Below are positions 1 to 64,000 of a stretch of 64,000 bases of DNA, piece by piece. Position numbers and translations under genes: made by a program. This DNA comes from Acidobacteriota bacterium (GTDB lineage: Bacteria; Acidobacteriota; Terriglobia; Terriglobales; Acidobacteriaceae), in NCBI GenBank assembly GCA_021846275.1, contig JAJZBZ010000003.1, positions 1 through 64,000 on the forward strand. The letters run 5' to 3'. The notes beneath the pieces were generated by a model, which was given only the letters and a program-made list of their open reading frames with translations, did not search any database and had not been told where the DNA came from. Position 1 is the stretch's first letter. Each line of letters starts with the position of its first letter.

Positions 1-95
1 CGTTGGCAAGAAAATAAATACCACCCCCCCTGGGGGGTAACCGGGTTAATAGTAAACCAGTAACCCGTCAAAAACCCTCTCAAACAATTGAATAA
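1..95 (+). repeat. GC-rich structured intergenic element, copy 1
   Basis: This element holds a run of seven C, one T and six G, which can pair as a hairpin, followed by a TAACCGGGTTA palindrome and an AT-rich tail. It matches positions 60932-61030 in inverted orientation, nearly base for base over roughly 87 nt by eye. It probably begins before the left edge of the window. No coding potential was seen. In both copies a member of the long modular repeat family lies next to it. Confidence 0.75.
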
Positions 96-142
96 TAGGC
101 TGTTAACTCAAAACCATCGACCCCGTCTGTTCGCAGAAATCC

Positions 143-622
143 AAACGCCAGCCGCGACCATCGGGAGCGGTAACAAATGTCCGTGGCGCGCAAAGCGCGC
201 GTCCGCTGCATGCAATGCGCATCCCCGAAGAGAATCTGCTTTGAAGTCGTCAGTGGTCAGTCGTCAGTGGTCAGTAAAAACCTCGCTCTGCCTTTGCTCT
301 TGCCTTTGTTTTTGCTTTCCCGTCAGCCTCAGCAAACGCCAGCCCGCGACCAACGGGAGCGCAGCAACTGTCCGTGGCGCGCAAAGCGCGCGTCTGCTGC
401 ATGCAATGCGCATCCCTGAAGAGAATCTGCTTTGAAGTCGTCAGTGGTCAGTCGTCAGTGGTCAGTAAAAACCTCGCTCTGCCTTTGCTCTTGCCTTTGC
501 TGTTGTTTTTGCTTTCCCGTCAGCCTCAGCAAGCGCCAGCCCGCGACCAACGGGAGCAGCCACAAATGGTGGTGGCGCGCAAAGCGCGCGTCCGCTGCAT
601 GCAATGCGCATGCAATGCCTAG
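143..622 (-). repeat. Tandem array of the modular intergenic repeat (2.4 units)
   Basis: Three head-to-tail units start near 143, 334 and 531, with periods of about 191 and 197 bp; the second unit has a 6-bp insertion. Each carries a GCGCGC-AAA-GCGCGC-type hairpin, a GCATGC-containing module, a TTC/GAA stretch and repeated GTCAGTGGTCAGTCGTCAGT-like direct repeats. The third unit is truncated inside the GCATGC module next to the methyltransferase stop codon. Read on the minus strand it matches the copies at 27151, 49461, 60612, 61138 and 63126. The whole 1-618 interval contains no believable gene. Confidence 0.8.
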
Positions 623-1299
623 TTGGTGCGTCGGAGAAGGCTGTTCAGCAGCGCCCTGCGTCCGCTGATGCGCTGTTCGCGGGCCACGTTGTGCGGGCCG
701 CGCTCAAAGACCGCGATGCTGTCATAGAAGTGCATGGAGAGCGTCGTCCGCGTGAACTCGGTCGGCGGCAGCGCGCCGCGCGTCCAGTCGGCATGCAACT
801 CATCGATCAGCCGTTTGCACAGCTCCAGAAAGCTGCCTTCGCGTCCCACGCCGCCGCCGTATTCGTCCCAGTAAGCCGTGTGCAGGTCTTCCACCATGTA
901 GACGCCATCGCGCGCCGTGCGCGGATAGAGATAGCGAAAGGTCTCGACCACATGCGCCATCTGGTGACTGCCGTCGTCCAGCACAATATCGGGCGTGCCA
1001 AACTCATCCAGAACGCTTTGCAAAAATCCCGTATCCGCCTGGCTGCCGATGCGAACCGCGATCTGATCCTCGGCAAACTCCGCGCACTCCGGGTTCACGT
1101 CGATGCCAACGATCCGAGCGTGCGGCCCCAGCCAGCGCTTCCACATCTGCGCCGAACCGCCGCGCCCGCAGCCAATCTCCAGAAACAGCACCGGGCGATT
1201 CACATAGCGCTGGAAGTGCGCCTCATACGCGGCAAAGTAGTGCGTCCACTTGTGGATGGTGCGCTGCCGGTTGTTCAGGAACTCCGACCACAGGCTCAC
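619..1299 (-). CDS. Class I SAM-dependent methyltransferase
   Basis: This 226-residue protein has a Rossmann-type SAM-binding loop (E-I-G-C-G-R-G-G, residues 41-48), an acidic residue at the end of strand 2 (G-I-D, 65-67), a D-D-G-S-H motif at 108-112 and a V-E-D-L-H-T-A-Y-W segment near 136-144. The D-D-G-S-H and E-D-L-H pair is typical of sugar or natural-product O-methyltransferases of the TylF/macrocin type; the acceptor cannot be named. It lies 35 bp downstream of the Ig-like protein gene on the same strand, so it may be co-transcribed with it. Its 3' end abuts the tandem repeat array. The general family is firm, the substrate unknown. Confidence 0.8.
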   Translation of the reverse strand: MSLWSEFLNNRQRTIHKWTHYFAAYEAHFQRYVNRPVLFLEIGCGRGGSAQMWKRWLGPHARIVGIDVNPECAEFAEDQIAVRIGSQADTGFLQSVLDEFGTPDIVLDDGSHQMAHVVETFRYLYPRTARDGVYMVEDLHTAYWDEYGGGVGREGSFLELCKRLIDELHADWTRGALPPTEFTRTTLSMHFYDSIAVFERGPHNVAREQRISGRRALLNSLLRRTN

Positions 1300-1334
1300 T
1301 CATCCACCGTCCTTTTGCCGCTCTTGCGCTGTCC

Positions 1335-2285
1335 CTACTGCACCGTCAGCGCCACCGAAGCCGACTGCTGGGAGGCCGTCACTCCATTGCTCGTCTGCGC
1401 CGTCACCGTGATCGTATATGTGCCTGTCGGCGTGCCGCCAAAGATCGGCCCCAGATGGTAATACCAGTACTGCGCCGAGCAGCCCGTCGCGCTCACCAGC
1501 ACAAAACCCGCCAGCAGCGCCAGCATCATGCCGCGCATCATCCTGCGCCGCTTCCGCGCCACCCACGCAAGCCCAAAGACGCCCGGCAGCAGCGCCAGAT
1601 ACGCGCCATTGCCGCGCGCAGTCGGATCGTGATGCCCGCGGCGCAGCAGCGCATCCGTGGAATCCGTCGCCGTCGTCTGGATATTCATCACCGCCGTCTG
1701 CGCCGTGGCGGAGGCGATTTCCATATTGGCCGGCGTGTTGTTGCAGGTCACGTAATCAATCGGCAATCCCGAGCAGGAGAGGCTGATGAAGCCCGTGAAG
1801 CCATTCTGCGGCGTCACGGTGATGGTCGTCGCCGCCGTTCCGCCAGCCTTCACGTTGAACGTCGTCGGTGCTACCGTGATCGTAAAGGTCGGCACTGCCG
1901 CGGACGCATCCGTGCTCAACGTCATTGGTTTGGAACTGGATTGGAGATCCGTCGTTGTTCCGGCAAACTGGGCGTGGAGCAGGTGGTCGCCGGCGGCCAG
2001 CCCATCCACGCGAAACGTCGCTTCGCCCTGCCCGTTCAGCGCCGCGCCGGACAGCCAGACAGTCTGGTTGTTCACAGCATCCGCCAGAGAGACTGCGCCG
2101 GTCACCGGCTGCCCCGTGTCATCGGTCACCGTCGCCGTCACCATCGAATGCCCGGATGCGTCCTTCGTCACCGGGGACAATGTCGTATACGTGCGCGACT
2201 GCGCCTGCGCCAGTCCCGCCGCCAAAACTGTAGAGAGCAGAACTGCTCCTGTGCGCGCCACTCGGCGCATGATCCCACTTCGCAT
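1335..2285 (-). CDS. Exported Ig-like repeat protein with internal membrane segment
   Basis: The product is about 316 residues. After a short basic N-terminus comes a signal peptide ending near A-Q-A-Q. Two Ig-like beta-sandwich stretches follow; the second contains the S-L-S-C-S-G-L-P pattern seen in acidobacterial Ig repeats. Then come an R-K-R-R-R cluster and a hydrophobic helix ending at S-A-T-G-C, and a last short Ig-like strand set (T-G-T-Y-T-I-T-V-T). The S-A-T-G-C resembles a lipobox but is internal, so it probably does not direct lipidation. The start is uncertain: ATG at 2285 or 2270, or a longer form from 2318. It is probably a cell-envelope structural or adhesion protein; no enzymatic motif is visible. 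Confidence 0.6.
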   Translation of the reverse strand: MRSGIMRRVARTGAVLLSTVLAAGLAQAQSRTYTTLSPVTKDASGHSMVTATVTDDTGQPVTGAVSLADAVNNQTVWLSGAALNGQGEATFRVDGLAAGDHLLHAQFAGTTTDLQSSSKPMTLSTDASAAVPTFTITVAPTTFNVKAGGTAATTITVTPQNGFTGFISLSCSGLPIDYVTCNNTPANMEIASATAQTAVMNIQTTATDSTDALLRRGHHDPTARGNGAYLALLPGVFGLAWVARKRRRMMRGMMLALLAGFVLVSATGCSAQYWYYHLGPIFGGTPTGTYTITVTAQTSNGVTASQQSASVALTVQ

Positions 2286-2553
2286 CACCCGCAAACTATC
2301 CTCTGCCCGCAAAATCACTCTCGCTGAAAATCACTCTGGCTCAAATCACCCTGACTGGAAACGATCCGTTCCCTTATTGTATCCGCCCCGAACGCCCCGT
2401 GACCGAAAAGGCATGTCGAATCCTGACTGCCCTGCCTGACGCCAGCCCTTCGCGCTCAGGAATCTGCCTATTCAGACGCGGCAATCCCCGCTCCGTAAGC
2501 CATCAGCCTGTTCGCACGCCATTCTTGGTATGCTTTCCACGAGGATTCCACCC

Positions 2554-3147
2554 GTGATCGCCCACCTGCGCGGCAAACTCATCCACAAGCAGCCCGGCAC
2601 GGCCATCGTGGAGACCGGCGGAGGCGTCGGCTACGAGGTCACCATCCCCATCCCCACCTTCACCTCGCTGCCGTCGCTCGGCGACCCCGTCGCCCTGCAC
2701 ATCCACACCCAGGTCCGCGAAGACCAGATCGCGCTCTTCGGCTTCCGCGAGCCGGAGGAAAAACGCCTCTTCGAGCGCCTGATCGGCGTCACCGGCGTCG
2801 GTCCGCGCCTGGCCATCACCCTGCTCAGCGGACTCACCCCGGAGCGCGCCGTCACCGCCATTCGCGCCCAGGATCACGCCTCTCTTACGCGCATCCCCGG
2901 CGTCGGAAAAAAACTCGCCGAGCGACTCGTTCTGGAACTCAAGGACAAGCTTGACGACTTCGCCGTCGCCCCGGCAATGTCGGTTGCGCGGGGGCCGGCC
3001 GTGGACGACGTTCTCTCCGCGCTCACCAACCTCGGCTATCAGCGCGCTTCGGCGGAAAAATCCGTTCAGGCCGCCATCGAAAAGGACGAAGCGCTCGCCG
3101 CCGACTTCGACGCGCTGTTCCGCGCCGCGCTCAAGATCATCCGCTGA
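2554..3147 (+). CDS. ruvA: Holliday junction branch migration protein RuvA
   Basis: RuvA binds four-way junctions as a tetramer and loads the RuvB motor during recombinational repair. The 197-residue product has the N-terminal OB fold (I-A-H-L-R-G-K-L), two helix-hairpin-helix motifs (G-V-T-G-V-G-P-R-L-A and R-I-P-G-V-G-K-K-L-A) and the C-terminal three-helix domain that contacts RuvB (L-T-N-L-G-Y-Q-R-A). The GTG at 2554 is preferred over the in-frame ATG at 2530 because GAGGA sits 9 nt upstream and RuvA proteins normally begin with M-I-A-x-L-R-G. The next gene follows after 12 nt. No ruvB or ruvC lies in this window. Confidence 0.93.
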   Translation: MIAHLRGKLIHKQPGTAIVETGGGVGYEVTIPIPTFTSLPSLGDPVALHIHTQVREDQIALFGFREPEEKRLFERLIGVTGVGPRLAITLLSGLTPERAVTAIRAQDHASLTRIPGVGKKLAERLVLELKDKLDDFAVAPAMSVARGPAVDDVLSALTNLGYQRASAEKSVQAAIEKDEALAADFDALFRAALKIIR

Positions 3148-3159
3148 GGAGGCCAGACC

Positions 3160-4020
3160 GTGCCCGCAAAGAAAACGCCGAAGAAGACCGTTACGCCAGC
3201 CCGTCGGCAATCCGCGCCGGCCGCAAAGACCCCTCCTGCGGCCACTCCCGCTCACCTCACCTCCGCCGCGCTCACCTTTCTGCGCTCGCTCATCCGCGCC
3301 AATCGCCGCGACCCCGTCGTCGCCCGCGAATGGTTCACCGAGCACAAAGCCGAGTGGGAGCGGGAACTGAAACTGCCCATGCTGGCCATCATCTCCGCCG
3401 TCACCGCCGAGATGGAATCCTTCGCGCCCGCCCACGTCCGTCCGCCGGAGAAATCCTTCTTCCGCATCTATCGCGACACCCGTTTCTCCGCCGACAAGCG
3501 CCCCTACAAGGAGCACGTCGCCGCCTGGTGGTCCCACCGTGACCTCGAAAAAACCTCCGGCGCGGGATTTTATTTTCACATCTCGCCCACGGAGATGATC
3601 GTCGCCGCCGGATCCTACATGCCCGGCAAGAATCAGCTCGCCTCCATCCGCCACTGGCTCGCCGACAACCACGCAGCCTTCCGTGCTCTGCTCGACACGC
3701 CCGCGCTCCGCCGCACCTTCGCCGAGTTCGAGGGCAACGCGCTCACGCGCCCGCCGGCCGGATTTCCCGCCGACCATCCAGCGCTCGATCTGCTCCGCTG
3801 CCGCCAGTGGGGGCTCTCCTCGACGCTGCCCGTCGAAACTGCGCTCAGCCCGCGCCTGGTCGCCGAGATCACGCGCCGCTTCCGTCTTGCCGCGCCCGTT
3901 GTAGAAGCCCTGAACAACGCGATTCTTGCGCCTTCCGCGCAGTCCGAGCCGCCTCGTCGGCGCGTCCTCTTCGGCTTCGCAGAGGATCAAAAACCGCGAA
4001 AACCCGCAAAAAATCGCTAA
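3160..4020 (+). CDS. DUF2461 family protein (TIGR02453-type)
   Basis: A 286-residue protein that starts at GTG with a GAGGAGG Shine-Dalgarno just upstream, 12 nt after ruvA, so it is likely co-transcribed with it. The first 40 residues are a Lys/Ala/Pro-rich tail. The core contains F-F-R-I-Y-R-D-T-R-F-S and D-K-R-P-Y-K, the signature block of the DUF2461 family. The biochemical role of this family is not established. No signal peptide or membrane helix is seen, so it is probably cytoplasmic. Being next to ruvA does not by itself imply a repair role. Confidence 0.8.
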   Translation: MPAKKTPKKTVTPARRQSAPAAKTPPAATPAHLTSAALTFLRSLIRANRRDPVVAREWFTEHKAEWERELKLPMLAIISAVTAEMESFAPAHVRPPEKSFFRIYRDTRFSADKRPYKEHVAAWWSHRDLEKTSGAGFYFHISPTEMIVAAGSYMPGKNQLASIRHWLADNHAAFRALLDTPALRRTFAEFEGNALTRPPAGFPADHPALDLLRCRQWGLSSTLPVETALSPRLVAEITRRFRLAAPVVEALNNAILAPSAQSEPPRRRVLFGFAEDQKPRKPAKNR

Positions 4021-4067
4021 TTCTCGCAAAAAACCAAGAAAAACCTGTGGAAATGGCTCTTTTCTGG

Positions 4068-4263
4068 TTGACTTTCCTGCCTCAAAAGTCGCATGGTAAC
4101 CATCGACAGGTTTCTTCGGAGCCGCGTCAAAGCTGAGGTTTCCTCATGCGAAGACTGTGAGGCCGTTGCCGCGCACAGCCTTCAGGCGGTTCACCTTTTT
4201 CCGGTGAAGCCAGGCAACACACTTCCAGCCATTCACGGCTGAAAAAACGGAGGATAGAACAAC
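4068..4263 (+). promoter_or_regulatory. Leader region of the HU gene
   Basis: A TTGACT hexamer at 4068-4073 is a plausible -35 element; the -10 is less clear (CATGGT-like around 4092). The leader of about 160 nt contains a small hairpin with arms TTCACC (4190-4195) and GGTGAA (4203-4208). CGGAGGA then precedes the HU start. A long leader is common for highly expressed nucleoid proteins; a regulatory function is not shown. Confidence 0.35.
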
Positions 4264-4560
4264 ATGGCAGCAGGCATGACCAAAACCGCGCTGATTCGCC
4301 AGATGGCGGAAAAACTGGAAATGACCAACAAACAGGCTGGTGCCTTCCTTGACCTTCTGGCCGAGACCGCCATCAAGGAAACCAAGAAGAACGGCCTCTT
4401 CATCATCCCGGGCATCGGACGCCTCGTGAAGGCGGAGCGCAAGGCTCGCATGGGCCGCAATCCGCAGACCGGCGCGCAGATCAAGATCAAGGCCAAGACG
4501 GTGGTCAAGTTCCGCGTGGCCAAGACCGCCAAGGACGCAATCGCTCCCACCAAGAAGTAG
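4264..4560 (+). CDS. HU/IHF-family nucleoid DNA-binding protein
   Basis: A 98-residue HU-fold protein. The helical N-terminal half (M-T-K-T-A-L-I-R-Q-M-A) is followed by the beta-arm region. The DNA-intercalating arm reads A-R-M-G-R-N-P-Q-T-G, which matches the canonical R-x-G-R-N-P-x-T-G, and the tail is Lys-rich. It would act as a dimer to bend and compact DNA. A GGAGGA Shine-Dalgarno lies 9 nt before the ATG. It is monocistronic, with its own leader and a strong terminator immediately downstream. HU cannot be separated from IHF by sequence alone here, but the lone gene favours an HU homodimer. Confidence 0.92.
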   Translation: MAAGMTKTALIRQMAEKLEMTNKQAGAFLDLLAETAIKETKKNGLFIIPGIGRLVKAERKARMGRNPQTGAQIKIKAKTVVKFRVAKTAKDAIAPTKK

Positions 4561-4575
4561 TTTTTCGCAGCACGA

Positions 4576-4613
4576 CGGCAGGCGCTCCCCGCTCGGGAGA
4601 GTCTGCCGTTTTT
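4576..4613 (+). terminator. Intrinsic terminator after HU gene
   Basis: CGGCAG (4576-4581) pairs with CTGCCG (4603-4608), with an inner CTCCC/GGGAG stem, followed by TTTTT at 4609-4613. It sits 15 nt after the HU stop and directly before the 3' end of the convergent membrane-protein gene. Confidence 0.85.
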
Positions 4614-5204
4614 CTATGCCTGCGAGTTTTCCGTTTTGTCCGCGTTCCCCGGCAGCGCCGCGCGCACAATCAGTCCAACGCCGCAGGCAATGAGCAGCGC
4701 CTGCTCCAGCAGCCGCGCGTTGTACTGCCAGCTCAGCGCGGCAAAGCATGCGGCCACGGCCAGTGCGCCCGTCTCCTGAGCCAGCGCCCGCAGCCAGTTC
4801 CGTCCGCTCGCGCCAGCCACGTCCCGCACTGCCACAGAGAGCACCACCACTTCAAAGGCCACCAGAATCGGCGCAGTCACCAGCGCGCCAAACGGGGGCA
4901 TCAGCATGCACACCGCCAACCCCATCAGCACGGAGCCAACTGCGCGTACTCGCCGCATCCCGCGCGCCGTAGCCCACAGGCGCAACAGCGCGCCCAGTGC
5001 GGTCGCTCCCACGGCCACCCACGTCACCAGGACAATCCCTGTCGTCGAAGTCATGCCCATCGTGCTCTGCCACACGCCAAGCCAAACCCAAAGCGTACGC
5101 GGCCCAGTGTAGCTGGCTGGCTGCACTGGTGCCAGAAATCCCACCATCAGCGCCACGGCATAGATCACCCCGCGCAACCGTGCCAGAGACCATCCTTCGT
5201 TCAT
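4614..5204 (-). CDS. Small multi-pass membrane protein, function unknown
   Basis: The open frame extends much further upstream, but that part is antisense to mnmE. The real gene most likely begins at ATG 5204 (M-N-E-G-W-S), preceded by GGGAGTGAGTGG. The 196-residue product has about five or six hydrophobic helices connected by short loops, with an R-R-V-R turn between the third and fourth. No conserved catalytic motif was recognised. It is convergent with the HU gene and divergent from mnmE, so it is a single-gene unit. It is probably in the inner membrane. Confidence 0.6.
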   Translation of the reverse strand: MNEGWSLARLRGVIYAVALMVGFLAPVQPASYTGPRTLWVWLGVWQSTMGMTSTTGIVLVTWVAVGATALGALLRLWATARGMRRVRAVGSVLMGLAVCMLMPPFGALVTAPILVAFEVVVLSVAVRDVAGASGRNWLRALAQETGALAVAACFAALSWQYNARLLEQALLIACGVGLIVRAALPGNADKTENSQA

Positions 5205-5275
5205 CGTCCACTCACTCCCACTCTCTTCAGAGTAACGGCTGCCGTTCCAGCGCAGAGCCGGAGCGGGGAATTCTC

Positions 5276-5281
5276 TACAAT
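5276..5281 (+). promoter_or_regulatory. -10-like TACAAT next to mnmE start
   Basis: TACAAT ends 7 nt before the mnmE ATG, and there is no Shine-Dalgarno in between. This places transcription start at or beside the ATG, so the mRNA may be leaderless. Confidence 0.5.
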
Positions 5282-5288
5282 CAGAATC

Positions 5289-6812
5289 ATGCCCGAGGAG
5301 TCCGTTGCCTCCGAGTCTGTCACCGCTGAGTCCGTCCACTCCGCAGCGGAGACCATCGTCGCCATCTCCACGCCGCCCGGTCGCGGCGGCATCGGCATCG
5401 TGCGCCTGAGCGGTCCGCGCGCAGCGGAGATTGCCAGCGCGCTCGTTCGACTGCGCGGCGCGCTCGTCCATGCCACAGCCTGCCTGGCCGACGTGCTCGA
5501 TTCCGACATGCTCGATGCCGACGCATACTCCGCGAAAGCCGACGCTGCGGAAGCGTCCGCTGCGAATCCTGAATCCGCGACAGAAACTTCCGACCCTCAA
5601 ATCGCCTCCGCGCGCATTGACGAAGCGCTCGTCACCTGGTTTCAGTCTCCGCGCTCCTACACCGGCGAAGACCTCGTTGAAATCGCCGCGCACGGCTCGC
5701 CCGTCGTGCTCGATCATCTCCTGCGCAGCGCCATCGCGCTTGGCGCGCAGCTTGCGGCTCCCGGCGAATTCACCCAGCGAGCGTTTCTTTCCGGTCGCAT
5801 CGACCTCACGCAGGCCGAGGCGGTCCGCGACCTGATCGAAGCGCAGACACTGGCTCAGGCGCGTCTGGCCGCCAGTCAGATGGGCGGCGCGCTCAGCCTT
5901 CGCGTTCAGCCCGTCAAGCATGCGCTGCTCGAACTCGTCGCGTTGCTGGAGGCGGGCATCGATTTCGCCGAGGATGATCTGGCCGTTGCTTCCGACCAGG
6001 AGATTCTGCGCCGCATCGCGCTCGTCCACTCGCCGCTCACCGCGCTGGCCGCGACCTATCAGCATGGCCACATTCTCCACGACGGGTTGACGCTGGCCAT
6101 CGTCGGCCGTCCCAACGCCGGCAAAAGCTCGCTCTTCAACGCGCTCGTCCAGCGCGAGCGCGCCATCGTCACGCCCATCCCCGGCACCACGCGCGACCTC
6201 GTCACGGAGCGCATCGCGCTCAACGGCATTCCGCTGGAACTGGTCGATACCGCCGGCCTGCGCGAAAGCACCGATGAAGTCGAGCGCATCGGCATCGCGC
6301 GCAGCCGCACGGCCATCGCCGATGCCGCGCTCGTCCTGGTCGTGGTCGATTCCACGCTGGGCCTCGACGACGAGGATCGCGCGCTCCTCGCGTTGCTCGA
6401 AGATCGCGCCGCAATTCTTGCGTGGAATAAATCCGATCTGCTGCCAAACGGCTCAGAACCTACGCGCGAATCCAACCCGCGCGCCGGAATTCCGGCGTCC
6501 ATTCCAGTGCTCGCCACTTCGGCGCGAACCGGCTCGGGCCTCGATGAGCTGCGCGCGGCGATTCTGCGCCTGGCCACCGGCGGAGCCGCCGCCGAATCCG
6601 GCATGCTCACCACGCTGCGCCATCAGCAGGCCGTCTCCACCGCTCTGGACGCGCTGGCCGACGCGCGCGCCGCCGTTGCCAACGCCACTCCGCACGAGAT
6701 GCTGCTGCTCGATCTCTATCGCGCGCTCTGGGCGCTCGACGCGCTCACCGGACAGACCACCCCCGACGACGTGCTCCATCTCATCTTCAGCACCTTCTGC
6801 ATCGGCAAATAA
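5289..6812 (+). CDS. mnmE: tRNA modification GTPase MnmE
   Basis: With MnmG this GTPase installs (carboxymethyl)aminomethyl groups at U34 of certain tRNAs. The N-terminal folate-binding domain has P-P-G-R-G-G-I-G-I-V-R-L-S-G. The inserted Ras-like G domain has the P-loop G-R-P-N-A-G-K-S-S (about 272-280), the switch P-G-T-T-R-D, D-T-A-G (about 319) and N-K-S-D (about 380). The protein ends with the diagnostic C-I-G-K. At 507 residues it is longer than the usual 450-460, because of an Ala/Glu/Ser-rich insertion around residues 75-105 in the N-terminal domain. No mnmG is in the window. A -10-like hexamer directly before the ATG suggests leaderless expression. Confidence 0.95.
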   Translation: MPEESVASESVTAESVHSAAETIVAISTPPGRGGIGIVRLSGPRAAEIASALVRLRGALVHATACLADVLDSDMLDADAYSAKADAAEASAANPESATETSDPQIASARIDEALVTWFQSPRSYTGEDLVEIAAHGSPVVLDHLLRSAIALGAQLAAPGEFTQRAFLSGRIDLTQAEAVRDLIEAQTLAQARLAASQMGGALSLRVQPVKHALLELVALLEAGIDFAEDDLAVASDQEILRRIALVHSPLTALAATYQHGHILHDGLTLAIVGRPNAGKSSLFNALVQRERAIVTPIPGTTRDLVTERIALNGIPLELVDTAGLRESTDEVERIGIARSRTAIADAALVLVVVDSTLGLDDEDRALLALLEDRAAILAWNKSDLLPNGSEPTRESNPRAGIPASIPVLATSARTGSGLDELRAAILRLATGGAAAESGMLTTLRHQQAVSTALDALADARAAVANATPHEMLLLDLYRALWALDALTGQTTPDDVLHLIFSTFCIGK

Positions 6813-6934
6813 CCGCTCCGATAGCCCCGCTGAAAATATCTTTGTCCCGCGCCCGCGCTGCGCTACACTGTCTCTCACGTTGCGGCACACTCATCACCGC
6901 GCGTTATATTGCAGCTCTTCAGGATTGGTCCACC

Positions 6935-9916
6935 ATGCAAAGTTGGTTCTCCCGGAAACTCATTGCCCTGTCGTCCATCGCCGTCACGCTCTTCAGCCTC
7001 ACGCTCGCCGCGCAAACCCCGCTTGACTCCACCTACGCGCGCGACCCCAACCAGCCCATCGACCAGCACTACACCGACCAGATTCGCAAGTACACCACCG
7101 AGCCGGAGTTCCTCTCGCCGCTCGTCAGCTACCTGCCCGCGTCCCAAACCGTGCCCACGCCGGAAAAGGTGCTCGGTGACGTTTCCGGCGCGCCCAACAT
7201 GCTGCCCTACGCCGAGGATGTCTACAAATACTTCCGTCTGCTCGCCGCCGCCTCGCCGCGCGTCCGCGTCGTCACCATCGGCCACACCGAGGAAGGCCGC
7301 GAGATGATCGCCGTCGCCATCGCCGATGAGAAACTTCTTGACCAGCAGCAGGCCAACGATGCGCGCCTTGCTCAGCTTGCCGATCCGCGCACCCTCCACA
7401 TGGATGACGCCGCCGCGCGCAAGCTCGTCGATCAGTCTTTTCCGGTCTACTACATCACCGGAACCATCCACTCGCCAGAGACTGGCGCGCCCACCGCGCT
7501 CATGGAACTGGGCTACCGGCTTGCCGTCGATAATGCGCCTTACATTCAGTACATCCGCACCCACATGATCACGCTCATCACGCCCGTCGTGGAAGTGGAC
7601 GGACGCGACCGCATGGTCGATCTCTATCGCTGGCACCGCGCGCACCTCAACGAGAACTACCCGCGCCTGCTCTACTGGGGGCACTACGTCGCGCACGACA
7701 ACAACCGCGACGCCATGGGCATGACGCTCGACCTCTCGCGCAATGTCATGAACACGCTCGTGGGCTGGCATGCGCAGGTGCTCCATGACCTGCACGAGTC
7801 CGTTCCGTTTCTCTATGACAACACCGTCGGCGACGGCCCCTACAACTCCTGGGTCGATCCCACCCTCGCCGACGAATGGGCCGAGCTTGGCTGGAACAAC
7901 ATCTCCCAGATGCAGTCGCTCGGCATGCCCGGCGTCTTCACTCACGGCGACTTCGACACCTGGAATCCTGGCTACCTGATGTTCATGGCCGCCATGCACA
8001 ACGGTATCAGCCGCCTCTACGAAACCTTCGGCAACGGCGGCGCGGACACCCAGAAACGCATTCTCTCGCCCGAGGAATACTCGCGCACCTGGTATCGCCA
8101 GAATCCACCGCTGCCTCAGGTTCTCTGGTCCCAGCGTGACAACAACAACTACGAGCAGACGGCGCTGCTCACCACGCTCAGCTACTTCTCGCGCCACACG
8201 CACCACTTCCTGGAGAACTACTACATCAAGAGCAAGGACGCCGTAAATAAGCCGTCGCTCGAAGGCCCGGCGGCCTACGTCCTGCCTGCCGACGCCGCGC
8301 AGACCAATCGCCAGATGCAGCTTCTGCGCTCACTCGCCCGCCAGCACGTTGAGGTAGAAACGCTCACCAGTGCGACCACCACCACCATCCCCGGCGCCAA
8401 GCGCGGCGACAAGCCCGTCTCCGTCACGCTGCCCGCCGACAGCATCGTCGTGCGCATGGATCAGCCCTACTCGCGCATCGCCGATGCCCTGCTCGACCAC
8501 CAGTTCTGGGCGCCGGATGATCCGCAGAAGCATCCCTATGACGACACCGGCTGGTCGTTCACCGATCTCTTCAACCTGAAGGTTGATCGCGTCACCGACA
8601 AGAGCATCCTGCACGCGTCGATGAAGCCGCTCACCGATCCAACTGCGCTCATCGAAGCAGGCTCCATCTCCGGTTCCGTGGCCATCGTGCCGAACACCGC
8701 ACAGGTCACGCTGCTCTCGCTCGTCTTCAAGGTGAAGTCGGCCACCTTCCATGTCGCCGAAAAATCCTTCACCATCAGCGGTCACAACTATCCCGCGGGC
8801 ACGCTGCTCATCGAACATGCCGACGCAGGTCAACTCAACTCGGTTCTCAGCACTCTCGCGCTCCACGCTGATTTTTCCGATGCAATGCCATCCGTCGCCA
8901 TGCACGCCGTCACCGCGCCGCGCATCGCCGTCATGCACACCTGGCTGGCCACGCAGAGCGAGGGCTGGTGGCGCTACGCCTTCGATGATCTCGGCATTCC
9001 CTACGACTACATCAGCACGCAGACCGCGGCCAAAGAATCCGATCTCCGCGCGAAATACGATGTCATCGTCTTTGCTCCCGTTGGCCGCGCCAGCTCCAGC
9101 ATGATCCTCGACGGCTACCCGATGTGGAACAACCCCATGCCGTGGCAGAAGAGCGACATCACGCCCAATCTTGGTCGCATCGACTCCACGCCGGACATGC
9201 GTCCCGGCCTCGGTTACGAAGGCCTCGCCCATCTGCGCGACTTCGTCCAACAGGGCGGGCTGCTCATCACGTCGGAGGACACGGCGCAGTTCGCCATCGA
9301 CACCGGCCTCGCGCCCGGCGTCAGCGTCGCGCCTCACGGTGACGCGCGCGTCGTCGGCACCGTTCTGCAGAGCGTCTTCGTCGATGCTGCCTCGCCCGTC
9401 GCCTGGGGATTCGGCTCCACAGTTCCCGTCTACAGCGCCAGCGGCATGGTCTTCAATGTCAGCAACACGCTCGGCCGCGCCGGCTTCCGCACGCTCATGG
9501 ACCCCTACTCCGAGCGGCCCACCGGACGCGGCAATCTCGCCGACAGTGACCAGCCCGTCGCGCGGCCCATCACCCCAGCTGACCCGCTGCCCACGGTCAA
9601 ACCCTGGCAGGCGCGCCCGCTCAACGAGGATCAGGCCCGCAACAACCTGATGCTCATCCCCGCCAATCTTCGCCCGGACGTGATCCTGCGCTTTGCCGAC
9701 GGCAACTCCATGCTGCTCGACGGACTGCTCAGCAAGCCCGCTTCCATTGCGCAGCACGCCATCGTCGTCGATGCTCATCTCGGCTCCGGCAACGTGCTGC
9801 TCTTCGGCAACGATCCCATCTATCGCGGCGAAACCATCGGAACCTATCCGCTGGTCTTCAACGCCATGCTCAACTTCAACGCGCTGCACTCAACCCCGGC
9901 GGCTGCTGCAAAGTAG
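6935..9916 (+). CDS. M14-family zinc carboxypeptidase-like exported protein
   Basis: A 993-residue protein with a cleavable signal peptide (hydrophobic stretch ending L-A-A-Q near residue 27). The M14 metallopeptidase fold is indicated by the zinc motif H-S-P-E (about 179-182) and a second ligand in D-L-H-E-S (about 285-289). The large C-terminal half resembles the glutamine-amidotransferase-like extension of long M14 proteins (segments V-I-V-F-A-P-V-G and G-G-L-L-I-T-S-E-D). It probably hydrolyses peptides or amino-acid conjugates in the periplasm; substrate specificity is unknown. ATG 6935 is chosen over an upstream frame because AGGA lies just before it and a signal peptide follows. A strong terminator follows the stop. 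Confidence 0.82.
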   Translation: MQSWFSRKLIALSSIAVTLFSLTLAAQTPLDSTYARDPNQPIDQHYTDQIRKYTTEPEFLSPLVSYLPASQTVPTPEKVLGDVSGAPNMLPYAEDVYKYFRLLAAASPRVRVVTIGHTEEGREMIAVAIADEKLLDQQQANDARLAQLADPRTLHMDDAAARKLVDQSFPVYYITGTIHSPETGAPTALMELGYRLAVDNAPYIQYIRTHMITLITPVVEVDGRDRMVDLYRWHRAHLNENYPRLLYWGHYVAHDNNRDAMGMTLDLSRNVMNTLVGWHAQVLHDLHESVPFLYDNTVGDGPYNSWVDPTLADEWAELGWNNISQMQSLGMPGVFTHGDFDTWNPGYLMFMAAMHNGISRLYETFGNGGADTQKRILSPEEYSRTWYRQNPPLPQVLWSQRDNNNYEQTALLTTLSYFSRHTHHFLENYYIKSKDAVNKPSLEGPAAYVLPADAAQTNRQMQLLRSLARQHVEVETLTSATTTTIPGAKRGDKPVSVTLPADSIVVRMDQPYSRIADALLDHQFWAPDDPQKHPYDDTGWSFTDLFNLKVDRVTDKSILHASMKPLTDPTALIEAGSISGSVAIVPNTAQVTLLSLVFKVKSATFHVAEKSFTISGHNYPAGTLLIEHADAGQLNSVLSTLALHADFSDAMPSVAMHAVTAPRIAVMHTWLATQSEGWWRYAFDDLGIPYDYISTQTAAKESDLRAKYDVIVFAPVGRASSSMILDGYPMWNNPMPWQKSDITPNLGRIDSTPDMRPGLGYEGLAHLRDFVQQGGLLITSEDTAQFAIDTGLAPGVSVAPHGDARVVGTVLQSVFVDAASPVAWGFGSTVPVYSASGMVFNVSNTLGRAGFRTLMDPYSERPTGRGNLADSDQPVARPITPADPLPTVKPWQARPLNEDQARNNLMLIPANLRPDVILRFADGNSMLLDGLLSKPASIAQHAIVVDAHLGSGNVLLFGNDPIYRGETIGTYPLVFNAMLNFNALHSTPAAAAK

Positions 9917-9957
9917 CTCGGCAGCCCCGAACCACTCACAGTCGAACCCACCTCACC

Positions 9958-9993
9958 GGGCCGCGGCGGAATCCTCCGTCGCGGTCCGTTTTT
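9958..9993 (+). terminator. Intrinsic terminator after M14 peptidase
   Basis: A 13-bp stem, GGGCCGCGGCGGA (9958-9970) with TCCGTCGCGGTCC (9975-9987), including two G-U pairs and an ATCC loop, is followed by TTTTT at 9989-9993. Confidence 0.9.
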
Positions 9994-10097
9994 CGCTTTC
10001 GGCCCGCATTCGCTCCCATGCGCTATCATTGCCAATATCGGCAGTCGTCGCGCATTTGCCGCGTACTGCTGTGCGGAAGTTCTGCCCCGGAGAATGC

Positions 10098-11285
10098 ATG
10101 CGTCCACTTTTTCGCCGTCTCGTCTTTGCTGTCTCGTTTTGTCTGCTTCTCGTTCTGCTCGGCGGCGAATACGGCCTGCGCGTCCTCGGCGCGGATACCG
10201 GCAAGGACGGTGCCTATCGCCAGATCGATGTCTACTCCGAGGTGCTGCGCAAGATTCAGACCGACTACGTCACGGTCCCCAACGTTCCCGATGTGACGGA
10301 CGGCGCGCTTCACGGCCTGCTCGACTCGCTTGATTCCGGTTCCAGCTACCTCAGCCCGTCAGAGTACAAAATCTACACCGACCGCCCCACCGGCGGCAGC
10401 GCCAGCGTCGGCATGACGCTCTCCAAGCGCTTCGGCTACGCCACCGTCGTCAGCGCACTCCCCGATTCGCCAGCCGCCAAAGCCTCGTTCAAGGACGGCG
10501 ACGTCATCCTCGCCATCGACGGCCACTCCACCCGCGAGCTTCCGTCTGCCCTGCTCAACCTGCTGCTTGAGGGCAAGCCCGGTACGCAGGTCACGCTCTC
10601 CGTCATCCGTCCGGGCAAGAACGATCCCGACAAGGTGCCGCTCACGCGCGCCGACATCCCGACCCCGAACATGCAGGTCCAGCAGCTTGGCTCCGGAGCT
10701 GTTCTCTATCTCAAGCCGGTCACGCTTTCCTCGGCGCGCGTGGACACCATCGCCGCGCGCATCCAGGCGATGAAGACCAGCGGCGAGAAGAAAATCCTCC
10801 TCGACCTGCGCGACGTCACCACCGGAACGCCCGCCGACGGCCTGCGCCTGGCCAATCTCTTTCTGAACACCGGCACGCTGGCCACGCTCAGCGGCCAGCG
10901 CTTCGCCACGCAGACCTTTTCCGCCGATCCGAAATTCGCCATCACCACCGCGCCGCTCACTGTGCTCGTCAACGGCGGCACATCCGGCGCGGCGGAACTC
11001 ACCGCCGCGGCTCTCGCCGACAACAAGCGCGCCGATCTCGTCGGCCAACGCACCTTCGGCGATGACTCCGTGCAGAAGACCATCACCCTGCCCGACGGCG
11101 CAGCCGTCATCCTCACCGTCGCGGAGTACGTTTCCCCCTCCGGCAAAAAGATCATGCGGGATGCGGTCACGCCCACCGTCGCCGTCGATCTTCCCGTAAA
11201 TCCCGACGGCAGCGCCGCCACGACAACCAGTGCCGATCCGGTCCTCGATAAAGGCCTGTCCGTCCTGCAAGCAAAATCCGCCTGA
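10098..11285 (+). CDS. S41-family (CtpA-like) protein with lost catalytic residues
   Basis: A 395-residue protein with an N-terminal signal anchor (residues 5-22), a Tsp N-terminal helix region, a PDZ domain (about 95-185, F-K-D-G-D-V-I-L-A-I-D-G) and an S41 core. In active carboxy-terminal proteases the core reads N-x-G-T-A-S-A-S-E, with the third-from-last Ser as nucleophile, and T-F-G-K-G with the general-base Lys. Here the aligned text is N-G-G-T-S-G-A-A-E (292-300) and T-F-G-D-D (319-323). The nucleophile position is Gly297 and the Lys position Asp322. It is therefore probably a pseudo-protease acting by PDZ-mediated binding, unless the neighbouring Ser296 takes over. CGGAGA precedes ATG 10098. 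It sits between the M14 peptidase and a PBP, which fits an envelope role. Confidence 0.82.
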   Translation: MRPLFRRLVFAVSFCLLLVLLGGEYGLRVLGADTGKDGAYRQIDVYSEVLRKIQTDYVTVPNVPDVTDGALHGLLDSLDSGSSYLSPSEYKIYTDRPTGGSASVGMTLSKRFGYATVVSALPDSPAAKASFKDGDVILAIDGHSTRELPSALLNLLLEGKPGTQVTLSVIRPGKNDPDKVPLTRADIPTPNMQVQQLGSGAVLYLKPVTLSSARVDTIAARIQAMKTSGEKKILLDLRDVTTGTPADGLRLANLFLNTGTLATLSGQRFATQTFSADPKFAITTAPLTVLVNGGTSGAAELTAAALADNKRADLVGQRTFGDDSVQKTITLPDGAAVILTVAEYVSPSGKKIMRDAVTPTVAVDLPVNPDGSAATTTSADPVLDKGLSVLQAKSA

Positions 11286-11360
11286 TTTCGCCGCCATCCT
11301 CGGTTTGCGTTTCGGTCCTGCACGTCGTGGCGTATTCCTTGCGGAACACCCCCGCAATCG

Positions 11361-13793
11361 ATGGTCGCCGCGACGCTCGATTTGCCTTCCCGCCGTGGTA
11401 GCCTCAGGCAGAAGGATTCGCTCTTGCCTCCCCGAGCAAAATCTGGCACTGACACCGGCTTCCATGCGCCGCGTCGTCGCCACGCCGTTTCTCCCGTCGG
11501 CCCGCAGCGCAAGCTCGCCGGGCGCATCACGCTGGTCCTGCTCTTCGGCGTGGCCGCAGTCTTCGGCTCGCTTGCCGGGCTGATGCTCGTTTACTCCGTC
11601 AATCTTCCGCAGATCAGCGACCTCGAACGCTACCGCCCCGCCTCGATGACCAATCTCTACGACCGCAAGGGCCATCTCATCGGTTCCATCGCGCTCGAGC
11701 ATCGCGTCGATGTCGGCTACAACGATTTCGCGCCCGTCCTTCGCCAGGCCGTCATCTCCATCGAAGACAAAAACTTCGAATCCCACTGGGGCATCAACGT
11801 CTTCCGCATCGTCGGCGCGCTCGTCCACGATCTGCGCTCTCGCGGACGCTCGCAGGGCGCATCCACGCTCACCATGCAGCTCGCGCGCAATCTCTTTCTC
11901 TCGTCGGAGCGGACCTACGGACGCAAAATCCAGGAGGCATTTCTTGCCATCCAGATTGAGCGCAGCTTCACCAAGGAACAGATATTCACCCTTTACGGCA
12001 ATCAGATTTATCTCGGCCACGGCAACTACGGCTTTGAGGCCGCCTCGGAGTTTTACTTCTCCTGCCACGCGCGCGACCTCACGCTCACCCAGGCCGCGCT
12101 GCTCGCCGGACTGCCCAAAGGCCCGGTCGCCTACTCGCCGCTGCTCAATCCCGAAAAGGCCCTGCGCCGACGCAACCTCGTGCTCACCGAGATGGAGTCC
12201 GACCACGCCATCACCCACGACGAGGCTGAGGCCGCGCGCAGCGCTCCGCTCGGCCTGAATATCTCGCAGCCAGACATTCCCGTCGCGCCGTGGTTTGTCG
12301 AGGAGGTGCGCCGAGAGCTGGATCGCCACTTCGGTGCGGACACCGTTCTGCAATCCGGCCTGCGCGTGGACACCACGCTCGATCTCGATCTCCAGCGCGT
12401 CGCCAACCAGTCCGTGCTCGACGGCCTCGCCGCCTACGAGCGTCGCCACGGCTGGCGCGGAGACTCAACCAACATCCTCACGCAGGGCATCGATCCCGAC
12501 AGCTACAAACACCCTGACTGGATCACGCGCGCCCAGCCCGGCGACTACACCCACGCGCTCGTCACCCGCGTGCTGCCGCTCGAGATTCGCGCCCGCGTCG
12601 GCAGCCAGCGCATCGTGCTCACTCAGGAAGACTGGCAGTGGACCGGGGAGGCGCACGGCGATTCTCTGGTCAAACCCGGCGACCTCATCTACGTTCGCCT
12701 AGAAAGCGCCGTCGAGGGCAACGCAGAGCGCGCGTCCCTCGAACAGGACTCCGGCGTGCAGGGCGCGCTCATGGCGATGGACAACACCACCGGCGACGTG
12801 CTCGCCATGGTCGGCGGACGCGACTACGCACTCTCGCAATTCAACCGCGCCACCCAGGCCGAGCGCCAGACCGGCTCCAGCTTCAAGCCCTATGTCTACA
12901 CCGCGGCCATCGAAAGCGGCCTCACGCCCGACGACACCGTGCTCGATTCGCCCGTTAGCTTCGGCAGTTATCACCCGCATGACTACGAAAACAACTACAA
13001 AGGCCGCATGACGCTGCTCGAAGCCTTCGCCGACTCGCGCAACATTCCCGCGCTGCGCCTCGCCGACCGCGTCGGCATCCGCACTGTCATCGACACCGCC
13101 CACCGCTTCGGTGTCACCTCCGCCATCCCGCCCTATCTGCCCATCGCTCTCGGAGCCGTCGAGATCACGCTCGCCGAACAAATGCAGTCCTACGCCGTCT
13201 TTCCCAACGACGGCATCCGCGTCCAGGCTCACCTCATCCGCTCCGTATCGAGCGCCGACGGCGTTCCGCTCTGGCAGCCGTCCCCAGCCATCTCCCCGGT
13301 CATCAGCCAGCAGACGGCGCGCTCCATGATGCGCCTGCTGCGCGCCGTCACGCGCTCCGGCACCGCTGCCACGGCCGTTGCACTCAACCACCCCATCGGC
13401 GGCAAAACCGGCACCACCAGCAACTTTACCGATGCCTGGTTCCTCGGCTTTTCGCCGTCCGTCACCTGCGGCGTCTGGGTCGGTTACGACAGCCGCGAGT
13501 CACTCGGCGACAAGGAGACCGGCGCGCGCGCGGCCCTGCCCATCTGGGTCAACTTCATGCGCGCGGCCATCGCTGACCACCCGAAGGAAACCTTCCCCGG
13601 CGAAACTCAGGACGATACCGCGCATCGCTCGATCACACCGACCAATGCAGTGTCCGCGCGAACCACCGCTGCGCCTCTGCGAAAAACCGCCGCGCCCGCC
13701 GCACCGTTCAGATCTCGCCCACCATCCGCCGCGCCCGCGCAAAATACCGCCGCGCCCGGCGTACGTCGCGCTCGATCTGCGCCTTCAGGCTAG
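11361..13793 (+). CDS. Bifunctional penicillin-binding protein (class A, PBP1A-like)
   Basis: This enzyme polymerises glycan strands from lipid II and cross-links peptides in the periplasm. The 810-residue protein has a cytoplasmic basic tail, one transmembrane helix (about 54-75), and a GT51 transglycosylase domain with E-D-K-N-F (catalytic Glu135) and T-M-Q-L-A-R-N. The transpeptidase domain has S-S-F-K (Ser506), S-R-N (559-561) and K-T-G-T-T (682-686). The C-terminus is a low-complexity Ala/Pro/Arg tail that overlaps the convergent ribF by 86 bp. The start is uncertain: ATG 11361 lacks a good Shine-Dalgarno, while TTG 11424 has AAGGA seven bases before it and would remove 21 residues. Confidence 0.93.
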   Translation: MVAATLDLPSRRGSLRQKDSLLPPRAKSGTDTGFHAPRRRHAVSPVGPQRKLAGRITLVLLFGVAAVFGSLAGLMLVYSVNLPQISDLERYRPASMTNLYDRKGHLIGSIALEHRVDVGYNDFAPVLRQAVISIEDKNFESHWGINVFRIVGALVHDLRSRGRSQGASTLTMQLARNLFLSSERTYGRKIQEAFLAIQIERSFTKEQIFTLYGNQIYLGHGNYGFEAASEFYFSCHARDLTLTQAALLAGLPKGPVAYSPLLNPEKALRRRNLVLTEMESDHAITHDEAEAARSAPLGLNISQPDIPVAPWFVEEVRRELDRHFGADTVLQSGLRVDTTLDLDLQRVANQSVLDGLAAYERRHGWRGDSTNILTQGIDPDSYKHPDWITRAQPGDYTHALVTRVLPLEIRARVGSQRIVLTQEDWQWTGEAHGDSLVKPGDLIYVRLESAVEGNAERASLEQDSGVQGALMAMDNTTGDVLAMVGGRDYALSQFNRATQAERQTGSSFKPYVYTAAIESGLTPDDTVLDSPVSFGSYHPHDYENNYKGRMTLLEAFADSRNIPALRLADRVGIRTVIDTAHRFGVTSAIPPYLPIALGAVEITLAEQMQSYAVFPNDGIRVQAHLIRSVSSADGVPLWQPSPAISPVISQQTARSMMRLLRAVTRSGTAATAVALNHPIGGKTGTTSNFTDAWFLGFSPSVTCGVWVGYDSRESLGDKETGARAALPIWVNFMRAAIADHPKETFPGETQDDTAHRSITPTNAVSARTTAAPLRKTAAPAAPFRSRPPSAAPAQNTAAPGVRRARSAPSG

Positions 13794-14685
13794 CCACATC
13801 CGGCCACTTGATCTCCGGCCTCAGCCAGCTTCGAAACTCCACTTCAATCGCCGTGTTCTCACCCAACTCCATCGGCTCAAAATCCAGAACATGCGTTTCC
13901 ACCGCAAACGACGGCTCGCCCACCGTCGGACGCCAGCCCACATTCGTCACCGCGTCAAACCATCGCTGGCGAAAACCATCTTCCACTCCCAGCCGCGTCA
14001 CATACACGCCTGCACGCGGAAGCATTCCGTCATATTCCGCCAGATTCACCGTCGCAGCCAGCACTCTGCTCCCGATTCCGCGACCACGCGCCGGATGGGA
14101 TCGCACCGAGAAGCATCGCCCCAGCATCCACCGCGCCGCATTCACCCGCCCCGCACGCAGCCGCGCGCGAATCATCGAGCTTGAAACCTCCTGTCCGCGC
14201 ACCACCACCGGCCCATGCGCGCTCAGTGAAAATCCCATCTCCGCGCCCAGCTCGCGCAGCTCCCCGATTCCGGCCTCGGCGCGATGGCCACAGCGAAAAT
14301 TCATCCCCTCGTGCAGCGCGACCGTCCCCAGCCGCTCCACCAGCACCCGCCGCACAAACTCTCGCGCCGACAGTTGACTCATCGCCTCGTCAAACGGCAG
14401 CACCAATGCCGCATCCACACCGGCTCGATCCAACAGCAGCAGCTTTTCCTCCGTCGGTGTCAGCATCTCCGGCGCGGACTCTGGCCGGAGCACCTGCATC
14501 GGATGCGGCGCAAAGGTCACCGCCGCCATGCGCGCTCCGCGCATCCGCGCCTCGGTCAGAGCAGCCGCCAGAATCGCCCAGTGCCCGCGGTGAACACCGT
14601 CGAAGTTTCCGATGCTCGCCACCGTCGGCCCAAATCCCTGCGGAATCTCCTCGATCGATCGAAAGACCTGCATCGCGTGCCTCAT
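13708..14685 (-). CDS. ribF: Bifunctional riboflavin kinase / FAD synthetase RibF
   Basis: RibF converts riboflavin to FMN and then FAD. The 325-residue protein starts with the nucleotidyltransferase domain (G-N-F-D-G-V-H-R-G-H; T-F-A-P-H-P), includes S-S-S-M-I-R near the domain end, and continues with a flavokinase domain (G-V-Y-V-T-R-L; N-V-G-W-R-P-T-V; V-E-T-H-V-L-D-F). The usual P-T-A/V-N flavokinase motif reads A-T-V-N here, so the Pro is replaced. ATG 14685 is chosen because it overlaps the stop of the upstream hydrolase gene as ATGA, which indicates translational coupling; an internal Met 12 nt later is possible. It is the last gene of a four-gene minus-strand run. Confidence 0.93.
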   Translation of the reverse strand: MRHAMQVFRSIEEIPQGFGPTVASIGNFDGVHRGHWAILAAALTEARMRGARMAAVTFAPHPMQVLRPESAPEMLTPTEEKLLLLDRAGVDAALVLPFDEAMSQLSAREFVRRVLVERLGTVALHEGMNFRCGHRAEAGIGELRELGAEMGFSLSAHGPVVVRGQEVSSSMIRARLRAGRVNAARWMLGRCFSVRSHPARGRGIGSRVLAATVNLAEYDGMLPRAGVYVTRLGVEDGFRQRWFDAVTNVGWRPTVGEPSFAVETHVLDFEPMELGENTAIEVEFRSWLRPEIKWPDVASLKAQIERDVRRARRYFARARRMVGEI

Positions 14686-15551
14686 GCCCGGCACCCCGAT
14701 TCGCACCCATCGCTCCCGCACTCCAGCGCAAACCGCACTTGAAGTCCATCCCAGGCCATCGCCACGCCGTCGGGCAGCATTCCATCCGTCTCCGCGTGGC
14801 CCAGATCATGCGAGATGTGCGTCAGCCACGTCTGCCGCGCGCCAATCCGCTGCGCCCACTCGATCGCCTGCTCCACGGTCGCGTGGCTGGGATGAGGCCG
14901 ATGCCGCAGCGCGGAGAGCACCAGCACGTCCAGTCCCTGTAACCGCTCAAAACTCGCCTCGGGAATCGCACTCACATCCGTCAGATACGCCGCGCGGCCA
15001 AAGCGCAGACCCACAATCTCCATCGCGCCGTGCATCACCCTCACCGGCTCAAATCGCAGCCCGCCAACGGTCACGCCGTCGTCGATCCCGCGCAGCTCCA
15101 CGCGCGCCCTGTGCGAATACGTCGCCCCCTGCGAAAACGTGTAGGAGAAGACATGCTCCATCACCGCGCGCGTCTCCTCGCTCACATACAGAGGAATCGG
15201 CTCGCCCGTCCGATCCTCATGCTGAAAGCTGAGCGGCCTCAGATCATCCAGACCCAGAATGTGATCCGCGTGGGAGTGCGTGTAGATCACGGCGTCCAAC
15301 TCGCGCAGCCCCGCCGCCAGCGCCTGCTCGCGAAAATCCGGCCCCGTGTCGATCACCACGCGCCTGCTTCGCTCCGCGCCGTCGCTGTTGGCTTCGGTCC
15401 ACTCCACCAGGGCCGATGGCCTCAGCCGGCGATCCCGCGGATCGGCGCTCGCGCACACCGCGCAATCGCAGCCCAGAGTTGGCACGCCCATTGACGTACC
15501 TGTGCCCAGGAACCGCAGCGTCGCCTCGGTTCGTCCGGCGCTGTTCTCCAT
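14682..15551 (-). CDS. MBL-fold metallohydrolase (PhnP / RNase Z-like)
   Basis: A 289-residue metallo-beta-lactamase-fold protein. After an F-L-G-T-G-T-S strand comes a C-x-C-x-x-C segment (D-C-A-V-C-A), as in PhnP-type phosphodiesterases. The metal site H-S-H-A-D-H follows (T-H-S-H-A-D-H-I-L-G-L-D-D), with later ligands in V-M-H-G and T-H-I-S-H. PhnP hydrolyses 5-phosphoribosyl 1,2-cyclic phosphate, and related enzymes act on other cyclic phosphates, so the substrate here is open. It starts 2 bp after the DUF1844 gene and overlaps ribF, so the three are translated as a unit. No phosphonate genes are nearby, which weakens a specific PhnP call. Confidence 0.82.
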   Translation of the reverse strand: MENSAGRTEATLRFLGTGTSMGVPTLGCDCAVCASADPRDRRLRPSALVEWTEANSDGAERSRRVVIDTGPDFREQALAAGLRELDAVIYTHSHADHILGLDDLRPLSFQHEDRTGEPIPLYVSEETRAVMEHVFSYTFSQGATYSHRARVELRGIDDGVTVGGLRFEPVRVMHGAMEIVGLRFGRAAYLTDVSAIPEASFERLQGLDVLVLSALRHRPHPSHATVEQAIEWAQRIGARQTWLTHISHDLGHAETDGMLPDGVAMAWDGLQVRFALECGSDGCESGCRA

Positions 15552-15553
15552 GC

Positions 15554-16219
15554 TCAGTGCTTTGCTCCGCCCGATGGCGGCGGCGTCTGCATGGAGATCA
15601 TCCGCGTCAGCTCCAGGAACGTCATGCGCAGCTCATAGAGCGCCGTCTCCAGCGTCTGCTGCTCCGTCTTCGTCAGGTTTTCAGCGGTTTTTTCCTGCAA
15701 CACGCCCATCAAATCAATCGTCTGTCGCGCGCCCAGAATATCCACACGCGGACGCTGACCCTCCGGCGTTCCCGCGCCCATCTGCATCAGCGCCGACAGA
15801 TACAACTGCTGCACCAGATGTTCAAATCCAATCTTCTCCATCGCCGGTGCACCCGGATTCTGCGCCCGCACCAGCGTTTCCAGCCGCTCCGCCGACTGCT
15901 CATACTGCGCCTTCTGAAAGCGCGATTCCTCGCTCGACGGACCGGCCGTCGCAGCGCCCACTCCATGGTCGACGGCCTGCGTCTCCCCAGCCGATTCCTT
16001 CTTCGCGTCCGGCATCTCCACCAGCTTCGGTCGCGGCGTCTCCGCACTCTTCGCCGCTGCTGTCGCCGCAGCATCCTTCATCGGCTCCGTCGTCGTCGCC
16101 GCCGTACTTGCAGACGCTTCCGGCGCGGCGACTGACTCGCTCCCATCCGAGCCATCCTCTTCCATCCACTTTCTGCGGTTGATGACAGTAAACTTCGGCG
16201 TATCCTGTGTCTCGCTCAT
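15554..16219 (-). CDS. DUF1844 domain protein
   Basis: A 221-residue protein. The N-terminal half (about 20-115) is low-complexity and rich in Ala, Glu, Ser and Thr. The C-terminal half holds the DUF1844 domain: F-E-H-L-V-Q-Q-L-Y-L-S-A-L-M-Q-M-G, then I-D-L-M-G-V-L-Q-E-K-T, then a helical end. The domain is predicted alpha-helical and soluble, and its function is not established. It begins 7 nt after the folate-binding YgfZ-like gene and ends 2 nt before the MBL hydrolase, so it belongs to the same operon. Confidence 0.82.
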   Translation of the reverse strand: MSETQDTPKFTVINRRKWMEEDGSDGSESVAAPEASASTAATTTEPMKDAAATAAAKSAETPRPKLVEMPDAKKESAGETQAVDHGVGAATAGPSSEESRFQKAQYEQSAERLETLVRAQNPGAPAMEKIGFEHLVQQLYLSALMQMGAGTPEGQRPRVDILGARQTIDLMGVLQEKTAENLTKTEQQTLETALYELRMTFLELTRMISMQTPPPSGGAKH

Positions 16220-16226
16220 CGTCGTC

Positions 16227-17390
16227 TCATTCCGTTTCCTTCGATTTTGTCATCCACACTGCCGCGCCGCGCAGCACACGCGCTGAACCACCGGCATACT
16301 GCAACTCCGCTGCTTCTGCCTCTGCGCGAACCATCCCCAGCGCAAACCATCGCCGCGCGCCATCCATCTCCACGCTGGCCACGCTCGTCACCTTCGCCAC
16401 CGACTTCTCCGCAGCATCCGTGCGGCTCAGTTCCATTCCCGCCTCCGGATCGCGCTCCACCGGAAACATCTGCAGCGCGCGCACATGCCGATGCACCTGT
16501 CCGCGCGAGTGAATCCGCTCCACAATCTCCTGGCCCAGATAGCAGCCCTTCGAAAAGTGAAGAGCCTCATCGAGCGCCGTCTCCTGCGGCAGCGTATCCC
16601 CGCCGAAATCCACTCCAAACGCGGGCATTCCCTCCACGATCCGCAGCCGCTCCAACGCCTCGCAGCCCGCGGCAAACGCGCCCGCTGCCTCCATCGCCCG
16701 CCATGCAGCCCACACGTCTCGCTCGCGGCACCACAGTTCCCAGTGGCCGCTCAGCCTGCCGGTCTCGCGGCGAATCTCCACGCTGGTTTCCAAGCTCGTC
16801 TCCACACCCGTCTCGCTTGCCCCACGCAACGCCGTGCTACGCCACATTCCCGGCTCCATCGCAGACAGATCGATCTCCAGCGCGCGCTGCAACACGGCCG
16901 CCGCCTGCGGCCCGGCTAGGCCCAGCGTCGTCCACCCGTCGCGCGGCTTCAACTCCACGTCATCCATGATGATGAACCGCTCCAGATGCGCGACCATCGC
17001 CTCGCGCTGATCTTCGTCCATCTCCAGATCCAGACCCCCGTCGCTGCCGCGCCACACGCAGCAATCGCCCTGAATCCGCCCCTGCGCATTCAACACCAGG
17101 TTGTAATTGCTCGCGCCAGCCTCCAGAGCAGCCACGTGATTCGTCACCATGCCGCTCAGCCAGCGCAAACGATCCTCGCCCGTCACCGTGATGCGCCGCC
17201 GCCAGCCCATATCATGCGCCACCGCATCCGTCAGCGCGGCGCGTAACTCCGCGTCGGAATCTCCAAAACCCGTCACCGTCCGCACGCCATGATAAACACT
17301 GCTGCCCACGGCCTGCTCCGCAACTGAGCGCGCCAGCGGCGTCGCAACCGCGACAGACATTTTTTCTGCTTCCCACTCCATCGCTTCCAT
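16227..17390 (-). CDS. YgfZ/GcvT-family folate-binding protein
   Basis: A 387-residue GcvT-like protein with the YgfZ signature K-G-C-Y-L-G-Q-E near the C-terminal third. The conserved Cys in this motif marks tetrahydrofolate-dependent factors that help assemble or repair Fe-S clusters in enzymes such as MiaB. Other visible family segments are N-L-V-L-N-A-Q-G-R-I-Q-G-D and I-M-D-D-V-E-L. The frame stays open upstream, but the start is set at 17390, where GGAG lies 8 nt before the ATG; ATG 17360 is an alternative that removes ten residues. It is the first gene of the minus-strand operon with DUF1844, MBL hydrolase and ribF, and is divergent from the metallopeptidase gene. Confidence 0.88.
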   Translation of the reverse strand: MEAMEWEAEKMSVAVATPLARSVAEQAVGSSVYHGVRTVTGFGDSDAELRAALTDAVAHDMGWRRRITVTGEDRLRWLSGMVTNHVAALEAGASNYNLVLNAQGRIQGDCCVWRGSDGGLDLEMDEDQREAMVAHLERFIIMDDVELKPRDGWTTLGLAGPQAAAVLQRALEIDLSAMEPGMWRSTALRGASETGVETSLETSVEIRRETGRLSGHWELWCRERDVWAAWRAMEAAGAFAAGCEALERLRIVEGMPAFGVDFGGDTLPQETALDEALHFSKGCYLGQEIVERIHSRGQVHRHVRALQMFPVERDPEAGMELSRTDAAEKSVAKVTSVASVEMDGARRWFALGMVRAEAEAAELQYAGGSARVLRGAAVWMTKSKETE

Positions 17391-17664
17391 CCCGCTCACT
17401 CCGTCCCACTCGCCGTTTTTGCTGCTGCTGCCAATGCCAGTTTTTCGCTGTCTTTTCGCGCCGTTCGCATTCCCGATTATATCGCCGCTGCGTTTGCGCC
17501 GCCGCGCGAACCGCTGCAAACAGGCGAACTCCAGGCCTGTCAGTTCCGTGCTGCTCCGCACCGCCGCCACGAACGCGATAGCATACATTGCAGCAGCCGA
17601 TTTGGCGCGTGTATTGAAAAGAGCCCACGCTCTCAGGTGCCGCTCTTGCCGACGAAAGGACTCC

Positions 17665-19194
17665 ATGCCCTCTGCCCGCGCCCTGCGCACCCTGTTCGTC
17701 TCACTCCTCTGCGCCTCCGGCTTTGCAGCCCTTGCTTTCGCTGCGCAGTCGCCCGCTCCGCAGTCCCCGACAAAGCCTGAGAAGCGCATCACTCCTGAAC
17801 AGGCGCAGAAGCTCTTCAAGAGCGTCGACGAACTGCTTCAATTCGCCTCCTTCACCACCGGCCTGCCCATCCAGGCTCCCGTCAAGCGCGCCCTTAGCAG
17901 CCGATCCGAGGTGGAAAAATATCTCCTCGACAAGCTCAACGATGACCAGGACGCCAAACGCATGCAGCAGGGCGAGGTCGTGCTCAGGAAATTCGGACTG
18001 CTCGACCGCGATTTTCACCTGCGTCCGTTTCTCATCGAACTGCTCAAAGAACAGATCGCCGGCTACTACGACCCCAAAACCAAAACCGTCTACATCCTCA
18101 ACTGGGTCGATCCTGAAACGCAGAAGCCCGTGCTCGTCCACGAACTCACCCACGCGCTTCAGGATCAGCGCGTGCATCTGGAGACATGGAGCGACCAGAC
18201 TCCCGACACTGTCAGCCAAACCGCCAGCGAGGATAACGACCACATCGCCCGCGACGAGATGGACACCGCGCGCGACGCCGTCACCGAAGGCCAGGCCATG
18301 GCCGTCTTCGTCAACTACGAATTGAAGCCCACCGGACGCACACTGCTCAGCGACCCCGCACTCGTTCAGAAGCTCGAAGACGAGATGTCGTCGACCTCCG
18401 GCTCGCCCGTGCTCGCTCGCGCGCCGCTGCTGCTCAGCCAGTCGCTCATCTTTCCCTATCAGGAGGGTCTGGGCTTCACCCAGGATCTTTGGATGGATAT
18501 GGGCCGTAACGCTGCTTTCGCAGGCGCTCTGGACCATCCACCGTCTTCCTCCTGGCAGATCATCAATCCCCGCTTTTATGAGCAGCGCCGTCAGCCGCCC
18601 ATACCCATCCTGCCGGACATTCACCCCCTCGTCGATGCGCAGTACCGCCCCATCGACATCGGCCAGATCGGACAGCTCGACCTGCGCATCCTCACCACGC
18701 TCTACGGCGGACCCGCCGCCGCGCGCTCGCTCAGCTCCGCCTGGAACGGCGGCATCTACTGGGCCGGCCAGCTTCGCTCCGCCACCACGCCCCAGACACA
18801 GAGCCAGACCTCGTCCATCGCGCTGCTCTATCTCTCCTCGTGGACAAACTCTGCCGCCGCGCGCGCCTTCGCCACGCTCGATGCGCGCGAGCTTGCGCTA
18901 AAGTACGACAACGTTCGGCCCATCCCGCAGAGCGATCCCGACGACCGCGTCTTCTCCACCAGCGAAGGCACCGTCCTGATTCGCATCCACGACCGTTACG
19001 TCTTCACCGCCGAGAGCTTCGATCTCGACACCGCGCGCAAACTCGCCGACCTCATCATCGGCGCGCAGGGAACGGGCGAACTGCGCATGGCCGACCTGCA
19101 AGACAATCACGCGCAGCCCGACTCCACGCTCACCGCGCCCTACATCCATTTCTTCGCAGCCTGCGGACTGATGAAGGCCGCGCTGATTCGCTGA
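17665..19194 (+). CDS. Exported HExxH metallopeptidase-like protein
   Basis: A 509-residue protein with a signal peptide (cleavage near A-F-A-A-Q). The gluzincin-like motif H-E-L-T-H-A-L-Q-D-Q follows G-Y-Y-D-P-K-T-K-T-V-Y-I, a layout typical of acidobacterial proteins with a zinc-protease fold. A downstream E-G-Q-A-M-A-V-F may supply the third metal ligand. No other recognised domain was seen in the C-terminal half, which is rich in Ala and Thr. AAGGA lies 5 nt before the ATG. It is probably periplasmic. The next gene begins 5 nt after its stop, so the two are likely co-transcribed. Proteolytic activity is inferred from the motif only. Confidence 0.75.
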   Translation: MPSARALRTLFVSLLCASGFAALAFAAQSPAPQSPTKPEKRITPEQAQKLFKSVDELLQFASFTTGLPIQAPVKRALSSRSEVEKYLLDKLNDDQDAKRMQQGEVVLRKFGLLDRDFHLRPFLIELLKEQIAGYYDPKTKTVYILNWVDPETQKPVLVHELTHALQDQRVHLETWSDQTPDTVSQTASEDNDHIARDEMDTARDAVTEGQAMAVFVNYELKPTGRTLLSDPALVQKLEDEMSSTSGSPVLARAPLLLSQSLIFPYQEGLGFTQDLWMDMGRNAAFAGALDHPPSSSWQIINPRFYEQRRQPPIPILPDIHPLVDAQYRPIDIGQIGQLDLRILTTLYGGPAAARSLSSAWNGGIYWAGQLRSATTPQTQSQTSSIALLYLSSWTNSAAARAFATLDARELALKYDNVRPIPQSDPDDRVFSTSEGTVLIRIHDRYVFTAESFDLDTARKLADLIIGAQGTGELRMADLQDNHAQPDSTLTAPYIHFFAACGLMKAALIR

Positions 19195-19199
19195 TCGCG

Positions 19200-19718
19200 A
19201 TGCCCACACTCCGCCATATTCATCCCCGCATCTCAGTCGGCAGCCTCGACCACTGCCGCCCCGGCTCGTCCGACTGCGCCGTCATCCACGCCTGCAAATC
19301 TCCCTGTCATCAGCGTGCCATCGGTTACTCCGGCTCGCTTCCCAAAGCGCATGAGCATTATCTCGCGCGCGCCGACGAGCACGATCTCTGGCTCAATCTC
19401 GTCGATCCGCACATCCCGCTCTTTCAGATCGATTCCTTCACGCATTTCCTCGCCTTCGCCGCGCCGCGCCATGACTCCGGCCAGTCCCTGCTGCTCCACT
19501 GCAATCTCGGCGAATCCCGCTCACCCACGCTGGCCCTGCTGCTGCTCGCGCGCCATCTCCACTCGCTGCCCGCTCACTCTTACGCCGAAGCTCGCGCTGC
19601 CTACGAATCGCTCGATCCGGCATACCGCCCCGGCACCGGCATCGCGCAGTTTTTCACAGAAAACTGGCACGCGCTCACCTGCTCTTGCTCGCATTGCGCC
19701 GGACGTGAATCAGACTGA
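19200..19718 (+). CDS. Small cysteine phosphatase (dual-specificity / PTP-like)
   Basis: A 172-residue protein with the cysteine-phosphatase P-loop H-C-N-L-G-E-S-R-S-P, matching H-C-x5-R with Ser after Arg. The Asp in N-L-V-D-P-H could be the general acid of a WPD-like loop. The C-terminus has an extra C-S-C-S-H-C cluster that might bind metal. No signal peptide is present. It starts 5 nt after the metallopeptidase gene without a clear Shine-Dalgarno, which suggests translational coupling. Family membership rests on the P-loop; the substrate (protein Tyr/Ser or another phosphoester) is unknown. Confidence 0.7.
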   Translation: MPTLRHIHPRISVGSLDHCRPGSSDCAVIHACKSPCHQRAIGYSGSLPKAHEHYLARADEHDLWLNLVDPHIPLFQIDSFTHFLAFAAPRHDSGQSLLLHCNLGESRSPTLALLLLARHLHSLPAHSYAEARAAYESLDPAYRPGTGIAQFFTENWHALTCSCSHCAGRESD

Positions 19719-19818
19719 CAAGCACTTTTGTGGTTCTTTCAGCGCAATCTAAGACTGAAATTCACGGCAAACATCGCCGCAATTTCGACAGCCCTGTCTT
19801 CCCGACCGAGTGAGTGGA

Positions 19819-20264
19819 TTTCTCGAGCGTTCCTAATTCGCGGTTGGCAACCTTCAAGAGCGTGTTTCCTATATACCTTTGTGGCTTCGTCCTGATTCTT
19901 CAGCCCCGCTTTGGTGGCGGGTCTGATCCGGGGCGTCTCGGGCTTGATTTCATTTATGAAACACGCTCAAGTCATTGGCAGGTGCGGTGAACTGGATGCG
20001 GTCGCCCACGTCGAAACTGTGGGGTTCTTCGCGGTAAACAGACACGCCCCGCTGCCGTTGCAGATACTTGGTCAACTCGGAGCCATTGGCCCGCACCACC
20101 GTCAACAGGTTTTTCTCCGCGTCAACGCTCTTGACTCGCGCGTGCTCGCCGCGCTCCATGCCGGTCTCTTTTGACGTGCGGGCACAGTGCAAAACATCGT
20201 TGAACTCATAGCGCGCTGCCCATGTGCGCTCCGGTGTAGAACCTGTCGCATAGTGCCTCCTTCT
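19819..20264 (-). pseudogene. Fragment of a MobF (TrwC/TraI-type) conjugative relaxase
   Basis: On the minus strand, 20264-19969 encodes text typical of the C-terminal helicase part of MobF relaxases: T-W-A-A-R-Y-E, K-E-T-G-M-E-R-G-E-H-A-R-V, R-G-V-S-V-Y-R-E-E and V-G-D-R-I-Q-F-T-A-P. It stops after A-N-D-L. The expected continuation, K-V-A-N-R-E-L-G-T-L-E-K, is found at 19854-19819 beyond a 109-bp insertion. Removing the insertion restores D-L-K-V-A-N-R-E-L-G. No relaxase N-terminus, transfer genes or attachment sites are present. The frame upstream of 20264 is not relaxase-like and includes the terminator of the neighbouring gene. This is a dead remnant of an integrated conjugative element. 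Confidence 0.75.
19859..19967. mobile_element. 109-bp MITE-like insertion in the relaxase fragment
   Basis: The element has 10-bp perfect terminal inverted repeats, AGCGTGTTTC (19859-19868) and GAAACACGCT (19958-19967), flanked by a 4-bp direct duplication CAAG (19855-19858 and 19968-19971). Excision with one copy of the duplication restores the relaxase reading frame. The ends could also be read as 11-bp repeats with a 2-bp duplication. It is too short for a transposase and was presumably mobilised in trans by an unidentified IS. The interior has no recognised homology. Confidence 0.72.
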
Positions 20265-20510
20265 CACACTCTGAAAATTATCCACCATCAAATGCCGGGA
20301 CGAAACATCTGGCATTCGTCCTCGCCAGACCCCAGACCTCGGACTCAAAATCATTCCCATATCCAACGCGGGTATCGGCGACAACGATCCGGCATCAACT
20401 ACAGCCTCCAGTTCGCCGCCGGTTACTCCTGGTGGAAGTAGCACGATGCCCGTCACCACCGCATCATGCAGCCCGAGCCGCATGTCTGTCGCGTGGATTA
20501 TGCCAGCCAA
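19972..20510. other. Gene-poor interval around the relaxase remnant
   Basis: The stretch from 19719 to 20570 has no intact gene. It holds the relaxase fragment, the MITE-like insertion and the terminator of the PpiD-like gene. Between about 20265 and 20510 nothing further was recognised. 19719-19818 likewise shows no gene. Confidence 0.6.
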
Positions 20511-20541
20511 ACGAAGCAGCCCGCCGGAAGACCGACGGGCT
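20511..20541 (-). terminator. Intrinsic terminator of the PpiD-like gene
   Basis: On the minus strand AGCCCGTCGG (20541-20532) pairs with CCGGCGGGCT (20527-20518), with one G-U pair and a four-base loop. A GCTTCGTTT tract follows. It lies 30 nt past the gene's stop codon. Confidence 0.75.
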
Positions 20542-20570
20542 GGCGGATGCTTCGATTGCATGGAAGAGTC

Positions 20571-22529
20571 TTATTGGCCCAGGCTCATGGCCTTCATAGC
20601 ATTTGGATTCATGCTGATCAGGTGAGCCTTCTTGTAGCGATCATCGGCGCTGCTGACAAAAACTCCGAAGACTTCCCCGCGACGCTGGTCCAGAATCTGG
20701 TCCCGCGTCTGGTCAAAGTTCTTCGCAATCTCGTCGTCCGTCGGCACCTGCTTGTCGGTGATCTTCGCGACCACGCCGGTGCGCTGCGCGTTGATTGGCC
20801 CGCTGAACTGGCCCACGTTCAGCGTCAGCAACTCCGGGGCAACGGTCGAAATCTGCCCCAAGTCCGGGACCTGTCCGCTCTCACCCACCAGGTCGCTGGT
20901 CTTCACCGTCGCGCCCACTTCTTTGGCCGCCTTCGCCAGGTCGTTTTCGGCCTTAGCCTTGGCTGCCAGTTCGGCAGTCTTCTGCTGCAAAAGCTCCGGC
21001 AGCCGCTCATCGGTGTAGTCCTTGGCGATGGTCGCCTTGTAGTCCTCAAACTTCGGTGCGTGCGCGGGTACGATTCCGGTCACCTGAAAAATCGCGTAGC
21101 CTTCGCCGGTGGGCGCAAAGGCTGGAGCCGCTCCCTGCTTGGTGATAAACGCCTTGCCCAACAGTCCCGTGCTGTCCGGCAGCGCCGCGACCACGCCTTC
21201 GACGCCGGTCGGAGGTGTCGTCACCAGTGCCAGCTTGTGTGCCGCAGCGGTCTTTGCCAGTCCGTTCTTCGTTGCCTCGTCTGTCAGTTGCTGAGCAAAC
21301 GCCGCTTCCGCCTTCGCTTCCTTGTCGCGCAGAAGCGAAACCTGAATCGTCGGCAACACCTCGTTCAGCGGCTGCGTGTGCGCCGACTGCCGCTCCTCAA
21401 CCTGAACGATGTGGTATCCGTACTGCGTTTTGATGATCGCAAGCGCGCCAATCGGCTGTGTGAAAATGGCTTTATCAAACTCCGGAACCATCGTTCCGTG
21501 TTTGGCAAAACCCAGTTCACCGCCCTGCGCCGCGCTGCCCGTGTCCTCGGAGTATTTTTTCGCCAGCGTGGCAAAATCCGCGCCGCCCTGCAACTGCTTC
21601 AGGATCGACTCCGCCGTCGCCTTTGCCTCGGCGTCGGTCTTTGCCTTGCCGCCGGGATACTTGATGAGGATGTGCCGAGAGCGCGCCTGATCCGGTGTCT
21701 GATAGTCGGCGAGGTGGTCGTTGTAGTACTGCTGCATCTCCTGCTGGCTCACCTGCGGCACTCCGCCCGGCACCTGGTCCGCAGTGAACGCGAAGTACTG
21801 GATCGTCCGCTCCTCCGGCACGGCGCTCGCATACCGCGCCGCATTCTTCGTGAAGAACGCCTGTAGTTCCGCGTCGGTCGGGTTGATCTGTTTGCGGAGG
21901 TCGTCGGCCTCAATCACGGCGTAGTCAAACTTGATTTTGATGTTCTGTTTGCGATAGCTGTCGCGGACCTCGGCGTCGGAGACGGTCACTCCGGACGTGA
22001 TATAGGCGCGCAGGCGCTGCACGACGATGTCCTCGCGCAACTCCTTCTCAAACTCCGAAGTGGAGAGTCCGAACTGGCCACGGATGAAGCCGGCATACTG
22101 GTCCATGCCGACAAACTTTCCGTTGGGAAACAGTAGTTGTCCGTATTCGCCCTTGTGCAGAAAATCCACCACATCCTGCTGGCTCGCCGTAATGCCCAGA
22201 CGCGCCGCCTCGTCCAGTAGAACGCGCTGCAACACAAGCTGCTGGCCTACGCGCGGCAGCATCAGTTGCAGATAGAAATCCGGCAGACGCTGCTGCTGAA
22301 GCTGCTGCTGCGCAATCTCCTGCACCCGCGTCGCGCTGATCGTGTCTCCGGCAAAAACAAACCGGCTGTACCAGTGCGGATAGACCGTGGCGAACGTATC
22401 CTGCGTGTTGGAAATATTCTGGAAAATGCCCGGGATCAGTGTAATGACCATCGTGATGACGGCCGCACCAATAATCACAATGAAAATGGACTTGACGAGA
22501 CGACTGTCTTTCTGCAGAAAACGAATCAT
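20571..22529 (-). CDS. PpiD/SurA-like peptidylprolyl isomerase
   Basis: A 652-residue membrane-anchored foldase. One transmembrane helix (about 13-35) is followed by a SurA_N/PpiD-type chaperone segment. A parvulin rotamase domain comes next (about 275-380), with R-S-R-H-I-L-I-K, F-A-T-L-A-K-K-Y-S-E-D, G-G-E-L-G-F and G-Y-H-I-V-Q-V-E-E. A helical C-terminal region closes the protein. This resembles PpiD, which acts at the periplasmic face of the inner membrane on secreted proteins. It is a single gene with its own terminator and is divergent from the WcaF-like acetyltransferase. PpiD and membrane-anchored PrsA-like proteins cannot be fully separated by eye. Confidence 0.87.
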   Translation of the reverse strand: MIRFLQKDSRLVKSIFIVIIGAAVITMVITLIPGIFQNISNTQDTFATVYPHWYSRFVFAGDTISATRVQEIAQQQLQQQRLPDFYLQLMLPRVGQQLVLQRVLLDEAARLGITASQQDVVDFLHKGEYGQLLFPNGKFVGMDQYAGFIRGQFGLSTSEFEKELREDIVVQRLRAYITSGVTVSDAEVRDSYRKQNIKIKFDYAVIEADDLRKQINPTDAELQAFFTKNAARYASAVPEERTIQYFAFTADQVPGGVPQVSQQEMQQYYNDHLADYQTPDQARSRHILIKYPGGKAKTDAEAKATAESILKQLQGGADFATLAKKYSEDTGSAAQGGELGFAKHGTMVPEFDKAIFTQPIGALAIIKTQYGYHIVQVEERQSAHTQPLNEVLPTIQVSLLRDKEAKAEAAFAQQLTDEATKNGLAKTAAAHKLALVTTPPTGVEGVVAALPDSTGLLGKAFITKQGAAPAFAPTGEGYAIFQVTGIVPAHAPKFEDYKATIAKDYTDERLPELLQQKTAELAAKAKAENDLAKAAKEVGATVKTSDLVGESGQVPDLGQISTVAPELLTLNVGQFSGPINAQRTGVVAKITDKQVPTDDEIAKNFDQTRDQILDQRRGEVFGVFVSSADDRYKKAHLISMNPNAMKAMSLGQ

Positions 22530-22662
22530 GTGTGGGTAGCAACCTCAGGCGTCATAACCCGGCCAGGACGACCGGAAACGCACTTCTCCTGCTGGAATTC
22601 CTGTTTCTCTGCGATTATAGACGAGCAGGGGCAGATTCCGCGCAGCAAGGACCATCCCGCCG

Positions 22663-23340
22663 ATGAGCCATTCCGACACCAGCATTTCCGCCTCCACGAG
22701 CCACCCGCGCGCCACTCGCCAACACCCCTTCAACAGCGCGCCGACCACCTTCGATCCGAGCGGCGAAGGTCCGCTGCGCATCGACCTCTACCGCGTGCCC
22801 GCACCGTCCTCGCTGTGGGAAAAACTGCTGCGCCTGTTATGGATGTTTTTTCAGCTTCCGTTTCTAGCCTGCATGCCGCGCGCGCTCAGCCCCCTGCGCG
22901 TCGCGCTGCTCCGACTCTTCGGCGCAAAGATCGGACCCGCCTGCCTGATCGACCCGGGCGTCAGAGTCTGGATGCCGTGGAAGCTCACCATGGGGGAACG
23001 CTCCTCAATTGGCGTCAACACCGAGGTCTACAACTTCGCTCCCGTCACCATCGGTCGCCATGTCGTCATATCCCAGTACAACTACCTCTGCACGGCGACG
23101 CATGATTACACGGACCCGTTCTTTCGGCTGACGTCGGCGCCGATCCACGTCTGCTCCCAAAGCTGGATCGCCTCCGGGTGCCTGATTTCGCCCGGCGTCA
23201 CGATCGGCGAGGGTGCGGTCATCGGAGCACGCTCCGTCGTCACCCGCTCGATGCCCGCCTGGACCGTATGCGTCGGCTCACCCTGCAAACCGATGAAGCC
23301 GCGCACGGTCCGGCCACTGCCTGGTGCGTCCGGCTCCTGA
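22663..23340 (+). CDS. WcaF-like left-handed beta-helix acetyltransferase
   Basis: A 225-residue acyltransferase. After a Ser/Thr/Pro-rich N-terminus and an amphipathic hydrophobic stretch (L-L-R-L-L-W-M-F-F-Q-L-P-F), it has hexapeptide-repeat coils: I-G-P-A-C-L-I-D-P-G-V, S-I-G-V-N-T-E-V-Y-N, I-G-R-H-V-V-I-S, and G-V-T-I-G-E-G-A-V-I-G-A-R-S-V-V. The catalytic His is in T-A-T-H-D-Y. This is the pattern of putative colanic-acid acetyltransferase WcaF and serine acetyltransferase relatives, which O-acetylate exopolysaccharide sugars. AAGGA precedes the ATG. It stands alone between ppiD-like and lpxC, so the acceptor cannot be inferred from an operon. Confidence 0.82.
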   Translation: MSHSDTSISASTSHPRATRQHPFNSAPTTFDPSGEGPLRIDLYRVPAPSSLWEKLLRLLWMFFQLPFLACMPRALSPLRVALLRLFGAKIGPACLIDPGVRVWMPWKLTMGERSSIGVNTEVYNFAPVTIGRHVVISQYNYLCTATHDYTDPFFRLTSAPIHVCSQSWIASGCLISPGVTIGEGAVIGARSVVTRSMPAWTVCVGSPCKPMKPRTVRPLPGASGS

Positions 23341-23478
23341 CCCGAGCCATCCGCAAGACTCCAGCCTCAGATTCAGCCGCAGATAGGTGGCCTCGCTGCA
23401 TGGTGTGGCAAAAAAGACACACTTCCTTCTGCTCCCGCCCGGCGTAAGCTGAAAGTTGGCAGAAGTTTGTGAGGAAGC

Positions 23479-24393
23479 GTGGCAACGGCAACAGGCCCGG
23501 CGACGGGGGCAATCATCGGCGTGAGCACCAGCGCAAACACGCGCATGGAGCAGAGCATCGAGCAGCCGCTTGAATTCTGCGGTATCGGCCTTCACTCCGG
23601 TGCCCCCGTTCACATGCGACTCATCCCCGCCCCCGCCGGCTCGGGCATCGTCTTTCGCCGTGTCGACCTCGAAGGCTTCGAGATCCCCGCCACTGGGCGC
23701 AACGTCGCCCGCGTCAGCTACGCCACCAGCCTCATGCGTCAAGGTGTACTCATCTCCACAACCGAACACCTGCTCTCGGCACTCATCGGCATGAGCATCG
23801 ACAACGTCATCGTCGAACTCGATAACCTCGAACTGCCCATCCTCGACGGCAGCGCCCTGCCCTACGTCGCGGCCATCCGCGCCTCAGGCGTCAAAACCCA
23901 ACGACGCCGGCGCGAATATCTCCGCATCCTCAAAGCCATCGAAGTTCACGAAGGGGAAAAATTCATCGGCGTCTACCCAGGCACCGGCTACAGCATCGAA
24001 TACGCCATCGACTTTCCCGCGCCCATCGGACGCGACCATTTCGCCGTCGACCTCGCCACCGAAACCTACGGCGTCGAGATCGCCCCTGCGCGCACCTTCG
24101 GATACAAGGCCGACGAGCAGCGCCTGCGCGACATGGGACTCATCCGGGGCGCAGGCCCCGAATGCGCCATCCTGGTCACTGAAGTCGGCGTTGAGAACGG
24201 CCCGCTACGCTTCCCCAACGAGTTCGTTCGACACAAGGTTCTGGACCTCATCGGAGACCTCGCGCTCGCTGGACGTCAGATTGAAGGCCGCGTTGTCGCC
24301 GTCCGCGCTGGCCACGCCATGCATACCGCGCTCGTCCAGCGCCTGCTCAAAGACCGCTCCGCCTGGGAACTCGTCTGCCTTGCCGCAGCGTAG
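23479..24393 (+). CDS. lpxC: UDP-3-O-acyl-N-acetylglucosamine deacetylase LpxC
   Basis: LpxC performs the committed step of lipid A synthesis. The 304-residue protein shows the expected zinc site, His97 in S-T-T-E-H-L-L and H252 plus Asp256 in R-H-K-V-L-D-L-I-G-D-L. It also has the conserved G-I-G-L-H-S-G near the N-terminus, the catalytic His region A-G-H-A-M-H, and the hydrophobic-passage F-P residues. It starts at GTG 23479 with GAGGA upstream; the first 22 residues extend beyond most homologues, and an in-frame ATG (M-E-Q-S) could also be used. It indicates an LPS-bearing outer membrane. Confidence 0.95.
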   Translation: MATATGPATGAIIGVSTSANTRMEQSIEQPLEFCGIGLHSGAPVHMRLIPAPAGSGIVFRRVDLEGFEIPATGRNVARVSYATSLMRQGVLISTTEHLLSALIGMSIDNVIVELDNLELPILDGSALPYVAAIRASGVKTQRRRREYLRILKAIEVHEGEKFIGVYPGTGYSIEYAIDFPAPIGRDHFAVDLATETYGVEIAPARTFGYKADEQRLRDMGLIRGAGPECAILVTEVGVENGPLRFPNEFVRHKVLDLIGDLALAGRQIEGRVVAVRAGHAMHTALVQRLLKDRSAWELVCLAAA

Positions 24394-25300
24394 ACTTTGC
24401 TTTTTCCTGCTGTCAGCTTCGCTGCAATTCCGCAGTTTGTGCCGTGCTCATCGAAAGCCAGCCAGCGGGGGCGGCCACAACCTCCGGTGGCTCGCCATGC
24501 GCGCGCCTGCTCCCCGCGAGGGCTTCATGCCATGCCTCAGACAAATCGGATGCACATCGGTCGCGGGCAGGCCACAGACTTCGCTTCGTTCGCCAGCTTG
24601 CCCGTCGCTGGGTCGCGGGCAATTACGCTGAGCTGGTCGGAGTCCTGGTTGGCCACCAGAATCCAACGTTCCGTGATGTCCAGCGTGAAGTTGCGCGGAG
24701 TTTTGCCGCCGGTGGTCGAGCGCGGGTCGCCGTCAAACGGAGTGAGCTTGCCGGTTGCCGGATCGACGTGGCAACTGAATAGGAAGTTGTTGCCGCGATT
24801 GGCGAAGTAGGCAAAGCGACCGTCGCGTGTCAGCACCGTGTCGCATCCTGTTGAGGTCAGCGGCTTCGAGCCTTCCGGTAGCAGGTCCAGCGTCTGGATC
24901 GGCGTCAGGCTTCCCCACGCCGGGTCATAACGCATCACCGTCACCTTCGAGACAATCTCGTCCATGCAATAGGCGATTTTTCCGTTGGGATGGAAATGCA
25001 GTGTGCGCGGGCCCGAGCCGGGCGGCAGGCTCGCCTCACCCGCCGGTGTAATCAGGGCATCCACGACGTTCAGCTTATACACGTGAATCCGATCCCAGCC
25101 CAGGTCGTTCACATAGGCGTATTTGTTGTCCGGCGAGAAGCTGGCGTAGTGCGCGTGAGCCGACTGCTGTCGGCTGGGAACGGGCACTTTGCCCGCTGCG
25201 TAGCCATCGTAGTGCTCGCTCCAGACGGGCGGCGTAAGGCGACCGTCGTTCGAGGCGAAGCAGGCGACGCTGCCGCCGCCGTAGTCCGCCGCGACGACGA
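24394..25300. other. Switch of strand composition (C-rich to G-rich + strand)
   Basis: Left of this interval the + strand is C-rich, both in plus-strand genes (GCC, CTC, ATC codons) and in minus-strand genes. Right of it the + strand is G-rich in genes of both orientations: plus-strand genes use GCG, CTG and ACG, and minus-strand genes use C-ending codons. The change falls within the spacer after lpxC and the 3' half of the lactonase gene. No DnaA-box cluster or AT-rich unwinding region was noticed. Confidence 0.6.
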
Positions 25301-25760
25301 CGTGGCCGGTGGCGTCGACGGCGCACTGGGTGGTGCCGACGCTGACGGAGTTGACCTGAGAGAGGAGTTCGAGCTTGAAGCCGTGTTTGTCGCTGCGCAT
25401 GTGGAAGCTGGAGACGGCGCCGGTGGGCTGGCCCTGAAACTGATCAAGCTCACTGGCGACGTAGAGGTATTTGCCGTCGGGCGAGGGAGCAAGCCAGGTG
25501 GAGTCGGGCAGCGCGGCGGCCATGGACTCCGGCGTCAGTGTTCCGGTGGCGGAGTCCCAGGCGTAGGCGAGAATCGAACCGGATGGGCCGAACTGGCCGG
25601 TGGTGCCTTTGCCGGTGCCGACGAGGATGCGATGAGAGTCTTTTGGTTGTTTGGAGAATGCGGCAGCGTAACGAGCAAGCGGTGCGGCGGCGAGTGTGAA
25701 GGCTGCGGAGCGGGCAAGAAATGCGCGACGCGTGGAAGGTTGGGAAGAATAGGTTTTCAT
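24537..25760 (-). CDS. Tat-exported lactonase-family beta-propeller protein
   Basis: A 407-residue protein with a twin-arginine signal (S-T-R-R-A-F-L-A-R-S followed by a hydrophobic stretch), so it is probably exported folded. The mature part is a seven-bladed propeller of the 6-phosphogluconolactonase (YbhE/Pgl) type, shown by repeats such as S-P-D-G-K-Y-L-Y-V-A-S, S-P-D-N-K-Y-A-Y-V-N-D, H-P-N-G-K-I-A-Y and L-T-R-D-G-R-F-A-Y. Cytoplasmic Pgl works in the pentose phosphate pathway; an exported member more likely opens other lactones. The GTG at 25763 directly precedes the ATG. A GACAAT hexamer ends 10 nt upstream of the ATG, so the leader would be very short. Confidence 0.82.
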   Translation of the reverse strand: MKTYSSQPSTRRAFLARSAAFTLAAAPLARYAAAFSKQPKDSHRILVGTGKGTTGQFGPSGSILAYAWDSATGTLTPESMAAALPDSTWLAPSPDGKYLYVASELDQFQGQPTGAVSSFHMRSDKHGFKLELLSQVNSVSVGTTQCAVDATGHVVVAADYGGGSVACFASNDGRLTPPVWSEHYDGYAAGKVPVPSRQQSAHAHYASFSPDNKYAYVNDLGWDRIHVYKLNVVDALITPAGEASLPPGSGPRTLHFHPNGKIAYCMDEIVSKVTVMRYDPAWGSLTPIQTLDLLPEGSKPLTSTGCDTVLTRDGRFAYFANRGNNFLFSCHVDPATGKLTPFDGDPRSTTGGKTPRNFTLDITERWILVANQDSDQLSVIARDPATGKLANEAKSVACPRPMCIRFV

Positions 25761-25861
25761 CACGGCAAAAATTGTCGCCGATGAGGGTCACCTCGCGCCA
25801 GTCCCGATGAAAAACGATTTTTCTCCGGCCCACGATCGCATCCAGCCATCGCGCGGAAAAC

Positions 25862-27139
25862 TCAGGCGATGATGGCGGCGCGGGCGCGTTTTCCGAGGCG
25901 GACGACGAGGCGCGCGGGCAGCTTGTCCAGCGCGACCGTTGCCTGGGTGGCCGCAACGCCGTCGAGCTTGACGGCGCCTTCGGCCAGTTTGCGGCTGGCC
26001 TCGGCACCGGATGCGGCGAGGCCGAGCGCGGTGAGCAGGCGTGGCAGGCGAATGGCAAGCGAGCCGGGCGCGCCGGCAGGCGAGACGAGATCGGCGTAGG
26101 CGACGGCGACTTCTTCGATGTCTTCGCTGACCGCGCGCTGCTGGAACATTCGCGCCCAGTTTTCGTCGGCGCGCGCGGCCTCGTCGGCGCTGTGGAAGTC
26201 GGCGACGATGGCGCGGGCGAGGCGCTTTTTCGCCTCCATCGGGTGAAGAATTCCGGCGGCGACATCGCTGCGCATGGAGTCGATTTCCGACGCGCGGAGG
26301 TCGGTGAGCAAGGCCCAGTATTTCCACATCAGTTCATCGGTGATGGACATCAGTTTGCCGTACATTTCAGCCGATGGCTCGTGGATGCCGATGGCGTTGC
26401 CGAGGGATTTGGACATCTTCTGTACGCCGTCGAGTCCTTCGAGGATGGGAGTCATGAGGACGATCTGAGGCGGCTGGTTGTGGACGCGCTGGAGTTCACG
26501 ACCGCAGAGCAGGTTGAATTTCTGATCGGTGCCGCCGAGTTCAACATCCGAGCGGAGCGCAACGGAATCGTAGCCCTGCATGACGGGGTAGAGAAATTCG
26601 TGCAGGCCTATCGGCTGCTCCGCCTGGTAGCGGCGATGAAAGTCGTCGCGCTCCAGCATCTGGGAGACGGTGAAGTTTGCCGCGAGCCGGATCGTGCCCT
26701 CGAAGCCAAGTTTGTCGAGCCACTCGGAGTTGAAGCGAACCTCGGTGCGCTCGCGGTCAAGGATACGGAAGACCTGCTGCTGATAGGTGAGCGCGTTTTC
26801 GGCGATCTGTTCGCGGGTGAGCGGCTTACGTGTGGCGTTGCGGCCGGTGGGGTCTCCGATGAGCGAGGTGAAATCGCCGACGAGGAAGATGACCTGGTGG
26901 CCAAGCTGCTGGAAGTGGCGGAGCTTGCGCATGAGCACCGTGTGGCCGAGATGGAGGTCGGGCGCGGTGGGGTCAAAGCCAGCCTTCACGCGCAGCGGAC
27001 GCCCGGCGGCGCGGGCAGAGGCGAGGCGCTCGGCGAGGTCGCCGCGGCGGATGATCTCTGCCGTGCCTTTTTCCAGCAGATCAAGCTGCTCCTCGACGGG
27101 AGCGAACCCAGTCGGCGCAAGTGACGAGGAATCCTGCAT
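25862..27139 (-). CDS. tyrS: Tyrosyl-tRNA synthetase
   Basis: This class I synthetase charges tRNA-Tyr. The 425-residue protein has the HIGH motif as H-L-G-H ([10 protein letters not shown]), Tyr-specific binding residues in G-T-D-Q-K-F-N-L-L, the K-M-S-K-S loop ([10 protein letters not shown]), and a C-terminal S4-like RNA-binding domain ([10 protein letters not shown]). The open frame extends far upstream but the added sequence is repeat DNA, so the start is ATG 27139. A TATACT hexamer lies exactly 6 nt upstream, and the GGAG between them is too close to act as a normal Shine-Dalgarno. Confidence 0.95.
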
Positions 27140-27145
27140 GACTCC

Positions 27146-27151
27146 AGTATA
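27146..27151 (-). promoter_or_regulatory. -10-like TATACT next to tyrS start
   Basis: On the minus strand TATACT is followed by six bases (GGAGTC) and then the tyrS ATG. This fits transcription starting at the A of the start codon. Confidence 0.55.
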
Positions 27152-27412
27152 GGCATTGCATGCAGCAGCCGCGCCACTGCGTGGGGCAGCCGCGCGCTTT
27201 GCGCGCCACGAGCGGTTATGGCGCTTCCTTTGGTCGCGGGCTGGCTGTGGGTGAGGACGACAGGAAAGCGAAAACAGAAGCAGATTCCCTCCGGGAATGA
27301 CAACAAGAAAGGCAAAAGCAAGAACAGCAACAAAAGCAAGAACAACGGCAAAGGCAAGAGCTTTTCTGACGGCTGACGGCTCAGAAGCAGGTTTCATTCG
27401 GGAGTGAGCATG
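27151..27412 (+). repeat. Modular intergenic repeat, copy upstream of the acyltransferase gene
   Basis: Modules in order are GCATTGCATGCAGCAGCC, the GCGCGC-TTT-GCGCGC hairpin, a TGGTCGCGGGCTGG block, AAGCAGATTCCCT with its GGGAATGACAA partner, a purine-rich CAAAAGCAAG-type stretch, and CTGACGGCTGACGG. It fills the spacer between tyrS and the acyltransferase; the remaining part (27413-27600) shows no gene. Confidence 0.75.
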
Positions 27413-27608
27413 GCATGCAGCGGACGCGCGTTTTGTGAGTCGTGGACATTTGTGGCGATCGCAATGGTTGCGAGTGGGGATTTTGAGACGGGTGCGGGTG
27501 GCTGGTTGTGGGCAGGTGCCGGGGATGGTTCCAGGGCTTCTGGTCATGCTGCGCGAGCGACCGGAGTACGCGGTGAACATGCGCTACACTGCGAACACGC
27601 AAAGACCC

Positions 27609-28691
27609 ATGCCCGTTGCGCCAGTCTCGATGCCGCCTTCGCACGCCACCTCCGACGAGCATCATCTTGCTGTCCTGGATGGATGGCGCGGCATGAGTAT
27701 TCTGTGCGTACTGGCGGCACATTTGTTGCCGCTTGGGCCGTCGCGGTTTCGGCTGAATTCGAGCGTGGCGACGCTGGGCATGGTGATGTTTTTCACGTTG
27801 TCCGGTTTTCTGATTACGTCGACGCTGTTGGCGAGGCCGAACGTTGTGGATTTTCTGATTCGCCGCTTCTGCCGGATTGTTCCGCTGGCGTGGCTTTATC
27901 TGATCTTCGCGCTGCCGCTGGCGCGGGTTCCCTGGTCGCATTATCTGCCGCTGTTTTTCTTTTTCAACAATTTTCCTCATTTCTTTTTTGACCCGATTGA
28001 CGCGACGTTCTGGAGTTTGTGCGTCGAGATGCAGTTCTATCTTTTTGTTGCGCTTCTGGCCGCGATTTTTCCGCGTCGCTGGACTGTGTTTGTGCCGCTG
28101 GCGGCGCTGGCCGTTACGCTGGCGCGCGTGCTGACGCACACGGATATTTCGATCCTGACGTGGCTGCGCGTGGATGAAATTCTAGCGGGCGGAATTCTGG
28201 CGATTCTGGTGGCGCGGCGCGGACGGAGTGAGCCGACGCGGAAGGTGGTTGAGCAGACGGTGCCTGATCCCGTGCCGACGATCACGATGGCAGGCGGGCA
28301 GGCGGCGAGGGCGATGGTGTTTGTCGCTGCGATGGCGCTGCTTTTCGTGGCCTGCCAGCCGGGGTCGGGATGGATTGCGTATCTGCGCCCGTATCTGTCG
28401 GCGGGTATGATCGGGATCACGGTGTTCGATCCGCAGCGCGGGCTGTATGCGCTGCTGCGCACGCGGCTGCTGCGGTTTGTGGCCAGCATCTCGTACAGTC
28501 TGTACGTTCTGCACTCGACGATGATGGTGGGGTGGTTCGATCCTGCGAGCAAGATTCTGAAATACGAGCGGCGCGCTCTTGGATTTCCAGCGCTGTTTCT
28601 CTTTGCGTGGGTCTCGACGCATTTCTGGGAGACGCACTGGATCGCATTCGGGAAAGCGGTGATCCGTCGTCGCCACGGCAGAGCGAGCTGA
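27609..28691 (+). CDS. Acyltransferase family (OafA/YrhL-type) membrane protein
   Basis: A roughly 360-residue integral membrane acyltransferase 3-family protein with about nine or ten helices. The typical start of the domain is seen in L-D-G-W-R-G-M-S-I-L-C-V-L-A-A-H, including the conserved His, followed by F-F-T-L-S-G-F-L-I. Later family landmarks are F-W-S-L-C-V-E-M-Q-F-Y and S-Y-S-L-Y-V-L-H. Such proteins O-acetylate or acylate cell-surface glycans. The start is uncertain: TACACT at 27585 suggests transcription begins after it, which favours ATG 27609 or 27630 over upstream ATG 27579. It converges with hldE with only 4 bp between the stops, so an LPS substrate is possible but unproven. 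Confidence 0.82.
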   Translation: MPVAPVSMPPSHATSDEHHLAVLDGWRGMSILCVLAAHLLPLGPSRFRLNSSVATLGMVMFFTLSGFLITSTLLARPNVVDFLIRRFCRIVPLAWLYLIFALPLARVPWSHYLPLFFFFNNFPHFFFDPIDATFWSLCVEMQFYLFVALLAAIFPRRWTVFVPLAALAVTLARVLTHTDISILTWLRVDEILAGGILAILVARRGRSEPTRKVVEQTVPDPVPTITMAGGQAARAMVFVAAMALLFVACQPGSGWIAYLRPYLSAGMIGITVFDPQRGLYALLRTRLLRFVASISYSLYVLHSTMMVGWFDPASKILKYERRALGFPALFLFAWVSTHFWETHWIAFGKAVIRRRHGRAS

Positions 28692-28695
28692 GGGA

Positions 28696-30180
28696 TCAGG
28701 CGCGTTCGGCTGTGCTGCGCTCGATGAGGCGCGTGGTCGAGTGGCCTTCGACGATGGGCACGATGCGTACCTGGCCGCCCCAGTTGGCCATTTCGGCGGC
28801 ACCGACGACGGTCTCCGGCGTGTAGTCGCCGCCTTTGACGAGCACGTCGGGCCGCGTGGCCAGGATCAGCTCCAGCGGCGTCTGCTCGTCGAAGATGACG
28901 ACGGCGTCCACGCAGCCGAGCGCGGAGAGCACGCGGGCGCGCTCACGCTGGCCGACGATGGGCCGCGTGGGGCCTTTGAGCCGCTGCACGGAGGCGTCGC
29001 TGTTGATGGCGACGATGAGGCGGTCGGCGGTGAGGCGGGATTGTTCGAGCACGGTGATGTGGCCGACGTGGAGCAGGTCAAAGCAGCCGTTGGTGAAGGC
29101 GACGCGCTCGCCGCTGGCGCGCCAGGCGGCGACGCGGGTTTGCAGCTCGGCGAGGGAGACGACTTTTTCCGCGGCGTGGAGGCTGATGGCGGGACTGAGC
29201 GCAGCGAGCAGTTCATGGCGTTCGATGGGCACGGTGCCGACTTTGCCGACGACGATTCCCGCTGCGAGGTTGGCGAGCTGGATGGCGGTGAAGGGATCGA
29301 GGCCGCTGGTGAGCGCGAGGGTGAGCACGGCGATGGCCGTGTCTCCGGCACCGGAGACATCGAAGACCTGGCGGGCTTTGGCGGGGTCAATCTGAATGCT
29401 TTCGCGACCGACGAGCGCGATGCCTTTTTCGCTGAGCGTGGCGGTGAGGAAGTCAAGTTCAAGGTCGGCGACGAGCGACTGGCTGGCGGCCAGCAGTTCG
29501 GCGAGCGAAGCGGGCGCGTCGGCGGTGCGGAGGCGGATGGCGGCGGTGAGTTCGCCGAGATTGGGGCAGATGGTGGTGGCACCGCGATAGCGGGAAAAGT
29601 CGGCGCTCTTGGGATCGACGAGAACGGGAATGCCACGGGCGCGCGCGGCGTGGAGAATGGGCTGGCAGGTCTGGGGCGTGAGCACGCCCTTGGCGTAGTC
29701 GGAGAGAATGACGGCGTGGCAATGGTCGAGATGCTCTTCGACGGCGCGGAGCAGGCGCTCGGCGTGATCGGGCGGTCGCGGGGTGAGCCGTTCGCTGTCC
29801 AGACGCAGCATCTGCTGGCTGCCGCCGAGGATTCGCAGCTTGGTGATGGTGGGAAATTCACTGTCGGCAAGGAAGACGGTGGCGATGCTGTCGCGGGCGA
29901 GCAGGGCGGCGAGCGAGCGCTCGTTGTCATCGTCGCCGGTGAAGCCGATGACGGTCGAGTGAGCGCCGAGCCGGGCGAGGTTCATGGCGACGTTGGCGGC
30001 GCCGCCGGGCTGCTCGCTCTGGTGAGTGGCGCGGACGACGGGCACGGGCGCTTCGGGCGAGATGCGGGCGACTTCGCCGCGAATGTAGCGGTCGAGCATG
30101 AGGTCACCGACGACGAGGATGCGCAGGTCGGGCCAGGCGTGCTCGACGCGATCGAGGAGCGTGTGAATCTGGGTGATCAT
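28696..30180 (-). CDS. hldE: Bifunctional heptose-7-P kinase / heptose-1-P adenylyltransferase HldE
   Basis: HldE phosphorylates D-glycero-D-manno-heptose 7-phosphate and later adenylylates the 1-phosphate. The 494-residue protein begins with a PfkB-type ribokinase domain ([15 protein letters not shown]; catalytic G-A-G-D-T in V-S-G-A-G-D-T-A-I). It ends with a cytidylyltransferase-like domain ([21 protein letters not shown]). The start codon overlaps the stop of gmhA as ATGA, so translation of the two is coupled. It is the central enzyme of the ADP-heptose block in this locus. Confidence 0.96.
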
Positions 30181-30830
30181 TGCGCGGCTCCCGTGGGCTG
30201 CGCAATGGGCTGTGCCGCTGGCTGTGCGGCGTTTGCGTGCATCCAGTCGAGTTCGATCCAGTCGCAGAGCATGTGTCCGGCGAGGATGTGCGCCTCCTGA
30301 ATGCGCGCGGTGTCACGCGAGGGCACGGCGAAGAGATGGTCAGAGAGCGCGGCCATGCGTCCGCCGCCTTCGCCGGTGAAGCCGACGGTTTTCATTTGCT
30401 GTGCGCGCGCGGTCTCCATGGCGGCGACGACGTTGCGGCTGTTGCCGCTGGTGGAGATGCCGACGAGCAGATCTCCAGGCTGGGCGATGGCCTCGACCTG
30501 ACGCGCGAAGACGGCATCGTAGCCGTAGTCGTTGGCGACAGCGGTGAGAATGGACGTATCCGTCGTCAGCGCAATCGAGGGCAGCCCCCTGCGTTCGCGG
30601 CGAAAGCGTCCGACGATCTCCGCAGCCAGATGCTGGCAGTCGGCGGCGCTGCCGCCGTTGCCGCACCAGAGGATTTTGCGGCCCTTGCGCAGGGTATCGG
30701 TCATGACGCTGGCGATGCGCTCGAGCAGTTCCTGCTGAGCGGGGATGGACTTGATGACTTCGAGATGGTCCGTAATGGCGCGAAAGAAGACGGACTGGAT
30801 GTTCGGGAGTTCCGACATGTGTTTCTCCAT
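30177..30830 (-). CDS. gmhA: Sedoheptulose-7-phosphate isomerase GmhA
   Basis: GmhA makes D-glycero-D-manno-heptose 7-phosphate from sedoheptulose 7-phosphate, the first step to LPS inner-core heptose. The 217-residue protein has a SIS domain with [26 protein letters not shown] and Q-E-A-H-I-L-A-G-H near the end. The start is set at ATG 30830, with GGAGAG eight bases before it; ATG 30818 is a possible alternative. The C-terminus carries an Ala/Pro/Gln tail of about 18 residues beyond the family core. Its stop overlaps the hldE start. Confidence 0.95.
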
Positions 30831-30908
30831 CGCTGGTCTCTCCAGACTGATGCGGAAAAAGATCGCGCGACCGGACTTCGAAGCCGGAGTGCACGGGAAT
30901 GCTGTTGC

Positions 30909-30914
30909 TATGAT
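30909..30914 (+). promoter_or_regulatory. -10-like TATGAT next to gmhB start
   Basis: TATGAT is followed by six bases and GTG 30921. It lies in the 90-bp spacer between divergent gmhA and gmhB and, with no Shine-Dalgarno present, supports a leaderless GTG start. Confidence 0.5.
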
Positions 30915-30920
30915 AGCTGC

Positions 30921-31523
30921 GTGACGGAGACTGCGAAAACAGAGCGGATGTCGGGGAAGAATTTTGTGCGTGGTGTTGTGGTTGAGACGGTGTTTCTGGA
31001 TCGGGACGGGGTGATCAATCGCAAGCTGGCGGAGGGCGAGTATGTCTCTTCGTGGGAGCGATTTGAGCTGTTGCCGGGCGTGGTGGAGGCGGTGGCGCGA
31101 CTGAATGGCGCGGGGCTGCGGGTGGTGGTGGTCACCAATCAGCGGGGCGTGGCGCTGGGGCGCTACAGGGCCGCTGATGTGGAAGAGATTCACGCGCGGT
31201 TTCAGGCGCTGCTGGCCGAGCGGGGCGCGCGTGTGGATGCGTTTTACTATTGTCCGCATGACAGGCGGCAGTGCGGCTGCCGCAAGCCGCTGACGGGCAT
31301 GTTCGAGCAGGCGCGGGCGGAGTTTGCCGCGATTGCGGCGGAGACGAGCGTGATGGTCGGCGACTCGCTTTCCGATATAGAATTTGGCCGCGCGGCGGGA
31401 ATGCGCACGATCTTTGTGAGCGGGGATGCGGCGCATCGCAAGCCGGGATGGGAGCGCGGCGCGGAACTGGCGGACGCTGTGACTGACGATCTGCCGGCGG
31501 CGGTCGCGCTGATTCTCGACTGA
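30921..31523 (+). CDS. gmhB: D,D-heptose 1,7-bisphosphate phosphatase GmhB
   Basis: GmhB removes the 7-phosphate from the bisphosphate made by the kinase half of HldE. The 200-residue HAD-family protein has motif I D-R-D-G-V-I-N (nucleophile Asp), motif II V-T-N-Q, the Cys/His zinc loop C-P-H-D-x4-C-x-C ([10 protein letters not shown]), and motif III/IV K-P and G-D-S-L-S-D. GTG 30921 is preferred because a -10-like hexamer lies six bases upstream; ATG 30948 is an alternative that removes nine residues. It is transcribed divergently from gmhA-hldE, so all ADP-heptose genes are clustered although not in one operon. Confidence 0.92.
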
Positions 31524-31550
31524 CTCCTGTCGCCGCTGGTCGTCGATGCG

Positions 31551-32549
31551 CTATTCGCCGATGGCAGCCAGCGTCTGATAGGTTTCACCGATGCCGGTTT
31601 CGATCGGCGTCATCGGCAGGGAGCAGCCGAGCGCGCGCAGGCTGGCGAGGTCGGCCTCGGTGAAGTGCTGGTAGCGTCCGTCAAGATCCGCCGGGAACGG
31701 GATGTATTCGATCGGAACCTGGCCGTGAATCTCCATGAGGACGCGAGCGACTTCGTTGAAGCTGCGGGCGCGGCCGGAGCCTGCGTTGGCCACGCCCTGA
31801 TAGCGGCGTGAAGCAGAGCCGCGCGCAGGCGCGTAAGGGCCGATTTCGGCGAAAAACATGTTGAGGCGCGCGAGGTCGCGGACGTAGACGAAATCGCGGC
31901 GCTGCTCGCCGTCGGCGTATCCGCCGCTGCCGGCGAAGAGTCGCACTTTGCCGGTTTCCCGCATCTGGCGCGTGAAGTGGTGAAGGACGGAGGCCATGCG
32001 GCCCTTGTGCTGCTCGCGCGGCCCGTAGACGTTGAAGTAGCGCAGCCCGACGGCGGTGATGGGCAGCGTGCCCTCGTCGATGCGATGGCGCAGGTAGTGA
32101 TCGAAGGCGAGTTTGGAGAAGCCGTAGACGTTGAGCGGGCGCTCGTTTTCGAGCGTCGGTGTAAATCGCCCCGGCCCGCTGAGTCCGTATACAGCCGCCG
32201 TCGAAGCGTAAACCAGCGGTGCGCCGTGGGCGATGGCGAAGTGGAGGACTTCGCGCGAGTAGGTGAAGTTGTTGTCCATCATGTAGACGCCGTCGTCTTC
32301 GAGGGTGTTCGAGCAGGCACCCTGATGGAGGATGGATTCGATCTCGACCGCGCCGAGCGAGTCCGAGGCAATGGCGCGACGGAACTCGGCCTTGTCCATG
32401 TAGTCGGTGAAGCGCGCGCCGTGGAGGTTGCGAAACTTTGCGGCGTTGGCCAGATGATCGACGACGAGGATGTCGGTTATGCTGTGCGCGTTCAGTTCGT
32501 GGACGAGGTTGCTGCCGATGAAGCCTGCGCCGCCGGTGACGATGTGCAT
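31551..32549 (-). CDS. hldD: ADP-glyceromanno-heptose 6-epimerase HldD
   Basis: HldD inverts C6 of ADP-heptose to give ADP-L-glycero-D-manno-heptose, the donor for LPS core. The 332-residue short-chain dehydrogenase has the NAD(P) loop G-G-A-G-F-I-G-S-N, catalytic Y-G-F-S-K in N-V-Y-G-F-S-K-L-A, and R-Y-F-N-V-Y-G-P. AGGAGA precedes ATG 32549 at good spacing; the longer open frame is antisense to other sequence. It follows the GT9 gene on the same strand after 61 nt. It is convergent with gmhB. Confidence 0.95.
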   Translation of the reverse strand: MHIVTGGAGFIGSNLVHELNAHSITDILVVDHLANAAKFRNLHGARFTDYMDKAEFRRAIASDSLGAVEIESILHQGACSNTLEDDGVYMMDNNFTYSREVLHFAIAHGAPLVYASTAAVYGLSGPGRFTPTLENERPLNVYGFSKLAFDHYLRHRIDEGTLPITAVGLRYFNVYGPREQHKGRMASVLHHFTRQMRETGKVRLFAGSGGYADGEQRRDFVYVRDLARLNMFFAEIGPYAPARGSASRRYQGVANAGSGRARSFNEVARVLMEIHGQVPIEYIPFPADLDGRYQHFTEADLASLRALGCSLPMTPIETGIGETYQTLAAIGE

Positions 32550-32610
32550 CGGGTCTCCTGTGTGGATGGGCTGCGCGCTGTTGGCAACGGCGAGCCGGGC
32601 CGATCTTTTG

Positions 32611-33669
32611 CTAGCTGCGCAGAGCACGCTCGCAGGCGGCAAACATCTCCTCGGGCGTGATCGAAAGCAGGCAGCGGCGTTGCTGCTCGATGCAGGTTTC
32701 CAGATTGCAGCCGTAGCAACTGGTTTGATGATAGACGACCTGGTGTCGGAGGCCGACGGGAAACCAGACGCCGGGCAGTCCGCGAGCGGAAAAGGCAATG
32801 ACGGCGGGTGTGCCGACGGCGGCGGCCAGATGCATCGGACCGGAGTCCGGACCAAGAAACAGGCGGGCGCGCGCCAGCACAGCGGCGGTTTCGCGCGGGG
32901 TGAGCGCGCCGCACAGGTTGACACGCGCGCCGGGCCAGCCGGATGCGGCCTCTTCGGCGCAGGCGTTGTCCTCGGCGGCACCGATGAGCGCTAGGCCGTG
33001 GTCCGGATACTTCGCGTGCAACAACGCGAGCAGGGCGCGCCAGCGCTCCGCGCCCCAGTCCTTGGCCTGCATTTTCGTGCCTGGTCCGCAGACGAAAAAC
33101 GGTGCCTCGCTGAGTGGCTCAATCGCTGCCGCCGCGCGGGCATGCTCGGAGCCGGTGAGGCGCAGATCCCAGTTGCGCAGATCGCCGGGCGCGGCCTCGC
33201 CGAGCAGATGCAACAGACTTGCCAGCCGATGTGACTCCGGTTCGAAGAGTCCCGTGGCCAAGTCACGCCGTCGCGTTGACTCCGCTGCGGCGGAGGTGCC
33301 GACAATCCGGCGAATGCCGCAGGCCAAGCGAAAAAATGCCAGGTCGCGACTAAGCTGGCGTGGCGAGCGAACCGGCATCAGGTAGACAAGCAGGTCAGGG
33401 CGGAAACGGCGAATCTCCATCGCCAGCCGCAACAGCTCCGCCGGACTGCGTGTGCCCACGGCGTAGCGCATGTAGCCGTGTACGAGGCCGCTCTCGCCGA
33501 GTACGGCTGCGGCGGCGGGAGCCTTGGCGTGAACAGGGAAATTGGTGAGCAGGCGACGCTCGGCGCGGGGAAAACAGCGCTCGATCAGATGAAAGCTCGG
33601 CAGCGCTACGAGCGTGTCGCCGAGACTGCCGAGGCGATAGATGAGAACGCGGGATGACTCGGCGGACAC
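32611..33669 (-). CDS. Glycosyltransferase family 9 (heptosyltransferase-like)
   Basis: A 352-residue GT9 protein with the N-terminal R-L-G-S-L-G-D-T-L-V-A-L-P and the C-terminal donor site G-P-D-S-G-P-M-H-L-A-A-A-V-G-T-P. GT9 enzymes transfer ADP-heptose to LPS core (WaaC, WaaF, WaaQ). Because it adjoins hldD, this is very likely the transferase that uses the ADP-heptose made by the flanking genes, although it differs enough that the acceptor position cannot be fixed. GTG 33669 is taken as start because AGGAG lies about 10 nt before it and no ATG fits. A Cys cluster near the C-terminus (C-Y-G-C-N-L-E-T-C) is typical of several GT9 members. Confidence 0.88.
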   Translation of the reverse strand: MSAESSRVLIYRLGSLGDTLVALPSFHLIERCFPRAERRLLTNFPVHAKAPAAAAVLGESGLVHGYMRYAVGTRSPAELLRLAMEIRRFRPDLLVYLMPVRSPRQLSRDLAFFRLACGIRRIVGTSAAAESTRRRDLATGLFEPESHRLASLLHLLGEAAPGDLRNWDLRLTGSEHARAAAAIEPLSEAPFFVCGPGTKMQAKDWGAERWRALLALLHAKYPDHGLALIGAAEDNACAEEAASGWPGARVNLCGALTPRETAAVLARARLFLGPDSGPMHLAAAVGTPAVIAFSARGLPGVWFPVGLRHQVVYHQTSCYGCNLETCIEQQRRCLLSITPEEMFAACERALRS

Positions 33670-33771
33670 CTGTTTTCTCCTGAATGAATCGCGAGTGGTT
33701 TGTGGCTGAATCCCGTGAAACGCGCTGCCTGACTCTATGTTGACACAGCGATGGATGCAGAGGGTGGAACG

Positions 33772-33777
33772 TATAAT
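33772..33777 (+). promoter_or_regulatory. -10 TATAAT next to purE start
   Basis: This is a consensus TATAAT followed by six bases and ATG 33784. The consensus -35 TTGACA at 33740-33745 is 26 bp away, too far for a normal pair. The mRNA is probably leaderless. Confidence 0.55.
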
Positions 33778-33783
33778 CGGCGC

Positions 33784-34326
33784 ATGGGCAAAGCAGAGGA
33801 ACAATCAGCCATTCCGCCGGTGGTGGGCGTGGTGATGGGGAGCAGGAGCGACTGGGAGACGATGACCTCGGCGGTGGAGATACTGCGCGACCTGGGCGTG
33901 GCCCACGAGGCTCGGGTGGTCAGCGCGCATCGTACACCGGATTGGCTCTTCGAGTATGCGGCGACGGCCGAGGCGCGTGGGCTGCGTGCGATTATCGCCG
34001 GAGCCGGCGGCGCGGCGCATCTGCCGGGGATGCTGGCGGCGAAGACGCTGGTGCCGGTGCTGGGAGTGCCGGTGGTGGCGACGGCGTTGAACGGGATGGA
34101 CGCGCTGCTGTCGATTGTGCAGATGCCGAAGGGCGTTCCCGTGGCGACCTTTGCCGTGGGCAGGGCGGGCGCAGCGAATGCGGCGCTGTTTGCGGCGCAG
34201 ATGCTGGCCGCGGGCGGCGACCGGGAACTGGGCAAGCGGCTGGAGAAGTGGCGGGCGGCGCGACGCGACGAAGCACTGGAGAGCGAGCTTCCGGGCGGGA
34301 TGGTGATTGAGGAGCCGCAGCGGTGA
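33784..34326 (+). CDS. purE: N5-carboxyaminoimidazole ribonucleotide mutase PurE
   Basis: PurE moves the carboxyl group of N5-CAIR to give CAIR in purine synthesis. The 180-residue protein has the class I signature M-G-S-R-S-D-W-E-T-M, S-A-H-R-T-P, I-A-G-A-G-G-A-A-H-L-P-G-M and P-V-L-G-V-P. The start at 33784 is favoured by the TATAAT six bases upstream; a start at 33751 would put the -10 element inside the gene. It overlaps purK by one base (TGATG), so the two-step carboxylation pair is an operon. Confidence 0.95.
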   Translation: MGKAEEQSAIPPVVGVVMGSRSDWETMTSAVEILRDLGVAHEARVVSAHRTPDWLFEYAATAEARGLRAIIAGAGGAAHLPGMLAAKTLVPVLGVPVVATALNGMDALLSIVQMPKGVPVATFAVGRAGAANAALFAAQMLAAGGDRELGKRLEKWRAARRDEALESELPGGMVIEEPQR

Positions 34327-35516
34327 TGGAGACGGGAGCAGCGATCGGGATGGAGCGGGTGTGCGTGGTGGAACCGGGTGGATGGCTGGGGATTCTGGGC
34401 GGCGGACAACTGGGGCGGATGACGGCGATGGCGGCGCGGACGATGGGCATTCGCACGCGCGTGATGGACCCGGAGGAGCAGTGCCCGGCGAGCTTTGTGG
34501 CCGATGAGGTGGTGGTGGGCCGATGGGGCGATGCCGAGGCTGCGGCGCGGCTGGCGGCGGGCGTGGGCGCGGTGACGCTGGAAATTGAGCAGATCGCCGT
34601 CGATGCGCTGGCGCGCGTGGCTGGGATGGCTCCGCTGCGGCCGGGCGTGGAGCCGGTGAGGATCATACAGGACAAGGCGCTGCAAAAAACCTGGCTCGCC
34701 GAGCGGGGATTTCCGCTGGGCGCGTTTCGCGTGGCGCGTTCTGCTGATGAGATGGCAGAGGCTGTGTCGGCGCTGGGTGGGAACGTCTTCGCCAAGGTTG
34801 CGCGCGGCGGCTACGACGGGCGTGGACAGGCCCGTCTCGGCGCGGACAGGCCAGCCAGCGAAGCCGAAGCTCGCGCGGCATGGACGGCGCTGGGAGCGGA
34901 GGCCGTTGTGGTCGAGGCGGCGCTGGAGTTGAAGCTGGAGATCAGCGTGATGGCGGCGCGGAGTCCGGCGGGTGAAGTGAAAAGCTATCCGGCGGCGCGG
35001 AATCATCATGAAAGGCAGATTCTGGTCTGGAGCGTGCTGCCGGCGGGCGTGAATCCGCATCTGGAAGCCGAAGCGGAACAACTGGCGCGCGGCATCGCCG
35101 AGGGACTCGGCATCGAGGGCCTGGTGTGCGTGGAGATGTTTGTGACGCGCGACGGACGGCTGCTGGTAAACGAGCTTGCTCCGAGGCCGCACAACAGCTA
35201 TCACCAGAGCGAGCGGGCGTGCGCGACAAGCCAGTTTGAGCAGCTTGTGCGCGCGGCCTGCAATCTGCCGCTGGGCGATTGCGAGCTGGAGCAGCCGGCG
35301 GCGATTTACAACCTTCTGGGCGAGGTGTGGCTGGACGCGCCGGGCGGCAGGCCGGAGTTTTCGCGCGCGCTGGCGGTGCCGGGCGTGCGGCTCCATCTGT
35401 ATGAGAAACACGAGCCGCGAGCGGGGCGCAAGATGGGACATCTGTCGGCGACGGGCGTCCATGGCGACGATGCCTTGGACCGCGTAAAGGAAGCGTATCG
35501 TCGACTGCGAGCCTGA
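34326..35516 (+). CDS. purK: N5-carboxyaminoimidazole ribonucleotide synthase PurK
   Basis: PurK is the ATP-grasp enzyme that makes N5-CAIR from AIR, bicarbonate and ATP. The 396-residue product has L-G-I-L-G-G-G-Q-L-G-R-M at its start, the ATP-grasp central domain (V-F-A-K-V-A-R-G-G-Y-D-G-R-G-Q), the metal-binding E-M-F-V and N-E-L-A-P-R-P-H-N-S-Y-H segment, and the C-terminal H-L-Y-E-K. The ATG overlaps the purE stop as TGATG; the preceding GTG at 34323 is also in frame. It is followed by a bidirectional terminator. Confidence 0.95.
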   Translation: METGAAIGMERVCVVEPGGWLGILGGGQLGRMTAMAARTMGIRTRVMDPEEQCPASFVADEVVVGRWGDAEAAARLAAGVGAVTLEIEQIAVDALARVAGMAPLRPGVEPVRIIQDKALQKTWLAERGFPLGAFRVARSADEMAEAVSALGGNVFAKVARGGYDGRGQARLGADRPASEAEARAAWTALGAEAVVVEAALELKLEISVMAARSPAGEVKSYPAARNHHERQILVWSVLPAGVNPHLEAEAEQLARGIAEGLGIEGLVCVEMFVTRDGRLLVNELAPRPHNSYHQSERACATSQFEQLVRAACNLPLGDCELEQPAAIYNLLGEVWLDAPGGRPEFSRALAVPGVRLHLYEKHEPRAGRKMGHLSATGVHGDDALDRVKEAYRRLRA

Positions 35517-35531
35517 GCAGGGAAACGGAAA

Positions 35532-35570
35532 ACGGCTGCGAACTCCATCGAGTCCGCAGCCGTTTGGTTT
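35532..35570. terminator. Bidirectional terminator between purK and acnA
   Basis: ACGGCTGCG (35532-35540) pairs with CGCAGCCGT (35555-35563), with an inner ACTC/GAGT stem around a CATC loop. A T-rich tract follows on the + side and an A-rich tract precedes it, so it can end transcription of purK and of the convergent aconitase gene. Confidence 0.88.
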
Positions 35571-35604
35571 TGTGTCGATGCTCTGCGCGGGTCTGTTGGT
35601 TGAA

Positions 35605-38379
35605 TTACTTGCCGGAAGCGAGCGAGCGCAGGACGTATTGCAGGATGCCGCCGTGCTGGAAGTAGGCGATCTCCTGCGGGGTGTCGATGCGGACGAGAGC
35701 AGGGATGCTGCGTTTCGAGCCGTTCGCCGAGGCGACCTCGACGGCAAGAGTTTTGCCTGCGGCAAAGCCGGAGTCGAGCATGGCCTTGAGGCCGGGGAAG
35801 CTGTAGGTTTCTTCGCCGGTGAGTCCGAGCGAGTCCACGGTTTCTCCGGGCGCGAACTGGAGCGGCAGGATGCCCATGCCGACGAGGTTGGAGCGATGGA
35901 TGCGCTCGAAGCTCTCGGCGAGGACGACGCGAACGCCGAGCAGGCGCGGCCCTTTGGCGGCCCAGTCGCGGCTGCTGCCGGAGCCGTACTCCTTGCCGGC
36001 GAGGATGACGAGCGGCGTGCCGCGCTCGGCGTAGACGACGCTTGCGTCATAGATCGTCGTCTCGATGCCGTCGGGCAGCAGGCGCGTGAATCCGCCTTCG
36101 GTGCCCGGAGCGAGGCGATTGCGCAGACGCACATTGGCGAAGGTGCCGCGCACCATCACCTCGTGGTTGCCGCGCCGGGAGCCGTAGCTGTTGAACTCCG
36201 ACTGCGGGACGCCGTGCTCGGTGAGGTATTTTCCGGCGGGGCTGCTGGCCTTGATGTTGCCCGCGGGCGAGATATGATCCGTGGTCACGCTGTCGCCCAG
36301 CACGGCCAGGACGCGCGCGCCGAAGATGTCTTCGACGGGCGGAGGCGTGAGCGTGATGCCGTCGAAGTAGGGTGCCTGGCGGATGTAGGTCGAGTCCGGC
36401 TCCCAATGATAGGTGTCGCCAGTCGGAAAGCGCAGTCCCTGCCAGTTGGCGTCGCCGTCGGCCACGGTCGCGTACTCACGCGTGAAGCCTTCGCGGGAGA
36501 CGCCGCGCTCGATGGCCTCGGCCACCTCCTGCTGCGTCGGCCATATCTCGCGCAGATAGACGGGCGCGCCGTTTGCGTCGCGGCCAAGCGGCTGGGCGTC
36601 GAAGTCGTGGTCGATGCGCCCGGCGATGGCATACGCGATGACCAGCGGCGGCGACATCAGATAATTCGCGCGAACGTCCACATTCACGCGGCCCTCGAAG
36701 TTGCGGTTGCCGCTGAGCACACTGACGGCGACGAGGCCGTGATCGTTGATGCTGGACGAGACATCAGCAGGCAGCGGGCCGGAGTTGCCGATGCAGGTCG
36801 TGCAGCCGTAGCCGACGACGTTGAAGCGGAGCTTTTCGAGATAGGGCAACAGGCCGGCGCGCTGGTAGTAATCCGTGACGACGCGCGAGCCGGGCGCGAG
36901 CGAAGTCTTGACCCACGGCGGAACGGTGAGACCTTTTTCGGCGGCTTTTTTCGCCAGCAGTCCGGCGGCAATCATCACGGATGGATTCGACGTGTTGGTG
37001 CAGCTCGTGATGGCGGCAATCACGACGGAGCCGTGGTCGAGATAGCGGTCGGGATCGACGCCGAAGCGCTGCGCGACCGAGGCCGACGTAGCATGCTGGC
37101 TGTCGAGCGCGTGATCGGCGACGGCTGTCGCCGGCGACCAAGGCTCGGCCGTGCGCTCGCCGAGCGGCTTCGCCTTCGGCGAGAGCAGCGACGGAAGCTG
37201 CTTGCGGAAGCTCGCTCCCACGTCACCGAGCACGACGCGATCCTGCGGGCGCTTGGGTCCGGCAACGGATGGCTCAACGGTTCCGAGGTCGAGCGAAAGC
37301 GTCTGCGTGTACTCGGCCTCCGGCGAGTTGGCGGTGTGAAAGAGTCCCTGCTCCTTGTAGTAGGTTTCGACGAGCGCAATCTGCTCTTCGCTGCGGCCCG
37401 TCAGGCGCAGATAGCGCAGCGTCTCTTCATCGACCGGGAAGATGCCACAGGTGGCACCGTATTCGGGAGCCATGTTGCTGATGGTGGCGCGGTCGGCCAG
37501 CGGCAACTCGGCGATGCCGGGGCCGTAGAACTCGACAAATTTGCCGACAACGCCGAGCTTGCGCAGGGCTTCGGTGACGGTGAGCACGAGATCGGTGGCC
37601 GTCGCGCCCTCGCGCAGCCTTCCGGTCAGCTTGTAGCCGACCACCTGCGGAATCAGCATCGACACCGGCTGACCCAGCATCGCAGCCTCAGCCTCAATCC
37701 CGCCGACGCCCCAGCCGAGCACGCCGAGGCCGTTGATCATGGTCGTGTGCGAGTCGGTGCCGACGAGCGTGTCCGGGTATGCAACGATTTCCCCGTTCTG
37801 CTCCGCCGTGAAGACTACGCGCGCCAGGTATTCCAGATTCACCTGATGACAGATGCCCATCCCCGGAGGCACGGCGGAGAAATTGTGAAATGCCGTCTGG
37901 CCCCACTTCAGAAACGCGTAGCGCTCGCGGTTGCGCTGGAACTCCAGCAGCGCGTTGGCGTCGTAAGCCTGCGGCGAGCCAAACTCATCGACCTGCACGC
38001 TGTGATCGATTACCAGTTCTGCCGGCTGGAGCGGATTGATGCGCTCCGGGTTGCCGCCGAGGCGCTTCATGGCGTCGCGCATCGCGGCCAGATCGACGAC
38101 GGCCGGCACGCCGGTGAAATCCTGCATGAGCACCCGCGCGGGCATGTAGGCGATCTCTCGCGATGGCTCGGCGGCGGCGTCCCAGCGCGCCAGAAACGCA
38201 ATCTCATCGGCGGTCACGTTCACGCCATCCTCGCGACGCAGCAGGTTCTCCAGCAGAATGCGCAGGCTGAAGGGAAGACGAGCGAGGTTGAATCCCTGAG
38301 AGGCAAGCGCGGGCAGACGGAAATAAGTGTAGGATCGGCCGCCGGAGGTGAGCGTGGCGCGGCTGTGGAAGGTATTCAT
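35605..38379 (-). CDS. acnA: Aconitate hydratase AcnA
   Basis: AcnA interconverts citrate and isocitrate in the TCA cycle, using a [4Fe-4S] cluster. The 924-residue protein has all three cluster cysteines in S-C-T-N-T-S-N-P and [10 protein letters not shown]. It also has [10 protein letters not shown] and the C-terminal swivel-domain motif [13 protein letters not shown]. Length and domain order match the AcnA/IRP-type aconitases. ATG 38379 is chosen (M-N-T-F-H-S) with AAGG nine bases before; an upstream ATG at 38412 is less likely. No citrate synthase or isocitrate dehydrogenase is adjacent. Confidence 0.96.
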
Positions 38380-38472
38380 GCGAACTGCCTTTCTGTGAGT
38401 GTGGGAGCGCAAACTCCGCGAACTAAAACTATGGAGGCACAGGAATCGAGCGCTGCGCCGGACGGAACCATT

Positions 38473-38560
38473 TTAAGGCATCGCATGCGGCAGTCGCGCA
38501 CTTCGCGCGCCACCCGCGGTCGTGACGGCTGCTGTTGGCTGCGAGTCTGCAACGGCGCAT
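38473..38560 (+). repeat. Degenerate modular repeat upstream of acnA
   Basis: The element reads GCATCGCATGCGGCAGTC followed by a GCGCACTTCGCGCGCC hairpin-like block and a degraded TTGGCTGCGAG block. It is the first part of the modular repeat with substitutions, and the AAGCAGATTCCC module is missing. The rest of the 38380-38653 spacer shows nothing recognisable. Confidence 0.55.
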
Positions 38561-38653
38561 GACAAGGAACAAGCCACAGTGAATTTCCGCCGCAAGGACA
38601 ACAGGAAAACCACACCGTCCGGACAGGCGAGGCCAGTACGCCGAGCGCCCGCG

Positions 38654-39988
38654 TCACTCGGCCGGTGGCTGGCGCAGGGCTTCTGCCGTCAGCGCGTCGG
38701 CGCGGCGCAGGTCCGGGAAGAGCCACGCCCACAGGCCCGTCACCGCGAGCGCGCCCACGCCGCCGAGGATGGTGGCGCGGACGGCGCCGAACCACTGCGC
38801 CGTGACGCCGGACTCGAACTCGCCCAGTTCATTCGACCCGCCCAGAAACAGTGCGTTCACGGCGCTGACGCGACCGCGCATTTCAGGCGGCGTGGCAAGC
38901 TGGAGAACGCTGGAGCGGATGACCACGCTGATCATGTCTGCCGCGCCGCCGATGGCCAGAGCGACGAGGCTGAGCGGCAGGCTACGCGAGAGGCCGAAGA
39001 TAACGATCGTGATGCCGAAGATGGCGACGCCGACGAAGAGATGGCGTCCGGCGCGACGGCGCAGCGGAAACCGCGCCAGCATCATGGACATCGCCAGCGC
39101 GCCCAGCGCCGGCGCTCCGCGAAGCATGCCGAGGCCGCGTGGGCCGGTGTGGAGCACTTCCTGAGCGAAGATGGGCATGAGCGCGACGGCTCCGCCGAGC
39201 AGGACGACGAAGAGATCCAGCGACTGCGAGCCGATGAGTAACTGCGTCCGGCGAACGAAGCGGAAGCCAGCCAGCAGCACGTCGAGCGAAGCGGCGCGAT
39301 GTTCCATGCGACCGAGTCGCACGGTGATGCGGCTGACCTGGACGAGATAAAACGCCTGCATCAGCAGCGTGAAGGCGTAGACGACGGGCGCGCCGACGAA
39401 CTCGCGCTCCGCGCCGAAGCCGGGGAGGGTGAAGAGCAGTCCGCCTAGTGCGGGGCCGACGATGTTTGCCGTCTGAAAGATGGCCGCGCCCCAGGTGACG
39501 GCGTTGACGAAGTGGTCCTCCGGAACGAGGTGGGGAACGAATGCCGTGCTGGCGGGGCCGGAAAACGCGCGGCCGGAGCCGATGAGAAATAGAACCCCAT
39601 AGATGAGCAGAACGCGATGGCTGCCGGAGAGCGCGATGGCCAGCAGCGAGCCGGTGCAAAGCATCTGCAGCGCGTAGCAGGTGAGCATGATTCGACGACG
39701 GTCGACCCGGTCAGCGAGGTGTCCGGCGGGCACGAGCAGAAGCAGGCCGGGAAGAAAGAGCGCGAGGCCGGTGAGTCCGAGATCGAGCGCGCGGTGGGTC
39801 ATGGCGTAGACCTGCCAGGCGACAGCCACGGCCTGCGCTTCGGCTCCCATGATTACGGCGAGGCGCGCCGACTGATAGCGGCGGAAATTGGGTGAGACAA
39901 AGGCCGCCAGACCGCTGCCGGAGCGGTCATCGGAGGGTTCGTGAGCAGAAGTTGGATTCGAGCCGTCCGGTACGCCTGGCAAAACCAT
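38654..39988 (-). CDS. MFS transporter (EntS / DHA3-like)
   Basis: A 444-residue protein with 10-12 predicted helices. The MFS cytoplasmic loop signature appears as G-H-L-A-D-R-V-D-R-R-R between helices 2 and 3. P-E-M-R-G-R-V-S-A-V-N near the last third is typical of the DHA3/enterobactin-exporter group, as is the N-terminal F-R-R-Y-Q-S-A-R segment. It is probably an efflux carrier of unknown substrate. ATG 39988 is used; the frame open beyond it is repeat-like. TATAAC lies nine bases before the ATG, so the leader would be about 2 nt. It is divergent from a second MFS gene. Confidence 0.82.
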   Translation of the reverse strand: MVLPGVPDGSNPTSAHEPSDDRSGSGLAAFVSPNFRRYQSARLAVIMGAEAQAVAVAWQVYAMTHRALDLGLTGLALFLPGLLLLVPAGHLADRVDRRRIMLTCYALQMLCTGSLLAIALSGSHRVLLIYGVLFLIGSGRAFSGPASTAFVPHLVPEDHFVNAVTWGAAIFQTANIVGPALGGLLFTLPGFGAEREFVGAPVVYAFTLLMQAFYLVQVSRITVRLGRMEHRAASLDVLLAGFRFVRRTQLLIGSQSLDLFVVLLGGAVALMPIFAQEVLHTGPRGLGMLRGAPALGALAMSMMLARFPLRRRAGRHLFVGVAIFGITIVIFGLSRSLPLSLVALAIGGAADMISVVIRSSVLQLATPPEMRGRVSAVNALFLGGSNELGEFESGVTAQWFGAVRATILGGVGALAVTGLWAWLFPDLRRADALTAEALRQPPAE

Positions 39989-40084
39989 ACTTCTACCGTT
40001 ATATCTCAGCATTGTTGAGACAGAGGGCATCGAGAAGGCCGATGCGCGCATTGCACGCGACGCGGCGGCGATCAGGGTGGAGTC

Positions 40085-40200
40085 GTCAGGGGGGCGACCG
40101 CTGCGTTTGTTTTGGGCGAATGTCTGGTTGAGGACGACGCTACAGGCAGAAGCAGATTCCCGGATCGAATCACAATCAAGAGATGGACCAGAACCAGGAG
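40085..40200 (+). repeat. Possible degraded modular repeat
   Basis: The spacer between the two divergent MFS genes contains AGAAGCAGATTCCC followed by GAATCACAATCAAG. This resembles the AAGCAGATTCCC plus GAATGACAACAAG module of the dispersed family but lacks the GCATGC and GCGCGC modules. The call is tentative. Confidence 0.4.
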
Positions 40201-40270
40201 CAGGAAAAGCGACAGCAAGGGGCGATGGAGTTGGTGGGGGGTGGTCAGACCATGAGAGAATCTCTGTTGA

Positions 40271-41572
40271 ATGGATGCGCAGCGAACTGGGCTGGTCAGC
40301 GTGAATGCAACTGCCGGTGCAACCACGTCGGCTGGCGGAGTCTCGCGGCCTGAGCCGTCGCGCGCGCCGGGTGAACTGTTGCGCGTTTTGGCTGCGGTGA
40401 GTGCCTGTCACCTGATAAATGACATGGTGCAGTCACTGCTGCCATCGATGTTTCCGATTCTGAAGAGGGGGTTTCATCTTGATTTCAGCCAGATTGGGCT
40501 GATTGCACTGACGTTTCAGACGACGGCATCGTTGTTGCAGCCGTTGATCGGGCATTTTACGGATCGGCGGCCGCTGCCGTTTTCACTGCCTCTGGGGATG
40601 ACGACGACGCTGATGGGACTGGTGATGCTGGCGTATGCGCCGACGTTTTCGCTTCTGCTCGTGGCGGCCGCGTTGTTCGGGATTGGCTCGGCGGTCTTTC
40701 ATCCGGAGTCTTCGCGTGTAGCGCGCATGGCCTCTGGCGGGCGGGACGGATTCGCGCAGTCGTTCTTTCAGGTGGGCGGCAATACCGGCTCGGCGTTTGG
40801 TCCGCTGCTTGCTGCCATGCTGGTGCTTCCGCGCGGTCAGGTGGGCGTATTGTGGTTCACGATGGCGGCGCTGGCCGGGATTCCACTGCTGGTGTGGGTG
40901 GGGCAGTGGTATCGGCGCGAACTTGCTCGACGAGCCGAGCGGGCGGTGGTGGAGCGGGCGCAGCACGGGCTGCCGCGGGCGCGTGTGGCCGGTTCACTTG
41001 CGGTGCTGATGTTGCTGGTTTTTTCCAAGTATTTCTACATCGCCAGCCTGACGAATTACTACACGTTTTATCTGATCCGGCGCTTCGGGGTGTCGGTGGA
41101 GAGTGCGCAGTTGCACTTGTTTCTGCTCTTTGGCGCGATTGCGGGGGGAACAGTGATTGGCGGCCCGGTCGGCGACCGGATCGGACGGAAGTATGTGATC
41201 TGGGTGTCGATACTCGGCGTTCTGCCGTTCACTCTCGCCATGCCGTATGTGAATCTCTTCTGGACGGGCGTGCTGAGCGTCTTCATCGGAGTGATTCTGG
41301 CGTCGGCGTTTGCGGCGATTCTGGTGTACGCGCAGGAACTGGTGCCGACGCGGATCGGGATGATTTCCGGGCTGTTCTTCGGGTTTGCCTTCGGGATGGG
41401 CGGAATTGGCGCGGCGGTGCTGGGCCGGATGGCGGACGCGACGGGGATCATTTTTGTTTACAAGGTGTGCGCGTGGTTGCCTGCGCTGGGGCTGCTGACG
41501 TGGCTGCTGCCGAATCTGGAACCGGGCGGACTCGGAGCGGGCGCGAACGTGGAAGAGCCGGAGCGGGTGTGA
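40271..41572 (+). CDS. MFS transporter, fosmidomycin-resistance (Fsr) type
   Basis: A 433-residue MFS protein with about 12 helices. Family markers are H-L-I-N-D-M-V-Q-S-L-L-P near helix 1, G-I-G-S-A-V-F-H-P-E-S-S-R-V-A-R in helix 4 and its loop, and G-D-R-I-G-R-K-Y-V-I-W in the second half. Fsr proteins are proton-driven exporters and the substrate here is not known. An A/G-rich GAGAGAATC stretch lies upstream of the ATG. It is divergent from the DHA3-like MFS gene. The frame contains no truncation. Confidence 0.85.
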   Translation: MDAQRTGLVSVNATAGATTSAGGVSRPEPSRAPGELLRVLAAVSACHLINDMVQSLLPSMFPILKRGFHLDFSQIGLIALTFQTTASLLQPLIGHFTDRRPLPFSLPLGMTTTLMGLVMLAYAPTFSLLLVAAALFGIGSAVFHPESSRVARMASGGRDGFAQSFFQVGGNTGSAFGPLLAAMLVLPRGQVGVLWFTMAALAGIPLLVWVGQWYRRELARRAERAVVERAQHGLPRARVAGSLAVLMLLVFSKYFYIASLTNYYTFYLIRRFGVSVESAQLHLFLLFGAIAGGTVIGGPVGDRIGRKYVIWVSILGVLPFTLAMPYVNLFWTGVLSVFIGVILASAFAAILVYAQELVPTRIGMISGLFFGFAFGMGGIGAAVLGRMADATGIIFVYKVCAWLPALGLLTWLLPNLEPGGLGAGANVEEPERV

Positions 41573-41594
41573 GGCGCGGTTCGCGCGGGCGGAT

Positions 41595-41623
41595 TTGGCG
41601 CGGGGAGCAAAGTTCGGTATACT
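41595..41623 (+). promoter_or_regulatory. Promoter of rpmB
   Basis: TTGGCG (41595-41600) and TATACT (41618-41623) are separated by 17 bp. The transcript would have a leader of about 140 nt before rpmB. Confidence 0.6.
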
Positions 41624-41770
41624 TACGGGAGCGGTCAGAGGCGTTGTGGGGCGATCCGGGAACGGATTCTCAGAGCGCGAAAGCGTTCCGACGCCTGGAC
41701 AGAGGCATGGTGTCCGGAAGACGCCGGATCAGACGCGCGACAATCTGAGGTTTTTGAGCGGAGCAAGGCA

Positions 41771-41983
41771 ATGGCACAGGAATGCAATGTGTGCGGCAAG
41801 AAGCCGCAGTTTGGCAACAATATCTCTCATGCGCACAACGTGACGCGGCGACGGTGGAATGTGAATCTGCAGTCGGTGAAGGCGGATGTGAATGGCGCAG
41901 CGAAGCGGATTCGCGTCTGCTCGAACTGTATCAAGAGCGGTCGCGTGGTGAAGGCTGCTCCGCGCGCGGCAGCAAAGGCATAA
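41771..41983 (+). CDS. rpmB: 50S ribosomal protein L28
   Basis: A 70-residue L28 with C-N-V-C-G-K-K-P near the N-terminus, S-H-A-H-N-V-T-R-R-R-W and the C-terminal C-S-N-C-I-K-S-G. Both C-x-x-C pairs are present, so this is the zinc-binding form. GGAG lies 9 nt before the ATG. It is monocistronic with its own promoter and a leader of about 140 nt. L33 is not adjacent, unlike in many bacteria. Confidence 0.95.
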   Translation: MAQECNVCGKKPQFGNNISHAHNVTRRRWNVNLQSVKADVNGAAKRIRVCSNCIKSGRVVKAAPRAAAKA

Positions 41984-42046
41984 GTGGACGCGATTGACCG
42001 CCAAAGAAACAAGCATGCGAGCCGCGCCGCAGCAGATGATCCGCGA

Positions 42047-42076
42047 TTGACGGCGGGGTCCGGGAAGCGGTAGACT
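42047..42076 (+). promoter_or_regulatory. Promoter of rplU-rpmA
   Basis: TTGACG (42047-42052) and TAGACT (42071-42076) are separated by 18 bp. The leader before rplU is about 150 nt, which would leave room for an autoregulatory structure; none was established. Confidence 0.6.
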
Positions 42077-42235
42077 ACACAAGTTTGGCGATACTGTCCG
42101 TCGCCCCGTCCTCAGCCGGTTCGCCGCGAAAACGCAGCGCAGAGAGACTGAGAATATTCCGGGGCAAACTGATGCTGGCCATTCTGTGAGTTTGAGAAGC
42201 ATGCGCCCTGTGGGACGAGCGGCGCTGGAGGAAGC

Positions 42236-42565
42236 ATGTACGCAATTATTCGCACCGGTGGCAAGCAATACCGGGTCGCCCCTGGCGATGTGGTCAAGAT
42301 TGAGAAGCTGGAAGTGGGCGAGGGCGCGCCGCAGACTGTGGAATTCACCGACGTGCTGGCCGTCTCTGGCGAGCCGGGCACGATTGCGCGGCCCGCGAAG
42401 GCGAAGGTGACGGCCGAGGTGCTCGATCAGGGTCGTCACGCAAAGGTTCTGGTCTTCCATCTGAAGCGGAAGAAACAGTACAAGAAAATGCAGGGCCATC
42501 GCCAGGCATTTACCGAGATACGCATTCAGTCCATCGAGGCCGATGGCGCGCGGGCGGCTGTTTAA
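42236..42565 (+). CDS. rplU: 50S ribosomal protein L21
   Basis: A 109-residue L21 with the canonical M-Y-A-I-I-R-T-G-G-K-Q-Y-R-V start and the C-terminal basic block K-R-K-K-Q-Y-K-K-M-Q-G-H-R-Q. GGAGG precedes the ATG. It is followed after 36 nt by rpmA in the usual rplU-rpmA order. L21 binds 23S rRNA in the large subunit. The obg gene that often follows this pair is not present. Confidence 0.96.
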   Translation: MYAIIRTGGKQYRVAPGDVVKIEKLEVGEGAPQTVEFTDVLAVSGEPGTIARPAKAKVTAEVLDQGRHAKVLVFHLKRKKQYKKMQGHRQAFTEIRIQSIEADGARAAV

Positions 42566-42601
42566 GCCATTGCCTCACTCGATTCAGAAAGGATTTCTCT
42601 C

Positions 42602-42862
42602 ATGGCACATAAAAAAGGCGGCGGCAGCTCAACCAACGGACGCGACTCGAATGCTCAGCGGCTGGGCGTGAAGGCATTTGCGGGTCAGACCGTGACCGGC
42701 GGCAGCATTCTGGTGCGTCAGCGCGGAACGAGGATCAAGCCGGGCGTGAATGTCGGGATTGGCAAGGATGATACGCTGTTTGCCAAGGTGAGCGGGACGG
42801 TGCAGTTCCGCGACCGCGGGAACCTGGGACGGTTTGCGTCGATTCTTCCAGCGGCGGAGTGA
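42602..42862 (+). CDS. rpmA: 50S ribosomal protein L27
   Basis: An 86-residue L27. The N-terminus [16 protein letters not shown] reaches the peptidyl-transferase centre, and there is no Firmicute-type cleaved extension. The core [11 protein letters not shown] and G-K-D-D-T-L-F-A is conserved. It is the second gene of the rplU-rpmA operon and is followed by a clear terminator. Confidence 0.96.
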
Positions 42863-42914
42863 TCGCTCCGTACGCAGTAAATTTTTGCTCCGATGTTGCA
42901 GTGCAGTTTCCACG

Positions 42915-42955
42915 GGGCCGAAGCTCATTCAAGCTTCGGCCCTGTTTCTTTTTCC
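42915..42955 (+). terminator. Terminator of rplU-rpmA
   Basis: GGGCCGAAGCT (42915-42925) pairs perfectly with AGCTTCGGCCC (42932-42942), followed by TGTTTCTTTTT. Confidence 0.92.
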
Positions 42956-43128
42956 GCCGATGTATGCGGAGTGGGGCGCGGTAGGAATGGGGACTGGCGC
43001 GGGACTCGAGGCCCGGGCGTCGGATTTCACCTCGCATGGTCGAGCCTGGCCGAGGCGGGTGGATGGGTGGAGAGAGACGCTGGGCGGAAGCGGATTTGAA
43101 AGCGGTGGGGTTGTGGAAAAAATGCGCG

Positions 43129-43372
43129 TTGCAAAAGTGTGGCGCCGTTTTACAATTCCGTTAGAAATCAGTAAAAAACTCCGCCGTGGACCGAGGCAAG
43201 GATGAAATTTTCGGGATTTTCATCATCCCGAAGCAGGTGAATTCTATCCTGTGCGCAGTTCACATTTTTCCGGGTGGGAGTTCAGCAGTCTGCGTTAGCA
43301 GAGCACAGTGTTGATGTGCCGAACAGAGTCTGTTTTGCCCTGAGTATTTCAATTGAAGTCCATGAGGAGACT
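43129..43372 (+). promoter_or_regulatory. Promoter and structured leader of the TonB-dependent receptor
   Basis: TTGCAA (43129-43134) and TACAAT (43151-43156) have a 16-bp spacer. The leader of about 210 nt contains two mutually exclusive hairpins: GATGAAA (43201-43207) with TTTCATC (43218-43224), or TTCGGGAT (43210-43217) with ATCCCGAA (43225-43232). A further TCTGC-GTTA-GCAGA hairpin lies at 43290-43303. GAGGAG directly precedes the start. The rest of the 42956-43128 spacer shows nothing recognisable. Confidence 0.5.
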
Positions 43373-46300
43373 ATGACAGCGAATTTGTGTCGCGGGATGC
43401 GGAGTTGTGTGTTTGTGCTGATTGGATTCATGGCCCTGACCGGCGTGAAGGGATGGGCGCAGACGACGCTGGGTGCGATTAACGGCACGGTGGAGGATCC
43501 GAGCGGAGCGGTGCTGAGCGGCGCGACGATCACGGTGACGAACGTGGCGACGAGCGTGACGCGCACGGTGAAGAGCCAGAACAATGGCTACTATCAGATT
43601 CTTAACCTGCCGGTGGGCATCTATCGGATGACGGTGGAGCGCGACGGGTTTGACAAGACGATCCAGGAGCGTGTGCGCGTGCAGGAGGCGGCAGCGACGA
43701 CATTGAATCCGTCGATGCGCGTGGGCAAGGCGACGGAGGTGGTGTCGGTGACGGCGAATCCGATGCTGAATGCGACGGACCCGACAAACGGCTACACACT
43801 GGACAAGGCACAGATCGAGGAGACGCCGCTGGCGACGGGGAGTTTCACGCAGCTGGCGGTGTTGTCGCCGGGCGTGAATGCGGAGTTTCTGAGCGGGGTT
43901 GGCGCGAACGCGGGACTGGGCAACCAGCCGATATGGGCCAACGGGCAGCGCGATACCTCGAACACGTTTCAGGTGGATGGCGTAGATGTGACGAACCTGT
44001 TCAACGGGAAGAGTTCGAGCCAGGACGCTTCTCAGCGGTACAACTTCAATATCGGACAGGGAGCGACGGTGGGCGGCGCGATCCAGACGGGCGCATCGGT
44101 GTATGGTTCAAACGGCAACGGAATGCCGACGCCGCCTCCGGATTTTCTGCAGGAGCTGCGCGTGAACACGTCGCTGTATGACTCGCAGCAGGGAGCGACG
44201 AGCGGCGCGCAGATTGACGCGAATACGCAGACGGGCACGAATCAGTTTCACGGATCGCTGTGGGGCACGCGGGCGACGAATGCGATGAACGCGGCGCCGT
44301 TTTTCTTCAAGCAGGCGAATCTGATTTCGCCGACGTCGTTTCCGGCGTCGCTGGTGAATCCGCAGTTGCACAAGGATTATGTGGGCGGGACGCTGGGCGG
44401 ACCCATTGTGCGCGACCGGCTGTTTTTCTTTGTGGGCTACCAGCAGATGCACACGGCGGACCAGTCCACGGGACTGTCGCAAATGATTGTGCCGTATGGT
44501 CTGACGGATGATCGTTCGAATGGTGGACTGCTGAACGCGCTGAACTCGTATGAAACTGCGAGCGGGGACAGCACCGTGTCGTCGGTGACGGTGGATCCGA
44601 TTGTGGCTGCGCTGTTCAATGCCAAGCTGCCAAACGGTCAGTACATGATTCCGTCGGTGCAGAATCCGGATCCGAACCTGGTGGCGACGTTCACGCCGAA
44701 CGTGACGCTGATTGGGACGACCCTGTTCAACAGCAAACAGGCGACGGTGGCGATGGACTACAACATCAATCCGAACGACCAGCTTTCGGCCAAGTACTAC
44801 TATCAGCTTGACCCTTACAACGCGCCGTACGGGGTGTCCAACACGGGAGGATTTCCAGAGAAGGAGGACTCCGGCTCGCAGGTGGCGGCGCTGACGAACA
44901 GCATGACGATCGGGCAGCGGATGAACTGGGTGCAGACGCTGGGATTTGCGAGGATCAAGGTTTACAGCAACTTTAACCAGCAGGTGACGGGTGGCAACGG
45001 GCCGACGTTCGGGATTGGATTTCCGAATACGACGGGTCTGCCGGGGATGACGTTCAGCAAGTTTGCGGTGGCGAATACGCAGTCGTCACTTTCGACGGGA
45101 CCGAACAGCGCGTTTGTGGACGACGGTTACTTTCAGAATCGGTTGAATCCGTCGTCGAGCCTGATCTATACGGTGGGTCGGCACACGCTGATTGCGGGCG
45201 GCGGATACGACTATACGCAACTGAACATTCGCAACCTGCGCAGCGGAATGGGGCAGTTGACGACGAAGGATTTTCCGCATTTGCTGGCGGGCGACGTGTC
45301 GAAGTCGAATTACTTTGACTCGATCAGCGCGCAGGGGCAGAATCTGGCGAATCGCTATTATAGGACGAACGAGGGCGACGCCTATCTGCAGGACAAGTTT
45401 CAGGTGTCGGGCAACCTGAACCTGACGGCGGGCGTGCGCTATGACTATCACGGTGCGTTCACGGAGAAGTATGGCAACATCTTCAACTTTGATCCGTCGC
45501 TGTACAACGTGTCGGGCAGCACGGTGACGAATGGGGCGAGCGGGTCGGGAACAAGCACGGGTTTCACGGTGAATAATGCCGGGTTTGTGGTGGCGGGGAA
45601 CAACAAATACTACCCGACAAAGGGTGTGAGCAACTCAACGCAGACTGGGCGACAGTGGGGAATTTCGCCGCGCGTGGGATTTGCGTATTCGCCGAAGCGG
45701 GATGACGGGAGGGTGGTGATCTCCGGCGGCGCGGGAATTTACTATGATCGCGGCGAGTTGTTCACGTATCTGTCGCAACCGGCGGGTGGTTCGATTGGCG
45801 GGCCGTTCGGGGTGACGGAGGCTCCGCCGCTGTCAAACTACTATACGGGCAGCGGCACGTTTGAGCAGCCGCTGCAGGGCGTGACGATTACGTCGCCGAA
45901 TGCGAATCCGCAGTTTTTCGATACGCAGTTGCAGCAGATTCTGAACTCGAACCTGCAGAACTGCGGCGGCGTGAACAACCAGGCGACGTTTGGCGCGGGC
46001 TGCGAATCGCCGTTCATGTTTGGCGCGTATGCCAGGGACAACAAGCTGCCGTATACGACGGATTTCTCGCTGAAGTTCCAGTGGCAGGCGTCGCCGGATG
46101 TGGCGTTTTCGATTGGGTACACGGGCAATCGGGGATTCCACGGAGTGATTCCGATTCCGTTCAACCAGCCGGAGATTGCGACGCCGTCGAACCCGATCAA
46201 CGGCGAGCACTACAGCTACGGCTATGAGGTGCTGAACGCGTCGGCTCCGCCGGCAGATGCGTATGGGGATTTGCAGCCGATTTCGACTGAGCCGTGGGAT

Positions 46301-47356
46301 GGATATGACGGCGGTAATGTGGACTTTCGCACGCCATACATTGGCTACAGCCCGAACGCGGCGTTGTTCAAGGCGGCGGGAACGTCGGCGTATGACGGGC
46401 TGGAGACGCATCTGGAGAAGCGGCTGTCGCACCATTTTCAGGCGGGCGTGAGCTACACATTCAGCCGGTCGCATGACGAGCAGAGCGACATCGGACTGTT
46501 CTTCACGGGCAACAACCCGAACAACCTGCGCAGTTCGTATGCGCTTTCGGATTTTGACCGGACGAACGTGTTCACGATGAACTATCTGTTTGAGCTTCCG
46601 AATCCGGTGAGGGGCCATGGATGGCTGTCGTATATTGCGAATGACTGGCGGCTGACAGGGATTACGACGCTGCAGAGCGGCGAGCCGTACAGCCTGTATG
46701 AGTTCTATGGCGCGGTGGCGAGCATCTACTACGGCAACTTTCCGAATCTGCTGAATCCGATTCTGGGCATCAAGAATCCGACAAACCCTCGCAGCGCGCT
46801 GACGGGACACAGCGGAGCCTTCCGGCAGGGGCTGAACTATATTCCGGCGATTGATCCGAGCCAGATTGCGATCAATTATCTATCGCCGGGACAGAAGGGA
46901 ATTCCATCGTGCTCGAACAACGAGCCTTGCGATTTCTACGAGACGGATTATGCGCCCGGTGACCAGAGGAATATCTTCCGGCAGGCGTTCCAGAAGCGCG
47001 CGGATGTTTCGCTGCGGAAGGACTTCCATGTGCGGGAGTCAATCATCGCGGAGTATGAGTTCAACGTGTATAACGTAACGAACACGACGAGCCTGGATAT
47101 TCCGCAGGACCAGACGCAGATCGGGCAGGCGTTTGTGGGCAGCACGGCGAACTATGGACAGGTGACGGCACCGATCAACACGAACTTCAACAGCCCAACG
47201 ATTCAGGGGATCATCAACCAGTTGTATATTTCGCCGGCGCTGAGCGCGACTGGAACGGGGCGGAATACGGTGGTTTCGGGATCGAACTTCGGGTCGGTAA
47301 CGGGAGTGATTGGCAGCGCTCGCATCATCGACATGGGGCTGCATGTGAACTTCTGA
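43373..47356 (+). CDS. TonB-dependent receptor with carboxypeptidase-regulatory domain (Oar-like)
   Basis: A 1,327-residue outer-membrane protein. A signal peptide (to about residue 29, W-A-Q) is followed by a carboxypeptidase-regulatory Ig-like domain (G-A-I-N-G-T-V-E-D-P-S-G-A-V-L-S-G-A; about 31-115). A plug-like region comes next (N-G-Q-R-D-T-S-N-T-F-Q-V-D-G-V-D-V), then a long barrel of alternating aromatic strands ending in a terminal Phe. This Oar/CarboxypepD_reg architecture is greatly expanded in Acidobacteriota and is thought to import glycans or peptides; the ligand is unknown. GAGGAG lies 5 nt before ATG 43373. It has its own promoter, leader and terminator, so it is a single-gene unit. 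Confidence 0.92.
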   Translation: MTANLCRGMRSCVFVLIGFMALTGVKGWAQTTLGAINGTVEDPSGAVLSGATITVTNVATSVTRTVKSQNNGYYQILNLPVGIYRMTVERDGFDKTIQERVRVQEAAATTLNPSMRVGKATEVVSVTANPMLNATDPTNGYTLDKAQIEETPLATGSFTQLAVLSPGVNAEFLSGVGANAGLGNQPIWANGQRDTSNTFQVDGVDVTNLFNGKSSSQDASQRYNFNIGQGATVGGAIQTGASVYGSNGNGMPTPPPDFLQELRVNTSLYDSQQGATSGAQIDANTQTGTNQFHGSLWGTRATNAMNAAPFFFKQANLISPTSFPASLVNPQLHKDYVGGTLGGPIVRDRLFFFVGYQQMHTADQSTGLSQMIVPYGLTDDRSNGGLLNALNSYETASGDSTVSSVTVDPIVAALFNAKLPNGQYMIPSVQNPDPNLVATFTPNVTLIGTTLFNSKQATVAMDYNINPNDQLSAKYYYQLDPYNAPYGVSNTGGFPEKEDSGSQVAALTNSMTIGQRMNWVQTLGFARIKVYSNFNQQVTGGNGPTFGIGFPNTTGLPGMTFSKFAVANTQSSLSTGPNSAFVDDGYFQNRLNPSSSLIYTVGRHTLIAGGGYDYTQLNIRNLRSGMGQLTTKDFPHLLAGDVSKSNYFDSISAQGQNLANRYYRTNEGDAYLQDKFQVSGNLNLTAGVRYDYHGAFTEKYGNIFNFDPSLYNVSGSTVTNGASGSGTSTGFTVNNAGFVVAGNNKYYPTKGVSNSTQTGRQWGISPRVGFAYSPKRDDGRVVISGGAGIYYDRGELFTYLSQPAGGSIGGPFGVTEAPPLSNYYTGSGTFEQPLQGVTITSPNANPQFFDTQLQQILNSNLQNCGGVNNQATFGAGCESPFMFGAYARDNKLPYTTDFSLKFQWQASPDVAFSIGYTGNRGFHGVIPIPFNQPEIATPSNPINGEHYSYGYEVLNASAPPADAYGDLQPISTEPWDGYDGGNVDFRTPYIGYSPNAALFKAAGTSAYDGLETHLEKRLSHHFQAGVSYTFSRSHDEQSDIGLFFTGNNPNNLRSSYALSDFDRTNVFTMNYLFELPNPVRGHGWLSYIANDWRLTGITTLQSGEPYSLYEFYGAVASIYYGNFPNLLNPILGIKNPTNPRSALTGHSGAFRQGLNYIPAIDPSQIAINYLSPGQKGIPSCSNNEPCDFYETDYAPGDQRNIFRQAFQKRADVSLRKDFHVRESIIAEYEFNVYNVTNTTSLDIPQDQTQIGQAFVGSTANYGQVTAPINTNFNSPTIQGIINQLYISPALSATGTGRNTVVSGSNFGSVTGVIGSARIIDMGLHVNF

Positions 47357-47384
47357 GCCGGATGGCGAAGACGGCAGGACGAGT

Positions 47385-47416
47385 GGGGCGGAATGATCCG
47401 CCCCGCTTGCGTTTTG
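47385..47416 (+). terminator. Terminator after the TonB-dependent receptor
   Basis: GGGGCGGA (47385-47392) pairs with TCCGCCCC (47397-47404) around an ATGA loop, followed by GCTTGCGTTTT. Confidence 0.8.
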
Positions 47417-47588
47417 TGACGCGGGGCCGGGGGGAGTGTGAGTGGATGGGGAAGCTCGACCGGCGCGGCGCGGTCCTGTTAGGCTAGGGTTATCGTTGTC
47501 GGACGTGGGCAGGCAGGGACGCGCGTGAGTTTGGGCTGCGCGTCGAGGGTCCGGCTGGAAATTTTGCGCGGGAATCAGGAAGGGAATT

Positions 47589-48299
47589 GTGGATTCACAG
47601 ACACGACACGCATTGAAGCAGGACAAGTTTGTACACGCGACACAGGAGAGCGTGGGATGGATTGCGGAGAACCGCGCGGCGCTGTTGCGGTATTCGATTC
47701 CGACGGTGGTGCTGATCGTGCTGGCGATTGTGGCCGGGGTGCTGTACACGCGGCGGACGAGCGCGGCCGAGGCTCTGGTGGGCCAGGGAATTGACGTTTA
47801 CAGCACGGCGCTGCTGCCGCCGGGAGCGCCAGCGCAGGCGGGCGCGTATGCCAGCGCGGCAAATCGCGCGCGGGCTGCGACAAAGCTCTTCCAGCAGGTG
47901 GTGGATCAGTACGGCAGCCTGCCGGTGGCCTCGCGTGCGCACTATTTCCTTGGGCTGGCGGATGAAGACCTAGGCAACAATGCGGCGGCGGAGACGGAGC
48001 TGAAAAAGGCCGCCGAAGCGTGGGACGGAAACCTGAGCAGCCTGGCGAATTATGCGCTGGCGGGACTGTATCACCAGACGGGCCGGGACGCGCAGGCGAT
48101 TGCGCTCTATCAGCAGCTTGGCGCAGGCAAGGGGACGACGGCGGTGCCGACGTACAGCGCCGAGTTGGCGCTGGCCGATCTGTACAATACGGACGGCAAG
48201 AAGGATCAGGCGAAGGCGCTGTGGGCGAAGATCAAGGACGCGGACAAGGCGGGTGCGGCCGGGGAGATTGCCGCGCAGAAGCTGCCGACGCAGAACTGA
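47589..48299 (+). CDS. TPR-containing inner-membrane protein (YfgM-like)
   Basis: A 236-residue protein: a short cytoplasmic N-terminus, one transmembrane helix (about 36-52, V-V-L-I-V-L-A-I-V-A-G-V-L) and a periplasmic region of TPR-like helices (A-S-R-A-H-Y-F-L-G-L-A-D-E-D-L-G; A-N-Y-A-L-A-G-L-Y-H-Q). This arrangement is that of YfgM/TPR_21 proteins, which act with PpiD at the translocon in Enterobacteria. A PpiD-like protein is encoded elsewhere in this window, so the pair is plausible. It starts at GTG with AGGAAGGGA upstream. A GCCCGC-type terminator follows. Confidence 0.75.
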   Translation: MDSQTRHALKQDKFVHATQESVGWIAENRAALLRYSIPTVVLIVLAIVAGVLYTRRTSAAEALVGQGIDVYSTALLPPGAPAQAGAYASAANRARAATKLFQQVVDQYGSLPVASRAHYFLGLADEDLGNNAAAETELKKAAEAWDGNLSSLANYALAGLYHQTGRDAQAIALYQQLGAGKGTTAVPTYSAELALADLYNTDGKKDQAKALWAKIKDADKAGAAGEIAAQKLPTQN

Positions 48300-48325
48300 C
48301 GGCAGGATGAGGGGTGAAGCAACGA

Positions 48326-48358
48326 AAGCCCGCGCGTGAGCGGGCTTCGCTGTTTGTT
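48326..48358 (+). terminator. Terminator after the TPR protein
   Basis: AAGCCCGC (48326-48333) pairs with GCGGGCTT (48340-48347), followed by CGCTGTTTGTT. The T tract is weak. Confidence 0.65.
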
Positions 48359-48389
48359 GAGCGCTATTGCGGCGGGCTGCGTCCTGTGA

Positions 48390-48968
48390 ATGATGAGCAC
48401 AGTGGCGACAGCGATGCCGGGGATGCCGGAGCGAATGAAGGCGAGAGACCGCGAACGAGCGCAGGAGGCGGCGATCGAGGAGCTGGTGAGGGCTTACTCG
48501 GGCATGATGTATCGCGTGGCAAACTCGGTGCTGCGGAATCAGGCCGAGGCCGAGGACGCGGTGCAGGAGGCGTTTTTGCGAGTTCTGCGGAAGCGGGAGC
48601 AGTTGGCGGAGATTCGTGACGCGCGGGTGTGGCTGGTGCGGATTGTCTGGAACATCGTGCTGGACAGGAAGCGGCGCAGCAAGACGAGGCCGGAGAACGA
48701 GGACGTGGCGGATTTTGCGCGGATTCTGGTGGCGCAGGAGATGAGCGCCGAGGAGCGCGCGGCCTCGGCGCAGCACCATGCCAGCGTGGTGCGGGCGATG
48801 GACGAGCTGCCGGCGAAGGAACGCGAGGTGATGGTGCTCTGCGCGCTGGAGGAGCTGAACAGCGTGGAGATTGCGGCAGTGCTGCGGACGACGGAATCGA
48901 CGGTGCGCTCGCGGCTGTTTCGCGCGAGGGCGCTGCTGGCGGAGAAGCTGAAGCGAGGTTCGCGATGA
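48390..48968 (+). CDS. ECF-type RNA polymerase sigma factor
   Basis: A 192-residue sigma-70 family protein with region 2 (Y-R-V-A-N-S-V-L-R-N-Q-A-E-A-E-D-A-V-Q-E-A-F-L-R-V) and region 4 with a helix-turn-helix (L-P-A-K-E-R-E-V-M-V-L-C-A-L-E-E-L-N-S, then T-E-S-T-V-R-S-R-L-F-R-A-R). Regions 1 and 3 are absent, as in ECF factors. The start is uncertain because three in-frame ATGs lie within the first 16 codons and none has a strong Shine-Dalgarno. Its stop overlaps the start of the next gene (ATGA), the usual layout for a sigma/anti-sigma pair. Confidence 0.9.
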   Translation: MMSTVATAMPGMPERMKARDRERAQEAAIEELVRAYSGMMYRVANSVLRNQAEAEDAVQEAFLRVLRKREQLAEIRDARVWLVRIVWNIVLDRKRRSKTRPENEDVADFARILVAQEMSAEERAASAQHHASVVRAMDELPAKEREVMVLCALEELNSVEIAAVLRTTESTVRSRLFRARALLAEKLKRGSR

Positions 48969-49459
48969 ACAGGGAACCGGAGCAGAGGGACGAGATTCAA
49001 GCCGACGGGCCGGAGACGGCTACGCTGCGGCTGCTGGCGAGCGAGCCGACGAGCGCTGGGCCTGAAGTGCGCGTGCTGGCCGAGCGCGTGCTGGCGCGGC
49101 TGAGCGAGGAACGGGAACGGCGGCTGTGGTGGCGGATGCCGGTGCCACTGGCGGCTGGCGCGATGTGCGTGCTGGTGTTACTGGCGTGGGGTGTGCATGC
49201 CGGGTGGACGCGGCAGGCGGTGCACCAGACGGCCACACAGGCTGGGCAGCCCGCCACCCAGCCGTCTGGAGCGCCAGCGCAGACGCGCGCGGCGGGCAGC
49301 TTCGGGACGGCGGGATCGATGCGCGTGCCGCCGACGCTGAAGCCGCTGCATGTGCCCGCGCCGCCCCGTCGCAACAGCGGGTCGGCGAAAGCTGGCGCGC
49401 CGAAGCATGCTGCCGCGAAGCAAAAGCAGACCACCCCCGACGAGACAACGCAGAAGTAG
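48965..49459 (+). CDS. Putative anti-sigma factor, single-pass membrane protein
   Basis: A 164-residue protein translationally coupled to the ECF sigma gene. The N-terminal 55 residues are cytoplasmic and helical (A-E-R-V-L-A-R-L-S-E-E-R-E-R-R-L-W-W-R), one transmembrane helix follows (about 60-79, A-A-G-A-M-C-V-L-V-L-L-A-W-G-V), and the rest is a Pro/Ala/Gln/Lys-rich tail outside. No classic zinc-binding anti-sigma motif (H-x3-C-x2-C) is present, so the role rests on position and topology alone. Confidence 0.55.
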   Translation: MNREPEQRDEIQADGPETATLRLLASEPTSAGPEVRVLAERVLARLSEERERRLWWRMPVPLAAGAMCVLVLLAWGVHAGWTRQAVHQTATQAGQPATQPSGAPAQTRAAGSFGTAGSMRVPPTLKPLHVPAPPRRNSGSAKAGAPKHAAAKQKQTTPDETTQK

Positions 49460-49460
49460 G

Positions 49461-49615
49461 CAATGCATGCAGCAGCCGCGTGCTTTACGCGTCACGAACG
49501 GATGTTGCCTCTTCCGTTGGTCGCGAGTGGGGATTGGTGTAGGGAGATGCTGTTTCCCACCCAGGCGGAAGCGTGCATGGTGCAGCCGCTGACGACTGAC
49601 TGCTGACAACTTGTT
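49461..49615 (+). repeat. Modular intergenic repeat after the anti-sigma gene
   Basis: GCAATGCATGCAGCAGCC, then a degenerate GCGTGCTTTACGCGTCACG hairpin block, then TTCCGTTGGTCGCGAG and a CTGACGACTGACTGCTGAC end. The AAGCAGATTCCC module has decayed. It fills the spacer between two convergent genes. Confidence 0.65.
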
Positions 49616-49624
49616 GCTGGTTGG

Positions 49625-49966
49625 TTAGTCTGCGGTGAGGGCGCGGAGGAGCAACTGGAGGAGCGCGAAGACGGTGGCTCCCCAGAAAGCTGCGCTGAAG
49701 CTGCGGAGGTGGAAGCCGCGAACGAAGCTGGAGGCGACTTCAAGCAGGATGGCGTTGATGACGAGAAGAAAAACGCCGAGGGTGAGGATGGTGAGCGGGA
49801 GTGTGACGAGCTTGAGCAACAGGCCGAGCGTCGCATTGAGCAGGCCGAAGACGAGCGCGACGACGAGGGCTGTCGGGATGGAGTCGATCTCAAAGCCGCG
49901 CACGAGGCGGGAGACGACGAGCAGCGCGAGGGCGCTGAGGCACCAGTTGCCGAGCATTCTGAGCAC
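49625..49966 (-). CDS. Phage-holin-4-2 family (YvlD-like) small membrane protein
   Basis: A 113-residue protein with four predicted helices. It has the family pattern S-R-L-V-R-G-F-E-I-D-S after helix 1, V-F-G-L-L-N-A-T-L-G-L-L-L-K in helix 2, and L-P-L-T-I-L-T-L-G-V-F-L-L-V-I-N-A in helix 3. The family name is historical; most members, such as YvlD, are chromosomal envelope proteins of unknown function and not lysis proteins. GTG 49966 is taken as start, with GGAG nine bases before; ATG 49957 is an alternative. No phage genes are nearby. It is divergent from the exported protein at 50041. Confidence 0.75.
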   Translation of the reverse strand: MLRMLGNWCLSALALLVVSRLVRGFEIDSIPTALVVALVFGLLNATLGLLLKLVTLPLTILTLGVFLLVINAILLEVASSFVRGFHLRSFSAAFWGATVFALLQLLLRALTAD

Positions 49967-50040
49967 GAGCGTGATCTCCTGAAATGGATTGTATGCGGTG
50001 GCGCGTGGTGTGTGGCGAACCGTGATAGGCTGGCGGCAGA

Positions 50041-51054
50041 ATGGAGACTTGCATGGCTCTTCGCAACCTTTCTGTTGCCGCCGCTGGTTTTGCGCGCGCG
50101 GCGAAGACTTCCATGTGGATAGCGGGCTGGGTCTCAGGCTGGGGCGTGGCGCTGGTGTTGGCGTACGCGACGGCGGCGTTTGCGGCAAACCAGGCCGGGC
50201 GGGCTTCAGCGAATGGCGGGCAGCCGACAAAGCCCGCTGCAAAGGCTGCTGCCGCAGTGGCGGCGGATGCGCCGATTCCGGACCTGAAGACGCTGATGGA
50301 GCAGGTGAGAGAGCATCAGAAGGCGATGGACAAGCTGGTTGAAAATTGCACGTATCGGTCGGAGACCGTGAACCAGTATCTGGACGGGCACGGGAAGGTG
50401 ATGAAGACGGAGTCGGAGATCGACGACGTGTTTTTTGTGAATGGGCATGAGATTGATCGGGTGATGGAGAAGAACGGGAAGCCGCTGAGCGGGCACGAAG
50501 CGGATAAGGAACAGGAGCGCGTGACGAAGCAGGTGGAAAAGGCGCAGCAGACGCCGCCGGGGCAGTCGCTGCGCAATGGTGGGCAGACGATTACGGTGAG
50601 CAAGATGCTGGACGTGATGGAGGTGAGCCAGCCGAGGCGTGTGATGTACAAGGGGCGGAGCACACTGGTCTTTGACCTGGCGGGGCGGCACGACGCGAAG
50701 ACGCATGGGATGGCTGAGGGCGCGCTGAAGCGGATCGCCGGATCGATCTGGATTGACGAGAAGGATCGCGAGGTGGCGCATCTGGAGATGCGGTTTACGG
50801 ATAATTTTCGCGTTGGCGGCGGGCTGCTGGCGAATGTGCAGAAGGGATCGGCGTTTCAGTTTGACCAGGGGCAGGTGAATGGCGAGGTGTGGCTGCCGCA
50901 GGGGGCGCAGGGGACGGTGGACGCGAAGCTGCTGCTGTTCAAGGGAATGCGGATGCACTTCGTGGAGACAGACTCGGAGTACAAGTGGTTCCATGTGGAC
51001 GCCGAGCAGGGCAAGAGCGTGGCGGACGCGACGGGTGCGAAGCAGAATCCCTGA
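50041..51054 (+). CDS. Exported protein of unknown function, acidobacterial type
   Basis: A 337-residue protein with a signal anchor or signal peptide (I-A-G-W-V-S-G-W-G-V-A-L-V-L-A-Y-A ending A-F-A-A-N). The mature part has a helical segment (L-M-E-Q-V-R-E-H-Q-K-A-M-D-K-L), then beta-rich sequence with E-N-C-T-Y-R-S-E-T, G-R-S-T-L-V-F-D-L-A-G-R and L-E-M-R-F-T-D-N-F. This pattern resembles LolA-fold outer-membrane lipoprotein-sorting-like proteins, but no specific family was recognised. A TAGGCT hexamer lies nine bases before the ATG, so the leader would be about 2 nt. It is probably periplasmic. Confidence 0.6.
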   Translation: METCMALRNLSVAAAGFARAAKTSMWIAGWVSGWGVALVLAYATAAFAANQAGRASANGGQPTKPAAKAAAAVAADAPIPDLKTLMEQVREHQKAMDKLVENCTYRSETVNQYLDGHGKVMKTESEIDDVFFVNGHEIDRVMEKNGKPLSGHEADKEQERVTKQVEKAQQTPPGQSLRNGGQTITVSKMLDVMEVSQPRRVMYKGRSTLVFDLAGRHDAKTHGMAEGALKRIAGSIWIDEKDREVAHLEMRFTDNFRVGGGLLANVQKGSAFQFDQGQVNGEVWLPQGAQGTVDAKLLLFKGMRMHFVETDSEYKWFHVDAEQGKSVADATGAKQNP

Positions 51055-51070
51055 CGACTCCATGGGCAGC

Positions 51071-51076
51071 TACACT
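51071..51076 (+). promoter_or_regulatory. -10-like TACACT next to a small gene
   Basis: TACACT is followed by six bases (GAGGGT) and ATG 51083, so transcription would begin at the start codon. Confidence 0.5.
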
Positions 51077-51082
51077 GAGGGT

Positions 51083-51349
51083 ATGTTTGCGCGGCGGGTT
51101 TCGGTCATGCGTGTGGGTGGGGATAACAGGCGTGTGGCTTGTCCGCTGCACTGGATCGACAACTTTGCAATGCGGAACTTTACCAACGACGCGATCTTCG
51201 ACGATACGCTGCCGGTGAGCGACGGACTGCTGGAGATTGGCAACCGCGTTCCGCTCGACCGACTTCAGACAGCGATGGAGGACTGGTTTCGCCGCAAGGG
51301 GTATCTGAAGCCGGAGGATCGGCTGGTGGTCGAGGAGCTGGTGCGGTAG
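51083..51349 (+). CDS. Small conserved-looking protein of unknown function
   Basis: An 88-residue, probably cytoplasmic protein with no hydrophobic segment. The C-terminal half looks like a compact alpha-helical domain (V-P-L-D-R-L-Q-T-A-M-E-D-W-F-R-R-K-G-Y-L) and ends V-V-E-E-L-V-R. The frame is uninterrupted and follows a -10-like hexamer six bases upstream of the ATG. It lies between an exported protein on the same strand and the convergent apt gene, 18 nt away. No family was recognised. Confidence 0.5.
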   Translation: MFARRVSVMRVGGDNRRVACPLHWIDNFAMRNFTNDAIFDDTLPVSDGLLEIGNRVPLDRLQTAMEDWFRRKGYLKPEDRLVVEELVR

Positions 51350-51367
51350 CGCGGGCGGGTTGCCCGG

Positions 51368-51910
51368 CTATTCGCTGTAGTGGAGCAGGCTGAAGACATC
51401 GAGGCCGGGAAAGCGGTCGCGTCCGTGGAGGAAATCGAGTTCGACGGCAAAGCCGAGGCCGACCGGGATGCCGCCAAGCTGTTCCACAAGCTGGAGCGTT
51501 GCCTGCATGGTGCCGCCGGTGGCGAGCAGGTCGTCCACCAGCAGGACGCGCTGTCCGGGCTGGATCGCGTCGAGGTGGATTTCCAGCGTGTCGGAGCCGT
51601 ATTCGAGGTCATAGCTGACGCGGGCGACGGGAGCGGGGAGCTTGCGCGGCTTGCGGACGGGGACGAAGCCTGCGTTGAGCCGGTAAGCGAGCGCGGGGCC
51701 GAAGATGAAGCCGCGGGCCTCAATGCCGAGAACGAGATCGATTTTTTTTTCCAGCCAGTGCGAGGCCATGGCGTCGGTGAGGGTGGCGAAGCCGGTGGGG
51801 TCTTTGAGCAGGGTGGTGATGTCGTAGAAAAGGATGCCGGGCTTGGGGTGGTCGGGCACGGTGCGGACGAGAGATTTGAGGGCTTCGGCAGGGATGGTGT
51901 CGTGGGTCAT
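51368..51910 (-). CDS. apt: Adenine phosphoribosyltransferase
   Basis: Apt salvages adenine to AMP using PRPP. The 180-residue protein has the PRPP-binding signature [13 protein letters not shown], the flexible-loop region, R-K-P-R-K-L-P, and the family start [23 protein letters not shown] 51910 has GGAG eight bases before it, and an upstream ATG at 51940 is less likely. It follows the acylphosphatase gene on the same strand by 58 nt, so the two may be co-transcribed. Confidence 0.95.
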
Positions 51911-51968
51911 GGCTTGCTCCGGGTGATTTTGCGGGTGCATGTGGAGATGAGTCGGTCGCGGCGAGCGT

Positions 51969-52250
51969 TTACCAGACCCCTTCGATCTGGAATGGGGTCA
52001 GCGCGGCGGCTTCCGCGTCGTCAAGCCGGTGTTCGATGACCTGATCGACGCGGCTGCCGCGCGGGCCACGGGTGATGGCGCGGTGGAGGTCGGCGAGATC
52101 GGATTCCGGACCGGAGGCGAGGACTTCGACGGCTCCGTCGTCGGTGTTGCGGACCCAGCCGAGGAGGCCGAGTTCGCTGGCTTCGCGGTGGACAAACCAG
52201 CGGAAGCCGACGCCCTGTACGCGGCCAAGAACGAGGAAATGACGGACCAT
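51969..52250 (-). CDS. acyP: Acylphosphatase
   Basis: A 93-residue acylphosphatase that hydrolyses carboxyl-phosphate bonds. The phosphate-binding loop V-Q-G-V-G-F-R carries catalytic Arg17, and Asn35 in G-W-V-R-N-T-D-D-G positions the nucleophilic water; both are present. The length is typical. GGAGAG lies upstream of the ATG. It precedes apt on the same strand. Its metabolic role is general, perhaps clearance of acyl phosphates. Confidence 0.93.
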
Positions 52251-52330
52251 GGGAGGCTGCTCTCCATATTTATTTTAGGGGTTCGCAGCGGGGCGGGCCA
52301 GGGGTGCGGAACTGGCGGCGCGAAAATGGC

Positions 52331-52359
52331 TTGACGCCCGGTGTGGAGTGGCGGTAAGT
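52331..52359 (+). promoter_or_regulatory. Candidate promoter of the Cys-peptide RNA
   Basis: TTGACG (52331-52336) and TAAGTT (52354-52359) have a 17-bp spacer. Transcription would begin near 52366, just before an AAAGGAGG Shine-Dalgarno at 52374-52381. Confidence 0.45.
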
Positions 52360-52393
52360 TCAGGCTACACGGGAAAGGAGGATGATCCAGCCT

Positions 52394-52453
52394 ATGAATT
52401 CAGATTGTTCGAGTTGTTGCATCACGATGCGTGAGGTGACTGCGGCTGAGTAA
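52394..52453 (+). CDS. Possible 19-residue Cys-rich leader peptide
   Basis: A short frame reads MNSDCSSCCITMREVTAAE and ends in TAA. It has three Cys in five residues. AAAGGAGG lies 12 nt before this ATG; an in-frame ATG at 52382 would add four residues but sits too close to the Shine-Dalgarno. A strong RNA stem begins on the base after the stop codon. This layout resembles amino-acid-responsive leader peptides, where ribosome stalling on Cys codons changes RNA folding, but no downstream cysteine gene is present. A small functional peptide or a chance frame in a structured RNA are the alternatives. Confidence 0.4.
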   Translation: MNSDCSSCCITMREVTAAE

Positions 52454-52600
52454 GGGCTTCGCGCCTGAATCCAGCGGCCTCGCCGGAGATCGACTCCGGC
52501 TCCGGCTTTCGCGGCGAGCGCGACAGCCCAGTCAACAACCAGTCAATTTCAACAGATCACCCATTGGCGGCCCGTAACGCGAACAGGCGTTTCGGGCCGC
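52454..52600 (+). ncRNA. Candidate structured RNA downstream of the short ORF
   Basis: Visible stems: GGGCTTCGCGC (52454-52464) pairs with GCGCGA (52518-52523) and AGCCC (52525-52529), leaving one bulged C. Inside, GCCGGAG-ATCGA-CTCCGGC competes with TCGCCG/CGGCGA. After a 37-nt unpaired A/C/T-rich linker comes GCGGCCCG (52567-52574) with CGGGCCGC (52593-52600), extended by AACGC/GCGTT around a six-base loop. The last hairpin could end transcription although no U tract follows. No known RNA family was recognised. The remainder of the 52601-52713 spacer shows nothing. Confidence 0.5.
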
Positions 52601-52784
52601 TGGTGCGTTTGGCGGGAGCAGGCACGTTTGGTGGCGCGGATGCGTTTTGTTTGCTGCAAGCGAGAATTTTCGAGGAAAAGCGATCGGGCATGCCAGGTCA
52701 TACGATTTTCTAGTACACTTTCGCGGTAGCTTGAGGCGCGTGGAATGGCTGCGCCTGTGAATCTGACCTGAGAGGCTCTGTCTT

Positions 52785-54983
52785 ATGAGGAAGTATTCGT
52801 TGTTTGCTGTGGCGGCTTTGTTTCTGGCCGCTTTTGTTGCCCACGCTCAGCGCTTTCAGCGTCCGGCGCCGGCCTGGGCGCATGCGGCGTGGATGAATCA
52901 GTCGCTGAGCGCGGGCGAGCGCGCCGACCTGGTGCTGAAGCAGATGACGCTGGATGAGAAGATTGGCATGATCCACGGCGAAGGCATGGCAGGCTGGGGA
53001 CAGCCGAATGCGTTTGCGTATCTGGGCAATGGCGGCGCGGGGTTCACGCTGGGCGTGGACCGGCTGGGGATTCCGATCATACAGATGAGCGACGCGGCGT
53101 ATGGGGTACGTTCGAGCGCGATGAACGGGCGGTATTCGACGGCGTTGCCGTCGAACCTGGGCGCGTCGTCGAGCTGGGATACAGATGCGGCGTGTGAGTA
53201 TGGCGCGCTGATCGGGCGCGAACTGCGGGCGCAGGGCTACAACATGACTCTCGGCGGCGGCGTGAACATCACGCGCGAGCCGCGCAACGGGCGCACGTTT
53301 GAGTATCAGGGCGAGGATCCGATTCTGGCGGGAACGCTGGTGGGCAATCGGATTCGCTGCGAACAGGCGCAGCATGTGATTGGCGACATCAAGCACTATG
53401 CCGTGAACGACCAGGAGAGCGGGCGCAACGAGGTGAATGCGATCATCAGCAAGCGCGCGTTGCAGGAGACGGACCTGATGGCATTTCACATTGGGATCGA
53501 GATCGGCAATCCGCAGGCGGTGATGTGCAGTTATAACGCGATCAATGGAGACTTTGCCTGCGAGAACAAGTACACACTGACGGATGTGCTGCGAAAGCAG
53601 TGGGGCTTCAAGGGGTTTGTGCTTTCCGATTGGGGTGGGACGCACTCGACGGAAAAAGCCTCCGCCGCTGGACTGGACAATGAGGAGCCAGGCCAGGTGT
53701 TCTATGGTGAGGCGTACAAGCAGGCCGTCGAAAGCGGCAAGATTCCGATGAGCGAGCTGGATGAGCATGTGCGTCGGATTCTGCGTGCGGAGTTTGCGGC
53801 CGGCCTTGTCGATCATCCCGTTCACAAGAGCGTGGTGGATGTGTTTGGCGATCTGGCGATTGCGCGGCATATCGAGGAGCAGAGCATTGTGCTGCTGCGC
53901 AATGAGCACCATCAGCTTCCGCTGAATGCCAGCGCGGTGAAGACGATTGCCGTGATTGGCGACCATGCCGACTCCGGAATGCTCTCCGGCGGAGGGTCGG
54001 CGCAGGTAGATCCGCCGGGTCACCATCAGGCGCGCTGGGGCGAGCATGTGTGGTTTCCGACCTCGCCGCTGAAGGCGATCCAGGCGATGGCTCCGAATGC
54101 GCAGGTGAGCTTTGATGCTGGCAGCGACCCGCAGGCGGCCGCTACGCTGGCAGCCAAGGCGGATGTGGCGCTGGTCTTCGTCAACCAGTGGACGAGCGAA
54201 GGCATGGACCTGAATGACCTGACTCTGGCCAACAACCAGGATGGACTGGTGGAGGCCGTGGCCAAGGCGAATCCGCACACGGTGGTGGTGGTGGAAAGCG
54301 GGACGGTGGTGACGATGCCGTGGGTGGATCAGGTGTCGGGAATCGTGGAGGCGTGGTACGCCGGTTCGGATGGCGCGGCGGCGCTGGCCAATGTGCTGTT
54401 TGGCAAGGTGAATCCTTCGGCGAAGCTGACTGTGACCTTCCCGCTGAGCGTGGCCGATCTTCCACATCCGACGCTGGTCAAGCCGCCAGCGCACTCCGAG
54501 GGCGCGGCGCCGGTGCAGCGGCATGTGCTGACCAGCCCGACCTTCAGCGTGAACTATGACGAGGGCATCGAGGTTGGCTACAAGTGGTATGACGCGCAGA
54601 AGAAGCCAGTCCTGTTTCCGTTCGGCTACGGGCTGTCCTATACGACCTACAGCTACTCCGGGCTGAAGGTCACGCCGGGCGCGAAGCCAACAGTGAGCTT
54701 CACCGTGAAGAACACTGGTTCGCGGGCTGGCGTGGAGATTGCCGAGGTTTATGCCGCGCTGCCGCCAAGCGCCAACGAGCCGCCGAAGCGGCTGGTGGGT
54801 TGGAGCCGTGTCACACTGAATCCCGGCGAAAGCAAGCAGGTGACGGTCTCGATCGATCCGATGTACCTGTCGATCTTTGACGAGGCATCGAACGTGTTCA
54901 AACTGGTGCCGGGCAGCTACGGATTCATGGTGGGCGGTTCGTCACAGTCGCTGCCGCTGCACAAGAGCGTGACGCTGGAGTAG
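52785..54983 (+). CDS. Glycoside hydrolase family 3 beta-glucosidase-like enzyme
   Basis: A 732-residue exported GH3 enzyme that removes terminal beta-linked sugars. It has a signal peptide (to A-H-A-Q, about residue 22). The N-terminal barrel has K-H-Y-A-V-N-D-Q-E and the nucleophile Asp282 in G-F-V-L-S-D-W-G-G. The alpha/beta sandwich domain follows (A-V-I-G-D-H-A-D; L-F-G-K-V-N-P-S-A-K-L-T-V-T-F-P). A fibronectin-III-like C-terminal domain (G-Y-G-L-S-Y-T-T-Y; V-S-F-T-V-K-N-T-G-S-R-A-G) completes the protein. A TACACT at 52714-52719 gives a promoter with a leader of about 60 nt. Substrate (beta-glucoside, xyloside or other) is not fixed by sequence. No polysaccharide-utilisation neighbours are present. 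Confidence 0.92.
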   Translation: MRKYSLFAVAALFLAAFVAHAQRFQRPAPAWAHAAWMNQSLSAGERADLVLKQMTLDEKIGMIHGEGMAGWGQPNAFAYLGNGGAGFTLGVDRLGIPIIQMSDAAYGVRSSAMNGRYSTALPSNLGASSSWDTDAACEYGALIGRELRAQGYNMTLGGGVNITREPRNGRTFEYQGEDPILAGTLVGNRIRCEQAQHVIGDIKHYAVNDQESGRNEVNAIISKRALQETDLMAFHIGIEIGNPQAVMCSYNAINGDFACENKYTLTDVLRKQWGFKGFVLSDWGGTHSTEKASAAGLDNEEPGQVFYGEAYKQAVESGKIPMSELDEHVRRILRAEFAAGLVDHPVHKSVVDVFGDLAIARHIEEQSIVLLRNEHHQLPLNASAVKTIAVIGDHADSGMLSGGGSAQVDPPGHHQARWGEHVWFPTSPLKAIQAMAPNAQVSFDAGSDPQAAATLAAKADVALVFVNQWTSEGMDLNDLTLANNQDGLVEAVAKANPHTVVVVESGTVVTMPWVDQVSGIVEAWYAGSDGAAALANVLFGKVNPSAKLTVTFPLSVADLPHPTLVKPPAHSEGAAPVQRHVLTSPTFSVNYDEGIEVGYKWYDAQKKPVLFPFGYGLSYTTYSYSGLKVTPGAKPTVSFTVKNTGSRAGVEIAEVYAALPPSANEPPKRLVGWSRVTLNPGESKQVTVSIDPMYLSIFDEASNVFKLVPGSYGFMVGGSSQSLPLHKSVTLE

Positions 54984-55040
54984 GCGGCCAGGCTGAAGAC
55001 GGGGCAGGAAACAGTGGCGCGAATCGGAACCCGGTTCGCG

Positions 55041-55106
55041 CCATTGCATGGAGCAGCCGCGCGTTCGCGCCGTGGCGCTCCCGTGGGTCGCGGATGGGAA
55101 TGGGCG
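55041..55106 (+). repeat. Truncated modular repeat upstream of efp
   Basis: CCATTGCATGGAGCAGCC, then GCGCGTTCGCGCCGTGGCGC and CCGTGGGTCGCGG correspond to the first half of the modular repeat. The purine-rich and CTGACG modules are missing. The efp -10-like TACAAT follows at 55141-55146. The rest of the spacer is featureless. Confidence 0.6.
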
Positions 55107-55245
55107 TGAGCGGCTGCGGTCGCACGCGCAGTGTCTCAGTTACAATCGAGGCAGGATACAGCCCTTTGACGCGCCTTGACGGCGGCAGGTTCGGGTATTC
55201 CAGAGACAGGCCCGAGATGGGCTATGAGAGCAAGGAGTTTCGTTT

Positions 55246-55806
55246 ATGGCGATCCCCGCCACACAGATGCGTCCGGGCATGATTATCAAGCACAATGATC
55301 AGCTTCACCTGGTGTTTGCCGTGGAGCACCGCACGCCGGGCAACCTGCGCGCGTTCATCCAGGCGAAGCTGCGCAACATTCGTTCCAATGCGATGTTTGA
55401 GCATCGCTTTCGTTCCGGCGACGCGATTGAGCGCGTGATCGTAGACGAGGTCGCGATGGAGTTTCTTTACAACGACGGCGACGACTACTACTTCATGAAT
55501 CCGGAAGACTATGAGCAGACGGTGCTGAAGAAGTCGACGCTGGGGGATGCGGTGGAGTATCTGACGCCGAACCTGCAGATCAAGGTGAGCTATTTTGACG
55601 GGGTTGCGGTTGGCATTGACCTGCCGACGACGGTGGAGCTGACGGTGGTGGAGACGGAGCCGGGGATCAAGTCGGCGACAGCGTCGAGCGTGACCAAACC
55701 GGCGCGGACGGAGACGGGCCTGGTAGTGCAGGTGCCGCCGTTTATCAACGAGGGCGAGCGGATTCGCGTGGACACGAGCGAAGGGACGTACCTGAGCCGG
55801 GCGTAA
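55246..55806 (+). CDS. efp: Elongation factor P with Asn at the loop tip
   Basis: EF-P relieves ribosome stalling at consecutive prolines. The 186-residue protein has the three beta-barrel domains: an N-terminal KOW-like domain, an OB domain with Y-Y-F-M-N-P-E-D-Y-E-Q and the C-terminal signature A-S-S-V-T-K-P-A-R-T-E-T-G. The loop that enters the peptidyl-transferase centre reads T-P-G-N-L-R-A-F. Aligned to E. coli EF-P (P-G-K-G-Q-A-F), modified Lys34 corresponds to Asn33 here, so neither the lysyl (EpmA) nor the arginyl-rhamnosyl (EarP) site is at the tip. Expression starts from a promoter near 55141 with a leader of about 95 nt. Confidence 0.95.
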   Translation: MAIPATQMRPGMIIKHNDQLHLVFAVEHRTPGNLRAFIQAKLRNIRSNAMFEHRFRSGDAIERVIVDEVAMEFLYNDGDDYYFMNPEDYEQTVLKKSTLGDAVEYLTPNLQIKVSYFDGVAVGIDLPTTVELTVVETEPGIKSATASSVTKPARTETGLVVQVPPFINEGERIRVDTSEGTYLSRA

Positions 55807-55941
55807 GGATCGCGCCGCGGTGCGCGCGTCAAGGCCGCGCGCCGGGGCGGTCCTGCGCAGCACGGCCCGTGAAGTCGGTCGGAGTTGCGTGTGACGAATA
55901 TCGGAGCAGTTTTTGCGTTGCCCACGGTGCGGCGAGCTTGC

Positions 55942-55947
55942 TACCAT
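55942..55947 (+). promoter_or_regulatory. -10-like TACCAT next to the oligopeptidase start
   Basis: TACCAT is followed by six bases and ATG 55954, with no Shine-Dalgarno. This again fits a leaderless mRNA. Confidence 0.45.
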
Positions 55948-55953
55948 CCGCGC

Positions 55954-58176
55954 ATGAACTTACGCACGTTTCGCTTCTTCGCCGTTGCCGCTGTTTGCGT
56001 ATTGTCGCTTGCATTTTTCCTCCAGTTGAGCCGCCCGTTGCATGCGCAACAGTCCTCGCTGCCGATTCATGGCGGGGACGGAATTGCGCTGCCGGCACCT
56101 CCGGAGACGCCGAGGCATCCGGTGACGGATGACTACTTTGGCACGAAGATAGTGGACAACTATCGCTGGCTGGAGGATGCTTCAAGCGCGGCGACCCAAG
56201 CCTATCTGCGTGCGCAGATCGCGTATACGAATGAGTATCTGCGGCAGGCGAAGATTCGTCCGAAGATTGCGCAGGACCTGACGGGCCTGCTGTATGTGAA
56301 TCAATGGACGATTCCCATGCAGCGCGGGGACGACTACTTCTTTATGCGGCGGGGTGCGCGCGAGCAGCAGGCGTCGATCTATGTGCAGCATGGCTGGCCA
56401 CCGGAGAACATGCTGCCGAAGCTGGAGTTGCTGGTGCGCCCGTCAACGTTCAGCAAGGATCCGAATACATCGGTGAGCCTGCTGAATGTTTCGCGGGATG
56501 GGCGGCTGGTGATCTTCGGGATTCGACAGGGCGGCGCGGACGAAGAGGAGATCCATTTCCTGGACGCTCGTACGAAGCGGGTGTTGCCGGATTTTTTACC
56601 AAAAGCGCGCTATTTTTCTGTTGGTTTCAATGCCAAACACACACGCGTACTGTATTCGCGGTATTCGCCGACGGGGACGCTGGTATATGAGCATGTGCTG
56701 ATGGCGCACCCGGCGGCGGGAACGGCGGCTGACGTGGCGGCGAATTCCGTACCGGCGCAGCCGGACACGCTGCTCTTCGGGCAGAAGTTTCATGGCGAGA
56801 CGCTGGGGCAACTGGACCTGATCAGCGCGCGGGTGACCTCGGATGGGCACTATCTGACGATCACGATTGAGCGCGGAGTGCCGGCGCGGCGCGTGGATAT
56901 TCTGTATCGCGATCTGCGCCGGAAGGACGCGCCGTTCGTGCAACTGGTGTGGGGCGTGGATTCCCGTTTTCGCGTGATGTATGACCGGGACCGTTTTTTT
57001 GTGCTGACGGATTACAAGGCTCCGAACGGGCGGATTCTGGAGGCGCATGCGGGCACGATGCCGGATGCGTGGACGACGATTGTGCCCGAGGGCAAGGATG
57101 TGATCGACGAGGCGACGATTGTGGACCATCGGCTGATGGTGCATTCGCTGCATGATGTGAATCCGCATACGGAGATATATGGGCTGAACGGGCAGGCGCT
57201 GGGCGAGATGAAGTACAACGGGATCGGTACGGCGTCGGGGCTGTATGGCGAGGCGGATTCGCGGTACGGGTTTTATAGCTTTCAGTCGATGATCCAGCCG
57301 CCGACGATCTATCGCTACGACCTGAAGACGGGAAAGCAGGAGATTTTCTTCGAGCCGGAGACGACGTTTGACAGCTCGAAGTATACGGTGCGGCAGGTGT
57401 TCTATACGTCAAAGGATGGGACGCGGGTGCCGATGTTCATCGCCGGGCGGAAAGACCTGCCGATGGATGGATCGGCGCGGCTGCTGATGACGGCGTATGG
57501 CGGATTCGACATCAGCGAGACGCCGGAGTGGAATGCGCAGTGGGCGGAGTGGATGCAGTTGGGCGGCTGGTTTGCGGTGCCGAGTCTGCGCGGCGGCGGC
57601 GAGTATGGCGAGACGTGGCACGAGCAGGGAATGTTCCAGCGGAAGCAGAATGTGTTCGACGATTTTTATGCTGCGGCGGAGTATCTGATTGCGCAGAAGT
57701 ATACATCGCCGGAGCATTTTGCTATTTCTGGGCGATCAAACGGAGGGCTGCTGATGGGCGCGGCGATGACCCAGAGGCCGGATTTGTTCGGGGCGATCTG
57801 GTGTGGCTATCCGCTTCTCGACATGCTGCGGTATCAGCATTTTCTGATTGGTCGATTCTGGACGACGGAGTATGGTTCTTCGGAGCACAAGGCGGATTTT
57901 GACTGGCTGCTGAAGTATTCGCCGTACCAGAATGTTCACGCGGGGACGCGGTATCCATCGATCATGTTTTTCACGGGAGCGAGCGATACGCGGGTCGATC
58001 CGCTGCATGCGCGGAAGATGGCGGCGCTGATGCAGTCTTCGACGGGCGGGGACAGGCCGATTCTGCTGCACTATGGGCTGAAGGGCGGGCATAGCTCGGG
58101 AGTTTCGACGACACAACTGGTGCAGGATTACGCGGATTCGCTGGCGTTTTTGTGGACGGAGACGGGCGGACGGTGA
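55954..58176 (+). CDS. Prolyl oligopeptidase family serine peptidase (S9A)
   Basis: A 740-residue exported peptidase that cuts short peptides after Pro or related residues. It has a signal peptide (ends L-H-A-Q-Q). The N-terminal lid is a beta-propeller beginning P-R-H-P-V-T-D-D-Y-F-G-T-K-I-V-D-N-Y-R-W-L-E. The C-terminal alpha/beta-hydrolase has all triad residues: Ser595 in G-R-S-N-G-G, Asp678 in G-A-S-D-T-R-V-D and His713 in G-G-H-S-S-G. ATG 55954 is preferred because of the signal peptide and the -10-like hexamer six bases upstream. It is separate from the HpnI-like gene by 65 nt on the same strand. Confidence 0.94.
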   Translation: MNLRTFRFFAVAAVCVLSLAFFLQLSRPLHAQQSSLPIHGGDGIALPAPPETPRHPVTDDYFGTKIVDNYRWLEDASSAATQAYLRAQIAYTNEYLRQAKIRPKIAQDLTGLLYVNQWTIPMQRGDDYFFMRRGAREQQASIYVQHGWPPENMLPKLELLVRPSTFSKDPNTSVSLLNVSRDGRLVIFGIRQGGADEEEIHFLDARTKRVLPDFLPKARYFSVGFNAKHTRVLYSRYSPTGTLVYEHVLMAHPAAGTAADVAANSVPAQPDTLLFGQKFHGETLGQLDLISARVTSDGHYLTITIERGVPARRVDILYRDLRRKDAPFVQLVWGVDSRFRVMYDRDRFFVLTDYKAPNGRILEAHAGTMPDAWTTIVPEGKDVIDEATIVDHRLMVHSLHDVNPHTEIYGLNGQALGEMKYNGIGTASGLYGEADSRYGFYSFQSMIQPPTIYRYDLKTGKQEIFFEPETTFDSSKYTVRQVFYTSKDGTRVPMFIAGRKDLPMDGSARLLMTAYGGFDISETPEWNAQWAEWMQLGGWFAVPSLRGGGEYGETWHEQGMFQRKQNVFDDFYAAAEYLIAQKYTSPEHFAISGRSNGGLLMGAAMTQRPDLFGAIWCGYPLLDMLRYQHFLIGRFWTTEYGSSEHKADFDWLLKYSPYQNVHAGTRYPSIMFFTGASDTRVDPLHARKMAALMQSSTGGDRPILLHYGLKGGHSSGVSTTQLVQDYADSLAFLWTETGGR

Positions 58177-58241
58177 GGGTTGCGGGCGGCTCCGAGCGCG
58201 CGTTTTGCCGACGCGGGCGGACGCGATAGGCTCAGAAGAGT

Positions 58242-59459
58242 ATGTCGGATCCGATTGTCTGGCTCACGCCGCCTGAGACGCCCGCAGCGCACACGCCGCT
58301 GGAGTATGCCGCGCTGTGGATTGCGCGCGTGCTGATGTCGCTGGCGGCGGCTTCGCTGGTCTATACGCTGATGGCGTGGGTGGCTGCGGCGCGGTATCGC
58401 GCGGCGCGCAGGCGGGAGCTGGCGCGTGAGCCTGAGTTTGCGCCGCCTGTGTCGATTCTGAAGCCGCTGAAGGGCGCGGATGAGGCGCTGGCGGAGGCGC
58501 TGCGAAGCCATTGCAGGCAGGAGTATGCGGGCGAGTTTGAAGTGCTGTGCGGCGTGGGATCGATGGAGGATCCGGCGGCGGCGGTGGTGATGGCGCTGTG
58601 CGAGGAGTTTCCGGCGGTGCGGCTGGTGGTGTGTCCGGAACGGCTGGGCGCGAGCGGGAAGGTTTCGACGCTGATCCAACTTGCGCGCGAGGCGCGGCAC
58701 GAGTTTCTGCTGGTGAGCGACGGGGATATTCTTGTTGGCGAGGGATATCTGGCGCGGGTGATGGATGGCTTCCGCGACGCGGGGGTGGGTCTGGTGACGG
58801 CGCTTTATCGCGGGCGCGCGGGGCGATCCATCTGGTCGCGTCTGGAGTCGATGACGATCTCGACCGATTTTATGGCGGGCGTTCTGACGGCGCGGATGCT
58901 GGAGCGTGGGGTGCGGTTTGCGCTTGGCTCGACGCTGGCGCTGCGTCGCGAGGCTCTGGAGGCGATTGGCGGGCTGGAGCCGCTGGTGGATATGCTGGCG
59001 GATGATTACGAGTTGGGCGTGCGTGTGCATCGCGCCGGATACAGGATTGCGCTGGCACCGGTGGTGGTGGAGACGGCGGTACCGGAGTATCGGTGGCGCG
59101 GGTTTCTGGCGCATCAGTTGCGCTGGCTGCGGACGGTGCGCGACAGTCGGCGGTGGGGCTACCTGGGACTGTTGTTTACGCACCCGGTGGCACTGGCGCT
59201 GCTGGCGGCGCTGGCTTCCGGCGGCAACGTCTGGAGCGTGTGGCTGCTGGCGATGGCGCTGGCGCTGCGGCTGAGCCTGGCGATGCAGACGGGCGTGGCC
59301 ACGCTTGGGGATCGCGCGCTGCTGGGGGAGCTGTGGCTGCTGCCGCTGCGGGACGTGGTTGCGTTCGGGCTGTGGCTGACGAGCTTTGCGAGTAACCGGA
59401 TCGAGTGGCGCGGGCATCGGTTTGAGTTGAAGCGCGGGCGGCTGACGCCGGTGGAGTGA
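58242..59459 (+). CDS. HpnI-like / ceramide-glucosyltransferase-type glycosyltransferase
   Basis: A 405-residue membrane glycosyltransferase. One N-terminal helix is followed by a GT-A domain with S-I-L-K-P-L-K-G-A-D, V-S-D-G-D-I-L (metal-binding DxD equivalent), D-D-Y-E-L-G and the processivity-type H-Q-L-R-W; C-terminal helices then anchor it. This is the layout of GT21 ceramide glucosyltransferases and of HpnI, which adds N-acetylglucosamine to bacteriohopanetetrol. No squalene-hopene cyclase or other hpn genes lie in the window, so HpnI is the best but not the only choice. TAGGCT nine bases before the ATG suggests a very short leader. The Rieske oxygenase follows after 27 nt. Confidence 0.82.
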   Translation: MSDPIVWLTPPETPAAHTPLEYAALWIARVLMSLAAASLVYTLMAWVAAARYRAARRRELAREPEFAPPVSILKPLKGADEALAEALRSHCRQEYAGEFEVLCGVGSMEDPAAAVVMALCEEFPAVRLVVCPERLGASGKVSTLIQLAREARHEFLLVSDGDILVGEGYLARVMDGFRDAGVGLVTALYRGRAGRSIWSRLESMTISTDFMAGVLTARMLERGVRFALGSTLALRREALEAIGGLEPLVDMLADDYELGVRVHRAGYRIALAPVVVETAVPEYRWRGFLAHQLRWLRTVRDSRRWGYLGLLFTHPVALALLAALASGGNVWSVWLLAMALALRLSLAMQTGVATLGDRALLGELWLLPLRDVVAFGLWLTSFASNRIEWRGHRFELKRGRLTPVE

Positions 59460-59486
59460 TTGCCGTAAGCTGATTGCAGCATTGAG

Positions 59487-60611
59487 ATGAATCCGCTGAT
59501 CCAGATCGTGACTGAGGGTGCGGCGCGGCCGGGGCCGACGGCGACGCTGATTTATGACGACTGGTATCCGGCGATGCGGGCGTCAAAACTGGCTTCGCGG
59601 CTGGGTTCCTTTGCGGGGCGGAATCGGCTGCGGACGACGACGCTGCTGGATATTCCGCTGGTCATTGGTCGGCGGAAGGATGGCGCGGTGTTTGCGCTGA
59701 GGGATAGCTGTCCGCATCGCGGCATTCCGCTGAGCGTGGGCTGGTTCGACGGCAACAACCTGACGTGCCGGTATCATGGGTGGCGCTTCGAGCCTTGCAC
59801 GGGGCGGTGCGAGCATATTCCCTCGCTGACGGCGGCGGACCCGCTGGATGCGACGCGGATCTTTGCGCAGAGCTACCCGGCGGTGGAGCGCGATGGGACG
59901 ATCTGGGTGTATGTGCCGCGGCCCGGCTCCGGTCGCCGCGTCGATCCCGATCAGCTTCCGGCTGTGCCCGCGCTGGCGACGTTTTCCGCGCGCTTCCGTT
60001 CGGCGCACCTGATGGCCGACCTGCCCTGCAACGTGGACCACGGGATCATCGGACTGATGGATCCGGCGCACGGGCCATTCGTCCACCAGGCGTGGTGGTG
60101 GCGCAGCCGCGGGTCGATCCGACAGAAGACGAAGCGCTTCGAGCCGATTCCAGAGGGCTTTCGCATGGCCGCGCATGCGCCGAGCGGGAACTCGGCACCG
60201 TACAAGCTGCTGGGCGTTTATGGACAGCCGGTGGAGACGACGATCGACTTCACGCTGCCGAACCGGCGGACAGAGATCATACGCTGCGGCGACAAGTGGT
60301 TCTCCAGCCTGACGACGGTGACGCCGGTGACCTCCAGCACCTGTCGCATCGATGTCGTCGCCGCGTGGAATGTCTTTCGGCGCGTGCCGCTGGTGACGCC
60401 GATTGCAAAATTCTTTGGCGCGCGCTTTGTGCGGCAGGATCAGATCACGATGATCCAGCAGGCGGAAGGACTGCGCCACAATCCCACGCTGATGCTGATT
60501 GATGACGCGGACCGACCGGCGAAATGGTACTTCGCACTGAAGCAGGCCCGGCTGGATGGAACAGGAAACCACCCGCTGACAGAACCCGTCGATCTCCACT
60601 GGCGCAGCTAA
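59487..60611 (+). CDS. Rieske-type aromatic ring-hydroxylating oxygenase, alpha-subunit-like
   Basis: A 374-residue oxygenase. The N-terminal Rieske domain binds a [2Fe-2S] cluster through C-P-H (Cys75, His77) and C-R-Y-H (Cys94, His97). The catalytic domain has N-V-D-H-G-I-I-G-L-M-D-P-A-H-G-P-F-V-H, which supplies the mononuclear iron ligands. Such single-gene oxygenases hydroxylate or desaturate rings, including sterol-like ones (KshA, DAF-36/Neverland). Directly after the HpnI-like gene, a terpenoid-lipid substrate is an attractive inference but unproven. No reductase or ferredoxin gene is adjacent. The downstream sequence is a long block of intergenic repeats. Confidence 0.85.
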   Translation: MNPLIQIVTEGAARPGPTATLIYDDWYPAMRASKLASRLGSFAGRNRLRTTTLLDIPLVIGRRKDGAVFALRDSCPHRGIPLSVGWFDGNNLTCRYHGWRFEPCTGRCEHIPSLTAADPLDATRIFAQSYPAVERDGTIWVYVPRPGSGRRVDPDQLPAVPALATFSARFRSAHLMADLPCNVDHGIIGLMDPAHGPFVHQAWWWRSRGSIRQKTKRFEPIPEGFRMAAHAPSGNSAPYKLLGVYGQPVETTIDFTLPNRRTEIIRCGDKWFSSLTTVTPVTSSTCRIDVVAAWNVFRRVPLVTPIAKFFGARFVRQDQITMIQQAEGLRHNPTLMLIDDADRPAKWYFALKQARLDGTGNHPLTEPVDLHWRS

Positions 60612-60905
60612 GCATTGCATCCAGGCATTGCATGCAGCGGACGCGCGCTTCGCGCGCCACGACCATCTGTTGCGCTTCCGTTGGTCGGCATTGCATGCAG
60701 CAGCCGCGCGTTCGCGCACTTGCCGCTCCCGTTGGTCGCGGGCTGGGTTTTGACGGAGGACGACGGAAAAGCAATCGCAGATTCCCTTCAGGCATGAGCA
60801 TTGCATGCAGGCATTGCATGCAGCAGCCGCGACCTTCGGGCACCACGGCCATTTGCTGCCGCTTCCGTTGGTCGCGGGCTGGGTTTTGGCGGAGGATTTT
60901 TGGAT
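60612..60905 (+). repeat. Cluster of partial modular repeats
   Basis: Three partial copies of the modular repeat follow one another, near 60612, 60688 and 60795. Each begins GCATTGCATGCAGC (the first and third have a doubled GCATTGCAT). Each carries a GCGCG hairpin or its remnant and a TTCCGTTGGTCGCGGGCTGG block. One retains AGATTCCCTTCAGGCATGAGC. The array ends just before the structured element at 60932. Confidence 0.75.
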
Positions 60906-60931
60906 GGAGCGCAGGATTTACTGCAAGTACA

Positions 60932-61030
60932 TATGAATCAATAGCTTGAATGAGGTTTTTGCGGGTTACTGGTTTGCTATTAACCCGGTTACCCCCCAGG
61001 GGGGGGTGGTATTAATTTTCTTGCCAACAG
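60932..61030 (-). repeat. GC-rich structured intergenic element, copy 2
   Basis: In inverted orientation this repeats positions 1-95 almost base for base, with a CCCCCCCC-T-GGGGGG hairpin (8 C here against 7), the TAACCGGGTTA palindrome and GTAACCCG. GGGTTA and TAACCC can also pair across it, so two folds compete. The function is unknown. No gene is present in 60612-61339. Confidence 0.75.
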
Positions 61031-61137
61031 AAATCTGGCTGAATGGTTACTGAGTAGTAATTCTTCGGCCAGTCCTGACGGCTGCGTTCCGGCGCAGGTC
61101 CGGTGTTGGAATTGCAGTATGGCACAGATGCCAATAA

Positions 61138-61338
61138 TTGCATGGCATTGCATGCGGCAGCCGCGCGCTTTGCGCGCCACGGACGGTTGTGGCCGCTTCC
61201 GTTGGTCGCGGGCTTGCTGTGGCTGAGGCTGAAAGCAAAAGCAAAAGCAGATTCCCTGCGGGAATGACAACAAGTAGGGCAAGAGTGGAGCTGGCATCTG
61301 ACGGCTGACGGCTGATCCCTGACGACTGACCCCTGACG
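61138..61338 (+). repeat. Complete modular intergenic repeat before msrQ 3' end
   Basis: GCATTGCATGCGGCAGCC, the GCGCGC-TTT-GCGCGC hairpin, TTCCGTTGGTCGCGGGC, AAGCAGATTCCCTGCGGGAA, and four CTGACG-type direct repeats at the end. It extends up to the msrQ stop codon at 61340. Confidence 0.8.
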
Positions 61339-61339
61339 A

Positions 61340-61954
61340 CTATGGCGTGGCTTTGCGGCGATGGTGGTTGCGCCAGGCGAGAAGCGGGCGCGCGGCGAAG
61401 AGCGCGGCCATGAGGAGGGTGATGCCGAGCGGGGTGAGGACGCCGGTTTTGACCTGCCACCAGTAGTGGAGCAGGCCGAGGGTGATGCTGAGGTAGACGA
61501 GCTTGTGGAGCAGATTCCAGCGGCGGCCGCCGAGGCGGCGGATCCAGCCGGTGGTGGAGGTGATGGCAAGAGGAACGAGCAGGAGCCAGGCGGCGATGCC
61601 GAGGGTGATGAACGGTCGCTTGAGGATGTCGGTGAGCATGGTGTGGGGGTCGAAGTAGGAGTAGAGGCCGATGTAGGCGAAGAGGTGAAGCGAGGCGTAA
61701 AAGAAGGCGAAGAGGCCGAGCAGGCGGCGAAAGCGGATGAGCCAGGCGAGGCGCGGGATGAGCTGGCGAACGGGCGAGATGGCGAGCGAAATGACCAGCA
61801 GGCGCAGGGCGGCGAGGCCGGTCATGAAGGTGATGGTGCGTGTGGGGTCGGGGCCGAGCTGATTGGTGACGGCTCCGTAGACAAGCCGCGCGACGGGCAC
61901 GAGACAGGCCGCCCAGGTGAGGGTTTTGAGCAGGACGAGCGTGGATTTTTTCAT
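61340..61954 (-). CDS. msrQ: Heme-binding membrane subunit MsrQ of methionine sulfoxide reductase
   Basis: MsrQ (YedZ) passes electrons from the quinone pool to MsrP, which repairs oxidised methionines in periplasmic proteins. The 204-residue protein has six predicted helices of the ferric-reductase-like fold. Heme-ligand His residues are visible in Y-A-S-L-H-L-F-A-Y and N-L-L-H-K-L-V-Y, with a further L-L-H-Y-W-W. It starts 24 nt after msrP, so the two form an operon. Confidence 0.93.
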   Translation of the reverse strand: MKKSTLVLLKTLTWAACLVPVARLVYGAVTNQLGPDPTRTITFMTGLAALRLLVISLAISPVRQLIPRLAWLIRFRRLLGLFAFFYASLHLFAYIGLYSYFDPHTMLTDILKRPFITLGIAAWLLLVPLAITSTTGWIRRLGGRRWNLLHKLVYLSITLGLLHYWWQVKTGVLTPLGITLLMAALFAARPLLAWRNHHRRKATP

Positions 61955-61978
61955 GGTCGTGATGGGCGCGTTCGGGGG

Positions 61979-62989
61979 CTAGAAGTTGCGGCGCAGGTCC
62001 ATGCCCTGGTACATGGAGGCGACGAAATCGCCGTAGCCGTTGTACATGAGGGTTTCACGGCGCTGGGCGTAAAAGGGAAGGCCGATGCGGCGCTCGGTTT
62101 TCTGGCTCCAGCGGGGGTGATCGACGTTGGGGTTGACGTTGGCGTAGAAGCCGTATTCGTTGGGAGCCATGTCGTTCCAGGTGGTGGGCGGCTGTTTGGA
62201 GAGGAATTTGACGGCGACGATGGATTTGGCGGATTTGAAGCCGTACTTCCAGGGCAGGGCGATGCGGACGGGCGCGCCGTTCTGGTTGGGCAGGATGTCG
62301 CCGTAGAGGCCGACGGTGAGCAGGGTGAGGGGGTTCATGGCCTCGTCCATGCGCAGGCCCTCGGAGTAGGGCCAGTCGATGTAGCTTTCCGACCACCACT
62401 TGTCCACTTTCTTGTTGAAGTAGCTGTAGAACTGGACGTATTTGGCGGTGCTGAGCGGCTGGCACTGCTTGATGAATTCAGAAAAGGAGTACCCGACCCA
62501 GGGAATGACCATGCTCCAGGCCTCGACGCAGCGGTGACGATAAGTACGGTCTTCGAGGGCGTGCATTTTGAGAATGGCATCGATGTCGATGGTTTTTTCC
62601 TGCTGCACAAGACCAGAGACGTGGATGGACCAGGGACGAGTGGGCAGTCCACCGGCGTTGTGGGCGGGGTCGCTTTTGCTGACGCCGAACTCGTAGAAGT
62701 TGTTGAAGGTGGTCACATCCTGGTAGCTGGTGAGCTGTTCGCCGTGAGTGCTGAGCGGGCTGGGGATGGTCTGGAGCTTGCCGGCGGCGTGGACGGCGAG
62801 GCCGGGATCAAGGAGGGACTGGACCGAGTGCGCGCCGAGGGCGGCTGCGCCCGCCGTGACGGCAGCGCGAGTGAGGAAGCTGCGGCGAGTGCGCTGCTCA
62901 GCAAAGAAACGCTCGTATTCCTGGCGCGGAGTGATCTCGCTGGAGGGAATGTCGGAGCCGTCGAGAGAGTTGGGTTTGCGCAGCAGCAT
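61979..62989 (-). CDS. msrP: Molybdopterin-dependent methionine sulfoxide reductase MsrP
   Basis: MsrP (YedY) is the periplasmic catalytic subunit that reduces free and protein-bound methionine sulfoxide. The 336-residue protein carries a Tat signal (T-R-R-S-F-L-T-R-A-A), and the Mo-ligand Cys lies in R-H-R-C-V-E-A-W-S-M. The sulfite-oxidase-fold pterin-binding text R-P-W-S-I-H-V-S-G-L and G-A-P-V-R-I-A-L-P-W-K-Y-G-F-K follows. GAGG precedes ATG 62989 at short spacing. It is the first gene of the msrPQ operon. Confidence 0.95.
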   Translation of the reverse strand: MLLRKPNSLDGSDIPSSEITPRQEYERFFAEQRTRRSFLTRAAVTAGAAALGAHSVQSLLDPGLAVHAAGKLQTIPSPLSTHGEQLTSYQDVTTFNNFYEFGVSKSDPAHNAGGLPTRPWSIHVSGLVQQEKTIDIDAILKMHALEDRTYRHRCVEAWSMVIPWVGYSFSEFIKQCQPLSTAKYVQFYSYFNKKVDKWWSESYIDWPYSEGLRMDEAMNPLTLLTVGLYGDILPNQNGAPVRIALPWKYGFKSAKSIVAVKFLSKQPPTTWNDMAPNEYGFYANVNPNVDHPRWSQKTERRIGLPFYAQRRETLMYNGYGDFVASMYQGMDLRRNF

Positions 62990-63125
62990 CGGTGACCTCG
63001 GAGAAGACGGATTCAGGCGCGACAGCCGGTGAGCCGGAACGCCTGTTGATAAGAGTACGTTTGAGATGGAAAGGGCACAAGGCACGGGAAAAGATTTTTT
63101 ACTCGCGAGTTGAGTCGATCAAAAG

Positions 63126-63393
63126 GGCATTGCATGCAGCGGACGCGCGCTTTGCGCGCCACGGACTTTTGTTACCGCTCCCGCTGGTCGCGGGCTGGCG
63201 TTTGCTGAGGCCGACGGGAACAGCAAAAACAAAGACAGAAGCAGATTCCCTTCGGGAATGACAACAAAAATACAACAGCAAGAGCAACGGCAAAAGCAAA
63301 GGCAAAGGCTTTACTGACGACTGACGGCTGACGGCTGACGACTCGGAAGCAGATTCCCTGCGGGAATGAGAACCAGGAAGCAAGAGCAATGGC
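63126..63393 (+). repeat. Complete modular intergenic repeat upstream of msrP
   Basis: All modules are present: GCATTGCATGCAGCGGAC, GCGCGC-TTT-GCGCGC, GGTCGCGGGCTGGCG, AAGCAGATTCCCTTCGGGAA, the CAAGAGCAACGGCAAAAGC stretch, and a run of CTGACGACTGACGGCTGACG followed by a second AAGCAGATTCCCT. It fills the spacer between msrP and glnA; 62990-63125 shows no other feature. Confidence 0.8.
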
Positions 63394-63425
63394 AAAAACA
63401 GAGGACGCAGCAGTTAGCTGCGTCC
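63394..63425 (-). terminator. Terminator of the glutamine synthetase gene
   Basis: On the minus strand GGACGCAGC (63425-63417) pairs with GCTGCGTCC (63411-63403) around a five-base loop, followed by TCTGTTTTT. It lies 40 nt after the stop codon. Confidence 0.88.
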
Positions 63426-63464
63426 TGTGTGGTTTTGCCCGGTGCTGGCGTGGACTGGGGCTGA

Positions 63465-64000
63465 TTAGAACTGCGTCCAGAGGGCCTGGTTGTAGACCTC
63501 GTGGTGGTACTGCACCTCGGAGCCTTTGACGAAGGTTCCGAGCGCGCGCGGCGAGCGGTCGGCTGCCGTGCGCTTAAGGTCCACGAAGCGGCTCTGCACA
63601 TCGGAGCCGAGGATCTCGGCGATCCACTTCGACTTGGAGAAATCCTCAATCGCCGAGTAGATGTTGTCCGGCAGGTAACGCTGAGCCTGGCGCAGGTTCT
63701 TGATCTTCGAGACCGAGCCGTCGATGCCGGTTTTGAAGAGCGAGTAGAGCGCGAGATACGGATTGGCATCCGGGCCGACCGAGCGGACCTCGACGCGCAT
63801 GGACTTCGAGTTGCCGATGGGGATGCGCACCATGGAGCCGCGATCCGTGGCCGAGGCCTTGATCTGGTTTGGGGCTTCAAAGTGAGGATCGAGGCGGCGA
63901 TAGGCGTTGACGCTGGAGTTGAGCACGAGGCAGATGTCCAGCGCGTGGGTCAGGATGCGGTCCACGAAATCCCATCCGGCGGTGGAGAGCTGTTCCTGGC
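63465..64000 (-). CDS. Glutamine synthetase, C-terminal part (cut by window edge)
   Basis: About 178 C-terminal residues of a type I glutamine synthetase-like enzyme; the 5' end lies past the right edge. Visible segments are W-D-F-V-D-R-I-L-T-H, the ATP/substrate-site text R-G-S-M-V-R-I-P, V-E-V-R-S-V-G-P-D-A-N-P-Y-L-A and the C-terminal helix F-S-K-S-K-W-I-A-E-I-L-G-S. R-S-V-G-P-D-A-N-P-Y-L takes the place of the usual E-F-R-F-P-D-P-S-A-N-P-Y-L, so it may be one of the diverged GS-I or GS-like paralogues. The adenylylation-loop Tyr found in E. coli GlnA is not in the visible part. A clear terminator follows. Confidence 0.85.
   Translation of the reverse strand, partial: QEQLSTAGWDFVDRILTHALDICLVLNSSVNAYRRLDPHFEAPNQIKASATDRGSMVRIPIGNSKSMRVEVRSVGPDANPYLALYSLFKTGIDGSVSKIKNLRQAQRYLPDNIYSAIEDFSKSKWIAEILGSDVQSRFVDLKRTAADRSPRALGTFVKGSEVQYHHEVYNQALWTQF

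Follow-up and report, generated by a model that had tools for sequence, protein, structure and literature searches.

A probable small gene with an extended 16S rRNA match in an Acidobacteriota contig, its relatives in other phyla and its likeness to Ms_IGR-5

At positions 52331-52608 (+) of the window, the name used here for the whole 64,000-nucleotide stretch of Acidobacteriota DNA that was analysed, a promoter, an RNA start, a long ribosome-binding site, a 19-codon frame, a folded RNA and a terminator-like hairpin make up what looks like an independent small gene, usually one per genome. This small, nearly always single-copy gene would give rise to an RNA of roughly 240 nt. Comparison of relatives supports its own promoter, a conserved 5' end, a ribosome-binding site complementary to 16S rRNA, two helices termed P0 and P1 and an end hairpin, together with a frame, mostly of 12-20 codons, that is kept open while its free codons vary. 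The reading that we consider probable, with room for doubt, is that of a small mRNA that grips the ribosome and whose fold is reset by translation. An earlier note on this DNA had named a TTGACG/TAAGTT promoter, the sequence AAAGGAGG, here taken as the core of a Shine-Dalgarno sequence (SD), the short frame, a stem, an inner hairpin and a 13-pair hairpin, and all of them are in place, as listed here with the basis of each assignment.

52331..52360 (+): promoter, −35 TTGACG at 52331-52336 and −10 TAAGTT at 52355-52360, with 18 nt between
52367..52371 (+): putative RNA 5' end, reading ACACGGG from 52367; ACAC is invariant across the 16 sequences of alignment A1
52368-52371 (+): helix P0, 5' strand CACG; covariation
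52372..52392 (+): extended SD, 18 pairs with GGCUGGAUCACCUCCUUU and 2 with the following CU, A52382 bulged; duplex energy, 16S tail as read in relatives
52374-52381 (+): SD core AAAGGAGG; sequence
52394..52453 (+): 19-codon ORF MNSDCSSCCITMREVTAAE, ATG at 52394, TAA at 52451-52453
52430..52433 (+): helix P0, 3' strand CGTG, within the ORF; full 4-bp match in relatives
52435..52442 (+): helix P1, 5' strand GGTGACTG, within the ORF, forming with 52433-52434 an SD-like GAGGTGA; alignment A3
52454..52529 (+): stop-proximal stem with inner hairpin, beginning directly after the stop, 11 pairs and one bulge (52454-52464 with 52518-52529); fold and aligned relatives
52553..52561 (+): helix P1, 3' strand CAGATCACC, A52556 bulged; CAGn-YACC word in relatives
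52562..52608 (+): terminator-like hairpin, 13-pair stem of 52562-52574 with 52593-52605, U tract weak in the window copy; fold, with a stem at the same place in class members

The distribution of the element was followed outward from its own genus. A 301-base query against 41 genomes (15 from the genus, 10 from the rest of the family and 16 from outside it) found the element in 16 of them including its own, namely 14 of the 15 in the genus, 2 of the 10 and none of the 16. The 16 aligned copies (A1; 14 from the genus and 2 from other genera) share the invariant blocks ACACGGGAAAGGAGG and CGTGAGGTGACTG. One genus member, G008, has an additional partial match at a contig end (L018, G008:C53); this second copy has its frame out of register and could reflect decay or contamination. 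A covariance model built from the 14 genus and 2 other family sequences (R1) matched 112 of 399 genomes of the class, 99 of 110 in the window's family and 13 of 289 elsewhere as far as the list shows, with one copy per genome apart from two overlapping matches in G139. For what follows, a class set of 76 loci combined the 16 from the 41-genome search with 60 of the 108 other class matches, chosen for spread; L001, a duplicate of L002, and L018, being partial, at a contig end and out of frame, were dropped.

Beyond the class, the exact pattern AAGGAGGTGRTCC, 15-45 bases, GAGGTGRCTG was searched in genome_contigs and matched at least 120 stretches, mostly from Actinomycetota (Streptomyces, Mycobacterium, Micromonospora and others), and the matches listed also include records from Acidobacteria, Sumerlaeota, Deltaproteobacteria, Nitrospinae, Zixibacteria, Spirochaetia and Phycisphaerales. 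The same pattern gave no exact match in viral_contigs, and hence no sign of viral carriage there. Since the search pattern itself demands the SD core and GAGGTGRCTG, both are necessarily present in the 120 cross-phylum loci; independent evidence comes from P0, the start codon and the promoter and, for these 120, also from the downstream word CAGNCACC. A second covariance model covering several phyla (R2), trained on both the acidobacterial and the Ms_IGR-5 sides, matched 55 of 247 genomes of the phylum, once each, and 82 of 198 Actinomycetota genomes (a single match in 81, two in the remaining one); the distribution is patchy, with no R2 match in 192 and 116 genomes of these two sets. Exactly one copy was found by R2 in 13 of 14 named genomes, 10 of the 13 having supplied rows to the model, and its matches to the rows of alignment A3 (the window and those 10 of 13 genomes) hold by construction. 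In the spirochaete's phylum, 8 of 149 genomes carry the element. The Phycisphaerales locus, L211, was rejected as a chance match, R2 finding nothing in that genome. Another locus, L154 (JAGWNV010000124.1), is labelled Acidobacteriota, reads like the Acidimicrobiia copies and is possibly misbinned, and the rare-phylum copies, which lie on single MAG contigs, may be contamination. The earlier note had let its unit stand or fall with homologues in which the stems and the frame are conserved; homologues were found, and frame and helices are kept in them.

The RNA could make an extensive contact with the 3' end of 16S rRNA, which the earlier note overlooked. Apart from one additional A, the stretch AAAGGAGGATGATCCAGCC is complementary to the 16S 3' end read in relatives. 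A 16S tail pattern was matched in 4 of 21 genomes, two of them from the genus, with no match in the window's own assembly, and all four relatives' tails read GGCTGGATCACCTCCTTTCTAAGAG. With this tail, GGAAAGGAGG-A-TGATCCAGCC can make 20 pairs with a single bulged A (−38.0 kcal/mol). Two of these pairs, the outermost, involve the CU that follows CCUCCUUU; this CU is possibly no longer part of mature 16S rRNA. By comparison, the duplex energy of the 35 mechanically called window ORFs of at least 200 codons has a median of −15.0 and a best value of −29.3 kcal/mol, and none of 2000 random 34-mers from the window paired with 16S as strongly. The median is −37.4 kcal/mol over the 76 class members and −34.1 kcal/mol over the 120 cross-phylum matches listed, and a run of at least 15 pairs with the tail is found in 190 of these 196 members, the remaining 6 having 10-13. 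The invariant ACAC was also considered as a complement of the 16S precursor and rejected, the four relatives reading CTAAGAG after CCTCCTTT; it is instead accounted for by P0. As seen in the sequence, the P1 3' strand CAGATCACC could itself pair with the SD as an intramolecular mimic of 16S. Elsewhere in the window, the gene at 55246-55806 (+) encodes an Elongation factor P (Pfam) with the loop HRTPGNLRAF, the tip residue of which seems to be N; in E. coli Elongation factor P, the loop tip carries a modified lysine.

The length of this match raises the idea that the RNA caps ribosomes, with idle 30S subunits being parked by the covering of the 16S 3' tail until translation of the frame releases them. 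The pairing can extend past the tail into what we take to be the base of the last 16S helix, beyond the need of initiation, and the element is nearly single-copy in several groups. In gammaproteobacteria, parking of this kind is done by the protein RMF. Capping would require a very high RNA abundance, however, and it has no need of a kept frame, yet all 76 class members keep one; we consider it unlikely.

The frame itself is conserved to a degree that the other two frames do not approach. A start codon 3-20 nt past GGAGG that stays open in frame through GAGGTG is present in 76 of the 76 class members examined, whereas the same test in the other frames gave 22 and 0. For the 120 cross-phylum matches listed, the count is 111 in frame against 22 and 2; the other 9 loci have no in-frame ATG, GTG or TTG start within the range used. 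The codons free of other constraints tell a different story from the frame. Positions 1, 2 and 3 differ at 0.40, 0.40 and 0.44 of comparisons among 16 class ORFs of equal length, at 0.29, 0.33 and 0.44 among 9 ORFs of another length, and at 0.63, 0.51 and 0.41 among 99 actinobacterial ORFs. Third-position excess is thus small overall, with some among the 9 ORFs, and the comparison gives little indication that the amino acids are under selection.

These numbers bear directly on whether the element is a functional micropeptide gene with the peptide as its product, which we regard as quite unlikely. The kept frame would suit such a gene, as would an ending (R/S/C/L)EV(T/A) common to several phyla, a free part rich in Ser and Cys in Terriglobia (212 S and 99 C in the free parts of the class peptides; the window's free codons are 52397-52429) and some third-position excess in one 19-codon group. 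Overall, however, synonymous preference in the free codons is small, that of the Ser/Cys-rich ones in Terriglobia included, and RNA pairing can account for the conserved codons, that for the residue ahead of EV among them, as they fall within helices P0 and P1.

The cysteines had drawn attention in the earlier note, which saw the parts as lying where an attenuator or a small peptide-encoding RNA would put them and looked to conservation of the Cys codons. This did not hold up, as 16 of the 76 class peptides have no cysteine and 28 have one, and L017, within the genus, has none. Conserved Cys codons 5' of a sulfur or cysteine gene were not found among the 76 class peptides and in the neighbour survey. 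Because of the little third-position excess and the 16 peptides without cysteine, a cysteine attenuator is unlikely.

Nor do the neighbouring genes speak for a leader. In the window the element lies between a divergent acylphosphatase gene at 51969-52250 (−) and a GH3 gene at 52785-54983 (both Pfam). In a survey made with a crude ORF caller and with Pfam run on single representatives of clusters, the neighbour clusters at the 76 class loci include ThiG (21), RuvC (12) and, by eye, GH3 (11), and those at the other 120 listed loci, mostly from Actinomycetota, include a THAP4-like heme-binding protein (35), a folate-binding GCV_T protein (32), a rhodanese (13) and a Fur regulator (12); GuaA and topoisomerase IB, named by eye, adjoin single copies. 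Neighbours are common within lineages and differ between them, and because they vary between genomes, the element is not the leader of the GH3 gene. The view that the element acts in cis on the downstream gene (here GH3), as an attenuator or leader possibly responsive to cysteine, has in its favour the leader-like order of the parts and the GH3 gene downstream in several relatives. It is set against downstream genes that range from GH3, ThiG and RuvC to GuaA and topoisomerase IB, the element's own terminator-like hairpin and the missing cysteines; with Cys content and neighbours both variable, the cysteine attenuator and the GH3 leader were rejected, and this reading is largely refuted and scarcely credible. 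What holds from the earlier note is its alternative of a short-frame RNA that forms a unit of its own and is not tied to GH3; the variable neighbours bear this out. A TACGATTTTCTAGTACACTTTCGCGG block ahead of the GH3 gene (window 52700-52735), likely the GH3 promoter, recurs 3' of the element in L003, L004, L005 and L008. Genes for tRNA adjoin two copies, L058 from another family (2432-2619) and L146 from a Nitrospinae genome (5237-5326).

A promoter belonging to the element is supported by comparison more than by the window copy. The −10 of the latter matches TATAAT at 3 of 6 positions, and a consensus promoter scan of 51500-53200 called no promoter. Across relatives, ACAC is preceded by TTG and TAnnnT at promoter spacing in 68 of 75 class members and, from the matches listed, in 99 of 119 non-class loci; shuffles show this arrangement in 0.7% and 0.2% of cases, respectively.

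Downstream of the frame the RNA is strongly folded. None of 200 dinucleotide shuffles of 52450-52610 is predicted to fold as strongly as the sequence itself (z −4.7). The excess is smaller over the longer stretch 52359-52620, where 4 of 200 shuffles do as well (z −2.24) and where the minimum-energy fold of the window copy contains neither P0 nor P1. Both helices emerge from comparison. In P0 the RNA 5' end pairs with the four bases that precede AGGTG; in the window these two strands are CACG and CGTG. Four standard pairs, taken as the best of three registers, can form in 167 of 195 loci (L186, cut at the locus end, was excluded) in 14 sequence combinations, whereas 500 deals of the partners averaged 85 such loci and never exceeded 98.

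P1 pairs GGTGRCTG at the end of the frame with the downstream CAGNCACC. Its CAGn-YACC word is found in 63 of the 76 class members, 13 being without it, and in 109 of the 120 cross-phylum matches listed, against 14% of shuffles; the first-match word search mis-assigned some partners, as in L116. Opposite A, the variable base is mostly U, in 37 of 40 matched class members and 17 of 20 cross-phylum loci among the matches listed; opposite G, it is C or U in 18 of 21 and 77 of 89, respectively. Taken together, A stands with U 54 times and with C 5 times, and G with U 53 times and with C 42 times (Fisher 1.6e-6, uncorrected for relatedness). Alignment A3 was assembled from 63 of the 196 loci, picked by hand, of which L058, L070, L072, L102, L116, L198 and L227 were then left out for long middles or, in L116, a wrong P1 word. 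Across its 56 sequences, both partners of a pair have changed in 42 cells of P0 and P1; 5.5 such cells are expected from shuffles, and none of 500 shuffles reached 42; related sequences inflate this shuffle control, and slid partners likewise fall short of 42. The rows of A3 had been chosen for the P1 word, and three of the five P1 pairs are invariant. RNAalifold recovered P1 from A3 and did not recover P0; from 14 actinobacterial sequences it gave an extra stem around the start codon and a P1 extended to nine pairs.

An end-hairpin stem of at least 8 pairs is present in 61 of 63 class members against 38% of shuffles. The corresponding count in the others, 107 of 109 from the matches listed, is uninformative because 83% of shuffles have such a stem. 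A T-rich tail follows the hairpin in 42 of the 63 class members and 62 of the 109 others from the matches listed. As read from the sequence, an alternative stem of TGACTGCGGC with GCCCAGTCA is possible.

Unrelated small mRNAs could each have gained a long 16S match, so that the likeness across phyla would be convergence and not homology: the near-universal 16S tail forces the SD part, and the family-trained R1 places just 25 of 100 listed cross-phylum loci correctly at E 0.001 (Deltaproteobacteria, Zixibacteria, Spirochaetia, Sumerlaeota and Nitrospinae loci being among them), with one match at a false place (L158). Convergence does not explain, however, why ACAC, P0, GAGGTGRCTG, the stop, CAGNCACC and the end hairpin come in the same order, nor why an acidobacterial copy exceeds the Ms_IGR-5 cut-off end to end; we think it very unlikely.

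A further alternative takes its start from the segment before the P1 3' strand. This segment reads CCAAUCCCAACAG in many class members and AAUUCC in Actinomycetota; at 52542-52555, the window copy deviates, reading UCAAUUUCAACAG. The RNA could be a trans-acting, base-pairing sRNA with this conserved segment as its seed and the frame as a side function. Consistent with this, CAAU..C.ACAG is invariant in all 16 A1 sequences, and the segment is mostly unpaired in consensus folds. Such a role leaves the 20-pair 16S match, the kept frame and P0 unexplained, however, and the window copy departs from this seed, so that we hold the role for a possible but rather unlikely explanation.

The preferred reading, a small mRNA that engages the ribosome, takes translation as the key event because of the kept frame with varying codons, the helices at the frame end and the oversized 16S match. 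Free 30S subunits would bind the extended site very tightly, and a translating ribosome would have to open both helices and the stop-proximal stem; the RNA would therefore have two states, one ribosome-free and folded, the other ribosome-engaged and open. Initiation capacity, in the sense of free 30S subunits with an intact 16S 3' end, might then set the fold, the stability or the exposed bases of the RNA. Its translation as an act would matter, and the exact sequence of the peptide much less. Candidate effects are its own decay, release of the segment before the P1 3' strand, or the parking of 30S subunits.

Among known RNA families, the closest likeness is to Ms_IGR-5 (RF02471), an actinobacterial sRNA in Rfam. 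The two share the order ACAC, GGAAGGAGGUGGUCC, GUGAGGUGGCUG, AAUUCC, CAGUCACC and end hairpin, but the window copy falls below the Ms_IGR-5 cut-off, and the consensus given by cmscan shows no P0 helix. Rfam at its cut-offs found nothing in the window, the window copy had no match to RF02471 (cut-off 45 bits) at the gathering threshold nor up to E 5, and a minus-strand match to Pxr in a sensitive scan of 52300-52640 (14 bits, E 4.5) was put down to chance. Tested against RF02471 with relaxed limits, 6 of 12 acidobacterial loci gave full-length matches, 1 above the cut-off and 5 below, and the other 6 none up to E 1; the one above is L078, from the window's own family, with 49.5 bits. The earlier note's remark that it did not recognise a known family needs amending in so far as this relative passes the cut-off, though the window copy does not match. 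A search of 101 class genomes with RF02471 gave 3 matches at E ≤0.001, none over the cut-off, and the 14 named control genomes gave none. Of nine cross-phylum loci, L121, L116, L122 and L148, the last from Zixibacteria, passed, four fell below the cut-off and L146 had no match. A wider family that includes Ms_IGR-5 is in keeping with two results: a model built on one side recovers members of the other, as R1 finds L078 and L078 passes RF02471, and the P0 helix is present, as CACG/CGTG in the window and in 167 of 195 loci overall.

Among the records listed, a literature search found no function for Ms_IGR-5 and nothing relevant on acidobacterial sRNAs, and it found no paper that reports an acidobacterial member by name or links Ms_IGR-5 with an extended SD, the search lying mostly outside subscription journals. 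Actinobacterial relatives are reported to be expressed: for Streptomyces lividans, PMC8079986 gives Ms_IGR-5 the entry "yes" under RNA-seq validation, and PMC10454040 has IGR-5 overlapping ncMSMEG15794c in M. smegmatis, where IGR-5, judging from its name, would be Rfam's Ms_IGR-5; nothing on this RNA was found in passages of PMC3828370, PMC4109619 and PMC13009471.

Two alphaproteobacterial systems and one protein offer further comparison. The consensus of CC2171 (RF01867) from Caulobacter starts with GAAAGGAGGUGAUCCAGUG, likewise an extended SD, followed by a possible GTG start, but the matches obtained are sub-threshold (L063 23.9 bits, L055 22.4, cut-off 75); the model had no match in the window's genome, and the control was found in Caulobacter vibrioides, 1 of the 14 control genomes. 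RMF would occlude the same 16S 3' tail, but it is a protein. The likeness to the small mRNAs rreB and rreR of alphaproteobacteria, reported by Hahn et al. in 2017 (RNA Biol 14:1353), lies in a short frame combined with a long complementarity to the 16S 3' end. Their frames reportedly have 14-18 codons and their complementarity 16-17 nt; rreB is said to be a 165-nt small mRNA with a 17-nt SD that is bound to 30S subunits and weakly translated, and loss of its start codon reportedly stabilises the RNA. At least 16 nt of 16S complementarity just 5' of a short frame, the defining feature of the rreB type, is found here, with 20 pairs, one bulge and the ATG one base further in the window. The comparison is by description and not by sequence, and rreB belongs to another phylum and reportedly starts with GTG, as opposed to ATG here. 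For Ms_IGR-5, the small-mRNA view gives a concrete, testable function. As a tentative proposal, to which we give somewhat less than an even chance, an old and nearly single-copy RNA family may extend over Acidobacteriota, Actinomycetota and other phyla, perhaps including rreB and CC2171, in which an extended SD and a frame of dispensable sequence would act as a sensor of free 30S subunits, or of the integrity of the 16S 3' end, with P0 and P1 as its switch. If this is true, many bacteria have an RNA devoted to reading or buffering their capacity for initiation, and its frame would be conserved for being translated and not for its peptide.
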